A program made the position numbers and the translations under genes. 64,000 nucleotides of DNA from Triparma columacea (taxonomy: Eukaryota > Sar > Bolidophyceae > Parmales > Triparmaceae): assembly GCA_030267965.1 (NCBI GenBank), contig BRYA01000148.1, positions 16,944 to 80,943 of the forward strand, given 5' to 3'. Below, one piece after another: positions 1-64,000 of this stretch. Every line of letters starts with the position of its first letter. The first letter of the stretch is position 1. The notes below the pieces were generated by a model, which had not been told where the DNA came from, did not search any database, and was given only the letters and a program-made list of their open reading frames with translations.

Positions 1-1
1 C

Positions 2-805
2 TCCGGTAGTGATTCAGACGATGACGACTCTGACGGCGGTGGGGAGAAGAAAAGGAAGATAAAGAAGAGTAAGAGGGTCTCCCTATCACCCTCTTGCCCC
101 AAGATCCCGAAACCAAGTGACCTTGAGAGGGTCGCAGAGGAGCTGACAAGACACAAGTCCAACCTAGCTGCCACAATATCCTCCTGCATAACCGTAAAGT
201 CTGAATCTTCCATCGGCACGGAGGCTGAGTGCCACAACCTCACGGAGGCTGAGTGCCACAACCTCTCCATAGCCCTCTGGGGTCTCTCCTGTTCCCCCCC
301 CCCCGGTTGTTCATGGTCCGTATTCCTCAAGTCCCGACTCTCCACCCCCTCCCCCCACCTCCCAACCCAGCATGCTCTCCTGCAGGAGAGGTTTGCAAAC
401 GACGGCTGGATGTTGCTCTGCGCCTGCGTGCTCATGACGAGGTGCAGCAGCAGCAAGACGAAGGAGCAGTGCATCGGGGGTTTCTTCAAAATGTGCCCCA
501 AGCCCAGCGACTTCGCCAACCTCGACCCAGAGAAGCTCAGGAAGACCGTTCATAGCCTGGGGTTCCAGGTCGACAGGGTGAGGTCCCTGGCCGCAGTCAC
601 AACAGCCTGGCTGACGAGGGGGGAGTTCGGGCTAGACTTGGTGCCGGAGGAAAAGGGAGGGATGAAGATTTGGGGAGCTGGGGCGTTCACGGTGGACTCA
701 TACTATCTGTTTGCAAAGGGAGACAAAGATTGGAAGATGCTGTGTGACATTGACGATGTTAAGTGGTTCAGGGGGTGGTTGAGGGCTAGTGATAAAATGA
801 AGTAA
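2..805 (+). CDS. MBD4-like HhH-GPD DNA glycosylase, 5' partial
   Basis: One frame is open from base 2 to the TAA at 803-805 (267 residues), so the gene starts outside the window. The N-terminal part is low-complexity: a Ser/Asp run, then a basic KKRKIKKSKR stretch that looks like a nuclear localisation signal. The C-terminal ~150 residues resemble the glycosylase domain of MBD4, the thymine/uracil glycosylase that acts on G:T mismatches in base excision repair. Matching points are the GWMLLCACVLMTR helix (MBD4 has a DPWKLLIATIFLNRT helix here), the LGF turn, and TVDSYYLF, whose Asp aligns with the catalytic Asp of the MBD4 NDSYRIF motif. The hairpin before it reads IWGAGAFT rather than GIGKYGN. 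No MBD domain is visible in the part present. It converges on the next gene with 8 bases between stops. Family assignment is fairly sure; activity is inferred. Confidence 0.75.
   Translation, partial: SGSDSDDDDSDGGGEKKRKIKKSKRVSLSPSCPKIPKPSDLERVAEELTRHKSNLAATISSCITVKSESSIGTEAECHNLTEAECHNLSIALWGLSCSPPPGCSWSVFLKSRLSTPSPHLPTQHALLQERFANDGWMLLCACVLMTRCSSSKTKEQCIGGFFKMCPKPSDFANLDPEKLRKTVHSLGFQVDRVRSLAAVTTAWLTRGEFGLDLVPEEKGGMKIWGAGAFTVDSYYLFAKGDKDWKMLCDIDDVKWFRGWLRASDKMK
217..264 (+). repeat. 24-bp exact tandem duplication in coding sequence
   Basis: Two identical 24-base units (217-240 and 241-264) sit in frame in the glycosylase gene and duplicate the octapeptide TEAECHNL. The reading frame is kept. 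Confidence 0.9.
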
Positions 806-813
806 AGCGGATC

Positions 814-2067
814 TCAAACAACAACCTCGTCTTCTCTTATTATTCCATCGAGTGTGACTTTGCTGTTAACCCCCCACCCTGCCGGCAGATTCTTGGGTTT
901 AGCAACGTCCAAGAAGAACCTCCTCCAATACTTGACAAACTCTGCCAGCTTCCTCTCACTCGTTTTCATCTCTTCCACAATTATCTCGGCCCCACCCTTG
1001 TACTTTGGATTCCGGGTCTTGTACCCGAGGTTTCCAAGTTCCTCCAAAGTTTTGTCGCATAATTTAGTTTCCTCGTCCTCCTCCCCCCCCCCCCTGCCAA
1101 TCGACTTCAAATACTCTATCACAAACCTTTCATGCTCCCTCCTAACCTCCTCCGGCATGTTCCCCCCATACTTTCTAATAGCGACCGCCTTACTCCTCGC
1201 CTCCATAGTTTCTCTATCAACCATCCACTCCCCCTCCACCTTACCTCCCTCCCCCTCAACCTTCCTCTTCCATCTTTCCTCCCCCTCCTTACAGACCTTC
1301 GTAATCTCCCTCCCAGTCCTCTTCTGTACGTCCACATAACAACCGCTGCAGACGAGGACGACGTCGTGACTCATGTGGGACTTGAAACGACGAGGGAAGA
1401 GAGAGCGGAAGGAAGAGGGAACGACGTAGTGACGCATGAAACCTGGGTGGGAAGTCGAACATATGCAACACTCGTTCTTCTTTACACGCTTGTGGTAGAG
1501 ATCGTCAGACGGGGAGGAGGAGGAGGAGGAGGAGGAGGAGGAGGAGGTAGGTTTCTTGTTCTCGGGTATGAAGTTAAGCCTTATCGTCCGAAATTCTTCC
1601 TCCCCTTGCTTGCAGTCCTTGTAGTCCTCCTTAGTCTCCATCTCCTCCCATGACCCCAGCCCCTTCTTTATGTACCAGTTGGCCTTCTTGTTGGAGATCG
1701 TACACAAGAATTCACCGGAAGGAGAGAGCATATGAACGTTATCGTACATCAGACGGGACATTGTCAGCTTGGGGAGGAGGGCCTGGTATCTCTGGAGGGG
1801 GAAAGGGGGTTAGGGGGGCGATAATTGAAGCGCTGCAATGAGCAGGGAGGGGTGATTCACCTTTTGCTTCATCTCCTTTTGTCGCTTTAGCTTCTCTCGA
1901 TGTGTTAGCTTTGAATATGGTATCTGTGAGGATGACTGGTGTGTCTCAGTATCATTTGAAGCATCTGATGAAATCTTTGAGGGAATATTGCGCGATTTTA
2001 TTGTTGAAGAACGTATGAACCAGAGAAGCATCGATATTAAGAACTCCGCGGCCGCAACATCTCTCAT
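814..2067 (-). CDS. EXD2 C-terminal-type HNH protein
   Basis: Exons, 5' to 3': 2067-1861 and 1791-814 (394 residues). The 814-1791 part aligns from memory with the C-terminal half of EXD2 (3'-5' exonuclease domain containing 2). Features shared are the LMYDNVHMLSPSGEFLC start, CCICSTSHPGFMRHYVVP, SHDVVLVCSGCY (an HNH-like zinc fold) and the closing WRRFFLDVAKPKNLPAGW (EXD2: HFLDSMQPKHLP). A Ser run of about 12 lies between the first two blocks. The upstream exon ends KQK at a GTGAATC donor and the acceptor CCCCCTCCAG precedes RYQALL; both are phase 0. Its start, RDVAAAEFLISMLLW, could be the last DEDD exonuclease motif (YAAxDA), but the rest of the exonuclease domain was not found upstream, so the ATG at 2067 is provisional. 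A 5' exon may be missing, or the nuclease part has been lost. Confidence is high for the C-terminal domain and low for the 5' end. Confidence 0.65.
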
Positions 2068-2311
2068 TTAATAAACTTTGAAATTTGCTCAATTTTGGAA
2101 ATCCCTGATTTACCAATCAATAAAGACAAATAGGGGAAATTGAAATAGAGACGTTTGCAACACGATAAATTCCATATCGAATCTCCAACATCTATTGCCT
2201 CTAAACAATTTGATAGAGAAATAGCCCATCTCTCGGCCTCAGCATTCCGCAACTCTCCCTTCCTCCCACTCTAATAATCCGTAATCCCTCCCCCCATCAA
2301 TAATTTCCTCA

Positions 2312-3340
2312 ATGTTCTCCGCAAACACCCAATTAAACCTGCGCGCCTCAAAGAAGCTCGTAATATCATGGGTAGAATCCCGTCTCCCCTCCCTAGCTCT
2401 CGACGCTGGTGTAACCGTCCTAGCAATGGAGGTAGCCTGTCGTGATCCCGGTTGCGTGCCCATCGAGACTTGCATCGTCATAGTATTCCCCACCCCTTCC
2501 CCAGGGGATGACTGGAACGAAGGGGGATTAATTGATGAGGGTATAGTTAAAGAGGGGAAGTACACTACCAAGGTATTGAAACCTATGAAGGACGTTAAAG
2601 AGGAGGACGTTGTTGCAAGCCTACCACCTGAACTTGGGGGGACTTTCAGCTTCAAGAATGAGATGGTGAAGGTAAGGGACTTTGTGGTTAACCAGGTTAA
2701 CCAGATTAGCAACGGGGTAGAGGACAAGGACGCGGCCGTGGAATTTCTTATTGAGAGTTTGAAGGAATTTAAGGACAGGGGGTACGAGAGCTGGGGGGTT
2801 GGGGAGGTTGTGGGGGGGGTCGAGGGGGGTGGGGGGGGAAGCAAGCAGGAGGTGGTTAAGGAAATGTCTAGTATACCACAACAGCAGTCTGGGGGTTTGT
2901 TCCTACCTCCGCAGCCTCCTCCCAGTGCGGAGGTAAACTCGTCCGTAGGAAGGCAACCCTTGGTCGTCAGCTCTGTGCCTGGTGAGGGGATACCTCAGGT
3001 CGGTAACTTTGTAATAAAAAGGAGCTCAAACACCATCCTTCCTTCCCCACAACTCGAGCGTGGTAAGGTAGACGTTGTTGGTCCGGAGGCGGGGACAACA
3101 GAGGTACTCCCAAAGACCTCCGAAGGTACTGAGCGTGCCGCCATATTCCTAAAGCGTGAGATGGAGTCACAAATCGCCATGATGGAGGGGAGCAACATGA
3201 CAGGTGGTGGTAGGGAGGCGACGTTGATGAGAGGACTTGAGGAAAGGGATAAATGCAAAAAGGGAGTAAGGAGAAGAGGATGCCCGTGCTGTGACCCGGA
3301 TGATACGGATAATGTACTTGATATGATGATGAATATATAA
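2312..3340 (+). CDS. Conserved protein with CRDPGCVPIET and CPCCDPD motifs
   Basis: Single exon, 342 residues, ATG at 2312. The first ~60 residues contain ALDAGVTVLAMEVACRDPGCVPIET followed by a beta-strand-like stretch. The middle is low-complexity (Gly, Pro, Ser), with FLIESLKEFKDRGYESWG as an amphipathic helix. The C terminus is RRRGCPCCDPDDTDNVLDMM. I recall both cysteine motifs from uncharacterised eukaryotic proteins but cannot name a family. Paired cysteines in both blocks suggest metal binding; this is inference. It is divergent from the EXD2-like gene, 244 bases away, so the two may share a promoter region. Confidence 0.7.
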   Translation: MFSANTQLNLRASKKLVISWVESRLPSLALDAGVTVLAMEVACRDPGCVPIETCIVIVFPTPSPGDDWNEGGLIDEGIVKEGKYTTKVLKPMKDVKEEDVVASLPPELGGTFSFKNEMVKVRDFVVNQVNQISNGVEDKDAAVEFLIESLKEFKDRGYESWGVGEVVGGVEGGGGGSKQEVVKEMSSIPQQQSGGLFLPPQPPPSAEVNSSVGRQPLVVSSVPGEGIPQVGNFVIKRSSNTILPSPQLERGKVDVVGPEAGTTEVLPKTSEGTERAAIFLKREMESQIAMMEGSNMTGGGREATLMRGLEERDKCKKGVRRRGCPCCDPDDTDNVLDMMMNI

Positions 3341-3449
3341 AGGGTGGTTTAAGAGAGGGGAGAAAAGGTTTTAGAGTACAAACAATCAACTGTTGTTCAG
3401 TAAATATGATGTTGTGTGTGTGTCTTAAAAGAGCCTTCACCCCAAACAG

Positions 3450-4277
3450 TCACCCCATCTCAGCCCAGTTAAGTCCCCTCCTAATCCCTTCCATTCTCTT
3501 CCTATTACTATCCTTATCTCCCACCTGTTGTTGTAACGGGTAAACAAACACGCTCCTCCTACTACTGCTTCTTACTAATACTAAACCATCGACAACCCTC
3601 ATTACAAACTGTAAATCATCCAAACAATTAGCATCACCAGGTGGGAAAACAGTGGGTACAGTAAGGTGTAAATATTTCCAACCCTCCCCCTCAACCTCCG
3701 TTATTACATTTGAACCTTCAAGGGTAGATACTTGGGTTAGTAAGTTACTCCAAGCGCGATCTGGGGATGATGTTGAGGTTGAGAAGGACCATGGTGGTGT
3801 GAATTTAGATGGGTTTTTAACCGCCGATGATGACACTCCATTCTCATTCGCTGATACTGATGAGAGGGAAGGAGGGGAAGAGGATGAGGGAAGAGGGGGA
3901 GAGGGGATGTGACCGAGACAGGTTACGGTGGTTGTGGAGGGGGAGGGGAGGACTGTACAGAGCGAGCGACCTACGGTTGTTGCAGAGGGAGGGGGAGGGG
4001 TTGTTGGGGGTGTGTCTGGTGATGTTAGAGCTTGGGAGGGTAAGTTGATGGGGAGAAGTGGTAGGAGTAGAGGGGGGAGAGGTTTAATAAGTTTGGATAT
4101 GAACGTAGATCTTGATTGTTGTTGTTGATGGTGTAGTTGTGTTGATGTTGTTGATGATGATATCGATGATGATATTGTTGTTGATTTAAATGATGATACA
4201 AATAAGCTTTGAGGAAGCAATGTGATTATGATGAGCAAACACATAGGAGGAATCATGAATGACGAAGGAGGAATCAT
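3450..4277 (-). CDS. DUF1499 protein, probably plastid lumen
   Basis: Single exon, 275 residues from the ATG at 4277; in-frame ATGs at 4256 and 4244 would give a more usual signal peptide (MCLLIIITLLPQSLFVSSF). The signal peptide is followed by F, as in bipartite plastid presequences of secondary algae. A second hydrophobic stretch, LPPLLLPLLPINLPSQA, resembles a thylakoid-lumen transfer signal ending in AxA. The C-terminal ~130 residues match DUF1499: NGVSSSAVKNPSKFTPPW, then AWSNLLTQV, a central beta region and DDLQFVMR, then VFVYPL. Function of DUF1499 is unknown. Ser/Pro/Thr-rich linker between. The open frame continues upstream to a TTG only, so the longer start was not used. Confidence 0.7.
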   Translation of the reverse strand: MIPPSSFMIPPMCLLIIITLLPQSLFVSSFKSTTISSSISSSTTSTQLHHQQQQSRSTFISKLIKPLPPLLLPLLPINLPSQALTSPDTPPTTPPPPSATTVGRSLCTVLPSPSTTTVTCLGHIPSPPLPSSSSPPSLSSVSANENGVSSSAVKNPSKFTPPWSFSTSTSSPDRAWSNLLTQVSTLEGSNVITEVEGEGWKYLHLTVPTVFPPGDANCLDDLQFVMRVVDGLVLVRSSSRRSVFVYPLQQQVGDKDSNRKRMEGIRRGLNWAEMG

Positions 4278-4546
4278 CAAACGCAAAGGAAGCAGCAGCA
4301 GCAGCAGCAAAACAAGAAAGCTTGTCGGTGTTGAGGTTGCACACTAAATTTTGCACTAATTTGCAAGGTTATGAGTAAGATAATGCACTACGTAGACAAA
4401 ATATGCACTGCACACACTATACACACACTACACACACTCGTTTATCGTTTTATGTTGATTAGGGCAAGAATCCTTTCCGATCTTTTATTCTTCAAATTCT
4501 TGATTCAACCTTTAAACCCTTTCCTAAACATCTGCTACTCATTACA

Positions 4547-6521
4547 ATGAGAAGGATACGTTCAAGCCGTTTAAATACACTCTACAACTACAAGAAGCAC
4601 ACCCGCTTTATCCCACAAACGCTCTTTAATGGCAAATTGAGAGACCTCTCCAGTGTCAGTTCAGATCAACCAAATCTACCTCCTTCCTCACCCCAGTCAA
4701 TCCCAATCGAGCAGAAATTCGGGACAACAACTCGCCTTGCAGGGGGCATCCCCGACTTTGTAGAGAAGTGGAACCCGACCCTCTTTAAGCAGGTAGGATT
4801 AGGGCTTGGAGGAGCCTCCCTTCTTGGCTGGTATTTGCCCTATACCTACGGCTTGGATCATATCTTCGCTCCCACGGCAATTACCTCGTTTACCGCGTTT
4901 TACCTTTCTGTTGGTTATTCAGGTAAGAGTGTGTAAACTTCCCAAATGTTATTCCCCATTCCCTCATCTCACCTCCCATCACTCTTATTAGACCTCAACC
5001 AGACCACGCACACCTTACGTCGTAACTTCCCATTCCTCTGCCACCTGCGTTACCTCTTCGAGAGCATCCGTCCCGAGATCCAGCAATACTTCATCGAGTC
5101 AGACTCCGATAGCACTCCCTTCAGCAGGAGCATGAGGACTCAGGTGAGCCTTAATATATTTCCTCCCTCATGCCTGTAGCCTCCCCAATTTCTCAATCCC
5201 CCCCTCCCCCCCTCCCCAGATCTACAAGCGTTCCAAGGCCCAGTCCGACACCCGCGCCCTCGGCACCATGCGAAACGTATACGAGGAGGGTTACGAGTGG
5301 GGCGTACATTCCATGTTCCCCGTATCCCACCACGACGTACGCGTCAGAGTTACGGTGGGGGGGAAAGACTGTAAACAGAAGTACAGCGCGAGCATATTCA
5401 ACATCAGCGCTATGAGCTACGGTGCACTCAGCAGTCAGGCTATAACAAGCCTTAACCTCGGTGCGAAGGGTGGGTTCTTCTACCACAACACAGGGGAAGG
5501 GGGACTGTCCAAGTTTCACCTCCAGGGTGGGGACCTTGTTTGGAACGTGGGTACTGGGTACTTTGCATGTGGATCTACGGTTAATGGGAAGAGAGTATTC
5601 AACCCTGATATGTTTGCGGAGAACGCGAATAGGGAGGAGGTTAAGATGATTGAAATCAAAATTAGCCAGGGGGCGAAACCTGCACACGGGGGTATACTAC
5701 CTGCAGATAAAATCACGGACGATATCAGCGAAGCTAGGGGGTTAGGGGAAGGTGAGCATATATATTTCCTTTCCCCCCCCCTCCCCCCCCCCCCTAACCC
5801 CTCCCTTAGGTCCCTGGACTGAGGACTGTGCTTCCCCACCATACCACGATGCCTTCTCCACCCCTCTCGGTCTCTGTCGTTTCATCTCAACCCTCCGCAC
5901 TCTCTCAAACGGTAAGCCCATAGGTTTCAAGCTCTGCGTAGGTTCACCTACTGAATTCATGGCGCTCGTACACGCCATGAAAGAGACTGGTGTGTACCCT
6001 GACTTTATAACAGTCGATGGAAGCGAGGGGGGTACTGGTGCTGCTCCTCCTGAGTTTCAGGATAGTATGGGTATGCCCATGGCTGAGGGTTTACGGTTAG
6101 TTCATAACACACTAATCGGTGCAGGTGTTAGAGACAACGTGAAGCTGATTGCAGCGGGTAAGGTTTACAACGGATTCAGCCTCGTTAGAACACTAGCTAA
6201 CGGCGCGGATATATGCAACGCAGCTAGGGCTTTCATGTTCTCCATGGGCTGCATCCAGGCTTTGAAATGCAACCAGAACACCTGCCCGACAGGAATCACT
6301 ACGCAGGACCCGAGACTTAACGGAGGATTAGACCCGGGGAATAAGAAAGTTAGGGTCACGAATTTTCATAAGGCTACGGTTGACGCAGCGGCGGAGATTA
6401 TTGCGGCTATGGGACTTAAGAACCCGGAGGAGGTTACGGGGGAACACTTGTGGAAAAGGGAGAATGGCATACACGTAAAGGTGAGAGAGGGGTGTGTGTG
6501 GGGGGGGGGGGGGGGGGCNNN

Positions 6522-6553
<32 letters not shown>

Positions 6554-6709
6554 CCGAAAACCCCACTGTAGAGCTACGACGATATGCACACAAGCTACCT
6601 ACCGATTCTCCAACACAACGACTTAGTTGAAGGGAGAGCTCCAATGAACGTTCAAAAGTGGTGGAAAGAGGGGGGGGAACTTATGAAGAAAATGGGGGAA
6701 GGGGAATGA
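4547..6709 (+). CDS. Glutamate synthase-like FMN-binding protein
   Basis: Exons 4547-4922, 4992-5143, 5220-5751, 5810-6480, 6572-6709 (622 residues), all joins in phase. The Arg-rich N terminus (MRRIRSSRLNTLYNYKK) suggests mitochondrial import. Two hydrophobic segments (about residues 85-125) follow, then the FMN-binding TIM barrel of the glutamate synthase (GltB-like) superfamily. Recognisable blocks are SAMSYGALS, GGFFYHNTGEGGLSKFH, GTGYFACG, EIKISQGAKPAHGG, GFKLCVGSPTEF, VDGSEGGTGAAPPEF, and CIQALKCNQNTCPTG, the Cys cluster that holds 3Fe-4S in GltB. No glutaminase domain is present, so it is the stand-alone type, often membrane-linked in bacteria. Substrate is unknown. The last intron (6481-6571) contains a poly-G / NNN / poly-C run. 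The first exon joins the second through a split GAC codon. Confidence 0.85.
6497..6553. other. Assembly gap flanked by poly-G and poly-C
   Basis: A run of about 21 G, one C, NNN (6519-6521), then about 31 C, inside intron 4 of the FMN-protein gene. It is a sequencing or assembly break at a homopolymer; true length is unknown. Confidence 0.9.
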
Positions 6710-6829
6710 TTACGAAAGGTACGGAACAGTCTGTTTTTTCTTGTTCTCAAAAATGTATTTTTTTTCTCCTTTCCCTTTCAGACTTCACCCCTCCTTCCCT
6801 CACTTTTCTTGGCCAGTCTAAACCCAACA

Positions 6830-9530
6830 ATGGAGCCTTCTGGTCTCTGCTGGGACGACGAGGCGTTCCTCCAGTTCTGTGCTCTATGTATTGAGACGAA
6901 AGGCAATTTACCCCCTTTCTCTCGTAACTATGAGGTAATTTTTATTTCAGAGGTGGAAGAGCGGTGGCATTCGTCCCTCCTACCCCCTTTAATCAACCTC
7001 TAGAGATTTCCTAACTTTTCATCCTCTCTACTCTCTATCCAGCACAATTGGACGTTGTCGTACGTCGACACCAATTCCATACTAAACGGTTCACCTCCCA
7101 ACCAAGCGCTTTCCAATCCTCACCTCACACGACTGGCTAATTTCACACACTACGCCAGGCACATTCCGCTGCACGGGAATTACCCCTTCAAAGGTACGGA
7201 GATGAAGTACATTGCCAAGGCGATGAAAGGGTTCGATGGGAGTTTTAAGTTCTCTCAGTTAAACAAGGCCAAGCTGAAGGCGGCACTTGAAGAGAGATTT
7301 ACGATGACGTTTGGAGTGTCATCGCAGGAATCGGAGTGGGTCGCGATGAGGAAGCGGGAGTATATTAGAAGGGCGTTTGCTAGGATTCCAAGCGGAATCA
7401 CTGACAAGGTTGAGGGAAGGATTGAGGTCTTCATAAGTGGAATGCTCAACAAGGTTACCACACAGACCAGTAGTGAATTGGGCAAGAAGACATTGACAGA
7501 GGTAGGGGAGCAAAATGTGAGTGCCAGCGACACGGTGGCAGCGGCTTCATTCACTTCGCTCCTCCGGCTCTTCACCCCCTCCTCACCCCCTCCTCACCCC
7601 CTCTCCCTCCCCCCTGTCCCTCCCCCTCACAGACACTTATGAAGGGTATCAAAATTGTCGCGGCAAGGTTCTGGACTCATGACTCGAAGTCGGGGGACCT
7701 TGCCGTCGCGTTTTTGAGGATGATTCTAGCGAAAATGAAGGAGGGCGGTTTGGGAGGGGCGGATTTGGAACAATTCGCGGCGGAATTTGAGAAGCTTTAC
7801 GGCGATAAGGCGGAGAGGATCAAGTTTGACGGCCAAGATGTTGGAGAGAAGAGGAAAAACGAGGGCACTGCCAATGGTCGGGAAAGTGCGAAAAGGAGTT
7901 CGCCAAATCCTCCGTTGGTCCGCCATTCACAAGCATCGACGACAACCACCACCACGACGACTGCCACCTCCTCCTCTTCAACCACCACCACCACCACAAC
8001 CACCACCGCTCCTTCGTCTGGTGGCGCAAGCAACCGATTCGCTCCGCAAAGTACTAACAGTTTCGCTCTCCCACACTCCGGGTCCCTCGGACAAAGGTGA
8101 GGAGGAGCAGAGGAACGGGTTGGAGATTTGCTGTGTCCCAAAATGAGACTAACTAACCCCCTTCGCTACTTTTCCCGCGTCTCCCCTACCAAACAGCAGC
8201 AGTCTAGTGGAAGAATCAAGGAATATGGCGGCCCATATTGCTGTGGGAATGATTACATCCTCCGTGTCACGGCAGCAAATACCCGCTAACACCGCACTTG
8301 GGTCAAGTGGAGGCGGAGGGGGGGTGAAGGTGAGAACAGAGAAACAGAGAACAGAGAACAGAGAACATACTTTGAGTGAAATAAAGTATAGCCGAAGACG
8401 CTAAACTGACTTCTCTTCGCCTCATTGCAGAGCGAACCATCCCGTGGTGAAGATGCCATATCGGCCCTCCTTTCGAGGGAGCCTCTGAGCGACCGTGAAT
8501 TCGCCATCGTGTCGAGATTGACAGAGATGGGATTCCCAAAGTTGGAAAGCATACAGGGATGCAGAGCGGCGGCTAGGAAGTTTCACCACGGGATGTACCC
8601 CTCGAATTGCAGCATTGTGGTTGATGAGGCAATGTGCCTCATTGTCGAGGAGATGGAGGAGAAGGTGAGATCGAGATGAGATGAGTGAGATGAGGAGGGA
8701 AAGAGTTGTGCTGACGGATAGATGGTATGGATTTTAAATTTATCTCACCCAATCGTTTTTGCTCGTCACAGACAATGACGGTGATGATGGACAGGGCTAG
8801 AGTTGAGAGTGAGAGGGAGAATGATAGGAGGGAGGAGGAAAGGAGAGAGAGAGAGAAAGAGGAGAGGAAGAAGGAGAGAGGGGGAAGAGGGGATACGGTG
8901 GACCAGGTGAGGGACATTGTTTGAACCGGATGTGCATGGAAATTATACCTTGCCCATCGCCATCATCCTAACCCATGTCACTCTTCAATGCGCTCCTCGC
9001 ACAGTTAATCCAAACTTTTGGTTCTTCGTCTGTAATTCTTCGCTCTCCCTGCTCCTCCCTCATGAAGGCGTCCCTTTCTGACGGGACCAGGAAGGCCTCA
9101 TGCATCCGGATCCTCAACCTTGAGAGGAACGCCCAACGATGGTACGGTGTGAACTGCAGGGCCTACTTCCTCGCGACCCTACCGCAGAGAGTGGAGAGGA
9201 TGGGAGGGACTAAGGAGGCCTGGGAGGAGGAAGTGAGAATACTGGAGAAGGCAATGTTTTCATTGAGCGAAGCGGGGGGCGGGGGGACGCCGAGGATTTT
9301 CGAGGATGCCCAGGATACATGCGGGGAACAGGTGAGAAATGAAAGTGTATCGAGAAGAAGAGCGATGCGCTGAACTAACTTACGATGCTCTCCTATCGTA
9401 AAAACAGCGAGGGGCGACCGAGGTCGCAGGAGAGGGCGAAGACGCGGAAGTTGTTATTGTCAAGAAACCTGAGGTGGGCACGACGAAGGAGTCGAAAATG
9501 AAGGAGGCGCTCATAATTGAGATAGAATAA
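6830..9530 (+). CDS. Unrecognised eight-exon protein with UBA-like segment
   Basis: Exons 6830-6934, 7043-7516, 7633-8096, 8197-8329, 8431-8664, 8772-8906, 9005-9331, 9408-9530 (about 664 residues); every junction has GT-AG and keeps phase. Exon 2 could instead end at 7501 (GTAGGG donor), losing five residues. I do not recognise the family. The N-terminal ~220 residues look globular (WDDEAFLQFCALC, FTHYARHIPL). A helical block follows (VAARFWTHDSKSG), then a Thr/Ser-rich linker. Exon 5 encodes FAIVSRLTEMGFPKLESIQGCRAAARKF, which looks like a UBA or similar three-helix domain. Exon 6 is a charged coiled coil rich in Arg/Glu. The tail has AEVVIVKKPE, a possible SUMO-interaction motif. A ubiquitin/SUMO-linked nuclear role is a guess. 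Confidence 0.7.
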
Positions 9531-9605
9531 ATATTTTCTCATATAAACTAAATGTATAGACTAACTAATATATATATATATCACATAGTGCTGTGTCATT
9601 GTGCG

Positions 9606-11845
9606 TCAATCGGTGGTAGTTTCGGGATTGGATGCGAGGTTGGGGGCAATGACTGCGACATCCGGAGCCGCCCCAAGAAAGACGCTCGACTTCCGCCTTC
9701 TCTTTTTGATGATTCGTTGTACCTCCTTACCACGAATTTTGGCGAGAATGTCCTTATCCTCTACAAGCTCGTCCAGAATAGACGATTTTACGTCAGAATC
9801 AAACCACTCAGGGCTGCGATGAGAGAGAAATTGGAGAAGTGGGTGAATGGGTGAGCAAATGGTGTTCTTGCATGACGAGGAAGTGGAACTCTCACCTTTC
9901 GTGCAGCAATTTTGGAAGATTGTTCGTCAAAAAAGCCTTGACATCCTCGCCAATCTCTGGCAACCAGAGATAAACATTACAAATAAAGACGTCGAACTTT
10001 AATTCATCGTCGGCCTCCTTGAAATTATTTTGAATATAATCTCTCGCGCATTTCAAACTTGTGAATGTGTGAAGGAATCTTTGATCCATGGAATAATAAA
10101 GGGCGATCACCGACATGAAGAGACAAAAGCAGCTGCTGCCCATGACTGCCCATACAACCTCGTTCGACCAAACTCCTTTGCAGTCTTCCTGATCGTAAAG
10201 AGCTGCCAAAATGATCCCGCCGAGGGCCATCAAGAACATGCTGAAGGAAAACATTATGCCTCCTACCTCCTGGGGGTGCCGAAATTGCACACACGCTGTC
10301 CAATCAGCGCCTAACTTCACAAATAGACGAACCATAAACGTACACACAAAGCCGGCGATACCATAAATGGGAAGCCAGTACCGAATATCTCGTCTGAGAT
10401 TTGCGATGGCAGCGTGAGAATTATTGCAGCGGTTGGAGAGATGGGGGGGGGGGGCGTCTCATCTCACCTCCATGTTTTGACCATAAGATAAAGAAAGAAC
10501 TCAGCAATGAGCACCCCAATAGCAACCATTTTCCCCCCTAACATATACATGAGGACAACAGACATTGCCCTGCAGGTGTAGTTAAAGAAGCTGATGGAGA
10601 ACAAAGCGATCATACATTTCACCTTTGACTTCCTGTTGAGGGGTATGTATCCATAGAACTTGTCTTTCGTCCTCCTTTCTATGGAAATGTCGTAATCATA
10701 GGAGATGAATGCGGACATTGCCGCCGCAGAAGACACGCTCGACAGAAAAGCCAATACGGAAGTCTTGTCGAATTGGGTTGTCATGAGCGCAACAAGCTGG
10801 ATGACCCCAGCTGCGACGATCGAAGCGACGGTGCAGGGGCTGCGTTAGTCAAGCATGAATAGATTGATTATGTACAACCATTTTTCTGTCTCGGCTGCGC
10901 CCCTCTGCTTTGCTTTTTTCTTCGCCCATTCTCTCTCTCACCTGGGACAGATTCCATCACAAGCTCCGATATCCTCGCGCCTGGGAGGTGAAGGGGGGAA
11001 GGGGGGGGGGNNNNNNNNNNNNNNNNNNNNNNNNNNNNCGCATAAGCAAAGGGGTGTGAATCGAGCCGCTGTTGCAAAGCAGCCTTTCGCACATGATTGA
11101 TTGACAGTCTCACCGGTCATCTCGAAGTAAAGGCTGAAATAGCGGTGATCCGATGGTGAGTGCATCTTTGCACCTGCCTTATTGACCCTCCAAATGTCGA
11201 ATCCGGGTTTCAGGAAAGAGAACACGATGAGTTGCTGTACAGTTTGTGAAGAAGCAAAAGGGTTGAGCTTGAGCAGGCTGAAGCAAGTTGAAAAAAGTTA
11301 AACTGCGCCACAAACCGTCCCTGGCACGTAACTCCCGCCCCATATCTCACCTCTTGGCATTGCACTTTCCACGGCCGCTTTTTGTTTTGAAGATAAGCAA
11401 GGACACTCTGCCCCAACAAGTTCATCCCGATACACACAAGGGTGGCTACCGCGAAACTTGTTCGATCGGTTTGAAAGAATTTGCGGGTCATGAAAATGTC
11501 TGTGATGGAGTCAGCAATTGAAAATGCTGCTGTCCCATACGACTCAATGGATTGGTAAAGTTTCGAGTCGATTTTTGGAATTTCTATTTTGCCTATAATA
11601 GAAATAGTCCTGCTGGCCCGAATCTCATTTTTTGTACTCTGGTTGTCGTCTTTAATTACTTGGGCAGATTTTACTTGGGAAGTTGGAGTTTGGGATGAAA
11701 GAATTTTGCTCGTGTCAACGGAGTCAGGTAAGCCTTTTGGTGTTTCAGGTTCCGTTTCAGGTTCAGTTGTGGTGTGAACGCCTCGTACTTTGACAGAGTC
11801 GTGAGTGCTCACTGTGAAAACCGGGGTGACCTTGGAAGCAGCCAT
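9606..11845 (-). CDS. Polytopic membrane protein, stand-alone START/TM-family module
   Basis: Exons, 5' to 3': 11845-11351, 11234-11114, 10980-10942, 10810-10468, 10393-9896, 9813-9606 (567 residues). Exon 3 is only 39 bases, but phases agree and the protein aligns across every join with the module of the two larger genes in this window. Landmarks are SIADSITDIFM (TM1), the IP/VPxxxIQL helix (ELVMESVPAGVIQLVAL), SYDYDISIERR, FYGYIPLNRKSK, KLGADWTACVQFRHPQEVGG, and a cytosolic tail ending RRRKSSVF, a basophilic kinase-type RRxS site. About 8-9 membrane spans. No START domain precedes it; the N terminus (about 90 residues) is Thr/Glu-rich and disordered. The assembly gap at 11011-11038 lies in the second intron. 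Function is unknown. Confidence 0.8.
11001..11038. other. Assembly gap after poly-G
   Basis: Ten G then 28 N (11011-11038), inside the intron between exons 2 and 3 of the stand-alone membrane-module gene. No coding sequence appears to be lost, since the protein aligns across the join. Confidence 0.9.
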
Positions 11846-12036
11846 GAGCTGTTACCAGGATCAAATCAACTTGTTTTGCAACATCCGAACAACTTGCAGG
11901 TGAGATTCCATGAGAGATCCACTTCCGGACTACTGTCTGTGAGTATAAAACCAAATTGATACAATTCTAAATATAAAACCAAGCGATCGTTGATTTAGAG
12001 AAGCTCCGCCCCCACCCACCCCGTCAGCTTCACTCG

Positions 12037-13832
12037 TCATTTCGTGAAACACGTCCTGCTATTTGTCCTTCCCCACCTCCTCCCCCTTTGCTTCTCCTCC
12101 AAGTCCTCCCTCATCGCCAGGGTTTTTTTATTCTCCGTCCTAATCCAGTTCTGGACGATCTCGTAGCTCATGAACATCAGCGCAGAGTTAGGAACTACGC
12201 GCGCGACATGCGTTCCCATGCCTGCGTATATGCCTTTCCTCCCCTGCGCGATAGAGCGGCGAAGCGAGGGCAAAATGAGACGAGGGGTCAGCTGCACAGT
12301 ACGTTGAGGGCGAGGGAAGCGGGGCGATGAAGGCCGCGGAGGTGTTCTCGTATCTGGAGGCTGAGCAGCCTTGGCGCGCCCCCCGATCACTTCCTCACCT
12401 CCTCCTTGAACACTGTGCCTATCGTCTGCCACATCCCGTTGTACTTGAACACCCCGGAACGAGCCTGCTCCCTCATTCTGGTCCTGGCCACCTCGTGGGG
12501 GTACGTTGTCACCGTCGCGACGCACTTTGACACCGCCGCGGTGCAGAAGAGGGTCAGAGGGGGGAGCTTTGAGACTGCAACAAACGAGCAAGGGGATGGA
12601 GGGAGGGGTTGTGTTCGGTTAGTGGAGGTGATATTTCAGACCGGCAGCCTTTCGATGTCCATGATGATATCTTCGTCTCTGCTTTGTGCTGCTTTAGCTT
12701 ACTCATCAATTATATTTGTCTTCCGTTCTCACCTGACTTCATCCCCGCAGCCTTACGGCGGTTGTTCTCCCTGTCCACCAGCTTAGCCTTGAGCTTCTCG
12801 TAGAGGACGAACTGCACGCATCCCTCAGCGCAGCCCCAGTAAGAGGCCGTAATTCCTCTATAGAATCCGCCCAAGCCCTCTTCCTTGTAGATCGTCTTGA
12901 CGGCGTCAGAGTAGGAGGTGTAGGCCTTTTGCCCAACCGTGGTGTCGCTGAGCAGCTGCATCCTTGTCTTCACCATCCAGATAGGGTTCGTGACCGTGTT
13001 GCTAGTGAAACCTGCCATGATCCCAGAGATAGCAGCGTTAAGCGATCCGAGGCCTATCTTAGGTTTCAAGGTGTTCTTTGTAAGGTCGTAAGAGTAGAAG
13101 TAGACGGAACGGGCGGGAATTATGCCAACGAGGGTCGGGGGGAGGCCGCGCCAGAAACCAGTGATACCGTCCGCCTTATATATCTCCTTTGCCACGCCGA
13201 TGGGACTGTACATGCGAAGCGAGGAAAAGGAGACGGGAGAAGGGAAATAAGGGGGAAAGGATTGAGTTTTTGTGCCCAGTGGCAGTGTCTCCCCTATCAT
13301 CGTCGTTGCGGCCAACTTCACTTCTCACCTGCCTTGGACCTTTGACATACCACCTATTCCAGTTGAGGAAGATTGAAGCTGCGTCTTGATAACCTCCAGG
13401 GGGCTGGTGATTGTGGAGGAAATAGTCCCGGCTAACCCGCCGGATAGCAGGTTGAAGAGGTTAGGGTTATAAAGCTGACGTGAAGCAGGTATTGTGTCTG
13501 GGTGGAGAGGGTGAGAGAGAGAAGGGAGTTGCGTTAGTCATGGCCATTGGAATGCTTTAGAATGCCTTTGTGTTTTCGCTGAGTCTTTTCGTGTTCGGTG
13601 TGAATGTAAAAGATGATCACAGTGGCAATGTTTTCGCCCTTCCCAAAGAAGCCTAATAAAGGCAATTATCTCAGTTGATGGCCTCAAACTTCATCGACAT
13701 CACAGCTTGAGATTTCATGTTCCATTAGAGTTTAGATGTTTTTATAACTATAATAGCATTGTACGCACCTATTTTCTTCCCATTAACACTAATTACAATC
13801 GATAGGATTGCAATTAAGAGGAGAAATCCCAT
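12037..13832 (-). CDS. Mitochondrial-type pyrimidine nucleotide carrier (SLC25A33/36-like)
   Basis: Exons, 5' to 3': 13832-13769, 13497-13329, 13205-12733, 12574-12399, 12243-12037 (362 residues). Three carrier repeats are present, each with its PxxxK/R signature: [23 protein letters not shown], and [35 protein letters not shown] and the YPHEV repeat are typical of the SLC25A33/36 (yeast Rim2) pyrimidine nucleotide carriers, which exchange UTP/CTP-type nucleotides across the inner membrane. The first exon encodes [18 protein letters not shown], which looks like a signal peptide rather than a mitochondrial presequence; its 271-base intron is longer than the others here. If correct, the carrier may go to the plastid envelope or ER system. 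If wrong, the true start lies in another exon. The carrier core is certain. Confidence 0.85.
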
Positions 13833-14072
13833 GCTGTTTTTTCCTGGCTTCAGCAGGCTTCAGAAAATTTTCTTTCGGAAAAAAACCTTTTTGTTCAGAG
13901 ATTTACGCATACGTTGAATCACCTTTTTGTATCACTTTTTTGTAGAACATCGTAGTGTTGCTATAAGTTGCCCCAGAACCAGAACACAAGGCTTGTCAGT
14001 GCAAAGCCAACGCTCCAGCGGTTCTCATTTTCCGACAAACTGCCAGCCCTCATATTCACGCTTTAGAAACAA

Positions 14073-15090
14073 ATGTCTGGCTTCACTGACTACTCCGGAA
14101 AGAAAGGGAGAGTGAAGTACGGTTTTTCAGGGGAGACAACTCAGTTCGAGGACGCTTTAATAAAACATAATGTGATCACCCGAGAGCAAGCCCTCCTCAA
14201 CAAGGGAATGGACGAAGAGGACGTCGCGAAGCTGCTGGTTGAGGAGGCCATACAAGAGACGCCTGTCGACTATCACATCAAGGAAGTGAGGAGGACGGAA
14301 AGGGAGGCAGAGCTTGAGGAGGATTTAGAAGATGACGATGACTTGGAGGAGGTGAGGTTTGAGACCAGGCATAGCAAGCAGAGGCATCCAACCCACTAGA
14401 TGCAGCTCGCTAACGCACGCGTCTATTCTTTTTGGCTGCTCTCTCTGCTCGCCCACCCTACCTCCCCTTCCACAGATGATGGCAGGGTTTAATGACGACT
14501 TTAACATGGAAAAGTACAAGGAGAAGAGGAAGATGGAGATCGTGAATGAGAGGAAGAAGGACGCGGCTGCGAAGGAGGCCTTCAAGAGGAAGTACAGATT
14601 CGGTGATTTCTCCGAGATCAATCGTGAGGACTGGCAGAGGGAGGTCAACGAGGGGAGCCTCAATGGGCAGTGGGTGGTGGTTGTCCTGACTTCGACGGCC
14701 GTGGAAGAGGCGATGGCGGTTGAGGCAAGCATGCAGGCTGTAGCGGAGAAATTCAAGTCCGTCAAGTTTCTGAAGATTAGGTCTACGTCTGCGATTGAGA
14801 AGTGGCCTGACGCAAACCTTCCCACGGTTTTCTGCTACGTCAACGGGGAGATGAACAAGCAGATGATCGGTAGCGAGCAGTGCGGAGGTCCCGGGACGAA
14901 CGCCGGGAGGCTGGAGTGGAGATTGAAGAGGCTGGGGGTCTTGGAGGACAGCGTAATGGTCAAGGACTCGCCCAGGACGGAAGGGGCGGTGGGGGAGAGC
15001 AACCCAAACAAGATGGGGGAGCTGGAGAGGAAAGGAATGACCATGATGGCCACATACGGGACTGAGGACGACGAGGAAGTGTACGATTAG
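14073..15090 (+). CDS. Phosducin-like protein 3 (PDCL3/PhLP2-like)
   Basis: Exons 14073-14351 and 14476-15090 (297 residues). The N-terminal half is helical and acidic (EDALIKHNVI, LEEDLEDDDDLEE). The thioredoxin-like half begins with NMEKYKEKRKMEI and FGDFSEINREDW, the block typical of phosducin-like proteins, followed by a strand reading QWVVVVLTS, VKFLKIRSTSAIEKWPDANLPTVFCYVNGEM, and the closing ELEWKL-like GRLEWRLKRLG. There is no CxxC, as expected. Family members are co-chaperones of the CCT/TRiC chaperonin that help fold actin and tubulin. The C-terminal acidic tail (DDEEVYD) is also usual. Reasonably sure of the family; the PhLP2/PDCL3 subgroup fits best. Confidence 0.85.
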
Positions 15091-15192
15091 AGTTGTGAGA
15101 CGGAAGGGCATGGGACGTGCAACCAAGCCGCACTTTTGTTGATTTTGAAAAGCAAACCATTTTGGATACAATTTACAATCTTACAATCTATG

Positions 15193-17314
15193 TTATCGCC
15201 CTACAACAACGTTTAGTATCTCTCCATCCCGCATGCCCTCTCCGTCCCTTATTACACACCCGTCATCTCCCTCCACTGTCTTTATCTTGCCCTCGTCGCC
15301 TTCATCCATGCCTAACGCCGAACAGATCTTCTTCTTCATTATCGCTCCGTCGTCTGTAACCCCAAACGAGACACGGACTGGCGCCTCCGCTCGCTTCCCC
15401 TTCCTTTTCACGCCCACCAAGATCCTCCCAGAATCCTTGAATAGGGCTCTTCTTTCGTCCGCACCCCCGTCCGCCCAGTTCATGGATCCCCTATCCCCCC
15501 CACTGTTATCGAAACTTGGGCGCGGAGTCAGAACGTCGCGTAATTTCGAGAAGACCTCGCTCGCAGTCCTTGTCCTGCCTTTCCCTTCGGTGGCCTCTGC
15601 CGCTCTAATGCCCTCATAGACTAGCTTGACAGCACACAGAATCATTGGCCCAGCTAGAACTCCGTTCCTCCCGAAGCTGCGATAAGCGAAGCGATGAAGA
15701 GAGCAATGAGGAAAGCGATTCTGATTAGGATTGGGAGCGTGAAATAGCCAATCAACTAGATTGGGTTGCGTCGTATCGTAGGCAGCGTCGGTATTCCTCA
15801 CCTCCTATACCCCATGAGGACCGAGAGGGACGTGAACATTGGGTTCACCATTCCGACTTGTTTCCTCATAACCCGCTCGTCGCACCACGACAGTGCGGCC
15901 TTGACGCCGACGAAGCAGAGTAATCCCCTCGCCCACGCCCCCTCTATGACGAGGCAAAGCGCCCAAGGGACCGGGATGAGGAATGCGGGCGCAATGGGGA
16001 AGAAAGCTTGAAGAAAGCTGAGCCCCGCCGCGAGGAAGCTGTGCTTTGCTCCAAAGAGGGAGATGAACGATACGATGACTACGGCGTGCGTGGCTGCGAG
16101 CTTCAGGGGAAGGAGGAGGACGCCGCAGAGCATCTCTGAAATGTAGGACGGCGTTGAAGGAGGGAAGGACTGTGGGAGGAGGTCGGTGAAGAGCTTCGTC
16201 AGGGGATCATAAGGGGAGTTGAGGAGGAGCATGACAACAGAAACGAAGAGGATGAAAGAGGCGGCAGATTCGGAGAAGAGCGCAAACATTGAGTCTGTGA
16301 AGTTGATCAAAGTCGACGCCATCACCTTGCCACTCTTCGCCCCCACATTCATGTAGCTTGTCATCTCTGCGGAGGTGAGATTGAGGCTCATGATCGCTTC
16401 CTTGGCCGTCGCTGTGAGGTTGGAGAACGTTATGGTCGAAAATCCAATGGACGGTCTGTCGGTTCCCTCCTCCCCAGCCGCCCCGCTCATTATTCCCCTA
16501 GCCATAGGTTCTACTAGTCCCCACCACGTCGTGTTGCTGTAGGTTGCGTTAGCGTCCTGAATCTGCTCCGTGACGAGTCCGAGGACGGCGTCCCACTGGT
16601 CCCCGACGTCGTCCTCGAGCTCTCTCTTCGCCCACTTTCCGAGCCTCATAAAGGCGTGCGTCCCGTCAATGAGGCTTTGAATCACGATGTACGAGCAGAG
16701 GAATGTTGACGTCAGAAGCAACTCGGAAATCGTGAGGATTGAGGAGAGGGTGTCATCCGTGAGCAGGCGGTGGTACGAGAACAGGAGGCCCTTGTCAAAG
16801 ATGTGAAGAGAGATGGCGACGAGAGTAAAGACTGCAATGAGCGGGGGAGGAGTGAGTGCGAAAAAATGTCGTTCTCTGCTCTTTCTTTTTGTGCATTCTC
16901 ACCTACAGTTTTGAGCAACAGGAATGTGGGGTGGTAAAGGTGGTTAACGTACAGGTACGTGGAAGACATCAGGATGAGGGCAACGAACGGGTGGTCGATC
17001 GTGGTTTGTAGAACGATCGTTGGGTCCGTGACGGCCTGGACAAGCGTTGAAGAACCGGACTTTAGCATAACTTGAATTTGAGAACTTACAGGAAGCGGGT
17101 CCGATGATATGGTTTGGAGTACGGCTTTTATTTGTAGTTTCCTACGGCGAACGATGGAGGATACGAGCAAAGCGACAAAAAGCACGTTGATTACTGGCCT
17201 GAAGAGGAGAAACGAGAAGTAAACTGTAGTCAGAACCAGCCCGACGGCAAGATTTCCAAAGCATACTCCTATCGTGTGTGTGAGGAGCTGAGATTGAGCG
17301 GCTGAAGTTGACAT
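15193..17314 (-). CDS. TMEM245 / AI-2E-transporter-family membrane protein
   Basis: Exons, 5' to 3': 17314-16903, 16831-15802, 15676-15193 (641 residues). It has paired N-terminal hydrophobic segments, a Leu-rich middle with a long Asn-glycosylation-rich stretch (NATYSN, NLTATA, NLTSAE), and a C-terminal helix cluster with FFPIAPAFLIPVPWALCLVIEGAWARGLL. That arrangement is typical of TMEM245, the eukaryotic branch of the AI-2E/UPF0118 family. Substrate is unknown. The last ~80 residues are soluble (VRVSFGVTDDGAIMKKKICSAL to EILNVVVGR) and may be a small beta-grasp-like domain; I do not know it from other TMEM245 proteins. The gene is divergent from the DTW-domain gene with 132 bases between start codons. 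Confidence 0.75.
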
Positions 17315-17446
17315 GTGCCACAGACGTCGGGGGGGGGGGGGAGTTGAAGGGTGAGAAGAAAAACTTGAAGAATTCCAGCCTTCAAAATCATTACTTTTCA
17401 GAGAGGCTCTGTCCTCTCGTTAGGTAGCAAAACAAAAGTAATCCTC

Positions 17447-18486
17447 ATGATTCGGAAACATGGCACCCCCTCCTCTGTCGTGAGCGCCCTCAATATTGCT
17501 CCAGCTGATAGAAATAGAGTGTTGGCAGAGGCCAGGGTACGGAGGAAGGAGGCAGAGTTCCTTGCGTCTAAGAGGTGCGCGCGTTGTTGGTTCTCGACCA
17601 CAAACGGTTCGTGTTGTTGCATTTGCTCGAGGCTCCCTGCCCTCCGCTTCACCACCAACACCCGCTTCATCATTTACCAGCACAACATCGAGCTCTTCAA
17701 CTGCGGGGACGACGCCAAGCTCCTCCTCTGCGCGGCTGAAGATAGGACGGGCCTCTACGTATATGGAAAGGAGGGAGACGAGGAGAGGATGGTTGATGAG
17801 GTATTCAAGAACGGTGGGTTGGAGAGGTGAGGCTTAGCGAAGATTAAGAGACGTGCGAAGAGACGAGTTTAACCTTTTCCCTCGTCGTTTCGCCCGTCGC
17901 AGGACACTCCTGCTATTCCCGGATGATAGGGCTCTCACTGTGGAAGGGGTTCGGGAAGGGTACGTTGAGAAGTATTGTAGGAGCACTGCGATTGATGGGT
18001 TTTCGGCTATCGAGCGAGGGATGTCGGAGGTCGCCCTGCACGAGAATGGGTTTGTGAAAGAGCCCTTGCAAATAATGGTCGTGGACGGAACATGGCGTCA
18101 GGTTAAAGCCATGGTGAAGGAGCTCGACCGTATGATTGAGAAAAACTTCCCCTCCTTGCCCCCCTTGACCCACGTCAAGCTCCTCCCAGACACACTCAGG
18201 TGAGACGTTCGTAGGTATTCGTTGTCCAACCCAGCAACCCTAACGAATTCGCCTTCCCTCCCCCCTCTCGCTTTCTTGTCACCTTAGCGTTTACGCCAGG
18301 ACCCAGTCGCAGCAAGATAGAATCTGCACGATCGAAGCCCTCGCGCTCTTCCTGAAGGAGTGCGGGGAGGCAGACTTTGTCACTAACGAACTCATACAAT
18401 ACGTCAAGATCAACAACGAAAACCTCAGACCGAACAAGAAGGAGAAGGGGAGGAATACAGTGGCAGCTAATTTAAAGCCGGGTTGA
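17447..18486 (+). CDS. DTW-domain tRNA-uridine aminocarboxypropyltransferase
   Basis: Exons 17447-17826, 17903-18199, 18288-18486 (291 residues). The N terminus carries the zinc-like cysteine cluster CARCWFSTTNGSCCCIC. The DTW core has QHNIELFN, LLLFPDDRA, VVDGTWRQVKAM (the DxTW motif, here DGTW) and TQSQQDRICTIEALALFL. DTWD1/DTWD2 and bacterial TapT transfer the aminocarboxypropyl group of SAM to uridine (acp3U) in tRNA. The three exons join cleanly (phases 2 and 2). The C-terminal tail is basic. It converges on the SET-JmjC gene with five bases between the stop codons. Assignment to the family is firm; which tRNA position it modifies cannot be told. Confidence 0.85.
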
Positions 18487-18491
18487 TCTAT

Positions 18492-21400
18492 CTAAAACAT
18501 GTAGCTAATGCTTAAACTCGTCGTCAGGCTTCTAACGTAGTGCCAGTCCCCTGCCGCAATGTACATTGCGTCCCCCGGCTGCAGGAGAACCTCCTCGTAC
18601 TCCATCCCCAGGAAGGCTTCGTGTTTCTCCCCGTCCACGTCCTCCACCTCTACCTCGCTCATATTCCCCTGCCCCCCAGCCTTCCCCCCCCCACCCTTTA
18701 AGTACAGCCTTGCGGGTGGGGTGGAACCCTTCCTGTATACCCTGACGTACTTAGAACCTACGACCTGTACGAAGATGTTCTCGTAGCTGTCGTAGTGCAG
18801 GGGGGTCTTCGTTCCCCCCGTACCTAGCCACGCCGTCACCTTTGTAGGGGACGAGTTTATGGCATCGAAGAGGGGGAGGGAGGGGGGGATCAAGGACTTG
18901 AGGGAGGGGATCTGGGTGAGGATGTCGTGCTGGGCGAGGTAGCAGACGCCGGAACCGGAAACGGCGGAGGGGTAGGACCACACACCGGCGAGGGAACTCG
19001 GGAGGAGGTATTCGGAGATGAAACTTTTCAGGGCCATTGTCTTCTCGCTGCGATCCGGGGGAGGGGGGAGGTGGGGGCGGTGCAATGAAAAATCAAGGTG
19101 AGGTTTTGCGTGTATCCTTTGCCTGCTTGCTTTCCTCCTTTGTTCCCCTCCCGCCCTCCGGCCCTTGCCTCACCTGACACCCTTTGACGCAGTCATGTTT
19201 CCAACCTCCACTGGTACGACCCTGTGTCCATGTTCCGTTGCAAGTTTCGTCAAGTCCCTTAGTTCATCTATCCCCTCCCATTCCCCCACGTATCCCGGGA
19301 GGTGGAATGACGATGAATCGGAGAACAGTGTTTTGAAGTCTTCCGGCTCTGCCTTCTTCAAATGCCGGGATATAGGGGACGACAGGCCTTCGGAAGAGAG
19401 GTGAATGAGAGCCTCCGGTCCTGACCAGTCTTTGACGGTGTAGCGAACGAGCGACGCGATTACAGCCTGGACCTCAGAGGGGGGCATGAACGAGGTCCGA
19501 GCCATGGGCTCTGCGTATTCCATGAGCTTCTTAACTGGCGACCGAGGGAGACCCATAATGAACGCGAGGTCCAGGATATTGACGGACTCGATGAAGCGAC
19601 GGGAAGAGGAGAGGGAGAGAGAGAGGAGGGTGGATACGGAGAAGAAGAGGGGGAGGAGAGTGGGGGGGTTGAAGCTTTTGTGGAGATTGAGGTGGGCCAT
19701 GAGCTCAGCGTGGAGGTGGAGGGAGATTCTGAGGGTTGGGGGAGGGGTGGGGGGGGTGGGGGGGTTAACAAAAGGCAATCTCGTCGCATCTCGTTACCCC
19801 CTTGTCACCCTTTTCTCCCCCCCTCACCTCCGCATCCTGTCATAGTCTTTACTTCTAACCGTCTCCCCAAGCTCCACCGCCTTCCCAACCACGTCCTCCG
19901 CTATCTCGCTCCTCGCGTCCGGGCTGTACCCCGAGTTTGCAAATTCCGAGATTAGGGGTAATGCAAAGGATGAGGTTTCGGGGTGGATCCCTGGGGGGAG
20001 GACTATTTGGGGCGCGCTTGGAGGTGGAGGGGGGGGCATATTATGGTCCGCTTCGGAGCAGTCGCTGTCTTGACCGAAAAGGTCATTGTCTTCGTCCTCG
20101 CTGTCGCTACTTCCGAACAGATCGACAATTTCTTTCGGCTCTCCACTCTCCCCGTTTTCCTCTCCTTCCCCCTCCCCCTCCTCCTCACCCCTCTCCTTGA
20201 TACACCTCTGGCAGTCGCAAACGAACCCGTAAACCTCCAGCTCCTTCCTCCTCTCCCTCTCCTCCCCCCCGCTATCAACATAGCTGATCCTCATTTCCTC
20301 CCCCTCCCTAATATCCCTAATAGCCACCGCCTCCAGCACCAGTGGTCTTTCTCTTCCGTACCCCCCCGTGTACTGCACCATGACGTTGGGGTTACAGGAG
20401 TGGTTCATCTTGCAAGCGGTAGCGAAGAGGGCGGTGCCGTCGAGGGGGGGGGAGTAGAGGTCCCATTTAGTCTGGCAAGTTACAGCCGTAGAGGGGGGGC
20501 AGGATTCTAGGAGGGTCGAGAGGGGGGGAGGGGGGGGTAGGGGCTCGATAGACGAGCAGTCTGAGCAGGAGTCGTCGTCTTCTGCGTGGGAGTGTGAATG
20601 GGAGTGGGAATGGGAGTGGGGAGGATCTCCGCAATCTACATCGTTGCGATCGCCGCCATCCGCCCCGTGGCCGTGGGAATGGTCGTGTGACGGGTGTTCG
20701 CAGTCCACTCCCTTGCATTCGCCTGAGGCTGCGCCCGGGTCTTCGTCTTCCGCAGCTCCAGTACCTTCGTCCTCCTCCCCCTGCCCCTCTCCCCCCTCCG
20801 CCTCCTCTCCCTCCTCTTCTTCCTCCACCTCTCCCCCCTCCACTCCCTCCCCCTCGTGCATCCCCTTAATCCACTCCTCCACCCCCTCAGTCTTCCCCTC
20901 CCAGCACTCCTCCAACCTAGCATGTCTACACCTAACCCCCACAGCGTTCTGCTCCATCGTCCCTATAACCCTTCCTATAAAATCCTTATCGAACCACCTA
21001 TCCCACTCATCCCTCCAACCCCCCTCCCCTACAGTTGAGAATATAGCCTCCCTCAACATTCTCCCTGCGGTTTCACAGATGTCCAAAAGAGTCTCCCTAA
21101 GTTCGTCTCTACCCCCCTCATCCTCCATCCCAAGCGTCGCGCACTCCCACCATGGTTCGTTTGTAAATTCCCTCCACTCCCCTTCGATTTCCATCACACC
21201 TTCTTCTTCCCTACCAACTTTTCCATGTCTAATGGAGGAGGCTATGAAACTGGAGATAACGTTACCGACGAGCAGGAGTATCTCGTTCGTCCTTATCGCG
21301 TATACCTTGAACTTAACAATAGGGTGATCCTCTGCCCTACCATCGTCAGGTATTTTACCAGTGCAGAGGTTAGAGTGACCGGATGTTAAGGAGAGGTTTA

Positions 21401-21632
21401 GACAGGATGATGAACAGTATAACATACCACAACCGTCTGGGCAGGGGTAGGTGGGGGTAGGGGGAAGCCAACTGGAGCAGTAACCGCATAGATGGTTGTA
21501 GCGGAGGTTATCTAAGGACTGGAGGAAGGCTAGGGGACGCTCTGTTAGGATTAATGTACCTGATTTTATGTATGAAGTTGATGTTAGACAACGGCCGTAT
21601 TTGGGTGAGTTTGTTCTTTTGTATAGTGCCAT
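18492..21632 (-). CDS. SET/MYND-JmjC fusion protein
   Basis: Exons, 5' to 3': 21632-19828, 19728-19174, 19047-18492 (971 residues). Exon 1 alone is a SMYD-like protein: an N-terminal SET fragment, a MYND-type zinc finger (about residues 49-90: CGYC...CPDGCGMLYCSSSC), then SET with KMNHSCNPNVMVQY, EGEEMRISY and the post-SET CDCQRC. Residues about 270-352 are an acidic and then His-rich insertion (HSHSHSHSHS). Exon 1 ends at CGGAG|GTGAGG and joins an exon with acceptor AACCCTCAG; the split AGA codon keeps frame. Exons 2-3 encode a helical region and a JMJD5/FIH-type JmjC cupin with PLHYDSYENIFVQVVG (HxD iron ligands, near 868) and AGDWHYV (distal His, near 955). A lysine methyltransferase joined to a 2-oxoglutarate hydroxylase/demethylase is unusual. 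Alternatives: two adjacent genes, but no stop or start separates them. Confidence 0.75.
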
Positions 21633-22091
21633 TTGGTGTTGTGTGTGTGGTTGTAAGTTTGTTAGGGAAAGATATTGGAGGGTTTGTTGATGAGAAAGTC
21701 GATGGATGGGTTGATGGAGGTTGATTTTAAACGTTTTTGTGCTTTTAAATGGTCAAGATGGGGCAATTAATGAGTGTTAAATGTCTGTATGATCCTATAT
21801 ATATGTGATATTATGCGTTTGTTGTTGAGCTTAGTATAATACTTCTACAGAGCAAAAGAGGCTTTTGCTTCGGTCGGATTTGCTCTCAATTAATTACCAT
21901 TCCGAAGGTAAGGCTTTCCAAGAAGAGTCAAAACACGTCCTATAATACCCGGGTACGTCTTAAGAGATAGAACCTTTTCTCCAACCAAAAACTTATCGGC
22001 ACAAGAGGGAGCGACGGAACGACGATCAGGGGGAAGGGGGTGATTCGGGAATTAGTCTGCATATTTTGGGATTTACAAACGTAACTGAATT
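21633..22091. other. Intergenic, upstream of SET-JmjC and downstream of zinc-finger gene
   Basis: 459 bases without a gene. The part nearest the zinc-finger gene (about 21925-22091) is a copy of a block also found at about 25590-25754; the rest is AT-rich and shows nothing I can name. No ORF or RNA gene was recognised. Confidence 0.5.
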
Positions 22092-23470
22092 TTAGTGCAT
22101 AACGGAGTGATGTCGTTTGAGATTGCCTTTGTGCTTCGCTTTGTAGTCGCAGTCCTCACAGTGGTGCCAGGTCACGTTTTTATTGTGGATGTATACACGA
22201 TGCTTCTTGAGGTTACCTTTATCCTTCGCTTTGTAGTCGCAGTCTTCACAGTGGTGCCAGATCACGTTTTCATTGTGGATAACTGCACGATGCTGCTTGA
22301 GTTTGCCCTTTCGCTTCGCTTTGTAGTCGCAGTCCTCACAGTGGTGCCAGGTCACGTTTTCATTGTGAATACTTGCACGATGCCTGTTGATATTACTTTT
22401 ATGCTTCGCTTTGTAGTCGCAGTCCTCACAGCGGTGCCAGGTCACGTTTTTGTTGTGGATTAATGCGCGATGTTGTTTGAGGGAGCCTTTTTGCTTCGCT
22501 TTGTAGTCGCAGTCCTCACAGTGGTGCCAGGTCACGTTTTCATTGTGGATGGATGCGCGATGGATCTTGAGGTAGCTTTTTTGCTTCGTTTTGTAGTCGC
22601 AGTCCTCACAGTGGTGCCAGATCACGTTTTCATTGTGGACATCTGCACGATGCCTGTTGAGAGAGCCTTTTCGCTTCGCTTTGTAGTCGCAGTCGTCACA
22701 GTGGTGCCAGGTCACGTTTTTGTTGTGGATATCTGAACGATGCTTCTTGAGAGCGCCTTTTTGCTTCGCTTTGTAGTCGCAGTCCTCACAGTGGTGCCAG
22801 GTCACGTTTTTATTGTGGATGTGTGCGCGATGTATCTTGAGGCAATGTTTCCAATTTGTCCTGTAGCTGCATCCACGTTCACTACAAACAAACTTCTTCC
22901 CATCCTTCACACTACCCACAGCTTGCTCTTTGACTTCTGCCTCTTCGTCACTATCCTCATCAATCGAGACTAGATCATCGTCATAGTCGTCGTCCTCCTC
23001 CTCCTCCTCTTCCTCCTCTTCGCTTTTGTTGCTGTTAGAGTCTATCGAACGCAAAATCACTTCCTCCTCTTCACTACCCTCCTCCTTCTTACACACCCCA
23101 CAAAGCAATGAGCCTCCACCCCATTCTTCTTCAAAGCTACTCTCACCCTCAACATCCTCCACCTTGCAACCAGCTTGATCAACCTCACCATAACCGCTGG
23201 GAAGCTCAATTTTCACCCTGCTCCTCTCTTCCTTCGTTGTTGTCTCCCTCATATTCTTCAAGCTCTATTACGGTACCCTCAAGCTCCCTGAAAATGGCCT
23301 TCCAGTGTGTGAGATCTTCGGGGATGTTAGGGGCAAGCACTTGCAGATCCAAAATGGGGAGGTTCGGTAGGAAATCGAGGGAAATCGTTGATGAAATACG
23401 GCCAAAACCGCAAATGTCAAAATCACAGGGTTTTGTGAACGAGTACCCAAGAAAATATCAACAGAGAAAA
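21925..23470. repeat. Segmental duplication, copy A (zinc-finger gene and flanks)
   Basis: This stretch and about 25590-27010 are near-parallel copies in the same orientation. Similarity begins in the 3' flank (CGTCCTA...AAGAGATAGAACC and the GGGGGTGATTCGGG block), runs through the zinc-finger ORF with one finger gained or lost, and continues about 200 bases past the ATG to CACAGGGTTTTGT. The copies flank the membrane gene at 23820-25406. The near-identity of the upstream part suggests recent origin or gene conversion. Confidence 0.85.
22092..23252 (-). CDS. C2H2 zinc-finger protein, nine fingers (copy A)
   Basis: Single exon, 386 residues from the ATG at 23252; the frame is open a little further only to a TTG. 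The N-terminal ~120 residues are acidic (Glu/Asp runs, one CGVCKKEE pair). One degenerate finger, CSERGCSYRTNW, starts the array. Eight tandem fingers follow on a 30-residue period of the form NVTWHHCEDCDYKAK-12-H-4-H, spaced by HN(K/E)N. Fingers differ mainly at the helix positions that contact DNA (KGALKK, KGSLNR, KSYLKI), which is what is expected if base specificity is diverging. Presumably a DNA-binding regulator. It has a paralogue at 25755-26816. Confidence 0.85.
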   Translation of the reverse strand: MRETTTKEERSRVKIELPSGYGEVDQAGCKVEDVEGESSFEEEWGGGSLLCGVCKKEEGSEEEEVILRSIDSNSNKSEEEEEEEEEDDDYDDDLVSIDEDSDEEAEVKEQAVGSVKDGKKFVCSERGCSYRTNWKHCLKIHRAHIHNKNVTWHHCEDCDYKAKQKGALKKHRSDIHNKNVTWHHCDDCDYKAKRKGSLNRHRADVHNENVIWHHCEDCDYKTKQKSYLKIHRASIHNENVTWHHCEDCDYKAKQKGSLKQHRALIHNKNVTWHRCEDCDYKAKHKSNINRHRASIHNENVTWHHCEDCDYKAKRKGKLKQHRAVIHNENVIWHHCEDCDYKAKDKGNLKKHRVYIHNKNVTWHHCEDCDYKAKHKGNLKRHHSVMH

Positions 23471-23819
23471 AGAGCCAGCTCCGAATTTTTTGCCAATTTA
23501 TTTTGCAAGAACAATTCTTTCTCAAAAAAAGTCTAAACACGTCCTACGTCTTAAGTGACAGAACCTTTTCCCAACAGGCTACTTTATCAAAGCAGGAATT
23601 CGGAAGGAAAGTAGACTAAGTCCGAAGAAGAAGTGAGGAATCCCCTTCCTGAGGCAAACAGATAAACCGCTATCTTTTTTTTTTAGTACTTCCCCCCCCC
23701 CTTCCTGGCGTCTTCTATATCTTTCCGATTGAAGTCATCCCCGACAGTCGTACGGCATATAGTTGCGATTTTGAAGAAGCTTTCCATCTTCCTGGGAAGG
23801 TTTTTACAGTTCACTAAAC
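23253..23819. other. Intergenic between zinc-finger copy A and membrane gene
   Basis: 567 bases. The first ~215 are part of the duplicated block and contain, on the minus strand, a second frame with the sequence LPNLPILDLQVLAPNIPED shared by both copies. A third copy of the CGTCCTACGTCTTAAGTGACAG element lies near 23535-23575. The remainder holds a T-run and a C-run near 23672-23702 and no gene I can support. Confidence 0.5.
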
Positions 23820-25406
23820 ATGACCTCCACGAAGGTTGCTCCACTTCCCGCCCAGTCTCCTCAAGTTTCCTCCCCCCGATCTGAGGAGACGCCAGTCGTC
23901 GAGAATGAGCTTGATAGAGAGCGGGAGGATGACGATAGCGAAGGTCGCGTTGGAGATGAGGAGAACATGGAGAATGGCAAAGTTGAGGAGGAAGTTGCGA
24001 AGGCTGAGGATGGCAAGGAGGTGGATGACAACAAGGGAGGACCTCCTCCTCGACGGGGCAGCATCCTGGACTCTGTCCGTCGGGCATCTATCGATGCCGC
24101 GCTCGAAGTCGGGGCGCAACTTGGTGCCATCAGACCAGACACAGATGGTGTTAAGGAAGAAAAGCCCCAAACTAGCATCACCGTCATTGATAATCCGATA
24201 TCTTTTTGGCGCCACACGCTCACCTCGAACGTGCAGGGACTGGCGAGCGCGTTGCCGTCGTGCTTTCTCATCCTTTTAATGAAATTCGTGAATTACAACC
24301 TTGTCAAGTTTGGAGGGTTCTTTGGTGACATGCACGTGGTGAGGTGCTTCGGGTGTCTCCTTTACGTGGATGCTATGATTTCGGTGGCAAGATGGGAAAG
24401 GGCGTTCACCAAACTGATGCTTCTTTGCAAAGTCCCTGGGCAAATCACATTCATGGTCGCAGTAAGCAGCGCCTTCGAGTGGAAGCTGGGGCCTTGGACG
24501 TTTGTCGTAGCGACGCTTGCATTTTCTTTCGGGGAGATGTGTACTTATATCATTGACATGCAGGAACAGCCTCGTCCTCCAGTGACCAAGTACATGGTCA
24601 AATGCCTCGTCCTCGGTTTTGTCGTACATGGGATCATCGTGTTCGTGATAAGCGCATTGGTAGTCCCCACAAAGTACCTTGCAGAGTGGGAGAACGATAT
24701 GGTGACAATGCTCGTGACTGGTATAGTCTTTCCGGTCATCATATTTCTCGTCAGAAAGGTATATGTCAGCTTCCTTCCAAAATTTGTCGCTGAAAAGGAA
24801 GGATGGTCGGATGAAAAGAAAGTAGAGTTCTTAACCACACTCCTTTCGGTCGGTTCTCTCGGGATCCTCCTCACGCCCTCCGTCCTGCTCTACTTCAATG
24901 CCAGTGTAAAGTATGCACTATTTTCGGCTTTGTGTCAAGTGTTCACTGAGGTGGGAGGCAAGGTTTGGACGGTATGGGCGACGAAAAAATTCGCTCGTTT
25001 CTCAGCCAGAATCAATCATGACATTGCAAATGAGAAGGACGACGACATTGGTTGGGCTGAACTGCTTCGACGGGCATTGGCCCTTCTTGCAATTCGCTAC
25101 CACTCTGAAATTGTCGCCGAGAAGGGTTGCATAATCACAGCGTGTGAAATCGCTTTCCTCTACTTCCGCGATCAAGTCGGCACCTCTAGCACCGATCTTA
25201 TTATAATCGGCTTTGTCTTCTACGTTTTCGAAATGATCACCGATTGCATCTTCGTATGGGTGATGCACAACATGCTTGACGTTCCCATACTTTCCGCCGT
25301 CCCCCATTTCAAATTTCTGTCTACGTCGAATCTGCGAGCGCAAGCAGTTTTATCCCTAACATTCGTGGCAATGTCCAACTGCATCGCGATGGCATCTAGC
25401 GTGTAA
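23820..25406 (+). CDS. Polytopic membrane protein, unknown family
   Basis: Single exon, 528 residues, ATG at 23820. The N-terminal ~125 residues are acidic and disordered and contain RRGSILDSVRRASIDAA, two RRxS kinase-type sites. From about residue 135 there are around ten hydrophobic segments (for example SALPSCFLILLMKFV, CLVLGFVVHGIIVFVISALVV, TDLIIIGFVFYVF) with charged loops; one loop (IAEKDDDIGW-like region, about 395-430) is probably cytosolic. I find no motif of a known transporter or channel. It lies between the two copies of the duplicated zinc-finger gene and lacks introns. The C terminus is short and uncharged. Confidence 0.75.
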   Translation: MTSTKVAPLPAQSPQVSSPRSEETPVVENELDREREDDDSEGRVGDEENMENGKVEEEVAKAEDGKEVDDNKGGPPPRRGSILDSVRRASIDAALEVGAQLGAIRPDTDGVKEEKPQTSITVIDNPISFWRHTLTSNVQGLASALPSCFLILLMKFVNYNLVKFGGFFGDMHVVRCFGCLLYVDAMISVARWERAFTKLMLLCKVPGQITFMVAVSSAFEWKLGPWTFVVATLAFSFGEMCTYIIDMQEQPRPPVTKYMVKCLVLGFVVHGIIVFVISALVVPTKYLAEWENDMVTMLVTGIVFPVIIFLVRKVYVSFLPKFVAEKEGWSDEKKVEFLTTLLSVGSLGILLTPSVLLYFNASVKYALFSALCQVFTEVGGKVWTVWATKKFARFSARINHDIANEKDDDIGWAELLRRALALLAIRYHSEIVAEKGCIITACEIAFLYFRDQVGTSSTDLIIIGFVFYVFEMITDCIFVWVMHNMLDVPILSAVPHFKFLSTSNLRAQAVLSLTFVAMSNCIAMASSV

Positions 25407-25754
25407 TTGTGAGAAATAAACAAACAAACGACATTGCATACAAATCAAGGGGGGCTTCGTTTCAAAACTAAAAATACGCACGTACGCTGGGGCCATGACA
25501 CGTACGCTGGGGCTATGACACGTACGCTGGGGCCATGACCATACCTAAAAACGCAAAGCTCGGAAAAAGCCCTGTATTGGCTTTCTGAGAAAAAAAATCA
25601 AAAAGCGTCCTACGTCCTACGTCTAAGTGACAGAACCTTTTTCCAACCAAAAACTTATTGAGACAAGAGGGAGTGACGCGGAACGACGATCAGGGGAAGG
25701 GGGTGATTCGGGGATTATCTGCACATTTTTGGATTTACAAACGTAACTGAATTT
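25407..25754. other. Intergenic with short tandem repeat and duplicated block
   Basis: 348 bases between the membrane gene and zinc-finger copy B. It contains three tandem 20-base units (25481-25540) and, from about 25590, the 3' part of the duplicated segment. No gene seen. Confidence 0.6.
25481..25540 (+). repeat. Three tandem 20-bp units
   Basis: CGTACGCTGGGGCCATGACA occurs three times head to tail with one internal difference (GGCTATG in the second unit) and a changed final base in the third. Confidence 0.95.
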
Positions 25755-27010
25755 TTAGTGCAGTGAGGCGCGATGTCGTTTGAGATGTGCATTTTGCTTC
25801 GCTTTGTAGTCGCAGTCCTCACAGTGGTGCCAGGTCACGTTTTCATTGTGGATTAATGCGCGATGCTGCTTGAGTTTGCCTTTTTGCTTCGTTTTGTAGT
25901 CGCAGTCCTCACAGTGGTGCCAGGTCACGTTTTCGTTGTGGATATCTGCGCGATGCTTCTTGAGGTGGCTTTTTTGCTTCGTTTTGTAGTCGCAGTCCTT
26001 ACAGTGGTGCCAGGTCATGTTTTCGTTGTGGATCAATGCGCGATGCCTCTTGAGATTGCCTTTGTGCTTCGCTTTGTAGTCGCAGTCCTCACAGTGGTGC
26101 CAGGTCACGTTTTCATTGTGGATTAATGCGCGATGCACCTTGAGTTCGCCTTTTCGCTTCGCTTTGTAGTCACAGTCCTCACAGCGGTGCCAGGTCACGT
26201 TTTTGTTGTGGACGGATGCGCGATGTCGTATGAGATGTGCATTTTGCTTCGCTTTGTAGTCACAGTCCTCACAGTGGTGCCAGATCACGTTTTTGTTGTG
26301 GATGGATGCGTTATGCAGCTTGAGATGACATTTTTGCTTCGCTTTGTAGTCGCAGTCCTCACAGTGGTGCCAGGTCACGTTTTCATTGTGAATACTTGCA
26401 CGATGCTGCTTGAAGCAAAATTTCCAGTTTGTCCTGTAGCTGCACCCAGGTTCACTACAAACGAACTTCTTCCCATCCTTCATACTACCCACAGCTTGCT
26501 CTTCGACTTCTGCCTCTTCGTCACTATCCTCATAGATCGAGACTACATCCTCGTCCTCCTCCTCTTCTCTGTCGTCGCTGTTAGGGTTTATCAAACACAA
26601 ATCCACTTCCTCCTCTTCACTACCCTCCTCCTCCTTACAAACTCCACAAAGCAACGCTGCTCCTCTCCCCCCTCCCCCACCAACGTCCTCATCTTCCACT
26701 TCTTTCTCACCCTCAACTTCCTCCACCTTGCAACCAGCTTGATCAACCTCACCATAACCTCTGGGAAGCTCTATTTTCACCCTGCTCCTCTCCTCCTTCG
26801 TTATTGTCTCCCCCATATTCTTCAAGTTCTATTACGGTACCCTCAAGCTCCCTGAAAATGGCCTTCCAGTGAGTGAGATCTTCGGGGATGTTAGGGGCAA
26901 GCACTTGCAGATCCAAAATGGGGAGGTTCGGTAGGAAATCGAGGGAAATCGTTAATGAAATACGGGAACACCCGCAGATGTCAAAATCACAGGGTTTTGT
27001 ACACGATAAC
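25590..27010. repeat. Segmental duplication, copy B (zinc-finger gene and flanks)
   Basis: Second copy of the block described at 21925-23470, in the same orientation. Here the array has one finger fewer than copy A and the upstream flank diverges after CACAGGGTTTTGTACACG. Confidence 0.85.
25755..26816 (-). CDS. C2H2 zinc-finger protein, eight fingers (copy B)
   Basis: Single exon, 353 residues from the ATG at 26816. Same plan as copy A: an acidic N terminus (KEVEDEDVGGGGGRG, CGVCKEEE), one CSEPGCSYRTNW finger, then seven tandem WHHCEDCDYKAK-type fingers. Helix residues differ from copy A (KCHLKL, NAHLIR, KGELKV, KSHLKK), so the copies probably bind different DNA sequences if they bind DNA. 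The linker and knuckle sequences are nearly constant, which suggests exchange between fingers by unequal crossing-over or conversion. Confidence 0.85.
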   Translation of the reverse strand: MGETITKEERSRVKIELPRGYGEVDQAGCKVEEVEGEKEVEDEDVGGGGGRGAALLCGVCKEEEGSEEEEVDLCLINPNSDDREEEEDEDVVSIYEDSDEEAEVEEQAVGSMKDGKKFVCSEPGCSYRTNWKFCFKQHRASIHNENVTWHHCEDCDYKAKQKCHLKLHNASIHNKNVIWHHCEDCDYKAKQNAHLIRHRASVHNKNVTWHRCEDCDYKAKRKGELKVHRALIHNENVTWHHCEDCDYKAKHKGNLKRHRALIHNENMTWHHCKDCDYKTKQKSHLKKHRADIHNENVTWHHCEDCDYKTKQKGKLKQHRALIHNENVTWHHCEDCDYKAKQNAHLKRHRASLH

Positions 27011-27125
27011 CCAAGAAATTCTACAGGGCACTTTTCTCTTTTGTCTCCCTCATTTCTGAACACATACACACACACTCTCTCTCTCTCTACACACACACGC
27101 ACACAATCTTCATCTCAAAATCATA
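26817..27125. other. Upstream region of zinc-finger copy B and plastid protein
   Basis: 309 bases shared by two divergent genes. About 190 are part of the duplicated block. From about 27060 to 27110 there is a CA/CT microsatellite (ACACATACACACACACTC...). No gene. Confidence 0.6.
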
Positions 27126-27989
27126 ATGAGAACATTAGTCATTGTAAACCTACAGCAAGCTGTAACCCTTGCATTATTCATCCTATTTGCGACTACCAGA
27201 ATCAGCGATGCTTTCTCTCCTGCTTTCACTCCTGCTTTCACTCACCACACACGACCTTTGCATATAAACCATGTTGGAAAACATGTTGGAAAGCATGTTG
27301 GAAAACATGTTGGCGACACTACCTTTCAGGGTACACTTACTCAAATGAGCATTCATGGTCCAATTCACCTCGAAGATTTCACCTCTCTTGACAGAGTAAA
27401 GCTAAGAATCGACGGCTTCGGTACCTACGCAGTGGTTTCCGCCTTGATCCTCAACGCCTGTCTCCGTGTCTTCACATCCACCACCACAACCACAGTAACC
27501 AAGATATCCCCCGACGGTACCAAGGTCCTAACCACTCCCCTTTCCTCCACCCTCTTCCTCTCCACCACTGCCCTGACGTTCCTACAAGCCCTCCACTCCA
27601 CCATAGTCTTCACCCTAATCCCCATCTACGCAAAGACGTGCCTAGGCCTGGGTCTCGACTTGGCCCTAACGAAGTTCCTGAAAGCCACTTCCCTGCACAG
27701 GAAGATTGGGTTCAACTGCTTCGTGGGCTCCATCTCAACGTTCCTGCTTTCGTTCTCATCAGCGTTCTATATTAAGGTCGTCCACCTTCCCATGGCCGAG
27801 GCTTCGCGGGCAGAGGAGGTCCAAGAGGTCAGGGATGAGGTCGCCCGAGGCCGCCGCCATGAGATCAGAACATCAAGGGGTGGCAGAGCCCTGGTAGTTA
27901 TGACGGCCCTCGGGGGTCTGTCTCTTCTGCTAGCTTGGAGAGACATTATGTGCAAGGCCCAGTCTATCATATTCTCGCCCATTTTGTAG
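27126..27989 (+). CDS. Predicted plastid-targeted membrane protein
   Basis: Single exon, 287 residues. It begins with a signal peptide ending ISDA|FSPAFTPAF, the Phe-after-cleavage pattern of bipartite plastid presequences in diatoms and relatives. A small tandem peptide repeat follows, (K/N)HVG four times, encoded by 12-base repeats. There are about five membrane segments in the rest (AVVSALILNACLRVF, LFLSTTALTFLQALHS, FVGSISTFLLSFSSAFYI, ALVVMTALGGLSLLLAW). A charged region (AEEVQEVRDEVARGRRHE) lies before the last span. I do not recognise the family; a plastid-envelope or thylakoid location is inferred from the presequence only. Confidence 0.7.
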   Translation: MRTLVIVNLQQAVTLALFILFATTRISDAFSPAFTPAFTHHTRPLHINHVGKHVGKHVGKHVGDTTFQGTLTQMSIHGPIHLEDFTSLDRVKLRIDGFGTYAVVSALILNACLRVFTSTTTTTVTKISPDGTKVLTTPLSSTLFLSTTALTFLQALHSTIVFTLIPIYAKTCLGLGLDLALTKFLKATSLHRKIGFNCFVGSISTFLLSFSSAFYIKVVHLPMAEASRAEEVQEVRDEVARGRRHEIRTSRGGRALVVMTALGGLSLLLAWRDIMCKAQSIIFSPIL

Positions 27990-28194
27990 TTTTGAATTAT
28001 AGTACATCTATATCACACAGCCCCAAAGGGACATGGAGTAAGTTAGATAACGATATCTAATTTACAATTAAACACCGACCGCATTCGTCCCCATCCCCTC
28101 TCCCCCCCTGATTTGGCCTTTTTTTGGCACACTTTTGCAGCCTTTTCCCAAATTCCAAATTAAGCTGTTTGGCGACGAATTAGGGAATTTCAAC

Positions 28195-29835
28195 ATGCTA
28201 GATTCAACAACGAAGCAAATACGCGAGGCATTAGTTACAAATTGCGTTGGATTATCCCCCTTAACAACATTACTTCATGTCCTCCTCCCTCCTATCATTG
28301 GTTTATGTTTCTATTATGCTCTAATACCACGCGTAAATGCCATATTTGCTAAACATTCGGGGAGATACTCTGCTAAACGTGAGGATAAAACTGCTAAAAA
28401 CAAAGATAAGCTCAATATGGGCGATAAAAATGACAACAAGAACAACAAGAACAACAATCAACGCATAATACCAATTGTTCACGCCATTGTTGAGTTTCTA
28501 TGCATATGGATTACTGTACTAATATCACAAGTCCCCCTCCTATACGCCTACAACCTATACAATCACAACAACAACAACGACAACAACAACAATTCACTGC
28601 CTTCTACAACCCCAAGCACCACCTTTGACTTCAACTACCTCACGAACTACATAACTAACTACATATCTCCTCCAACTCCTCCAACGCCCTCTCACATCTC
28701 TCCTTACCTTACCCTTCTTACCCAAACAACCCCCATAACCATCCTGTTAACCACTCTCCTTCCCCTCCTCCTCCTCCTCCTCCCCTCCTCCTCCGAAACA
28801 AAATCACCCTCCTCAAAGTGTAAATCCCCTCAAATAACCCTCCTCCGTTCCTACCTCCTCTTAATGACCTTCACCTCAATCCTAGCCGTAGATATCCCGA
28901 GTCTCTACCCTCGAGGTTTTGTAAAAACCGAGTTATCAGGTTACTCATTAATGGACCTCGGTACAGGCGCAAGTTTATGGTCCGCCGGTTTAGTATCTAA
29001 ATTATCTCTCCCCCCCCCATCCCCCTCCTCTCCCTCAACCTCTCGTTCATCACCCCTAAAATCTAACCTTAAAAAAGTCCTCCCCCTCCTAATAGTAGGA
29101 CTCCTTCGTTCCGTGGTCTTATCATTTATCGGTTACCAGTCACACGTAACCGAGTACGGAACAACCTGGAATTTCTTCTTCACTTACGCCTCCTGCATAA
29201 TACTCGGTAACCTCTGTCCCCACCTTTTCGGTTTACAAAACTACACCATATTACTGCTAACGGTTACCGGTGTTTACAACCATGGTCTAAGGTCTAACCT
29301 TGGTGTCTGGTTAATAAACGCTGGTAGGGATGGGTTTATCGAGTGTAATAGGGAGGGTATACTCGGCGTGTTAGGTTACGCTTTAATCTACCATTTCGGT
29401 TTGCTTTACGGTAAAATCATTAGACCGGGGGGGAGCGGAAGGTTTGGGAGAATATTGGTGGGGGGGGTTACGTGGGTTGTGTGGGCGGGGATGGAGATGT
29501 TTGGGATTAGAGCTAGCAGGAGGGAGGTTAACTTTACGTACGTACTCTGGGTTCAGGGGGTATGCACAACGCTCCTTCAAGCGCTGGAGGTTGTAGTGGG
29601 GGAGGGAGGAGGGGAGATGGTACCGGAAGGGATGGAGGGGGCGAACAGGAAGGGGATGGTTGTATTCATGGCGGCGAACTTAGGGACGGGGGCGGTTAAC
29701 CTTATCTGTCAAACGGAGAGGATGGACAAGGGGGAGGGGATGATGGTTATGGCCATGTATCTAGCAGCGATATTCGGAATTTCAAGGTACGGGGTAGGAG
29801 GGGGGGAGGAGGGAGGAGGTGTCAAGGTCGATTAG
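28195..29835 (+). CDS. PIGW: GPI-inositol acyltransferase (PIG-W / GWT1)
   Basis: Single exon, 546 residues from the ATG at 28195. PIG-W adds an acyl chain to the inositol of glucosaminyl-PI in the ER, an early step of GPI-anchor synthesis. Conserved blocks are FVKTELSGYSLMDLGTGASLW, IGYQSHVTEYGTTWNFFFT, LLTVTGVYNHGL, LINAGRDGFIECNREGILGVLGY (the catalytic region of the family) and VFMAANLGTGAVNLIC. About 11-13 membrane spans. Two Asn-rich hydrophilic loops (KNNKNNNQ and NHNNNNDNNNN) are insertions typical of low-complexity drift. An in-frame stretch upstream of the ATG follows a CTTTTGCAG that could be a splice acceptor, so a 5' non-coding or short coding exon is possible. Codon use is more AT-rich in the first third. 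Confidence 0.9.
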   Translation: MLDSTTKQIREALVTNCVGLSPLTTLLHVLLPPIIGLCFYYALIPRVNAIFAKHSGRYSAKREDKTAKNKDKLNMGDKNDNKNNKNNNQRIIPIVHAIVEFLCIWITVLISQVPLLYAYNLYNHNNNNDNNNNSLPSTTPSTTFDFNYLTNYITNYISPPTPPTPSHISPYLTLLTQTTPITILLTTLLPLLLLLLPSSSETKSPSSKCKSPQITLLRSYLLLMTFTSILAVDIPSLYPRGFVKTELSGYSLMDLGTGASLWSAGLVSKLSLPPPSPSSPSTSRSSPLKSNLKKVLPLLIVGLLRSVVLSFIGYQSHVTEYGTTWNFFFTYASCIILGNLCPHLFGLQNYTILLLTVTGVYNHGLRSNLGVWLINAGRDGFIECNREGILGVLGYALIYHFGLLYGKIIRPGGSGRFGRILVGGVTWVVWAGMEMFGIRASRREVNFTYVLWVQGVCTTLLQALEVVVGEGGGEMVPEGMEGANRKGMVVFMAANLGTGAVNLICQTERMDKGEGMMVMAMYLAAIFGISRYGVGGGEEGGGVKVD

Positions 29836-30229
29836 GCAGGATAGGAAGTGGAGGGGGGGGGTTCGGCGGAGTGTGATAATGCCGGGAGTAAGACTTAGCG
29901 CGCATTGTATATTTGCCAAACGAAAACAAAACAACGACAACGCTTGCTATGTCATCTTCTTTGGGATCCAACCCTATTCTCTCCTGTCGAAAAACACTGT
30001 TTTCAGACTACCTTGGTTGCATTTAGGTTGGGTGTAATCAGGTCGCAAACGTTGAGTTTGAGCTGTGGCATATGTAACAGAGCCGTGCAATAGTGAGGTC
30101 GTGTTCATAATAAAATACTTTTCACGGTTTCAGGTTCCGCACAGTATGTACACAGTCATTTTGGCTTACTTGGTATGACGCCCAACGTGAAATTAAGCGC
30201 AGTCCCTTCTTATCTCCACATCGCCATAA
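29836..30229. other. Convergent intergenic region
   Basis: 394 bases between the 3' ends of PIGW and the receptor-START gene. I see no gene, repeat or RNA; AATAAAATAC at about 30107 may be a polyadenylation signal. Confidence 0.4.
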
Positions 30230-33200
30230 TCAACCGCTCATCCCCCCTTCTTCATCCTCCTCTTCGATAACGACACCAACCTTCCTCCCCCCGCCAACTT
30301 CCATGTCTTCGTCTTCATCCTCCTCATCCTCCTCTTCTTCAATGCCCAAACTCATCCTCAAACTCATGCTATTCCTTCTACCCCTACTAGCCTTGTCCCC
30401 CAGTTCCAGTGCCCTCTTCGCCCGCAAGGCGTTTGCTTTCCCTTCCAGCATGTCGTCGGGGATGTTTGCCAGGAAGAGGTCCGACCACCACAGTGGCTTC
30501 TCCTCCACCCAGTCCAAGACGTTGTCTTGTACATATGCCTTCACGTCGTCTCTGAAGTGGGCGTAGCATGACTCGTGATGCGTAATGGTGTACGAAAGTT
30601 TAACGTCTGGTTCTGATCGTTTGTAGAATATCCTCTCTGCCTGGTCCGCTCCTGTTTCCAAGGAGAAGAAAGTGGAAACGTGGCTGCGATTGATGCTGAG
30701 GAAGAACGACACGAAGAATATCACAAGTATACCATTGCAGGCGACTACAAAGGGCCAAACCACCTCACCATTAAGTCCTCCACCACTCCCTCCGCCAAGA
30801 TACACGGCCGCGACAACAAAAGTTGCGCACTGGTTGAATATGAGATTTCCAGTGAATCCCGCGCCACCCATCCCCAATGGTATAATTGCCTCCATCCATG
30901 CTGTGAAATCCGTAGTTGTTTTCGCCATAATGTGCCAGAGGACTATCAAGAGTAATGGGGCATCATGGAGGTAGAAGTCACCTCTCCTGAGAAGCTTTCG
31001 CGCAAAGAGCAGCAACATTGGGATCACGAAGTACAGGACGAGAACTACAAAGCCCATCTTCCGAAGAAGAATCACGTTGAAAATTTGGGATGCCATCGTA
31101 CACGCTGATATACCCATCATGAGTACTAAGACAAGAATCCGGTTCTTGTCTGGAATCATTCCATATGTCTTGGGGTCTTCTCGTCTATTCAAAGGGTTGA
31201 CGTCCAAATCATATGTGAGTGACTGCATCGCGAAGCTAGTGGCCATTATTGACATCGCGAGGGACGAAAGCGAAGTAAACGAAACTGCCTCGCTGTCGCT
31301 GATGCGCCCGACGATAAATGTCGCCTGGACGACAGCACCGGGGATTGCCTCCGTGAATGTCTGAGAGGGAGTTTGTGACAGGCTAGTTAAGAGGCGGCGA
31401 AGGGTTTGATGGTGTTCATGTGGGGACAAAGGGACTCACCTCCAAGAGCTTAGTTATCAGCATCTCGATTTCCGGAGAGATGTTCTCGTAAAATTCCTGC
31501 TCCCCTCTTATCACCCGGACTGCGTCTTGTGCGGGTTTGAGGCAGAGGATTGTTAGAAGCATTTCCTTTGCCATCACCTTCGGTCGCTTGCGCCTCTGAA
31601 AGAACACGACGACAAGTTGTAAGATGATATTAAGCACAATCATGCATAATATTGCCCTTGCCTTGATATTCTCGCCAGTAGCAAAGAGTTCAGTGATAAT
31701 AAATATGTCGGAGCCCATATCGAGGAGGGAGAAGGAAGTGCCCAGGAAGACACGGAATTTCAAGCCCAAGTCGGCAGTAGCGAGCTTTTTACGCGCTACT
31801 ACTTCGAGAAAGGGCCGAAAGAAGGAATACCTCTCGTCGAGCTCCCGCATGCTGGGGAATGTCAAAATGAACTCATCCACCGCAGCAGCAGCGGTGAGGT
31901 TGCCGATGATGAGGGAGCTCATTGTCTTGCCAATCCTACGTCCATCAGCCTCAGTGATGTCCGCCAGCGGCTTGTCCACCTTACATGGTGTTGCAAGTTG
32001 ATTCCTCAGTATATTCATCAGCATCGGCGCGAATGCCTTATACTTCCCATGAAATTCCCTCAGAGCACGATTTTTCTCCATCATCACCGTTAATGCTAGC
32101 TGCCCCATTGCATGTCTGCTTTTACTCCCAACCATGAACGCGTCCATCGAGTCCATCAGCATCGTGCCCATTGCGGTGCCGTCTTCAACGTCAAGCTCAT
32201 CAAGCTTCCGGAGGTTTTGGAAATACCGCTGCACCTGGCTCACCGCGCGCACTGTCATGGGCTTGCACATTTTCTCATTCTCCATCACAACCGAGTGCGT
32301 CTTGAAGTCCATCTGAGCATACAGCTCGATGGTGGTTTTCTGTTGCCCGACCGCCTTGTTCTGGCCAAGCTCCATCTGTCGTGTCGAGATTCTCTCTGCC
32401 TTGATTCGAAACACCATCGCGTTGCTAGCTCGCACTCGGTGATCCTCCTCTGGTGCATTGGAATGTGTAGTGGGGAGCACAACATACAAAATATCGCCTT
32501 TGCCGTCCAACCTGCTGCAGGTTTGTCTACTGACGACAGTGCGATCGCGGAACCTGCCAGTAGGGATTCGATATGTCGACAGCGTTGTTATCGAACGCAT
32601 CGCCCCCATCTCCCCCTCCTCTTGTTCGACTTTGAAGTGGTCGCGCACCATCATATCGTTTTCAGCTGCCTTGCTGAAGTAGGCCGAGTCAAAGTCGTGA
32701 AGGAAGCACGCAACGTCGATGGGGCTCGCTCGTACCTTGACAGTGGCCTTGAAGGTCTTTCTCCCTTCATCTCCCCAAGTGCAACTCTCCAATTCTACTA
32801 ACCCATTGCTCTGCTCGAGAGGCTCCATGCGAGGTTCCGCATCCACTATTATCTCTCTCCCTCTCTGCAGGGCATCCCTCTCCTCGTCAGTCTCGTCGCT
32901 GTCGCCTTGGTCTATATGGTTGAAGAGACGCTCTCTGATCTCACCCCTAGAAGTAGCGTCACCCAACCGCGCTTCCTCTTCCATATCTCTTCTTGACCCT
33001 TGGACTTCACCGTCCCAGTGAGAGACTCGGCTGCCCTTGTGCCTCTGCTTGCGCGTGCTACCTATCACCGACACTTTCGTCTGGAACGTTGACGCTGTGT
33101 GTGTCACTGTGGAGCCGACGATCCTGCGAGCGTTACGTTTGCGACGGCCAAATAAGAGTCCCCGCGCCTGCTTTTGTAGCTCAGGCTCAAAGTATAGATT

Positions 33201-34261
33201 CACGATTGGATTGATTGAGGTCATGGAGACGTTGAGGTTAAGAAAGGATAAGAACCTGTGGGAGCGGTCGGTAGAAAGATGTGGAAGATGTGTTAGATGG
33301 GACACCCCTACGCCCCCTTCGTCGCCCAACGACTTACATGGGAGGCCAGTAGCTGCTGCCAATCCCGAAAGGGAATAAGACGAAGAAAATTGCGTTGATG
33401 GCCCAGCAGGCTAAAAATAGCGCCGTGACGGTAATTGCGAACCAAGTCGCCCTTCGCTCGGCCTGCACGGCGGCCTTTTTTGTGCTACCCGTGCTTGAGG
33501 ATGCCAGGAGGTCGCGAGTGATCTTGAGGGACTTGTAGGAGGTGAAAATCACAAGGAGGAGGCAGAAGGAGAAGTATGCTGTGTTCGCAACGGCGAACAA
33601 ATCGTGCTTGAGAACGCCCTCGCCGCCAGTGGCGAAGCACATGGAATTGGTAAATATCGGCGCATAATGGCCGTATTCCGAGCTGGTGAGGACGGGTAGT
33701 GAAGCGTGGAGTAAGAGTCCAGGGGCGACGACGTCTGTGTGTGCGGGAAGGAGTAAGTTGGGGTTGCATGGTGGAGGAACGAGGAGGGAGTCGTGACTTA
33801 CATTTGAAGATCCTCCAGTGTGGGGCGACGCTGTTCTTGGCGACACTACCACCGTCGTTGTTCCTGAGCAACCGAAGCCTGTAGAACCGCTCCCACACGA
33901 GCCCAGTGATGGCGCTGAACTGTAAGGTGCTCACAAAGTGGAGCGCAACGCCGTTGAACTGGCAAACAGCAAAGCTAGGAACCTGTCGCCGCTGCAGATT
34001 CAGGGCCGAGAGCACGAACCTCGCGGAGAAGAATGCCAGGTCGACCCAACACTGGATCCGCTGCCCGTGGCGATGTGCATGATTGCCACGGCTACCTCTG
34101 CGGTAGAAGCAAAGGAGGAGGAGAGAAGTGATCCCCATCCCCAGTAGGTACAGGCACAGCTCAAGGGACACGAATCCCTGTCGAGTAGGAGTCATGAGGG
34201 GGGGCATCGGATGGGTCGAGTTGTTCCAGTTGTAGCCGTAGAGATCGGCATAGGAGGCCAT
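30230..34261 (-). CDS. 7TM receptor-START-polytopic membrane fusion protein
   Basis: Exons, 5' to 3': 34261-33802, 33734-33338, 33255-31440, 31360-30230 (1267 residues). Donors are GTAAGT, GTAAGT and GTGAGT; introns are 67, 82 and 79 bases; all phases agree. Residues 1-310 form a rhodopsin-like receptor: seven spans, a Cys at the start of TM3 (VCQF) with a partner in loop 2 (SMCFATG), WERF at the end of TM3 (DRY-like), LACWAINAIFF in TM6 (CWxP-like) and SINPIVNLYF in TM7 (NPxxY). The split ATG codon between exons 2 and 3 sits inside TM7, so the receptor cannot end at exon 2. A basic linker leads to one START domain (about 450-655, with GRFRDRTVVSRQ and DILYVVLP), then a polytopic module (about 795-1170: SLLDMGSDIFII, TFTEAIPGAVVQ, TYDLDVNPLNRR). 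The tail has GRRNSMS, an RRxS site. Confidence 0.8.
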
Positions 34262-34598
34262 CGTTTGGAGGGGCCTTGTGGAAGGTTGGTCGTCGCAGGG
34301 GGGTTGAGAAGTGGGCTGTTTTGGGGTTGTTGGCTAGGGGGTGGCATACACGCGCGACACTAGTTAAGGAGTACCAGTATGCTGCGGCACTAAGGGTGAG
34401 AGGGAGGGGTCAGAGCCCAAACTTGATTCTCAACTCCGAACTGTATTTATTCTGACAATCCGGGTCATTCCGTGCGCAAGGGTGAGAGCAAAACTTGTTT
34501 TTGGCAAATAAATTGAAACACAAATCCAGCACTTTTTTGAGCCCGCCCTGCCCAAATCGTGACACATGAGCAACCCGGAGTTTCTATAAAAACGGCGA
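34262..34598. promoter_or_regulatory. Divergent intergenic region between two membrane-protein genes
   Basis: 337 bases between the start codons of the receptor-START gene and the membrane protein at 34599. A CTATAAAAA lies only 10-15 bases before the latter ATG, which is too close for a standard TATA box. No ORF or repeat was seen. Confidence 0.35.
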
Positions 34599-36095
34599 AT
34601 GAGCGAAACATCTCCCTCTCAACCCTCAACCCCAGCTGACCTGGCCTCTACTGTTGCAGATGAAGCTCCTCCCCCGCCTGCCGCCTGGCTCCGTCCAGCC
34701 GCGTTGCTCTTGTCCGATGCTGTCTCATACATTGCCTCCCAAATAACCGGCCCTGCCTCCCCACCCCCTCCCCACCTCGAACCCTTGATGAACTTCCTCA
34801 AGGCTCAGGGGCCTACCAAGAACATCATCAAACCTTCCGACCCTACTCTCGTCGACGAGGAGACCACGGTCGATGTAGTCACTGAGCGTCCTCTCCTTGA
34901 TGCATCAAAATATTCCATAAACGATCGGACAAAAAGAAGGCGGTCAAGCGTGTCTATCGGCTCGCAAGTGGAGATGGTAGAAAGGGAGTTTACGGTTGGG
35001 GACAAGAACAGCAGCCAGGTTGCACCCTTCGGTGACGAAGCATCTTATAGTGAGCGCATCACTCCTAATGTGTCGGCATCAGTGACTGAGAAGGTAATCG
35101 GAGAATATTCAACCGTGCCGACCTCGACGATTGTGGTCTTCGAGCCGAAGCTCGAGGGAGGCATGCTCAAGGATGGTGTAGTACTGAAGGACCTAGTGCG
35201 GAACACCAGAGGCCTGGGGAGCTTCGTAGAGGGTTTCCTTCAGCCCATCGGTGCTTTTCTTACTTTCATACCTGCGCCGTTACTTCCTTTGTGGGGGCCA
35301 TTTGCGATCGCGGGCTTGACAAATACAAGCCTTGGTGACGGAACAGAGAGCATCACCAAGGCCTCTGTAGTCATATTGATGTTGTCTGGTATTGGCGGCT
35401 CGGTTTTTTGTTGCATTATGGCCATGGACTATCATGTCGGCACCTTTTCCCTCATCATTCGAAATGCCAAGCTGACGATTCTTCTCAACATTGGCAGTCG
35501 TCTCGTGTATACTGTCGCTGCCATTATCCACTACCCTCACGCCGCAAACGTTTGCTGTTTAGTTGGCCAGCTAATAACGACAGTTAACTATAGCTTCATG
35601 GACGCGCTGAAAGTAACCCAAATGATGCGCTTTACTGAGGAGGGTTACAAGGCCGCGTTTGGGAGCGCCATCGCTGGTTTTCTAAATTTTTGTGTGTTCG
35701 TATTCAACTTTATCTTCGAGTTGTGCCGGCACTTTGCTATCCTCAAGTTGATGAGTGATAGCGACGAGGTGAACGTGGTTGCGGTGTTGCCTGCGAGACT
35801 GTTCGGTAGTGAGCTCGTCATCACAAACTTGAATCTCATGAACGTCACATTCACGACCTCCATGGTGCTGTACTTGAGGTCTATACTACTGACATTTAGC
35901 ACCGGGGGCAAACGATTTGTGGTCCTCAACACGCCTATCAACTTCAAAGCTGTCTACAGACCAACGGCGCTGCCGATAATAGGAGACGAAGATCCACCTC
36001 CTGACGGAATAGGAGACGAAAACCGTGAGGATCCGCAACCTGACGGTATATCAGACGAAGACCCACCAGGCGAGGATCCGCAACCTGAGGAATAG
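34599..36095 (+). CDS. Polytopic membrane protein, unknown family
   Basis: Single exon, 498 residues. The N-terminal ~200 residues are Pro/Ser-rich and charged, with a Pro run and a KRRRSSVSIGS kinase-type site. Six or more hydrophobic segments lie between about 215 and 440 (FLTFIPAPLLPLWGPFAIAGL, VVILMLSGIGGSVFCCIMAM, AGFLNFCVFVFNFIFELC, TFTTSMVLYLRSILLTF). The C terminus has short degenerate repeats built on DEDPP/DPQPDGI. No known transporter or receptor motif was found, and I do not see clear similarity to the membrane protein at 23820. Divergent from the receptor-START gene. Confidence 0.7.
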   Translation: MSETSPSQPSTPADLASTVADEAPPPPAAWLRPAALLLSDAVSYIASQITGPASPPPPHLEPLMNFLKAQGPTKNIIKPSDPTLVDEETTVDVVTERPLLDASKYSINDRTKRRRSSVSIGSQVEMVEREFTVGDKNSSQVAPFGDEASYSERITPNVSASVTEKVIGEYSTVPTSTIVVFEPKLEGGMLKDGVVLKDLVRNTRGLGSFVEGFLQPIGAFLTFIPAPLLPLWGPFAIAGLTNTSLGDGTESITKASVVILMLSGIGGSVFCCIMAMDYHVGTFSLIIRNAKLTILLNIGSRLVYTVAAIIHYPHAANVCCLVGQLITTVNYSFMDALKVTQMMRFTEEGYKAAFGSAIAGFLNFCVFVFNFIFELCRHFAILKLMSDSDEVNVVAVLPARLFGSELVITNLNLMNVTFTTSMVLYLRSILLTFSTGGKRFVVLNTPINFKAVYRPTALPIIGDEDPPPDGIGDENREDPQPDGISDEDPPGEDPQPEE

Positions 36096-36271
36096 CGAGC
36101 CCGACATTTCCGTAAAATTCATGTAAAGTGTCTGTTTCATATCCAAATTCCCCTTCCTTACTTCCCCCCCTTCCCCCTTTCCAACTTTCCAACCGTCTGA
36201 AAAAGGGCAAAGTCCAAACAATTTCCTCTTTAAAATTAAATCCCTTCTCCTCCCTCCATCCTTCCCTCCCC

Positions 36272-37105
36272 ATGTCATCAGTCCTATCAATGCGTGGTAT
36301 ATCATCCCGTGAGGGTGGTGCAAAGTCCGTATTATCCCTCGGTTTAACAGAAGGTACAGGGAAGGTTGAGGGTGTTAAGATCGATATGGATAACGTACAT
36401 AATTGTAGCTTGTACGAACTTAGACAGGTTAGTTTTTAAGGATGGATTGTTTTTTGGGAGATACGGGGAGAGGGGGGAGGGAGGGGGAGGGGGATAGAGG
36501 AGAGAGGATTGGGTTTTATTTCAAGTTTCCGACTCTTGTTCGCGGTTTGAGTTTTCTAAATACTGACTCCATCACTTGCATATTCTGATATCTTCCTCCC
36601 GCCCCGCCCCCTCACCCTTAATATCTCCGTCGGTTCTTAGTCCCTGATGAAGAGAGGTCACTTCCTTGAGGATTACAAGGGTCCGATAACGTTTGAGATT
36701 CTCTTATCCAAGATGGTATCATGTCTCCAGGATGATCTCGCCGCTGAGACCACCGCCAAGCTCGCCGTCTCTGAGAAGGAGAAGCTCGGCGACGTCAAGG
36801 ATGATGGAACGGTAGAAACATTGTCTGAGAAACTTGCTAGGAAAAAGGCCGAGAGGAAAAGGGAGGCTGAGGAAAGGAGCAGGATTAGGCAGGAGGAGAG
36901 GGGTTACTTTAAGGAGAAGGAGAAGCTTAATGTAGAGGCTGTGGAAAAGAAGAGGGAGAAAATGGAGGAGAGGAAAATTATTGGAGAGGTTGAGGGGGGG
37001 GAGAAGGAGGAACAGACGGAACAGACGGAAGAGGAGGGGGATGGGAAGACGAAAGACCCTTTCGGACTCAAGTTCAGGAGCAAGATCGGTGGGTGCTACT
37101 CTTAG
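36272..37105 (+). CDS. Small coiled-coil protein, unknown
   Basis: Exons 36272-36427 and 36641-37105 (206 residues), phase 0 join at a GTTAGT donor and TTCTTAG acceptor. The first ~95 residues seem to be a folded domain: VHNCSLYELRQSLMKRGHF, then PITFEILLSKMVSCL, a helical pair that recalls small SAP- or DPY-30-like folds, but I do not recognise it. Residues 100-190 are a highly charged coiled coil (KKAERKREAEERSRIRQEE). It ends DPFGLKFRSKIGG-CYS, which looks like a conserved tail motif. The intron is 213 bases and purine-rich at the start. Confidence 0.65.
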
Positions 37106-37296
37106 AATAGGGATAGGAGTAGTAATAATCAGAACTTCTTCTTATAGAAAACCTCCTTTTCTTAACTCATCCCCCGTTCATGCTTGCTCATGCTCAGTTT
37201 GCCATTCCGGCTTGCTGGCATCCTCTCCCCCCCTCCCTCTCCCCTCCTTCCTTTTCCCCCTCGAAAAAAATGTAGTCCGTTTCTTCTCTCTCCCCT

Positions 37297-38581
37297 TTAG
37301 ATCCACCACGGCTTAAGGTCAGTCCTAAAGTCAGTTTCGGTCCACGGTGTGTAAGTGATAACATCCGAGTCGGAGACGGCCACGTGGGCGAGTGCCAGAC
37401 TTAGGGGGGCGGGACCGCGGACGACCTTGCCGGTGGAGTCGTACTGGGAACCGTGGCAGGGGCACATGAACTTGTTCGCGGAGGCTACCCATGGGACCAC
37501 ACAACCAAGGTGAGTGCAGACGGCGTTCAGACCGTACTGGTGGGGGGAGGGGGGAGGAGGGGGGGGGGGGGGTTAGGTTAGGGGTGCATTGTTGTAGTTG
37601 TTGATTCCCAGTATGGTTGTTTGGCAGCCACTTCCAGATTGCTGGTGGCGCGTCGCTGAAATGCAAGTCGCACATCCACACTCAACCATCCATGCGGTAT
37701 GGTATCATGATCGAAATAAAAGTCCCCCCCCGCGCTTGTTGCTCGTTTTCCCTTTCCCTCCCCCCCCCCTCTCAGCACGCCAACTTACATTCTCGATAGA
37801 CTTATCCTCCTTGACGATAAGGTAAGTCGCGTCCCCCTTGAGTCCCTGGGTGAGGCTGTGGTCCCCCGGTGGGTGAGACGCCAGCCATCCCGTCTTGGTA
37901 ACGTCGTTACCCAGGGCGTCCTTAGCTGAGACGCCTCCTCCTCCACCGCCGGCTGAGGGGGGGTAGAAGAAGGCGACGAAGGGACCACCGAGACCGGCGA
38001 TTGTGGCGCCGGCGGAGGATACTAGGATGAGGTTCATGAGGTTGCGACGCTCCATGTCGGGGACGAAGGCATCTGCCTCGGCAGTGAGGGATGTGGTGGA
38101 TGGGGTGGAGATGGGTGATGAACGGGGTGTGATAAAGGACTAAATAGGGTGTATTTTAGGGGTATTGAGGGTATGGTGAGGTGTGTGTTAGTATGATTGT
38201 GAGTGTGATGGTATTAAAAGTGTTTTAGCGTAGATATTAGTCCCAAATTAGTCCCAAATTAGTCAAAGGTTTGAGGTCAATGTGGTCGAAAAGGTGTTGT
38301 TCTCTCCATTTATTTTTCTTATTTACAGCCATAATGACTATTGATGCTGTGTACACGATGACTATGTGAATTCGTACGCATGTGTATGTATATAAAGGAA
38401 TATAACAGGTTTTAAGGTTGAAATGGAGAGGTATCGATGTCGGACCGATGGGTGTAGCTTGTTATGTCATTTATATCCCCCTAACTATCTATCAGTGTAC
38501 ATACTATATTTTAGAATCACTTACTCTTGGTGTAAAACCTGAAGCCGTAGCTAAAAGTAGACAAAGTATAGAACAGCGCAT
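37297..38581 (-). CDS. petC: Cytochrome b6f Rieske iron-sulfur protein, plastid
   Basis: Exons, 5' to 3': 38581-38525, 38139-37789, 37536-37297 (215 residues). The core is clearly PetC, not mitochondrial Rieske: [13 protein letters not shown] (membrane anchor), [30 protein letters not shown], the cluster motifs CTHLGC and [24 protein letters not shown] and the end [11 protein letters not shown]. Exon 1 is my inference: it encodes [19 protein letters not shown], a signal peptide with an ASGF plastid cleavage motif, in the right phase, but the first intron would then be 385 bases, longer than others here. If that exon is wrong, the gene starts at another 5' exon or at the ATG at 38055. The intron between exons 2 and 3 holds a G-run. 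Confidence 0.85.
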
Positions 38582-38802
38582 AATACAGAGAACAATGCGC
38601 TGCCGTGGCGAACCAAAAATCGCAAAAAAAGAAAAGAAGGCTCGTCTGGTGGGAAGCGAGTGTGCTACGAAGGAATTTGTTGCCATTTCCAGGAGAAAAC
38701 CCGATGTTGAGGAGTAATGAAATTGGCGAAGGCCTTTTGCAAATTAACGCAGTGCGGTTTATCACAAACCAAAAAATTACCAAAAAAGAACATTCTCCCC
38801 TC
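38582..38802. other. Intergenic, petC to arsJ
   Basis: 221 bases between two minus-strand genes. No gene seen; A-rich. Confidence 0.4.
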
Positions 38803-39865
38803 TCAAATTACGCTTTCCGAGTCCGTTTCCTTCATCTCTACCTCTCCCTCCTTCTCTCTCACCTCCCAATCAAGTTCTTCCTTAACAATAACCTTCTTCC
38901 CGCACATAAGTCCCGCTCCCTGATCGTTAATCCTCTCCGTAATCCCCGCTGCCACCACGCTACTAACCGTACCCGCAACCATGCACGCCGCCAGTCCCAG
39001 CCTCCCGTCCGTACCCTGATAAACGCCCTCGTAAGAACCGACGTAACTGTAGAGGACACCACTACCTAATGTACCCAGGAGCCTACCGGCCGCATTCGAC
39101 ATGTAGTAGAAACCTTGGGAAGGTGAGGGAGGGAGGGTTGAGTTTTGTGGGGGTTAGAGTGTATTATCTTCGCGTGCCAACGGCGTGGAGTATCAAGTAC
39201 GGAAGGTCCCTAAGTTTTGTGTTTCCGATTGCACCTAACATAGAATCCTCTCCCTCGCCCCCCACCATTCTCCCCCGTTCAGTTATTCTGTCTCGTTGCA
39301 CGAGCCCAAGTCTCACCTACGGACACTGCGACCTTCTCCCTCTTCGCGTACTTGACGACAAGGTAGCTATGTATGGATGAGTTGACTGCGAATATAACAG
39401 CGAACGTAACCACGATCGTAATTAACCACGCAATCATACCACCCCTGTCGTAATCAGTGAAGCTGGGAGCAACGTAAAGGGCAATCGAAAATACTAGGGT
39501 TGGGAAAATGTTCACGGTTCCCCAGAGGACTTCGGTGAGCTGCGACACACGGTGAGGGAAGCGAGGGAAGCGAAAAATCCATCACCCAAGAAAACAAAGA
39601 GTAAGGTTGGGAAACGGAGATTTTAAACCGCCCTTCAATCAAAACCCCCCTCTTCCCCGCGCTCTCACCTTGTTGGGGGGTGTCTGGTTAAGCGGCCCTG
39701 TAACTAGCTGTGGTGTCCACGACTGAACCTGGCCGTATAGGATAATGTACGCCCCCAAGATCGCGCCTACGAGGATGCGTGAGAAACCTAGTCCTCCGCA
39801 TCCTGGGAGAACGGGAGGGGGGTATAAGGTTATGGTGTGAGTGGAAAAGCTTCGTCTTCTCTATG

Positions 39866-39905
<40 letters not shown>

Positions 39906-41130
39906 CCTCTCTCTCTCTATCTCTCCCTCTCTATCTCTCCCCCCCCCCTACACACACCCACAAAAAACAAACAAACGCTCACCTCCTCCAACGTTCTGAT
40001 TAACGCACATCCCCCCCTCACACATTGCCCCCGGCGTGCACTGGTCCACGTTGCTGCACGTGAAGCCTGCCCCCAGCTCGTCGCAGCGTGGGCTACGGAG
40101 GTAAAACGGCAAAGGTACCTCGAACCAGAAATCCCGGCTAGCGAAAAGGAATAACCTAGCGAGGCTGAGGTAGTTTAGGTTCCTGTTATCGAGCTTGAAG
40201 ATCTCCGAGAAGTTTGCGTTTGACTTCTTTGCCGTACCTAGAGACTTTTCCAGCCCAAATATAGCGAACGGTAGAGCTGCGATTATCAGGAACATCATTA
40301 CACCAAGAGCTAGGTAGTAGTTAACCTGAACAAGCGCGCTACCTAGGAAGTAACCCACGCCCTTGAGTGAGTTCTTCATCCCCGTTAGCACGCTTACGAG
40401 TTTGAAAAGCCTCGTCCTCTGACCTTCCTTAGTGACGAGTTTAGTGACGGTTTTACCACCGAGCTTTGTCAAGTCCTTGGCGATACCACCGAACATTGAT
40501 GCGAAGGTTACGTAAATTATCGCCTTGCTTTTCTCCCAATTCTCGTCCCATGCAAACAACAGACCGTACGAGAAAAGCTGTAAGCAAAGTCCTGTAATAA
40601 GTGTGCTTTTAATACCCCACCTCGCCCCCGCAACGCCAGCCCCTAGGTTAGTGAAAACTCCGGCGAGCTCGTAGAGAGTGAAGGTTATTGCTACCTCCAT
40701 TGCGGAGAATGATTGGGAGTATGCGAAGAGGAGGATTATCATACGGATCGCACCGTCGGTTATGGTGAAGAGGAGGTAGCAGATTGTTATTATGTAGAAT
40801 GGTTTTCTAGGGGTTTTTTGGGGGGGGGGAGGGAGGGAGGGAGGGTTAGGAGGGGGATGAGATAAAAAGATTCGTCGAGTTCGTCCATCGCTCGCTCGTT
40901 TCGTCACTTGGTCCTTCCTTCCTACGCACTCACAGCGATGGGTCCTTCTCTTCCTCTCCAGCATTGTTGTCTCCACTACTATTGTTGTCTCCACCACTAC
41001 TGTTGTCTCCACTGTGAATGACGATTGTGTATTTAGCATCATCTGCTACCTCCTCGCTCTCCTTCCCTACGGTGGTTTGAAGTGATTTGTCTATCCCTAC
41101 GGTAGAAGAGGCATCTTTGAGAAGGGCCAT
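38803..41130 (-). CDS. arsJ: ArsJ-like organoarsenical efflux MFS transporter
   Basis: Exons, 5' to 3': 41130-40934, 40806-39983, 39802-39669, 39539-39317, 39113-38803 (562 residues), all phases consistent. In bacteria ArsJ exports 1-arseno-3-phosphoglycerate made by an operon GAPDH. Blocks that fit ArsJ are YLLFTITDGAIRMIILL, LYELAGVFTNLGAG, FGGIAKDLTKLGGKTVTKLV, TGMKNSLKGVGYFLGS, ASRDFWFEVPLPFYL, YGQVQSWTPQLVTGPL and GFYYMSNAAGRLLGT. Two things differ from bacterial forms: a ~65-residue N-terminal tail with GDNNSSGDNN repeats, and a Cys-rich insertion in the middle loop (CDELGAGFTCSNVDQC to MCVNQNVGGGCGG). Its neighbour, head to head 414 bases away, is the matching GAPDH. Introns show it is a resident nuclear gene. 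Arsenate resistance is inferred from family and context. Confidence 0.85.
39862..39945 (-). repeat. CT microsatellite in arsJ intron
   Basis: About 80 bases of (CT)n with TTT and CCC interruptions on the plus strand, inside the intron between arsJ exons 2 and 3. Confidence 0.9.
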
Positions 41131-41544
41131 GACGATGGTGATTTGTAAGGTTCTAAAAAGGCTTGAGGGAGATAATTAGGAGTAGGAAGTTGATGGTATT
41201 GATTTGAATGGGAGGTGAATGACAGGATTGGTGTGATATGTTGACCAAATCGGCTATTTGTGTGCAAATTGTAGGGATTCCTTTTGTGAATCTGACCACC
41301 ATTCTCAGAGGCTGATCCCTTGTCATTTCCTTCTTCTTCTCTTTACCATAACCAAAGTCCATTGTTAAGGTGTGTTTAACGTTATTCTCGTCCAATTAAC
41401 TACCATATCATCGGCTTGTTGGCTTCAACTTGCGAATATAGACTTATTTATTGGATCTTTGGAATCTGGCGACTATCTCGTTCCTCTCCTCACCCTTCCT
41501 CACCCCTCCTCTCCCCTCCTCACCCAACCCTCACAGATAACAAA
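41131..41544. promoter_or_regulatory. Shared divergent promoter region of arsJ and gapdh
   Basis: 414 bases between the two start codons. Just before the gapdh ATG, CTCACCC repeats end in CCCTCACAG|ATAACAAAATG, which could be the 3' end of a 5'-UTR intron. No obvious metal-response element was recognised. A shared promoter would allow joint expression; that is inference. Confidence 0.5.
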
Positions 41545-42737
41545 ATGTCAACTGAAATATGCGTTAACGGCCTCGGCCGCATTGGTCGTCTCCTAATTCG
41601 CTGCCTCCATTCAGACCCCACAATAAAAATATCCCACCTCAACGACGTCTGCTCCATCGAGTCCGCAGCCTACCTCCTCCAATACGACACCGTCCACGGC
41701 ACATGGGACAAGAAGGTCGCAATCGAAGGCGATAACATCGTCATCGACGGAGTCCCGATACCATTCACTTCCAACCCTGATCCTGCAACCCTGACCATGT
41801 CAACAAAGATTTCAATGGTAGCCGATTGCACGGGGAAATTCCTAAAGGTAGCAGGGCTCAAGGTGAGAGCATCGCGCGTAAAATTCACAAGCAGCTCCTA
41901 GAAATTGGGAATGTTGCATGTCGCCTTGGCGTAACATTGGTTTCAGATCGCTCAAAGAATCTGTATCTAACCTCCAAATGCATACATCTTTCTCCCCATT
42001 CACCCTTTGCCTCGTCGTAGTCTGCCTACCTCGAGAACCCCAACTACGGTCACATCAAGAAGGTAATCGTCAGTGCTCCCGTCAAGGAGGCTGAGGCTCT
42101 CAACGTCGTCATAGGTTGCAACGAACACAAGCTCACTGACGAAATTCAGATAATCACAAACGCCTCCTGCACGACCAACTGCATCGGCCCGGTCGTTAAG
42201 GTAATAATGTCCTCCTTCGGCATCAAGCACGGGTGCATAACCACATGCCACAACGTAACCGGCACCCAAACCCTAGTCGACATGCCCAACACTAAGAAGT
42301 CGGACCTCAGGAGGGCTAGGAGCGGCATGTGCAACCTCTGCCCCACGAGCACCGGGAGCGCTACGGCGATAACCGAAGTGTACCCTGAGCTCAAGGGTAA
42401 GATGAACGGACTGGCCATACGAGTGCCCCTACTTAACGCATCGATTACCGACTGCGTTTTCGAAGTCGAACGTCCCGTCACGCGGGAGGAGGTCAACAAG
42501 GCTCTCTCGGACGCCGCTTCCGGGGAGCTCAAGGGTATCCTCGGGTTCTCCACGGAACCCCTCGTCAGCACTGACTACGTTAACGATGAGAGGAGCAGTA
42601 TTGTCGACGCGCTAAGCACGATGGTCATCGACGGTACTATGGTTAAGATTTACGCGTGGTACGATAACGAGTATGGGTATAGTAAGAGGATGGCGGAGCT
42701 TGTCAGCATGGTAGCGGAGAAATTCGTGAGGAAGTAA
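41545..42737 (+). CDS. ArsJ-associated-type glyceraldehyde-3-phosphate dehydrogenase
   Basis: Exons 41545-41862 and 42021-42737 (344 residues), phase 0 join. The NAD-binding start [14 protein letters not shown] and the catalytic SCTTNC are present. It resembles the GAPDH encoded in bacterial ars operons beside arsJ more than glycolytic GapA/Gap[95 protein letters not shown]. That enzyme can use arsenate in place of phosphate to make 1-arseno-3-phosphoglycerate, which ArsJ removes. No targeting peptide is seen, so it is probably cytosolic. Glycolytic or plastid GAPDH genes are expected elsewhere. Assignment as GAPDH is certain; as the ars type, likely. Confidence 0.85.
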
Positions 42738-42904
42738 GGGGGAGGAGAAGGGGTTTAATTTTAAGACAAGGGTTAGGAAGTGCAAAGCAAACAAAACAGC
42801 GTGGGTTTGGTGGGGATTAAGGAGGGCGGGTGAGGGGGGGGAACCACTTATCAAATCCGAATCAAGGGTTCAAGTTCTGATAAAAAAGTCACAAGAAAAC
42901 CAAA

Positions 42905-44843
42905 ATGAAAATTCTCAACCATCTTAGTCTAATACTACTTGTATTACCCTCACTACAAGCTTACAGAATTCCATTTACCTCACCAAGAGATCGTTTGCTA
43001 AATAAGGTGCGTGATTCGTTCAAAAACAAACACCCAAACATGACTCGATATGTTCCACCCCTTCTTACACTCCTCTCTTACACTCCTCTTACACACATCC
43101 TACATCACATCCTACATCGTATCCTACATACCTCCAATATCGTTCCTAAATCCCTCCTACAAACCCTCTCTCTTATAATCTAACAGCCATACACTGATCC
43201 AGTACTTGTTGACCCAAATGCTGAGGATAAAGCCAAGGCGTCCCCACTGGAGATTACCGCAGAAGGGTACCTGAGAACAGGAAGCATCAACAGGTGAGAA
43301 AAGGGAAGAAGGGGGGGTGTGGGGGGGGAGAGAGAAAGAGAGAGAAGAGGAGAGGAGAAGACAGCCTCGTGGAAGAGGCATGCGCATACGCCCAATTCCT
43401 CGTAACTCATCCTCACTCCCACACACACAACCAACAACAACACTAACACCACCAAATTTCATAGGCTCGTCGCCAAATCCCCAGATTCCAACAATTACTA
43501 CCTCGGAACAACCTCCACTTACCTCGACCTCGTTGACTCCAAGGTACGTGTCAAGATGAATAAATTAATATACTACAACCCCCCCCCCCCCATCCAACAC
43601 ATCCTGCTTCCCCCCCACCCGCACCACACACGCAGACGTCCCCTACCCCCCCCCCAACCCCTCCCCGTGCCTTCTTGATCCCCCCCCCCCGTGTTCCCTC
43701 CCTCCCCCGTTGGTTGTCCTCCTCTCTTATGCTACCATTAAATGAAGAAGAAGAAGAGGTGGACTCGACAGTGGACGATACTTACATCCCAATGAGGGAC
43801 CTCTTCACGAACCCCCTAGTATCCTTTGCCTATGAGCGTGGTTGGCGTCAAGGTTTCGCAGCCGCCGGTTTCCCCGGTCCTGACGTCGAGTATAACATGG
43901 TAAAATCCTTCTTCGAACAGGGTCCCACTTCAGTGGTTGCCGACATGAGCTGCGGTAGCGGTCTTATGACGAGGAGGTTCGCTCTTGACGAGTCAGGTTA
44001 CATAAACAGGTTGATAGCCTTTGATTTCTCAGACAGTATGCTCCGCGAGACCTCCAGGCGGTACCTCAAAAGCCTTCCCTCCGCCGAGGCGGACCCGGGC
44101 ACCGTAACGAGGGTTGACCTGGTCAGGGCTGACGTGGGGAACATGCCGACGAGGACGGAGGGAATTGACGCGGTTCATGCGGGGGCGGCTATGCATTGCT
44201 GGCCTGATGTTGAAGGAGGACTTAAAGAGGTGAGCTGAGGGGGATAAATTCTGACGGGTGGGGGGGGGGGGGGGATATTGAGGGTTCGAAACCAACGCTG
44301 GAAAAATGCATATAAACTAACCCGGGCACGCAGATCCACAGGTCCCTCAAGCCAGGAGGTCGTTACTTTGCTAGCACATTCCTAGCCCCCTACTTCCGCA
44401 ATGTCGCCGGCACCACGCCCGGCGACTTGAAGAGCCAGAGTTTCCAGCTCTTTGAGAGCGCCGAGGAGCTTAAGGCCATGGTTGAAGAGGCGGGGTTTGA
44501 GGAGGTGGAGGTAAACATCGAGGGGAAGGCGTGTGCTATCATCAAAGCGAGGAAGGCGGGGGGAGAGAGAGAGATGGAGTTGAAGGAGGAGGAGAAGGAG
44601 GAGGAAAAGGAGGAGAAGGAGAAGGAGGACGAGGAGGATAAGGGCGATGAGAAGGGTAAAAATATCACCAAGGCGAAGGGAAAGGCGAAGGAGAAAGCAA
44701 CAAAGGCTAAGGGGAAAGCAAAGGGAAAGGCTAAGGGGAAAGCGAAGGGAAAAGGAAACGAAAAGGATGTGGTGAACAAGGCTGACGCAGGGAAGACGAC
44801 GCCATCCAGCCTCTCACCCCCAAACCCCCCCCCTTTCGAGTAA
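42905..44843 (+). CDS. SAM-dependent methyltransferase, organelle-targeted, Lys-rich tail
   Basis: Exons 42905-43006, 43187-43293, 43465-43543, about 43759-44229, 44334-44843. The start of exon 4 is uncertain (43636 or 43759 both keep phase). The protein opens with a signal peptide (MKILNHLSLILLVLPSLQA). The core resembles the plastid methyltransferases of plants (At1g78140/At2g41040 type): LVSFAYERGWRQGFAAAGFPGPD, the SAM loop VADMSCGSGLMTRRF, IAFDFSDSMLRE, VHAGAAMHCWPDV, SLKPGGRYFASTF. The catalytic domain ends near IIKARKA. A ~90-residue tail follows: a Glu/Lys run, then KGKAK repeated several times, like a histone H1 tail. Substrate is unknown; bacterial relatives methylate ubiquinone precursors. 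Many C-runs in introns make splice sites hard to place. Confidence 0.75.
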
Positions 44844-44881
44844 TAAGGTTCTGTAGTGTTCTATTTGGAGCAAGGCCTTCT

Positions 44882-46901
44882 CTAGCTTACGTCCCCCTCC
44901 TGCTTTAATATCACGTCCCCCTCCTGCTTTAATATCATCTCCGGCCACTCCTCCATGATGTTAACTACAAACTCCCCAAACAAGCTATTAGCCCAAGCAA
45001 ACCAACTCCTCGTAAATACATTTGCGTCGTCCTTCCAGAAGCTCTCGTGCATGAAACCCGTCCCCGCCGTCGCCTCCACCAGCATGTCCAAGCACTTCTT
45101 GACCTCCCCCCCATCCAAGCTAGTCATGCCCCTCACAATAACGCCCATAGGCCAAATGTAACCATATCCAACGTGAGGACCGCCAACGCCCTCGCCGGCG
45201 GAACCGGAGAAGAAGAAGGGGTTGGTAGACCTGCTAAGGATGGCCTCCCTAGTGTTCAGGTAAATCTCGTCGTCTCTGTCCACGAAGCCAAGGTACGGCA
45301 GCGCCAGCAGGGAGGGAACGTTGGCGTCGTCCATGAATAATGAGTTACCGAAACCGTCAACCTCGTAAGCGAACACCCTCTTACCAGTAACACGGTGGGT
45401 GATCACGCCGTGGGCGTATATTCCGGACTCTATATCGTCCGCCAAGGTTTGCATCCTCCCCGCTAGTTCCCGCTGCTCGTCCTCGGTAACGTCAGGGTTG
45501 GGGGATAGGGTAGAGGTTATAAGATTAGAGACGTGACGGAGCTCGACGCAGGCCATGGCGTTGGCCGGGATCAAGAAAGGGTAGGTAACGGCGTCGTCTG
45601 AGGGACGGAACTGGCACTGTTTGAGAGGGGGTTTGGGAGAGGGGGGGAGGGGGGGAGGGGGGGGGGAGTTAGAAGAGAGGACGACGGAACAAGACACCAT
45701 CTTCATCCCCACCCTATAACCCTACCCCCTCTACCACCACAACCCATCGCCATAAGCATACACACCTTGCTCATCCCCGTCCTCGCGCAAGGCGCGCCCT
45801 TCCCTCCCTGCATTAGCGTGTCGGTCGCCGCCTCCGTGGTCCTCTGGAACTCGTAGTTAACCCTCCTCTCCCCCTCGTCCTCGTCCGTGCTCTGCTGCTG
45901 GTCGACCATCGTATCCACGGCGGCGGAAATGGCGCGGAGCCAGAGGGACTTTGAGGAAGGACCGGAAGGACCCTGGAAAAGATGGGTGGAACCGGAGGAG
46001 TGGACAAGACGGGAGAGCTTGAGGAAGGCGGCGAGACTGTCCAGCTCGTACTTGCCCTCGAAGGTGGAGTTGCTCATCTTGGGGATCCGAGAGTCAGATG
46101 CGTGCTGAAGGGGTTTGGAAGGGGAGGGAAGAGAGAGAGGGAGAGGCGAGGGGAGAAGCGATGGTTGGCTTGTGGAATGGTTGGTGTAAGTCCCCCCTCC
46201 CCGACCCCCCCTTTCCCCCTCACCTCACTAGCCTGGCTGGCGTCAAAGTTGAAGGCGTTTGCGTAGCTATCTATAAGGACGCTCCTACTCATCCTCATGA
46301 CGAGGTTGGAAAGGAGGAGATCGAGGGAATCGTCCGACTTTATGAAGGGGAGGAAAGGGAGGACCTGGTTGCACGAGTCTCGCAGCCACATGGCGTCAAT
46401 ATCGCCCGTGATTATGAAGGTGTCAGAGGAGGAGTGGAAACCCACTGTGGTGTCAAGAGTGTTGGGGAACGTGTTCGAGAAGAGCTGAGAAGGGGGGGGG
46501 TGTTAGTGGAGCGCAGAGAGGCACCGGAGGGGGATAGGCTACCGCGAATGTCGGATAGATATGTAGTCAGGACGGCGTAGTTGTTTTTGGTCTAATGTGT
46601 GTGTGTGTGTGTGCTAGTTAACCCCAAACGGGGCAGAAGGTTGGAAGTTGTTGTCTTGTAAATTCCTCAGCCTCCATCCCCCGGAGCACCAACTTACTCT
46701 TCCGAGATCCTCGTCCTGGAACTGTTCAACAACAGATTGCAAATAGGTGTCAACGGAATCAGAGTGAAAAGTTCGATTTTCATATGCTGGCCGACCATCC
46801 GGAACATCCACAGCGGTAGAGCCAAGGTATGATGTAGTCGTGGAGATGAGGAGGAGGAGGAGGAGGGAGGGGCGAGCGCGGGGAAGAGGGGAGAACCTCA
46901 T
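44882..46901 (-). CDS. GH125 exo-alpha-1,6-mannosidase-like protein (MUG157 family)
   Basis: Exons, 5' to 3': 46901-46698, 46484-46224, 46104-45766, 45616-44882 (512 residues). It starts with a signal peptide or anchor (RPSLLLLLLISTTTSY). Family blocks are DLGR|LFSNTFPNTLDTTV across the first junction, FIITGDIDAMWLRDSCNQVLPF (with the acidic residue region of the active site), KYELDSLAAFLKL, CQFRPSDDAVTYPFLIPANAMA, EVDGFGNSLFMDDANVPSLLALPYLG and GTGFMHESFWKDD. GH125 enzymes remove alpha-1,6-mannose; location is probably the secretory pathway. The C terminus has a 24-base duplication giving ILKQEGDV twice. Start codons of this gene and the GT60 gene are 72 bases apart on opposite strands. Confidence 0.88.
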
Positions 46902-46973
46902 CCTTGGAGCTTGGGCTTTTGTGCTTTTGTTCGATTTTGGATTTTAGATGGATAGAATATTGAAGGGGGCAGG
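46902..46973. promoter_or_regulatory. 72-bp bidirectional promoter region
   Basis: Only 72 bases separate the ATGs of the GH125 gene (minus) and the GT60 gene (plus). Promoter elements must overlap each other or the coding starts. Confidence 0.5.
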
Positions 46974-49169
46974 ATGATGAAAGCGCTCCTCCTGAGTGCA
47001 ATCCTGGTGCTCTTGCTAGGTCGGGCAATCTCCGACCTGACTACGGAGGTTAAAATCGACGGAAGCTCCACAACTGAGAAGAAGCCCCAATCCAAGGAGC
47101 ATCCATCGAAAGGAAGGAAGGAGGAGGATAAGAAGGAGAAGGAAAGGATTCACCCCTTGCCGCCGCTCCCGGTGGCCCGAGACAAGATGCCGATGTTCGA
47201 TCCAGAAAATAAGACTATATTTGTTTCGATTGCGAGCTACAGGGACCCAGAGCTCAATGCTACTTTGGCTGACTTGTTTGGCAAGGCCATGTACCCCGGC
47301 ATGCTACGAGTAACGGTGTTGCTGCAGGAGGACGAGGATTTTTTGGAAAGGGGCGAGGGGGGCGCTGATTGGTTCCCTCAGGAAGTGCTATCGAGGGGGG
47401 GAGTTATCAACATTCTTCCGAGGAACTACAAGGAGGCGAGGGGGGCTGGGGAGGCGAGGGCAACGATACAGGAGATGTACCAAAACGAGACTTACTATAT
47501 GCAGCTCGACTCCCACCACCGCTTCGCGATGAATTGGGACTCCAGAGTAATTTCCAAGCTCGGCATGCTCGAAAGGTTCTCCAAGAAGCCAGGTAAGTGG
47601 GCGGCTGGGGGGAGTGGCTCACCGGTATTTCTTATATATGTGGTACAGGTCGGTCGTGCACTGGACAGCACGCTAACCGCTCTTCCCCGCTCTCTCCCCC
47701 TTCACAGTCATCAGCCAGTACCTGGGGGGTTACAAGTTCGATGATGACGAGGAATTGCTGCAAGAAAAATTTAAAAAGAAACCGTACAGGCTCACAGGGA
47801 AATTCTTCCAGCCGGGCGAAGGTAGCTTGAAGAAGTTGAAGAGGTACAACATGACGGGTGAGAATGCGCTCCAAATGCGCATACCCCGGTCGGAAGGCGT
47901 CTTCTAATGCAACATCACTTCGCCCCTCCGCGCAGCTTACGTCGACTTCGATCCCTACCCCCTCAAGGTGAGGTATGGCCCTGTTCCGGTGAGATCATGG
48001 AACAATCATAACTTGAATGGCGAGTTCAGCCCCCAGCCCACGCCCTTCTTCTCCGGGCACTTTGTCTTCGCCACGGGCAAGTTTGTTACTGAGATTAGGT
48101 GAGAACTGAAAAGGACTACGGATGGACAGCAGATGGAGATAAGGTTTTTGAGAAGCAGCAGTTCTGACCCCTTTCGGTACCCGGTTCAACACTTGACTCG
48201 TCGCAGGTATGACTCAAACATTCCCTTCAATGGAGAAGAGGACAGCATGGGCATTAGGGCTTGGACGAGCGGGTGGGACATTTACGGCATGGTCGATGAT
48301 GAAGTCGCACTCCACATGTACAGTCCTCGAAACGGCAGGACCGCGTGGGAAGACAATAAAGAAGGAGATGTTTGGTGGAAGCTCGACCAAGGAGGAGTCC
48401 TGAGGCTGAGGGAGCTCCTGACGTCGCACGATGGGTGCCATAAGTTAGACAAGAAGAAAGAATTCTGCCTTGGGACGGAGAGGTCCCTAAGCGGGTATGA
48501 GGAGGTGAGACATTTTTTGCTGTGAGCCGCTGAAGTTCTGAAATTTGCACGTTGGATGTCGTGGTGCCAACAATGAAGGAAGGCAACACACCAACCCCCC
48601 TTCGGTCACTCTCTTACGCAGTTTGCAGGAATCAGCTTTGGGATGAGGCTCCTGGAAACCAAGTGCAAGCTTGGGGACCCGAGGGCCTTCAACGGGGACT
48701 ACAACGCCGATGGAGAGGTTGAGAGGTTCCTCTGGGTCGCAGAGAAGAGAGAAGTCGCCTTTCAGAAGCTTACGGATGGGTGGTGGGAGGAAGTCATGGA
48801 CCCGGCGGGGGTGAACGGGAAGGCGAAGGTGAGAAGGGATAGAAGGAGGGATAGAAGCAAGACCTAAAGACCATTGGCGCCCAATAACTAACGTCCGACC
48901 GCTCACCACCGCAGGACTGGGACAGATTCAGAAGCAGAAAGTTGGTGGAGGTCGTGCCACCTGACTGGAAGGGGAACGCGAAGGGAAGGCTAGGGCCCAA
49001 CGTCGTGCTGATGGATGTCGATACCCCAAGGAAACAGATTAGGCTAAGGCAGGAGTACTTTGAGTACAGGGTGATAGCGCCCCTAGTTTTAACTAGCAAG
49101 AACTTCACTCAAAACGGGCACAAGGGCTGGGGCAGGTGGAAGAAAGTGCATCCTGGGACCTTTCATTAA
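46974..49169 (+). CDS. GT60-type UDP-GlcNAc transferase
   Basis: Exons 46974-47592, 47708-47857, 47936-48098, 48207-48504, 48622-48828, 48915-49169 (563 residues), every join in phase. It begins with a signal anchor (MMKALLLSAILVLLLG), then a Lys/Glu-rich stem. The catalytic part opens with TIFVSIASYRDPELNATLADLF, then ATIQEMY and YYMQLDSHHRFAMNWD (DSH motif), GHFVFATGKFVTEI, EDSMGIRAWTSGWDIY. This is the GlcNAc-transferase family that includes Dictyostelium Skp1 GnT1 (cytoplasmic hydroxyproline GlcNAc transfer) and mucin-type polypeptide GlcNAc transferases of trypanosomes. With a signal anchor, Golgi protein glycosylation is more likely than Skp1. Neighbour GH125 may act on related glycans. 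The C-terminal ~110 residues lack family motifs that I know. Confidence 0.85.
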
Positions 49170-49215
49170 CAACGAAAAATGCTGATATTAAGCAGACAAA
49201 CAATCCTCGGGGAGG

Positions 49216-50246
49216 TTAACAGTTTTGAGGGGGCTTTACTTTCGCCACTACACTTGTAAAACAGCGCCTCATGCATTGGCCAGTCTTCTTGTTCACATTC
49301 TTGACGAGGGCATACTGGAGGATGAGGGGGAGGGGGTTGAGGAAGGGCGTTGGGGGGGGGGGACAAAGAAAGATTGCTGCGTCCTACGTGTGTTCCTCAC
49401 CTTGGCCTCCACTAGGTCGAAACCAGCCTCTACAAAGAGGGCCTTTGTCGCCTCCAACTCAAAAAAGGAGGAGAGCGTCCCGTCCCCCCGTCGGAACGTG
49501 AAATCAACAACGTGCTGAAAAGGCTTGAAACGAAGCATCGTCATGTCGTACAAACCATAGTCCCTGAAGCAGATCATACCGTCGGGCTTCAAGACGTTCC
49601 TTATTTTTATGAGAGTGGAAAGGAACGTGGAAGGAGGAACGGCAGAAAGGCAAAATACAAGAAATGCTACATCTATCGTGTTTGGAGGGGTAGGGAGATC
49701 ATCCACGCAGATGTCGCACACATGGGCAGCTGGTGGTGGGTAAGTGGGGGAGGGGGGGGTAAGGGTGAGGGGAGCATGTGGTGGGACTCCCAATGCTTTT
49801 GATTGCCAAAAATACAGCCCCTCACCTATCAAAGAAGCATCAAACTTCGGCTGAGATCGCAGAAGATCAATCGCTGTCGGGGCTATATCGATTGCCACAG
49901 CACTCGTGGAGGCAGGAAGAGATTTAAGCAAAGGGAAGAGCGCAGCTCCAGCCCCACTGCCGACCTCGAGGATGACTGGGGAAGCAGAAAGGCCACAGAG
50001 ATGATCTATTGCCGCAGAAAAGGACTGTGGAAGGTATCGCTTCGGCCGGAAGAATTTGGCAGAGCTGTGATCGGAATGAAACTTTGTCCAAGCAGGACCA
50101 GGAGGAGGTGATGCAGAGGAAGATAAAGAATTGGTCGTGGAGGACGATACTTGGACATTTAATGTCGACAAGAAGTCGCACCCATCCACTTCGAGCTCTG
50201 AGAATTCAAAATCAGCATCGAAGTAAGCCGGTTGAGCCGGTTGCAT
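49216..50246 (-). CDS. METTL2/6/8-like tRNA m3C methyltransferase
   Basis: Exons, 5' to 3': 50246-49826, 49729-49401, 49314-49216 (282 residues). ATG at 50246; the frame extends one codon further only as TTG. Blocks: AWTKFHSDHSSAKFFRPKRYL, the SAM loop ILEVGSGAGAALFPLL, CDICVDDL, FLVFCLSAVPP, VLKPDGMICFRDYGLYDMTMLRFK, FTFRRGDGTLSSFF. These match the METTL2/6/8 group (yeast Trm140), which makes 3-methylcytidine in the anticodon loop or variable arm of tRNAs or, for METTL8, in mitochondria. The last exon supplies the closing strand (YALVKNVNKKTGQCMRR). It converges on the GT60 gene with 46 bases between stops. Confidence 0.85.
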
Positions 50247-50329
50247 CACAAGCCGACCTGTCTTTCGATGAACGAGGGAAGCTTTGTAGGATTACGTGCT
50301 TTTCGTAGACTCTTGGATGGCTGCGGTCG

Positions 50330-50790
50330 TATAAGAGATTGCCTAGTTTGAGGTGTAAACACTGATATCTTATTTTAGCAAAGTTGGGCGTAGAAAATAA
50401 GAGAATCGCTGCTTTTCGATTTTGTCAAGATTTTTCGTGACCCAGTTGACATTCATGTCAATACAATTTTATATACATATATATACTATTTCATGTATGT
50501 TGATCTCATCATAATATTTAAATGTAAAATAGAATCAGTGATGAAAATTTGATCATATCTGTGACAATATTTTGAATATTTATAATCCAATATTGACTTC
50601 AAGCTTTTGATATGATATTAAATACAAAATTGGTTTTTATTAAATCTATTTGAAACCTTTGAAAAAATATTTTCACTATTTATCAAGATCCTATTTAAGA
50701 TAAATAAATTTACAAATTTATGTTTAACTTTGATACAGCATAATATTAAACATTTTTAGAGTCTCAGTTAATCAATTTCATTTTGCCCGA
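50330..50790. other. Very AT-rich tract
   Basis: About 460 bases of roughly one-fifth to one-quarter G+C by eye, with many AATATT, TTTAAA and TATATA words, in a window otherwise near half G+C. No ORF, tandem period or RNA was recognised. It starts abruptly after the METTL-type gene and ends at the duplicated element at ~50797. Confidence 0.7.
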
Positions 50791-50796
50791 TTTTTG

Positions 50797-51115
50797 TCAA
50801 TTTTCACTTTGCACCCTTACCACAAAAATAATTGTGCTTGCGATTACCGACCGCCCAATAAATAGCACTCGAGCTTTCAATTACACCACTTCGACTCGAA
50901 TCTCCGTTATCACAAGCAAAACTTGCCTGACGCTTCCCCTAACACCCCTTCAATTTTCAATTTGCAAGTGCACCACCCTTACCACCAAAATAATTGAGCT
51001 TGCGACCACAGACCGCCCAATAACTAGCACTCGAGCTTAGTATTACACCAACTTCGACTAGAGGCTCCGTTATCACAAGCAAAACTTGCCCTACGCTTCC
51101 CCCAACAACCCCCCC
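50797..51115. repeat. Imperfect tandem duplication, about 155 bp
   Basis: Unit 1 (about 50797-50950) and unit 2 (about 50952-51112) share long stretches: CACCCTTACCACxAAAATAATTG, GACCGCCCAATAAxTAGCACTCGAGCT, CTCCGTTATCACAAGCAAAACTTGCC. Differences are scattered substitutions and short indels, so the duplication is not recent. It lies upstream of the giant ORF and could carry promoter or intron sequence of it. Confidence 0.85.
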
Positions 51116-51561
51116 CTCGGCACAACTGTTTTTACTGGCTTTTTTAATCTCGTATATTGGACCTCCTGCGCCCCGTAAATCAGATTTATCCTTCTACCCG
51201 CTCAATCTAAGACCGCTCCTACCCTCAATCCTCCTCCTCCCCCGTCCCACCACCATATCCTAATCCACCAACCTCGTGCCATCCGAGCCTGGCTCCAAAA
51301 CTCCACTGTTCTAGAATAATCGGGGTCGAGGTAAGTCAGGGTTGGCAAACTCCTCCCCAAAAGGCCAACTACCGCCGTTGTCCGGTCCGCAAAGTTACCG
51401 CAGAGACAAAATTGGTGCTGAGACCAGCCACTGACATCATCACATTTTTAGCCACCTCGGAAACCGCTCAAAAGGTGTAAATTATCCCTCGCCCCTGCTC
51501 ATCTACACCGGCCTAACGTCCCGCGCCCCTTCAATCCCGTCCGCAGACCTACTTCGACAAA
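51116..51561. other. 5' flank of giant ORF
   Basis: 446 bases with no ORF. AAAAG|GTGTAAATT near 51477 and CGTCCGCAG|ACCTAC near 51546 could be donor and acceptor of a short 5'-UTR intron just before the ATG. Nothing else supported. Confidence 0.4.
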
Positions 51562-54500
51562 ATGGACATGAGACCACCATCTCCTGCAAATGGTGATCCT
51601 GTGCCTACTCCTGCGTCACCTACTCCTGCGCCTACGATTACGCTTGCGCCTGCGCCTACGCTTGCGCTTGCGCCTGCGCCTACGCTTGCGCTTGCGCCTG
51701 CGCCTACGCTTGCGCTTGCGCCTACTCCTGCGCCTGCGCCTACTCCTGCGCCTACGCTTGCGCCTGCGCCTACTCCTGCGCCTACGCTTGCGCTTGCGCC
51801 TGCGCCTACGCTTGCGCTTGCGCCTACTCCTGCGCCTACGCTTGCGCCTGCGCCTACTCCTGCACCTGCGCCTACGCTAAGTGATCCTCCTTCTTCTGCA
51901 AGCGGCCATCTTCCATCTCAATGTGACCCAGACAATGAGGAGCAGAATGCGCTTATCCACAATGAGATCTACGATGCTTTAGTTTTTAGAGGCGCAGTGG
52001 AAGGGCAGCTCGACCTTTCCAAGGACGACATTGTCAAGGAATTGAAGCAGGGCATATTCATCCATGATTCACCTGACAAGGTGCTGAATTTCCTTCTCGA
52101 AGAGTGTGCAGTTGGAGTGTGGCGCAGGCACATCCTAGACCCCCTAGAGGAGGAGGGGGGCACGAGGCTAGCGTTTTGGCGACACTACCTCAGGGACAAG
52201 GTAGTGGAATATGTCTTCACATTAGAAACAACCCACGACCTTTACAATCAGGCCCACACCATCACATTGACGTCCGTCAGGGACAAGGATTTAACCAGTG
52301 TGGCTATGAAGAAACTTACGGACCAAGACCAAATTGGGAAGAAGGCCAGCAGGAGGGCTGGACTCGAAGGAAAGCTGCATCTTGAAGCTGCTCTGTATGG
52401 GCAGACCAGGCTTGTCCTTACTGGAAAGTGTCGGGCAGAAGAGACGACCTTCTCTGCTGGAAAGAAATTGGACATACATTTCCTTTATTCCTCTCTCAAG
52501 GGTATAATTGGAGAGATCGAGAAAAACTTCCACAAGCCCGGCGTTATTGACGAGAGAAGGAAAAGGCACTTTGTGGAGGAGGTTATGCCAAGTCCACCTC
52601 CCCTGACAGTAGAGGAGGAAAGCATGCTGGAAGGAGTTCAAGGGTTGGAGAACGAGCTCTATAAGGAGGGAAAGAGAGTCAAGAGGACATTGAAGGAGGG
52701 CATTGACAAGTTCCTGTGGAGACAGGGGGACAAGGTGTGGGCAGCCTTTGGGGTCACTGTGGACAAGTCAGCAGAGGGTATGCTGGCTGAGCTAAGTTTA
52801 GGCGACACTTACACTTATGCTAGAAAGCATCTAAAGGAGAACGGCAATCTGCCTAGGGTTATTAGAAACAATGTCGATGGAACTAGAAGTCACCATAGTC
52901 ATGTAGGAGTTCACCTGCCTAGTCCAGCAAAAGACCGTTTGTTTGAATCCTGGTTTACTTGGAAAGAAATCAAGTTGAGCAATGGCAGGGCAGGATACTT
53001 GTTTGGGTTTGTGCCACTGACAGAGTACCTTGGAGGAGGCTTCAAGAACCTCAGTAAGAAGGGATTTGTGCTAGCAGAGACTAAAGGTGTCTACTTCTTC
53101 AATGAGATTGCCCCAAATGTCTGTAGGGTGACACGTATTCAGACTGTCGATCTGCATTTCCAAGGCCTTCAAAAGACACTGATGGACAATGCCATTGACT
53201 ACCTTGTAAAGAGTCAGCTAGTTCAGGCCGACACGTTGCAGGAGAAGTTCAGAAGGAACGGGAAGGAAGTTGATGCTGAGGTGAGGGGGGCCTTGGTGGA
53301 GAGAATGAGGGAAGGAGTTGAGTTGGAGGAGGACCAGAAGAAGGTGTTTGAGGAGGTGGAGGAGCTCTTTGGTGGGGAGGATGAAGAAGGGTGGGGGCCT
53401 CTTGAGTCACCTTATGAGGGAGTGAAGATGAAGATCAAATACCAGCAACAGGTACAGGGAGAGAGGAGCCTTGCTCTTGGACAAGGGGAAAGTACAGCAG
53501 ATTGCACTGCAGAGGAGGCAACTGCATGGTTCTTTGAGTACTGCAGCAGGGAGAGGACACAAACTGACAGGGAAGAGGGAAATCCTGCACGATTTGAGAT
53601 TAGTAAGGCAGATAATAGGATAAACGAGAAGCTCGTTGCCTTCATCAAGAAGATGCCAAAACTTCTCAACAACCGGGACTTTATGGTCAAGTTCGTTTGG
53701 AGGAAGGAAGAATATGGTAGTTACACTGTAGCAGGGATATCAGTGGACGGGCACCCAGATTACGGAGAAAATACAAGAAAGCTGGTGAGAGGAACTTCAA
53801 AGATGCTTATCACTGCAACCAACATAAAAAGTGTTGGGAGCATACCTCAGTGTAATATTAGGATTCTCCAGTACTTTGACCTTGGTGGATATGTTCCAAC
53901 TTCCGTTTTGGACAAAAGAATGCCAAAGGCTCTGAAAATTTTAGACAGCATGTCAAGAACTTTTGATAAGAGCAAGGAAGTTGACAAAGTTGCACTAGTC
54001 TCTCTTGCCAACATCATCAAGAACGAGCCCCAAGATTATACAGAAGAGGAGAAGGCCGTAATGAGGGACGGCAAGGAGTTTTATGGGAAGTGCATGACAA
54101 GCAATAAATTCAAGAATCTGAAGAGTCCAGATCCCAGGGTGAAGATGAAAGCTGTGCACCTAGAGGATGAAAGCCTTGTGGTTGGCGTATGTGAGGCTGT
54201 TGTTGATGCATCACTTGCAGAGTGTGTGGCATACGAGTTCATTAAGGATTCAAGGGAGAGGAAGGCAAAACTTGGGAAAAAGTACAAGATGATCAAAACA
54301 AAGAAATTGAATGGCCACTCACAGCTTTATTTAAACAGGAGGAGTCTTGGGGTGCGAGGATTCTCTGATAGGGAGTGGAGAAGCTTTATTTGCTGGCAAA
54401 AGGAGGAAGGAGACAAGGTCTGTTGGACTGTGTACAAGGACACCAACTTGCTTGATGAAGAATTCCCATTGAGCTCTCAAAGTGTGCTTGCAACAGTCAG

Positions 54501-57500
54501 AACTACCTGGTTGTTTGAAGCACTCACAACCACCGGTGGTGTTTCCCAGACTAGAATCACATTTGCTTCAAAAGTGGACATCAAGGGCTCTGTACCAAGT
54601 TTTGTCATGAACCGCTTGTCAACCGGGTATGCAAGCAACATGATTGAATTGCGAAAGAGATTTGACCAGAGCAAAGAGATTGATGCGTACAACAGGAAGG
54701 ACATAGCCCAGAACTTTAAGGATCTTGAGGTGATGAGCAGTGAGATGTTGGCATGCAAGTTTGAGGGAGTAAAGGGAGCTGACAAGATTAGTGGAGGCTC
54801 AATTGCACAGACATGGGTTAAGGGTGAAGGAGGAGGAAAGGGAGAAGGGAGGACGATCTTAACTATAAGGGCTAGACTAGATGAGGCAGCTGCTTTCTTC
54901 TGGGATGTCACTAGCCGTTTTTGGGTAAAAAAGGGAAGGATCGTCGAGATTTTAAGGAGAGAAGGATTTGAGATGGTTGTGAAGAGACTTGAAAAGATAG
55001 AAAGTAAGCATGGGGGAATTCACCATACCCGGGAGTTCTTGTCCAAGATGAAGCTTGTGAGGGTTGATGATGGCATTCTTATTATGACAGTTGAGCCTAC
55101 AGAGGGAGAGGAAAAGGTGCAAAGAAGAAGCTCAAGAAAACGGTCTTCATTAAAATCAACTACCAATGCGACTGAGTCTACAACTGTGAGGTTCACAAAG
55201 GTTGGAGAGAAACACACGAAGGTAGAATTAGTGACAAATTTGTCTCTGGGAGGAAATGCAAGCAAGGGTGCAACCACTGACGTGTTGAAGAAGCATCTTT
55301 GTCAGGCCAATGAAGCAAATTTCTACTTCAACAACCTGCAAAGCTCTTCTGAGATGACAGAAGAAGACGGCAAGATTGCGGCAGAGGAGTTGATGATGAG
55401 GGTGAAGGAGAGGGAGAAGGGAGAGATAAAAGCGAAAGCTGTCAAAGATGTCATTGCTGCAAACAATGCACTAAGGGAGCTTGTTGAGAAGTACACATTT
55501 GTCGAGGCAATGTTATGTTCTGTTGTTGAGAACAAGCTACGCCCAATGGTGAAGGTGGGAGGAAAGGCTGAGTGCTTGGAGAAAAAGGAGGGAAGGGATA
55601 TTGGTTCAAGTTTGGCCATAACGCTAGCAACCACTCTAACTGCAACTCATGGGGTGGATGAGTGGGCGCATCAGTATCCTTCATTAAGGCAGCTAATGAG
55701 GGAGTATATTTGGCTGAGGCCACTGTTCGAGTCAATAGGGTACACGCTAGTGGGAGAAGTGAGGTGGGGTGTCAAGGCTAGGGTGATGGTTGGGGCTGCC
55801 ACAAGCATGCTTGACTTGCTGACTGACATCTATGTTACACTCATGTTTAGGAAAGATGATGAAAAACAAGGGTACTTTCAGGCTTCATTGGCAAGTTTGG
55901 CAGTGTCAATGGGAATCCAGCTTCTTTTTGTTTGGATAAATAACAAAAAGTTGGGAATGAAGAGAGTGATGAGGGAATGGTTTCCGGTGTTGATTGGTTT
56001 CAAACCAGCGCTGGACGCATTTAGAGTTGCCACAGGAAGGAAACAAGAGGTTGGACACGCCGTTGATCCAATGATGGAAATGGCAATGATGAAGAGTGTT
56101 GAAATGTTTGCAGAAGCAATTCCTGCAGTGATTATTCAACTAATGGCAATTGCAACAACAAACCAGGAGAAAGACATTGCTAATTCAGCATGGATTTCAC
56201 TCGTAGTCTCAATTCTTTCTACAGGGTTTATTTCAGCTACAATAAGCTACGACTTTGACACACATCCAGAAAAGCGACAACAAACACCAGACTTCTATGG
56301 CTACGTGCCTGCTTTTGCTAGCAAGAGGACAATAGTGTTTGCATCAATACTTTTAGTGTCATCAGGGTTGCTGTTGATCAGATGTACAACAATTGTACTT
56401 TTGGGCCTTTTGGGGAGGAGATGGGCCTTTGCCTACATTGGGACAGACCTTGGTCTATACTTAGCTGTAAAGACTTCGAGAGGAGACTTCTGGTATTGGG
56501 TACCAGCAGGAGGTTATGTTGAAGTTTTGATAAGCACGATAGTAAGAATTTGTGTCAAGATTGTTACAGACTTCACCTCAATTGTTCACTTTAGACACCC
56601 ATATGAGCTTGGTGGCGCATACTGGGCATTTGGGTTCGTATTGACAATGGGGAGTCTTCCATATGCAATAATGGTAGCTGAACATGTAGAAGTAGCAAAA
56701 AGAGGTGTAGAGATAGCATTGACAGTTTTGTGGTATGTTATACCTTTTACTGTAATTTCCTTTGTCGTCTTCTTCCTCAACGTTGAGAGGCAATATTGGA
56801 ACACATTCTTCAGTTTGCAGACAGGCAAGGATTTAACAGTAAAGTTATTTACAGAAGGGAAGGATGACGCAGCGAAAGGGTTTGCTGCATTTACAAACTC
56901 AAAACACCATTGGAAGTCAATTGAAGAGGAAGTCCGAGGCTGGGTTGAGGACAGCTGGGAGGGGTGGCAAGAAGAAGAGCCAAATTGGTTAGATGAATCT
57001 ATGAGAGCAAGGATACCATTAGAATATATCCCTACTGCAACAGCTAGGCAGCAAGAGAAAGAGAGAAGAGGCTTAGTTGTAAACACCAGTGCAAATAAAA
57101 AAAGAGTGAAACCTGTACGCCCAGAGCAAGACATTCCAGATCAATTCCCTTCAGACGAAACAAGTTTAGAGAATCCCACCATTGCTGACACTAACCTCAG
57201 ACAGAAAGAGATAGCAAAGCTAATGGCTGCTGTCCGAAAAAGAAGATACAACAAGAAGGGGATCAAGGAATCCACTACAAGATTTATTGCAAAGTTGGAG
57301 GAAAGAGGTGCAATGGAAGGTCTATTTCACCACTCTCAGGACAAGCATGACTTGAAAACCGAACTAGGTTTAGTTTTGCACCATAATCCAGAAGAAGTCC
57401 TCAACTTTTTACTTAGTGACGTCAAGGAGGGAGACTTCATAAGGCAAACCATTCAAACAAGCAAAAAAGGCGAAAGGATTGTGCTATGGAAGCAAACACA

Positions 57501-60500
57501 GGGACGGAAAATCTCAGCTGAATTCCTCATGAACATGGTGGTGATCAAAAACACAGACGACTCAAAATATACCATCCAAATTGGACAAGTCAAAGATGTA
57601 GATCTAGCAGAAAGTGTAGCAGGCAACTCAAACAACCCAAGAGGAATTGTGGAAGGTCACATCAGATTAGCTGATTTCGAACTTGGGCAAACAGCTCTGA
57701 CCTTTGAAGGAAATATTACAGTATTGCTCAAAGATGAAAAAGAACTAGGAGCACCTGAAAGCAAGACCAATGTAGCTCAGTCTGTTACTACAATAGCTAG
57801 TAAGACGAAAAACAACCTTCCAAAGAAAATATCTACCGTGAAATCTAGCAGCATGGTAAAAAGAAGAGAAATTGTCAAGGCCTTCAAGTGCATTATTGGT
57901 GAGATTGAGAAACACTTCCAAAAGCCTGGCCTTGTTGATGAGAGGAGGAAGAAGCACTTTGTGGAGGAGGTCATGCCAAGGGCACCGCCCTTGACAAGAG
58001 AGGAGGAGGCAATGTTGGAGAGGGTTGGGAGTCTAGAGAAGGAGCTTCATACAAAGGGGAAGAGAGTCAAGGGGACACTGAAGGAGGGTATTGACAAGTT
58101 CCTGTGGAGAGCAGCGGACAATGTGTGGGCAGCCTTTGGGGTCACTGTGGACAAGTCAGCAAAGGGTATGTTGGCAGAGCAATTTCTGCTTGACGCATTT
58201 GAGTGGTCAGAGGAGCACTTCAAAAATAATGGGAACTTACCAAGGATTATCAGGAATGACATTAACGGAACTAGAAGCTTGCATTATCATGTAGGTAAGA
58301 AGGTCCCTGCCACCACCAATCGACTATTTGAGATTTGGTATGTGTGGAAGGAAGTCAAACTTGAGAATGGCCAGACTGCATACATGCTAGGATTTGTGCC
58401 TTTGCGTGAATATTATGGGGCAAGTTTCACCAACCTTAGCAAGGACGGCTTTGTAGTTGGAGTAACAAGAGGAATCTACATCATGGCCGAGGTTGCCCCA
58501 AATGTCTGCAGAGTGACACGCATTCAAACAGTTGATCTGAAATTTAGTGGCATTCATAAGACAGTGATGGACAATGCAATTGACTACCTTGCAAAGAATG
58601 CGCTTGTTGAGGCCAACAGGTTGCAGAAGAAGTTCAGGAGAAATGGGAAGGAGGTTGATGCTGAGGTCAGGGGGGCCTTGGTGGAGAAAATGAGGAAGGG
58701 GGTTGAGTTGGAGGAGGACCAGGAGAAGGTCTTCAAGGACCTTAGTGAACTCTTTGATGGGGAAGAAGGAGGGTGGAAGCCTCAGAAGTCACCCTATGAG
58801 GGAGTGAAGATAGAGATCAAGTACAAGCAGCAGGAGAAAGAAAAAAAGACACTTGGTTTTGGAAGAGCCGAGTGTGTTGCTGACTGTTCAGCAGAGGAAG
58901 CAGCTGCTTGGTTCTTTGAAAACTGTAGCAGAGAAAGAATGGCTATAAGCAGAGGAGTTGCTGACGCTGCAAAGCTAGAAATATGGAAGAGTGGCAAGGG
59001 AAGGATCAACGAAAAGCTTTTTGCTGTAGTAAAGAAGCTTCCCTTCCCTCTTCACAAAAGAGAGTTTGTGATGAGATATGTATGGCAAAAAGGACATCAA
59101 GATGACACCATTATTGTAGCATTTTTACCATCAGAGGAGAAGGTGGATTATGGAGGAAATCTAGGAAAGCTTGTGAAAGGTACAACAAGTGGCATTCTCA
59201 GTGCCACAAACATAAAAGCCTCATATGGTGTTCTCCAATGCAAACTCACATTGACCCAGTTTATGGACACAGGAGGGTATATTCCAGTAAAGGTTGTCAA
59301 CAACACAATACCACGAGCACTAGGTGCAATATCAGAGATCAGGGATTCCTTCAAGCGGGATGAAGAGGTTGATAAAGCTGGACTGGCCTCTCTTGCCAAC
59401 ATCATCAAGAATGAACACCAAGATTATACTGATGGGGAGAAGGTTGCAATCAGGAAGGGGAAGGAGTTTTACGAGAAGTGCAAGGAGGGGGGGAATTTTG
59501 ATGAACTGAAGAGTCCTGATGAGAGGGTCAAGATGAAGCTAGTTCATGTTGATGGGGCAAGCAGTGGGACTGGTTATGCAACTACTGTGGTAGATGCTAG
59601 TGTGGAGGAGTGTGCTGCCTATGAGTACTCTAGCCTATACAGCAGAGGTTGGAAGAACTTGGCTTCACAGTCAGGTTTTTCTCAACTGAACTCAAGGTTT
59701 GTAAACAACCACTCTCTCTACTACATAACAACAAGGAACTTAGGATTCCCAGGACTTAATCCTCGTGATGGGAGGAGTAAAGTTACCTGGTTCAAACAAG
59801 ACGATGGCAAAGTTATCATTGATGTTACAGACACAGACAAACTTCAGGTGGACTTTCCAGTGGAAGCTGGGAATGTTTTAGGGAAGGCACACACAGTATG
59901 GGTGTTTGAGCCCCTTTACACTGTTGGAGATGTTCCACAAACATCAGTGACTATTACAACAAAGGTGGAGCTTGGTGGTGTTTTCTACTCTTCTATCATG
60001 AACAAGATTGCACCAAGGTTTCTTGCACAAGTCTCAGACTTGAGGAAAAAGTTTGACAGAAGCAGAGACATTGACGCTTCAACAAGGATCCAGATAACTA
60101 GCAGAATACTTGAAATCAAAGAAATGTCCACTGAGACATTTGATGCCAAGTTCCTAGAGCTTGAAGGCAAACAAAAGGTTGAAGGTGCATTCCCTCTTTC
60201 AGATACCTGGATTAAGGTGGAAGAGAAGGGAAAGGGATGGGGAAAGACAACAGTGACAGTTACAGCTGATTTGGAGGAAGCTGCTGCCTACTTCTGGGAC
60301 TTTGAGAGCAAAGTCCATCAAGAAACAACAGGAGATGTTGAGAGGGTTGTTGAGGAGAAGAAGGGGACATGGGAAGTTGTTGTGAGGAGAAGGCAGAAGT
60401 TGGAATCACAACATGGTGTCAAAAAAAGAGATAGGGAGTTCTGGAGTGTGATGAAGCTGCACAAGATGGATGAAGATAATATTGTTATCATAATGGAGCC

Positions 60501-62649
60501 AATAATGGAGAATAGGGAGAGAAGTTATGCTATGGGCAACACTAAGAGAAGTGCTGCACATAGGGCATCTGAAGAAGTCGCAATTAAGTTCACAAATAGG
60601 GGAGAGAAGACAACCAAGGTAGAATTTGTCACCAAGGTAGAGCTTGATAGCTCTGTGAGTGTGGAGGCAACAGGATCAACTCTGGAGAGGCACCTAGACG
60701 AGGCTGCTGAGGCAGAACGCTACTTTATTGACCTTGTCCCTTTAATTGAGATGTCTAAGCAAGTTGGCGAGGCCTTGGGTGCTAATTTGGTTTGGGACGG
60801 AGGACAACTTGGAGGAGCACACTCAAGGAAGGACAGAGAGAGACATGTTGAGGAGGTTTGCAAGGATAATGTCGCTTTGAGAGAGGTTGTGAAGAAGTAC
60901 CCTTGGTTTGTCACTTTGCTGAAGAGGGCAAGGCTTTGTGAGTATAGCTCCAACAGTTCACAGTCTACTAAGCTTGAGTGTGTTGAGGAGAAGGAGGCAA
61001 GGGTGATTGGGAACAACTTGATGCCTTGTTTGAAGAGTAGGAAGGTGATTGAGGCTGGGGTAGATATGTGGAGATTGCAAAACAGGGCTGTTGGGGAACT
61101 GTTTGAGGAGTTTCCATGGATGGAGGGCATGTTTGTGGAGATAGGGAAGGGAGTTGTGAAGGCTGCACCGTGGGGGATGATGTGGAGAGTTACTGTTGGT
61201 GCTGTTACATCGATTGTTGATTTGCTTACTGATGTGTATGTGACGTACATGTTTTGGAGTGATAAGAAGTATGGGTACTTCAAGGCATCTTTAGCAAGTT
61301 TGGCAGTGTCCATTGGGCTTCAGATGTTTGGTGTTTGGGCTCAGAACAAGAAGCTGGGGATGAAGAGGGTGGTGCGGGAGTGGATTCCAATCTTGCTTGG
61401 GTACAAGCCTGCAGTTGATGCCTACAGGGTTGCAACTGGAGCAAAGCGAGAGGTTGGGGTTGAAGTAGGGGCAATGACAGAAATGACAGGTATGAAAATG
61501 GTTGAGATGTTTGCTGAGGCAATTCCTGGAGTGATCATCCAACTTATGGCTATAGCAACAAGTGACAAAGATGTTGGAACTTCAGCATGGCTTTCTGTTG
61601 CAGTGTCAGCAATTACAACAGGCTTTGCCTCAGCAACAATTAGTTATGACTGGGACACAGACCCTGCTAGGAGAGAACAGTCACCAGATTTTTATGGGTA
61701 CATACCAGCAAAAGCAAGCAAGAGAACAGTAGTGTTTGTTTCCATGATGCTATTCACTGCAGGAATGCTTCTAATAAGATGTACAACAATAGTTCTTCTT
61801 GGGTTGATGGGAGGTAGTTGGGCCTTTCTCTACATTGGAGCTGACCTTGGTCTGTACTTATTGGTTAAGATATTGAGGGGAGACTTCTGGTATTGGAAGC
61901 GATTAGGGGGGAATGTGGAGATTGTAAGTAGCATTATATTGAGAGTGATTGTAAAGATCATTGTAGACTTCACTTCAATTGTGCAGTTTAGGCATCCTAA
62001 CGAAGTTGGGGGAGCATATTGGTTGTTTGGTCTTGTATTGACAATGGTAAGTCTACTAACCCTAACCCTAACAGTGTCAATATATATATATATATTTTCT
62101 CCTTATGTAGATGACAACCCAATTGATATTGCATCATTTATAGTGAAGTATATCATACCAATAACTACCATGTGCTTTGCTGTCTTCTTTTGGAACATTG
62201 AGATGAACTACTTGCACACTTTCTGGAGTACACTGAGGTCAAAGGATATGTCAATGGCATACTTCCTTGAAGGAGAAAATGATGCATTAAAGTTTGAGGT
62301 CTTTAAAAGGTCAAAACATCATTGGGTCTCAATTGAAAGCGACTTAAGAAAGTGGATTGAGTCAAACTGGGCTAAGTGGGAAGAGGAGCATCCAGAGTGG
62401 TTTACTGATGTGAAGAAAGCAACAGTACCTGTAGACTTCATTCCAGCAGATGGAGATGCTAGAAGGAGAGAGAGTTTTAGGAGAGCAAGTGTTGATGTTG
62501 AAGCTGAGGGTGGTCTAGCAGGCACTTTGAGAGCAAGTATTAGGAGAGCAAGTGTTGGAGGCGCTGATGGTAAAGATATTGCAGGGATAGGAAATGGGAA
62601 GCCTAAAGTAAGCAGCGTCGTACCGATAGAAGATGAGCATGGGGAGTGA
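51562..62649 (+). CDS. Giant duplicated START-array/polytopic membrane protein, 3695 residues
   Basis: One uninterrupted ORF of 11,088 bases; most neighbours have introns. Residues 10-110 are PAPTLALA repeats. The rest is two tandem copies of one architecture, offset about 1,772-1,802 residues: residues ~140-1760 and ~1910-3570. Each copy has four or five START-like domains. Visible repeats are the EVLNFLL...HHNP block, GIDKFLW...VWAAFGVTVDKS, ECVADCSAEEAAAWFFE with a closing RRSFDKSKEVD-type helix, and AAAFFWDV. Each copy ends with a polytopic module of about nine spans (SMLDLLTDIYVTLMF, MFAEAIPAVIIQLMAI, SYDFDTHPEKRQQTPDFYGYVP, DFTSIVHFRHPYELGGAYW). The C terminus has RRESFRRASVDV and RRASVGG. 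START domains bind lipids; the module resembles XK-related scramblases only loosely. Function is unknown; lipid binding at a membrane is inferred. Confidence 0.85.
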   Translation: MDMRPPSPANGDPVPTPASPTPAPTITLAPAPTLALAPAPTLALAPAPTLALAPTPAPAPTPAPTLAPAPTPAPTLALAPAPTLALAPTPAPTLAPAPTPAPAPTLSDPPSSASGHLPSQCDPDNEEQNALIHNEIYDALVFRGAVEGQLDLSKDDIVKELKQGIFIHDSPDKVLNFLLEECAVGVWRRHILDPLEEEGGTRLAFWRHYLRDKVVEYVFTLETTHDLYNQAHTITLTSVRDKDLTSVAMKKLTDQDQIGKKASRRAGLEGKLHLEAALYGQTRLVLTGKCRAEETTFSAGKKLDIHFLYSSLKGIIGEIEKNFHKPGVIDERRKRHFVEEVMPSPPPLTVEEESMLEGVQGLENELYKEGKRVKRTLKEGIDKFLWRQGDKVWAAFGVTVDKSAEGMLAELSLGDTYTYARKHLKENGNLPRVIRNNVDGTRSHHSHVGVHLPSPAKDRLFESWFTWKEIKLSNGRAGYLFGFVPLTEYLGGGFKNLSKKGFVLAETKGVYFFNEIAPNVCRVTRIQTVDLHFQGLQKTLMDNAIDYLVKSQLVQADTLQEKFRRNGKEVDAEVRGALVERMREGVELEEDQKKVFEEVEELFGGEDEEGWGPLESPYEGVKMKIKYQQQVQGERSLALGQGESTADCTAEEATAWFFEYCSRERTQTDREEGNPARFEISKADNRINEKLVAFIKKMPKLLNNRDFMVKFVWRKEEYGSYTVAGISVDGHPDYGENTRKLVRGTSKMLITATNIKSVGSIPQCNIRILQYFDLGGYVPTSVLDKRMPKALKILDSMSRTFDKSKEVDKVALVSLANIIKNEPQDYTEEEKAVMRDGKEFYGKCMTSNKFKNLKSPDPRVKMKAVHLEDESLVVGVCEAVVDASLAECVAYEFIKDSRERKAKLGKKYKMIKTKKLNGHSQLYLNRRSLGVRGFSDREWRSFICWQKEEGDKVCWTVYKDTNLLDEEFPLSSQSVLATVRTTWLFEALTTTGGVSQTRITFASKVDIKGSVPSFVMNRLSTGYASNMIELRKRFDQSKEIDAYNRKDIAQNFKDLEVMSSEMLACKFEGVKGADKISGGSIAQTWVKGEGGGKGEGRTILTIRARLDEAAAFFWDVTSRFWVKKGRIVEILRREGFEMVVKRLEKIESKHGGIHHTREFLSKMKLVRVDDGILIMTVEPTEGEEKVQRRSSRKRSSLKSTTNATESTTVRFTKVGEKHTKVELVTNLSLGGNASKGATTDVLKKHLCQANEANFYFNNLQSSSEMTEEDGKIAAEELMMRVKEREKGEIKAKAVKDVIAANNALRELVEKYTFVEAMLCSVVENKLRPMVKVGGKAECLEKKEGRDIGSSLAITLATTLTATHGVDEWAHQYPSLRQLMREYIWLRPLFESIGYTLVGEVRWGVKARVMVGAATSMLDLLTDIYVTLMFRKDDEKQGYFQASLASLAVSMGIQLLFVWINNKKLGMKRVMREWFPVLIGFKPALDAFRVATGRKQEVGHAVDPMMEMAMMKSVEMFAEAIPAVIIQLMAIATTNQEKDIANSAWISLVVSILSTGFISATISYDFDTHPEKRQQTPDFYGYVPAFASKRTIVFASILLVSSGLLLIRCTTIVLLGLLGRRWAFAYIGTDLGLYLAVKTSRGDFWYWVPAGGYVEVLISTIVRICVKIVTDFTSIVHFRHPYELGGAYWAFGFVLTMGSLPYAIMVAEHVEVAKRGVEIALTVLWYVIPFTVISFVVFFLNVERQYWNTFFSLQTGKDLTVKLFTEGKDDAAKGFAAFTNSKHHWKSIEEEVRGWVEDSWEGWQEEEPNWLDESMRARIPLEYIPTATARQQEKERRGLVVNTSANKKRVKPVRPEQDIPDQFPSDETSLENPTIADTNLRQKEIAKLMAAVRKRRYNKKGIKESTTRFIAKLEERGAMEGLFHHSQDKHDLKTELGLVLHHNPEEVLNFLLSDVKEGDFIRQTIQTSKKGERIVLWKQTQGRKISAEFLMNMVVIKNTDDSKYTIQIGQVKDVDLAESVAGNSNNPRGIVEGHIRLADFELGQTALTFEGNITVLLKDEKELGAPESKTNVAQSVTTIASKTKNNLPKKISTVKSSSMVKRREIVKAFKCIIGEIEKHFQKPGLVDERRKKHFVEEVMPRAPPLTREEEAMLERVGSLEKELHTKGKRVKGTLKEGIDKFLWRAADNVWAAFGVTVDKSAKGMLAEQFLLDAFEWSEEHFKNNGNLPRIIRNDINGTRSLHYHVGKKVPATTNRLFEIWYVWKEVKLENGQTAYMLGFVPLREYYGASFTNLSKDGFVVGVTRGIYIMAEVAPNVCRVTRIQTVDLKFSGIHKTVMDNAIDYLAKNALVEANRLQKKFRRNGKEVDAEVRGALVEKMRKGVELEEDQEKVFKDLSELFDGEEGGWKPQKSPYEGVKIEIKYKQQEKEKKTLGFGRAECVADCSAEEAAAWFFENCSRERMAISRGVADAAKLEIWKSGKGRINEKLFAVVKKLPFPLHKREFVMRYVWQKGHQDDTIIVAFLPSEEKVDYGGNLGKLVKGTTSGILSATNIKASYGVLQCKLTLTQFMDTGGYIPVKVVNNTIPRALGAISEIRDSFKRDEEVDKAGLASLANIIKNEHQDYTDGEKVAIRKGKEFYEKCKEGGNFDELKSPDERVKMKLVHVDGASSGTGYATTVVDASVEECAAYEYSSLYSRGWKNLASQSGFSQLNSRFVNNHSLYYITTRNLGFPGLNPRDGRSKVTWFKQDDGKVIIDVTDTDKLQVDFPVEAGNVLGKAHTVWVFEPLYTVGDVPQTSVTITTKVELGGVFYSSIMNKIAPRFLAQVSDLRKKFDRSRDIDASTRIQITSRILEIKEMSTETFDAKFLELEGKQKVEGAFPLSDTWIKVEEKGKGWGKTTVTVTADLEEAAAYFWDFESKVHQETTGDVERVVEEKKGTWEVVVRRRQKLESQHGVKKRDREFWSVMKLHKMDEDNIVIIMEPIMENRERSYAMGNTKRSAAHRASEEVAIKFTNRGEKTTKVEFVTKVELDSSVSVEATGSTLERHLDEAAEAERYFIDLVPLIEMSKQVGEALGANLVWDGGQLGGAHSRKDRERHVEEVCKDNVALREVVKKYPWFVTLLKRARLCEYSSNSSQSTKLECVEEKEARVIGNNLMPCLKSRKVIEAGVDMWRLQNRAVGELFEEFPWMEGMFVEIGKGVVKAAPWGMMWRVTVGAVTSIVDLLTDVYVTYMFWSDKKYGYFKASLASLAVSIGLQMFGVWAQNKKLGMKRVVREWIPILLGYKPAVDAYRVATGAKREVGVEVGAMTEMTGMKMVEMFAEAIPGVIIQLMAIATSDKDVGTSAWLSVAVSAITTGFASATISYDWDTDPARREQSPDFYGYIPAKASKRTVVFVSMMLFTAGMLLIRCTTIVLLGLMGGSWAFLYIGADLGLYLLVKILRGDFWYWKRLGGNVEIVSSIILRVIVKIIVDFTSIVQFRHPNEVGGAYWLFGLVLTMVSLLTLTLTVSIYIYIFSPYVDDNPIDIASFIVKYIIPITTMCFAVFFWNIEMNYLHTFWSTLRSKDMSMAYFLEGENDALKFEVFKRSKHHWVSIESDLRKWIESNWAKWEEEHPEWFTDVKKATVPVDFIPADGDARRRESFRRASVDVEAEGGLAGTLRASIRRASVGGADGKDIAGIGNGKPKVSSVVPIEDEHGE
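51640..51880 (+). repeat. Pro-Ala-Pro-Thr coding minisatellite
   Basis: Degenerate tandem units of 12 and 24 bases (GCGCCTACGCTTGCGCTTGC family) encode PAPTLALA and PAPTPAPT near the N terminus of the giant protein. Units of three-base multiples keep the frame, so copy number can change freely. Confidence 0.9.
62056..62095 (-). repeat. Interstitial telomere-type repeat and (TA)n inside coding sequence
   Basis: CTAACCCTAACCCTAAC (62056-62072) is nearly three units of the C-strand telomere repeat, followed by AATATATATATATATATATT. Both are read in frame (TLTLTVSIYIYIF) in copy 2 of the giant protein and are absent from the same place in copy 1. Confidence 0.9.
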
Positions 62650-63931
62650 CTAATAGGGCAGCAACATTTGTAGGAAAAATTGATTTGATTTGTTATCGTT
62701 TTGATTATTATGTAAGTGGTTAGGTGTATGTTGTGTATTGTGGGAGTGTTATATTGGTTCGTGAGTATATAAGAAGCGTAGTAGATGTATTGTGAGGTTT
62801 GAAAAGAAGATTGAGAGTATTTGGAAGAGTAGTAGATGTATTGTGGGAGTGTTAAAGTGGTTTGTGAGTATAATGGAAGTATAGTAGATGTGTATGAAAT
62901 TTTGGAGAGTTTTGGAAGTATTATAGTGATTTGTGAGTATAATGGAAGTGTAGTGGATGTGTATGGGAATGAATTAAATGAGGGGGAGTGTGGTTGTAGA
63001 AAGGAGTTATGGGTTGAGAGAAGAAGAGAGGAGGGTATAAGGTATAATAATGTGTGTAAGTGTAGAAGATGTGTATGAAGATGAAATAGGAGGGCGAGTG
63101 TAGTTTTGGAGAGAAGTGAGAGGATTTATGGGTTGAGGGTAGAAGAGAGGAAAGTGTAAGGTGGAATGATGTGTGTAAGTGTAGTAGATGTGTATGAAGA
63201 TGAATTAAATGAGGGTGAGTGTAGATGTGGAGAGAAGTGAAAGGATTTAAGGGTTGAGGGTAGGAGAGAGGAAGGTGTAAGGTGGAATGATATGTGTAAG
63301 TGAAGTAGATGTGTATGAAGATGAATTAAATGAGAGTGGATGTAGTGTTAGAGAGGAGTGAGAGAAGTTAAGGAGAGAGAGAAGAAGAGAGGAGGGTATA
63401 TGATGGAATGATATGTGTAAGTGTAGTAGATGTGTATGAAGATGAGTTGAAAGAGGATGAGTGTAGTGAAGAAAAGGGAGTGAGAGGAGTTAAAGGGTAG
63501 GAGTGGTGGTTTGTGAGTATAATGAAAGTGTAGTAGATATGTATGGGGATGAATAAGGAGTGTAAGTGTGGTTATTGAAAGAAGAGAGAAGAAGAAAGGG
63601 GTGAAAGAAGTGGTTTGTGAGGATAATGGAAGTGTAGTAGATATGTATGGAGATGAATGAAAGAGTGTGAGTGTGGTTGTGGAGAGGTGAGAGGAGTTAA
63701 GGAGTGAGAGTAAAAGAGAGGAGGGTATAAGGTAAAATGATGTGTGTAAGTGTATTTGATGTGTATGAAGATGAATTAAATGAGTGTGAGTGTAGTTTTG
63801 GAGAGAAGTGAGAGAAGTTAAGGAGAGAGAGTAGAAGAGAGGAGAATATTAGGTTGAATGGTGTGTGTAAGAATAAAGTGTGTGTAAGAGTAAAATCTGT
63901 GCGAAGATAAAGTGTGTGAATGGTGTAAAGT
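62650..63931. repeat. Subtelomeric degenerate repeat, period about 120 bp
   Basis: Between the giant ORF and the telomere the strand is G/A/T-rich and nearly C-free. Units begin ATGTGTGTAAGTGTAGTAGATGTGTATGAAGATGAATTAAATGAG and recur near 63050, 63168, 63290, 63410 and, with more decay, to about 63880. Earlier copies (62770-62960) have GTGGTTTGTGAGTATAATGGAAGTGTAGTAGATG. No gene. Confidence 0.85.
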
Positions 63932-64000
63932 GGGTTAGGGTTAGGGTTAGGGTTAGGGTTAGGGTTAGGGTTAGGGTTAGGGTTAGGGTTAGGGTTAGGG
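63932..64000 (+). repeat. Telomere, (TTAGGG)n
   Basis: Perfect GGGTTA repeats run to the last base; the G-rich strand reads 5' to 3' outward, so this is the right end of a chromosome or scaffold. Confidence 0.98.

Follow-up and report, generated by a model that had tools for sequence, protein, structure and literature searches.

Arsenate uptake accompanies that of phosphate, and the two compete in surface seawater; diatoms, together with their relatives, are major contributors to primary production. A route that couples arsenylation to export was shown in Pseudomonas, and the bacterial ars-operon gapdh-arsJ pair of the Pseudomonas aeruginosa DK2 type goes back to Chen et al. 2016 (as described in excerpts of PMC7826186 and PMC9454679). 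In green algae, ArsJ-GAPDH3-PGK3/PGK4 neighbourhoods have already been published, and the arsenate sensitivity of Chlamydomonas arsJ and pgk3 mutants backs the route (PMC7826186, excerpts). Cyanidiales red algae carry a lone arsJ without clustered GAPDH, and its product, also eukaryotic, has been reported to group with those of Viridiplantae and other eukaryotes (PMC9812998, excerpts). For GAPC1-OCT4 of Pteris vittata the same chemistry has been proposed, with 1-arseno-3-phosphoglycerate being made and moved (PMC7826186, PMC9454679, excerpts), but this route uses an unrelated transporter and a plant GapC and is termed convergent (PMC7826186, excerpts).

Here we place the arsenylation-export route, as a linked gene pair, in the bolidophyte Triparma columacea. 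The pair is not the first eukaryotic case; it is a well-supported new case and not a new kind of system.

A head-to-head pair of intron-containing genes

The window analysed is a stretch of 64,000 nucleotides from T. columacea contig BRYA01000148.1. Within it, positions 38803-42737 are bounded exactly by two stop codons, that of ArsJ on the minus strand and that of GAPDH on the plus strand:

41545..41862, plus strand: ars-type GAPDH exon 1, coding for the NAD-binding part (residues 1-106); open frame, GT-AG junction
41863..42020, plus strand: GAPDH intron, 158 nt, GT-AG; junction spanned in the alignment of relatives
42021..42737, plus strand: ars-type GAPDH exon 2, residues 107-344, with Cys156, His183, Ser219 and Leu243
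41131..41544, no strand: intergenic stretch, putative bidirectional promoter, 414 nt, 42% GC
40934..41130, minus strand: arsJ exon 1, coding for a hydrophilic N-terminal tail; translation starts at 41130
39983..40806, minus strand: arsJ exon 2, covering the first transmembrane half; the cysteine loop begins here; NF033734 match on this exon
39669..39802, minus strand: arsJ exon 3, aligned with P0001
39317..39539, minus strand: arsJ exon 4, aligned with P0001
38803..39113, minus strand: arsJ exon 5, FYYMSNAAGRLLGT motif, C-terminal tail and stop; aligned with P0001
39798..40085, minus strand: ArsJ six-cysteine loop (Cys307, 316, 322, 328, 333, 342), split by intron 2

The sequence-only reading had described two genes lying head to head, 414 bases apart, with spliceosomal introns in both, and this layout was confirmed to the base. 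The GAPDH gene encodes 344 aa and has one intron; arsJ encodes 562 aa and has four GT-AG introns (127, 180, 129 and 203 nt), all four with a GTGAG donor. In the ORF listing, each of the two start codons, which are separated by the 414 nt, is the sole in-frame ATG from the upstream stop to the homologous part. Relatives that align through the junctions support the splice models: the alignment of the ArsJ model with P0001 (from MMETSP0785, organism name read as Bolidomonas) spans all four junctions (84% over 96%), and that of the GAPDH model with P0121 of Triparma retinervis spans its single one (82%).

The pair is located about 21 kb from a telomere on a contig that ends in TTAGGG repeats, and genes nearby include those for PetC, a methyltransferase and a GH125 protein. 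Together with the five spliceosomal introns and the closest named relatives among the matches listed (Bolidomonas, as read, Triparma and Tetraparma), this rules out bacterial contamination of the assembly, for which no support was found and which the sequence-only reading had likewise dismissed, leaving it a negligible probability. Searching the genome with the ArsJ model returned one ArsJ gene, and there is one ars-type GAPDH besides at least six other GAPDHs, all outside the ars clade in the tree. Parmalean genomes hold 12,177-16,002 genes (PMC10328945, excerpts), from which we estimate chance adjacency of two given genes at about 1 in 7,000.

The GAPDH is of the ars-operon type

Among NCBIfam families, the GAPDH scored best with the ArsJ-associated GAPDH NF033735, at 447.2 bits (3 bits short of the curated cut-off of 450) versus 353.3 bits for GAPDH-I; exon 1 gave a Gp_dh_N match above cut-off. 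In a tree of 73 rows, 16 eukaryotic and 39 bacterial ArsJ-linked proteins fell on one side of a branch with 100/99 support, and 16 other bacterial paralogues together with the two presumed glycolytic GAPDHs of the same genome (C580) on the other; a long-branch warning applies to the GAPDH trees where the ars side meets three divergent paralogues. Grouping with the two C580 proteins was rejected in the AU test (p-AU 1.7e-6). Identity to 82 bacterial ars GAPDHs was 46-60% (median 51, the highest values coming from partial ORFs), compared with 33-42% to 19 further members of the GAPDH family encoded in ten of these bacterial genomes.

Both the catalytic Cys156 and His183 are retained. Two diagnostic positions, picked in this analysis from the alignment, separate the ars proteins from the others: Ser219 occurs in 31/31 eukaryotic and 80/80 bacterial ars proteins and Leu243 in 30/31 and 77/80, respectively, and both are found in 0/19 bacterial paralogues and 0/6 of the genome's other GAPDHs. 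Thr188 did not discriminate, as it is also present in 9/19 bacterial paralogues, and neither did Thr221, which is Lys in 31/80 bacterial ars proteins. A glycolytic or Calvin-cycle GapC standing by chance beside a transporter would share domains and catalytic residues identical in kind; this identity is nevertheless ruled out by the tree, the AU test, the family scores and the diagnostic residues, and other GAPDHs in the genome are available for that job, so that we regard it as highly improbable. The expectation that the GAPDH is of the ars-operon type, and that phylogeny would set it apart from the genome's GapC-like genes and with bacterial ArsJ-linked GAPDHs, is thus borne out.

Compared with bacterial ars GAPDHs, the T. 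columacea protein has a three-residue insert of the NTKK type before DLRRAR. It shows no visible targeting extension and is regarded as cytosolic. The lead of NF033735 as the best family amounted to 51 bits.

The transporter matches the ArsJ family

The transporter belongs to the MFS (PF07690, 39 bits, cut-off 33.4), and NF033734 is the only NCBIfam family that it matches (333.7 bits, E 1.6e-99), albeit under the curated cut-off of 400 bits. With this model, ArsJ reached 568-620 bits in ten ArsJ-bearing genomes, against 16 bits for the stretch ranked second; among 14 control genomes, one had a below-cut-off match at E <= 0.001. No ArsJ match at E <= 0.001 was obtained among solved structures. 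In the ArsJ tree, which has no outgroup and whose bootstrap is unsettled, a very long branch (100/100) separated the eukaryotic proteins from all 47 bacterial rows. The sequence-only identification as ArsJ is accordingly supported by the sole family match, with a score below cut-off. Given the long branch, the substrate of eukaryotic ArsJ may have shifted.

A candidate arsenate-detoxification unit

Family membership of the GAPDH, the ArsJ profile match and linkage make a two-gene arsenate-detoxification unit, which the sequence-only reading had thought plausible, the best reading of the locus. We assign a probability of about 0.82 to a eukaryotic pair in which ars-type GAPDH makes and ArsJ exports 1-arseno-3-phosphoglycerate, with a 414-nt divergent promoter region common to the two genes; substrate, reaction, export and phenotype we infer from the bacterial and Chlamydomonas work. 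The ars-type GAPDH would accept arsenate instead of phosphate and, with NAD+, convert glyceraldehyde 3-phosphate to 1-arseno-3-phosphoglycerate. The permease ArsJ would then remove the unstable ester from the cytosol before its breakdown, either across the plasma membrane or into the vacuole. The promoter region common to both genes could allow co-expression. P1BS-like motifs (GNATATNC) were absent from the 414-nt intergenic stretch, and the window as a whole had 9 versus 8.9 expected.

The genome has no Acr3 above its cut-off and no ArsH match. This is in line with green algae, in which the ArsJ-type neighbourhood, likewise a eukaryotic ArsJ with a nearby bacterial-type GAPDH, is present in genomes without an ArsBHC-type one (PMC7826186, excerpts). 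Most, not all, of these neighbourhoods include a PGK-like gene (PMC7826186, excerpts), whereas none lies near the T. columacea pair: their contig (C147) has no PGK, and at least 12 PF00162 matches occur elsewhere in the genome. Green algae are a different algal lineage from T. columacea, and two ArsJ protein searches (best 120 matches each, few of them named) returned no named green alga. Both families are present in named diatoms and bolidophytes; Phaeodactylum, for one, has an ars-type GAPDH (P0222).

Alternatively, the transporter might export another phosphoglycerate-like or organic-anion substrate, with the unit serving carbon or phosphate balance and not arsenic. The long branch of eukaryotic ArsJ, its below-cut-off score and a loop missing in bacterial ArsJ would fit this, as would Nodularia under phosphate limitation, where the ArsJ-associated GAPDH is up and so, at the later time, is arsJ, although most arsenate-related genes are described as unresponsive there (PMC9846622, excerpts). 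As ArsJ is linked to an ars GAPDH and Chlamydomonas mutated in arsJ is sensitive to arsenate (PMC7826186, excerpts), we consider such a role unlikely.

Origin and layout of the pair

The bacterial ars-operon pair consists of the same two adjacent families, with catalytic and ars-specific GAPDH residues. In 80 of 87 bacterial loci the ars GAPDH lies on the same strand, at most 1.5 kb upstream of arsJ; the other seven comprise one fused ORF, one GAPDH 3.7 kb off and five with none in the stretch examined. The bacterial sample comprises the best 80 of at least 587 stretches obtained with a cyanobacterial ArsJ heading the alignment, and so leans towards this query; a first contig scan had confirmed 0 of 35 stretches. 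A divergent layout occurred in none of the 87 loci. In contrast to these co-directional pairs, the T. columacea genes are divergent and contain introns, and the seven neighbouring ORFs scanned gave no ars-type Pfam match, nor the contig an Acr3 match. Given the orientation of the bacterial pairs, the head-to-head layout is probably derived and needs at least one inversion or re-association.

The sequence-only proposal of joint horizontal transfer with linkage kept ever since goes further than these data: the trees yield no donor, that of ArsJ is unrooted, and no bacterial locus is divergent. Constraining the eukaryotic GAPDHs to group with filamentous cyanobacteria was rejected (p-AU 0.014), as was grouping with Myxococcota (0.027) or with an Acidobacteria group plus L077 (0.027), whereas grouping with marine picocyanobacteria was not (0.16); because the four donor groups were chosen after viewing the tree, we name no donor. 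None of 66 pattern-matched viral-contig stretches was confirmed as eukaryotic-type ArsJ, and phage records gave one partial ArsJ match (35.5%).

GAPDH and ArsJ could instead have been gained separately or drifted apart, and been re-paired in the T. columacea lineage under selection for co-expression. The bacterial arrangement speaks for this course, as does the finding of little evidence, in general, that green algae received whole clusters from other lineages; the ArsJ-GAPDH pair itself has been proposed to have arrived from bacteria as a unit (PMC7826186, excerpts). On the other hand, both proteins form one eukaryotic clade that includes Parmales and diatoms, and a single inversion suffices for the present layout. 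Re-pairing is thus a serious contender, if the less probable course.

A six-cysteine loop in eukaryotic ArsJ

In addition to its hydrophilic N-terminal tail, T. columacea ArsJ differs from the bacterial proteins by a loop with six cysteines, an insert absent from bacterial ArsJ in the alignment. We tentatively consider that a disulfide-type module was gained early in eukaryotic ArsJ, on the non-cytosolic side, where it might tune or gate 1-arseno-3-phosphoglycerate export, and that ochrophytes use a PGK-free two-gene cassette with one bidirectional promoter, a combined proposal more doubtful than not. The side of the membrane on which the loop lies, its disulfides and its function are what we infer here, as is any wider occurrence of the linked layout outside the T. 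columacea genome. The loop offers a handle on the differences between algal ArsJ and the bacterial pump. It was found in 142 of 143 parsed eukaryotic ArsJ proteins and in 0 of 86 parsed bacterial ones, and in T. columacea, where intron 2 interrupts it, it follows the helix of SRDFWFEVPLPFYL and precedes one that begins near residue 344.

Gene structure and setting of the arsJ-GAPDH pair

The sequence-only reading had described arsJ and an ars-type GAPDH gene as a divergent pair at 38803-42737, and exon models on both strands reproduced this interval exactly. The start codons of both genes bore out the head-to-head order as well as the spacing of 414 nt between them. Both genes contain spliceosomal introns, as had been proposed; all five are GT-AG introns with GTGAG donors. 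The features in and around the pair are as follows.

Features of the window
within 37300-38139, minus strand, two exons: PetC (Rieske), neighbour, profile match
41130 down to 38803, minus strand, five exons: arsJ (MFS transporter), encoding 562 residues
39798-40085, minus strand: six-cysteine insert, ArsJ residues 307-342
41545-41862 joined to 42021-42737, plus strand: GAPDH gene, encoding 344 residues
downstream of GAPDH: methyltransferase, neighbour, profile match
44885-46224, minus strand: GH125 mannosidase, neighbour, profile match
62946-63871: G-rich repeat arrays of 104-242 nt, preceding the TTAGGG repeats
63932-64000: TTAGGG repeats, terminus of contig C147 (80943)

The window covers C147:16944-80943 in a genome of 37.85 Mb and 789 contigs. 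As this contig terminates in TTAGGG repeats, the telomere lies about 21 kb from the pair; the TTAGGG repeats and the G-rich arrays are telomere and subtelomere. GC at third codon positions of the two pair genes (0.59 and 0.70) is within the range of four rough neighbouring ORFs (0.58-0.71), so the pair genes bear no mark of recent arrival. Family matches revealed no arsenic gene among the seven neighbouring ORFs scanned, and the ORF at 34590-36092 had no family match. Across the Triparma columacea genome, no Acr3 match exceeded the cut-off (one reached 29 bits), ArsH gave no match, and the methyltransferase candidates for ArsM all stayed under the model cut-off (best 167.5 of 263). The window also holds two 90-nt repeat arrays (270-nt higher-order, about 7-8 copies each) at 22117-22842 and 25768-26413, which have nearly the same unit and are about 3 kb apart.

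The GAPDH groups with ars-operon GAPDHs

Among the 11 NCBIfam families matched by the GAPDH, ArsJ-associated GAPDH was the best model with 447.2 bits (cut-off 450), leading the next family by 51 bits and GAPDH-I by 94. Identity was 46-60% to 82 GAPDHs of bacterial ArsJ loci, with the top values coming from partial ORFs, and 33-42% to a comparison set of 19 further members of the GAPDH family, encoded in ten of these bacterial genomes; not all of the 19 are proven glycolytic. The tree set comprised 80 of the 82 bacterial ars GAPDHs, two of less than 250 residues being left out. A quick tree of 97 rows contained 50 of these 80, 22 of 31 eukaryotic proteins, all 19 bacterial paralogues and all six other GAPDHs of the own genome; a careful tree, with long, partial and redundant rows dropped, retained 73 (39, 16, 16 and two, respectively). 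In both trees the eukaryotic ars GAPDHs formed a single clade, which the careful tree supported at 100/99, and stood together with the bacterial ars GAPDHs against all else (100/99); both carried a long-branch warning where three divergent paralogues join the ars side. Placing the eukaryotic ars rows with the two own-genome GAPDHs of contig C580 was rejected at a cost of 217 log units (p-AU 1.7e-6). The best-matching model, the grouping with the ars rows and this rejection uphold the earlier assignment of the GAPDH to the ars-operon type. Inside the eukaryotic clade, a Parmales group (100/96, including one unnamed row) was separate from a diatom group (99/90, including two unnamed rows), a split that vertical descent would predict.

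The catalytic Cys156 and His183 were invariant across all GAPDH groups compared. Ser219 occurred in 31/31 eukaryotic and 80/80 bacterial ars GAPDHs, and Leu243 in 30/31 and 77/80; neither was present in any of the 19 bacterial paralogues or the six other own-genome GAPDHs, the non-ars proteins having Ala or Leu at position 219 and Thr or Cys at 243. Two further residues failed as ars markers: Thr188 is also found in 9/19 bacterial paralogues and 4/6 own-genome others, and Thr221 is replaced by Lys in 31/80 bacterial ars GAPDHs. The assignment of these positions to classical GAPDH numbering is tentative. A three-residue insert of the NTKK type ahead of DLRRAR (window protein residues ~196-200) was present in 31/31 eukaryotic ars GAPDHs and absent from the common bacterial forms.

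The own genome encodes further GAPDHs. Two presumed glycolytic genes (G000:C580:18749-22325; loci L022, L023) are arranged head to head, with about 1.6 kb between them. At G000:C100:56840-59150 (L006, L026) a GAPDH-PGK fusion of 580 aa occupies one open frame, with additional PGK sequence past it, and contig C424 encodes another GAPDH of the divergent kind seen in the fusion.

Eukaryotic ArsJ proteins carry a cysteine-rich insert

The sole NCBIfam match of the transporter was ArsJ (E 1.6e-99, 333.7 bits, cut-off 400), and this gene was the only match of the model in the own genome. Across ten ArsJ-bearing bacterial genomes, ArsJ scored 568-620 bits, whereas the runner-up stretch reached 16. 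The score gap is not empty everywhere, since among 14 control genomes one had a match at E <= 0.001, below the cut-off. In an ArsJ tree of 69 rows (22/148 eukaryotic, 47/87 bacterial), a very long branch (100/100, bootstrap not fully settled) set the eukaryotes apart from the bacteria; having no outgroup, this tree cannot place eukaryotic ArsJ inside as against beside bacterial ArsJ.

In the alignment, eukaryotic ArsJ has an insert between LPFYLRSP and GGGCGG that bacterial ArsJ lacks. The loop was parsed in 143 of 148 eukaryotic proteins, including that of the window, and in 86 of 87 bacterial ones. Six or seven cysteines were present in 142 of the 143, which, being related, are not independent cases; the remaining protein has three. 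The spacing C-x7-C-x5-C-x5-C-x5/6-C-x8-C was found in 75/143, and bacterial ArsJ had no cysteine at this site in 78/86 and one in 8/86. In a standard MFS topology, such a loop would lie on the non-cytosolic face of the membrane. Hydropathy analysis of ArsJ left some helices unresolved. We infer that the loop is located on the non-cytosolic side and contains disulfides.

Proposed function and relation to known pairs

The ars-type GAPDH would arsenylate glyceraldehyde 3-phosphate, and ArsJ would then remove 1-arseno-3-phosphoglycerate. Judged by family membership, linkage and published work, the pair most likely works as in bacteria. Eukaryotic ArsJ-GAPDH is already known as a kind from reports on green algae, and eukaryotic arsJ also from Cyanidiales. 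PMC7826186 describes ArsJ-GAPDH3-PGK neighbourhoods in green algae, with ArsJ and GAPDH3 either both present or both missing in the genomes it covered; Chlamydomonas mutants in arsJ and pgk3 are reported there to be sensitive to arsenate. PMC9812998 groups Cyanidiales arsJ with Viridiplantae and eukaryotic lineages, and its supplementary ArsJ tree may already include ochrophyte ArsJ; in the main text of PMC10328945, neither 'arsen' nor 'ArsJ' occurs. The bolidophyte pair is head to head and, unlike the green-algal ArsJ-GAPDH3-PGK neighbourhood, PGK-free. In the open-licence literature, searches spanning diatoms, Phaeodactylum, stramenopiles and phytoplankton yielded no report of ArsJ in ochrophytes, and no relevant one on ArsJ with an extracellular loop came up; we did not find the bolidophyte pair, its layout or the ArsJ cysteine loop in print.

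Distribution among eukaryotes and bacteria

The closest named relatives were a Bolidomonas entry of incomplete name for ArsJ (84%) and Triparma retinervis for GAPDH (82%), with Tetraparma gracilis also among the nearest, which places the host among the bolidophytes (Parmales). Among the best 120 matches of each of two ArsJ searches, named ArsJ relatives were diatoms, Bolidomonas, Tetraparma and the haptophyte Calcidiscus; named GAPDH relatives among the matches listed were diatoms, Triparma and Tetraparma. Both families occurred, among the matches listed, in Tetraparma gracilis (ArsJ P0083, GAPDH P0123), Cylindrotheca fusiformis (P0047, P0153) and one MMETSP 'Odont' entry (P0027, P0161); the GAPDH trees include P0123, but not P0153 or P0161.

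Seven of the 87 bacterial ArsJ loci came from plasmids; the other 80 were the top-scoring ones among the 587 or more stretches that GTDB genomes gave. A same-strand GAPDH lay within 1.5 kb upstream of ArsJ in 80 of them; the other seven comprised one fused ORF, one GAPDH 3.7 kb off and five with none in the stretch examined. The fusion, at L057:4837-7251 in a Filomicrobium MAG, is a natural one that unites ars GAPDH and ArsJ in a single open reading frame.
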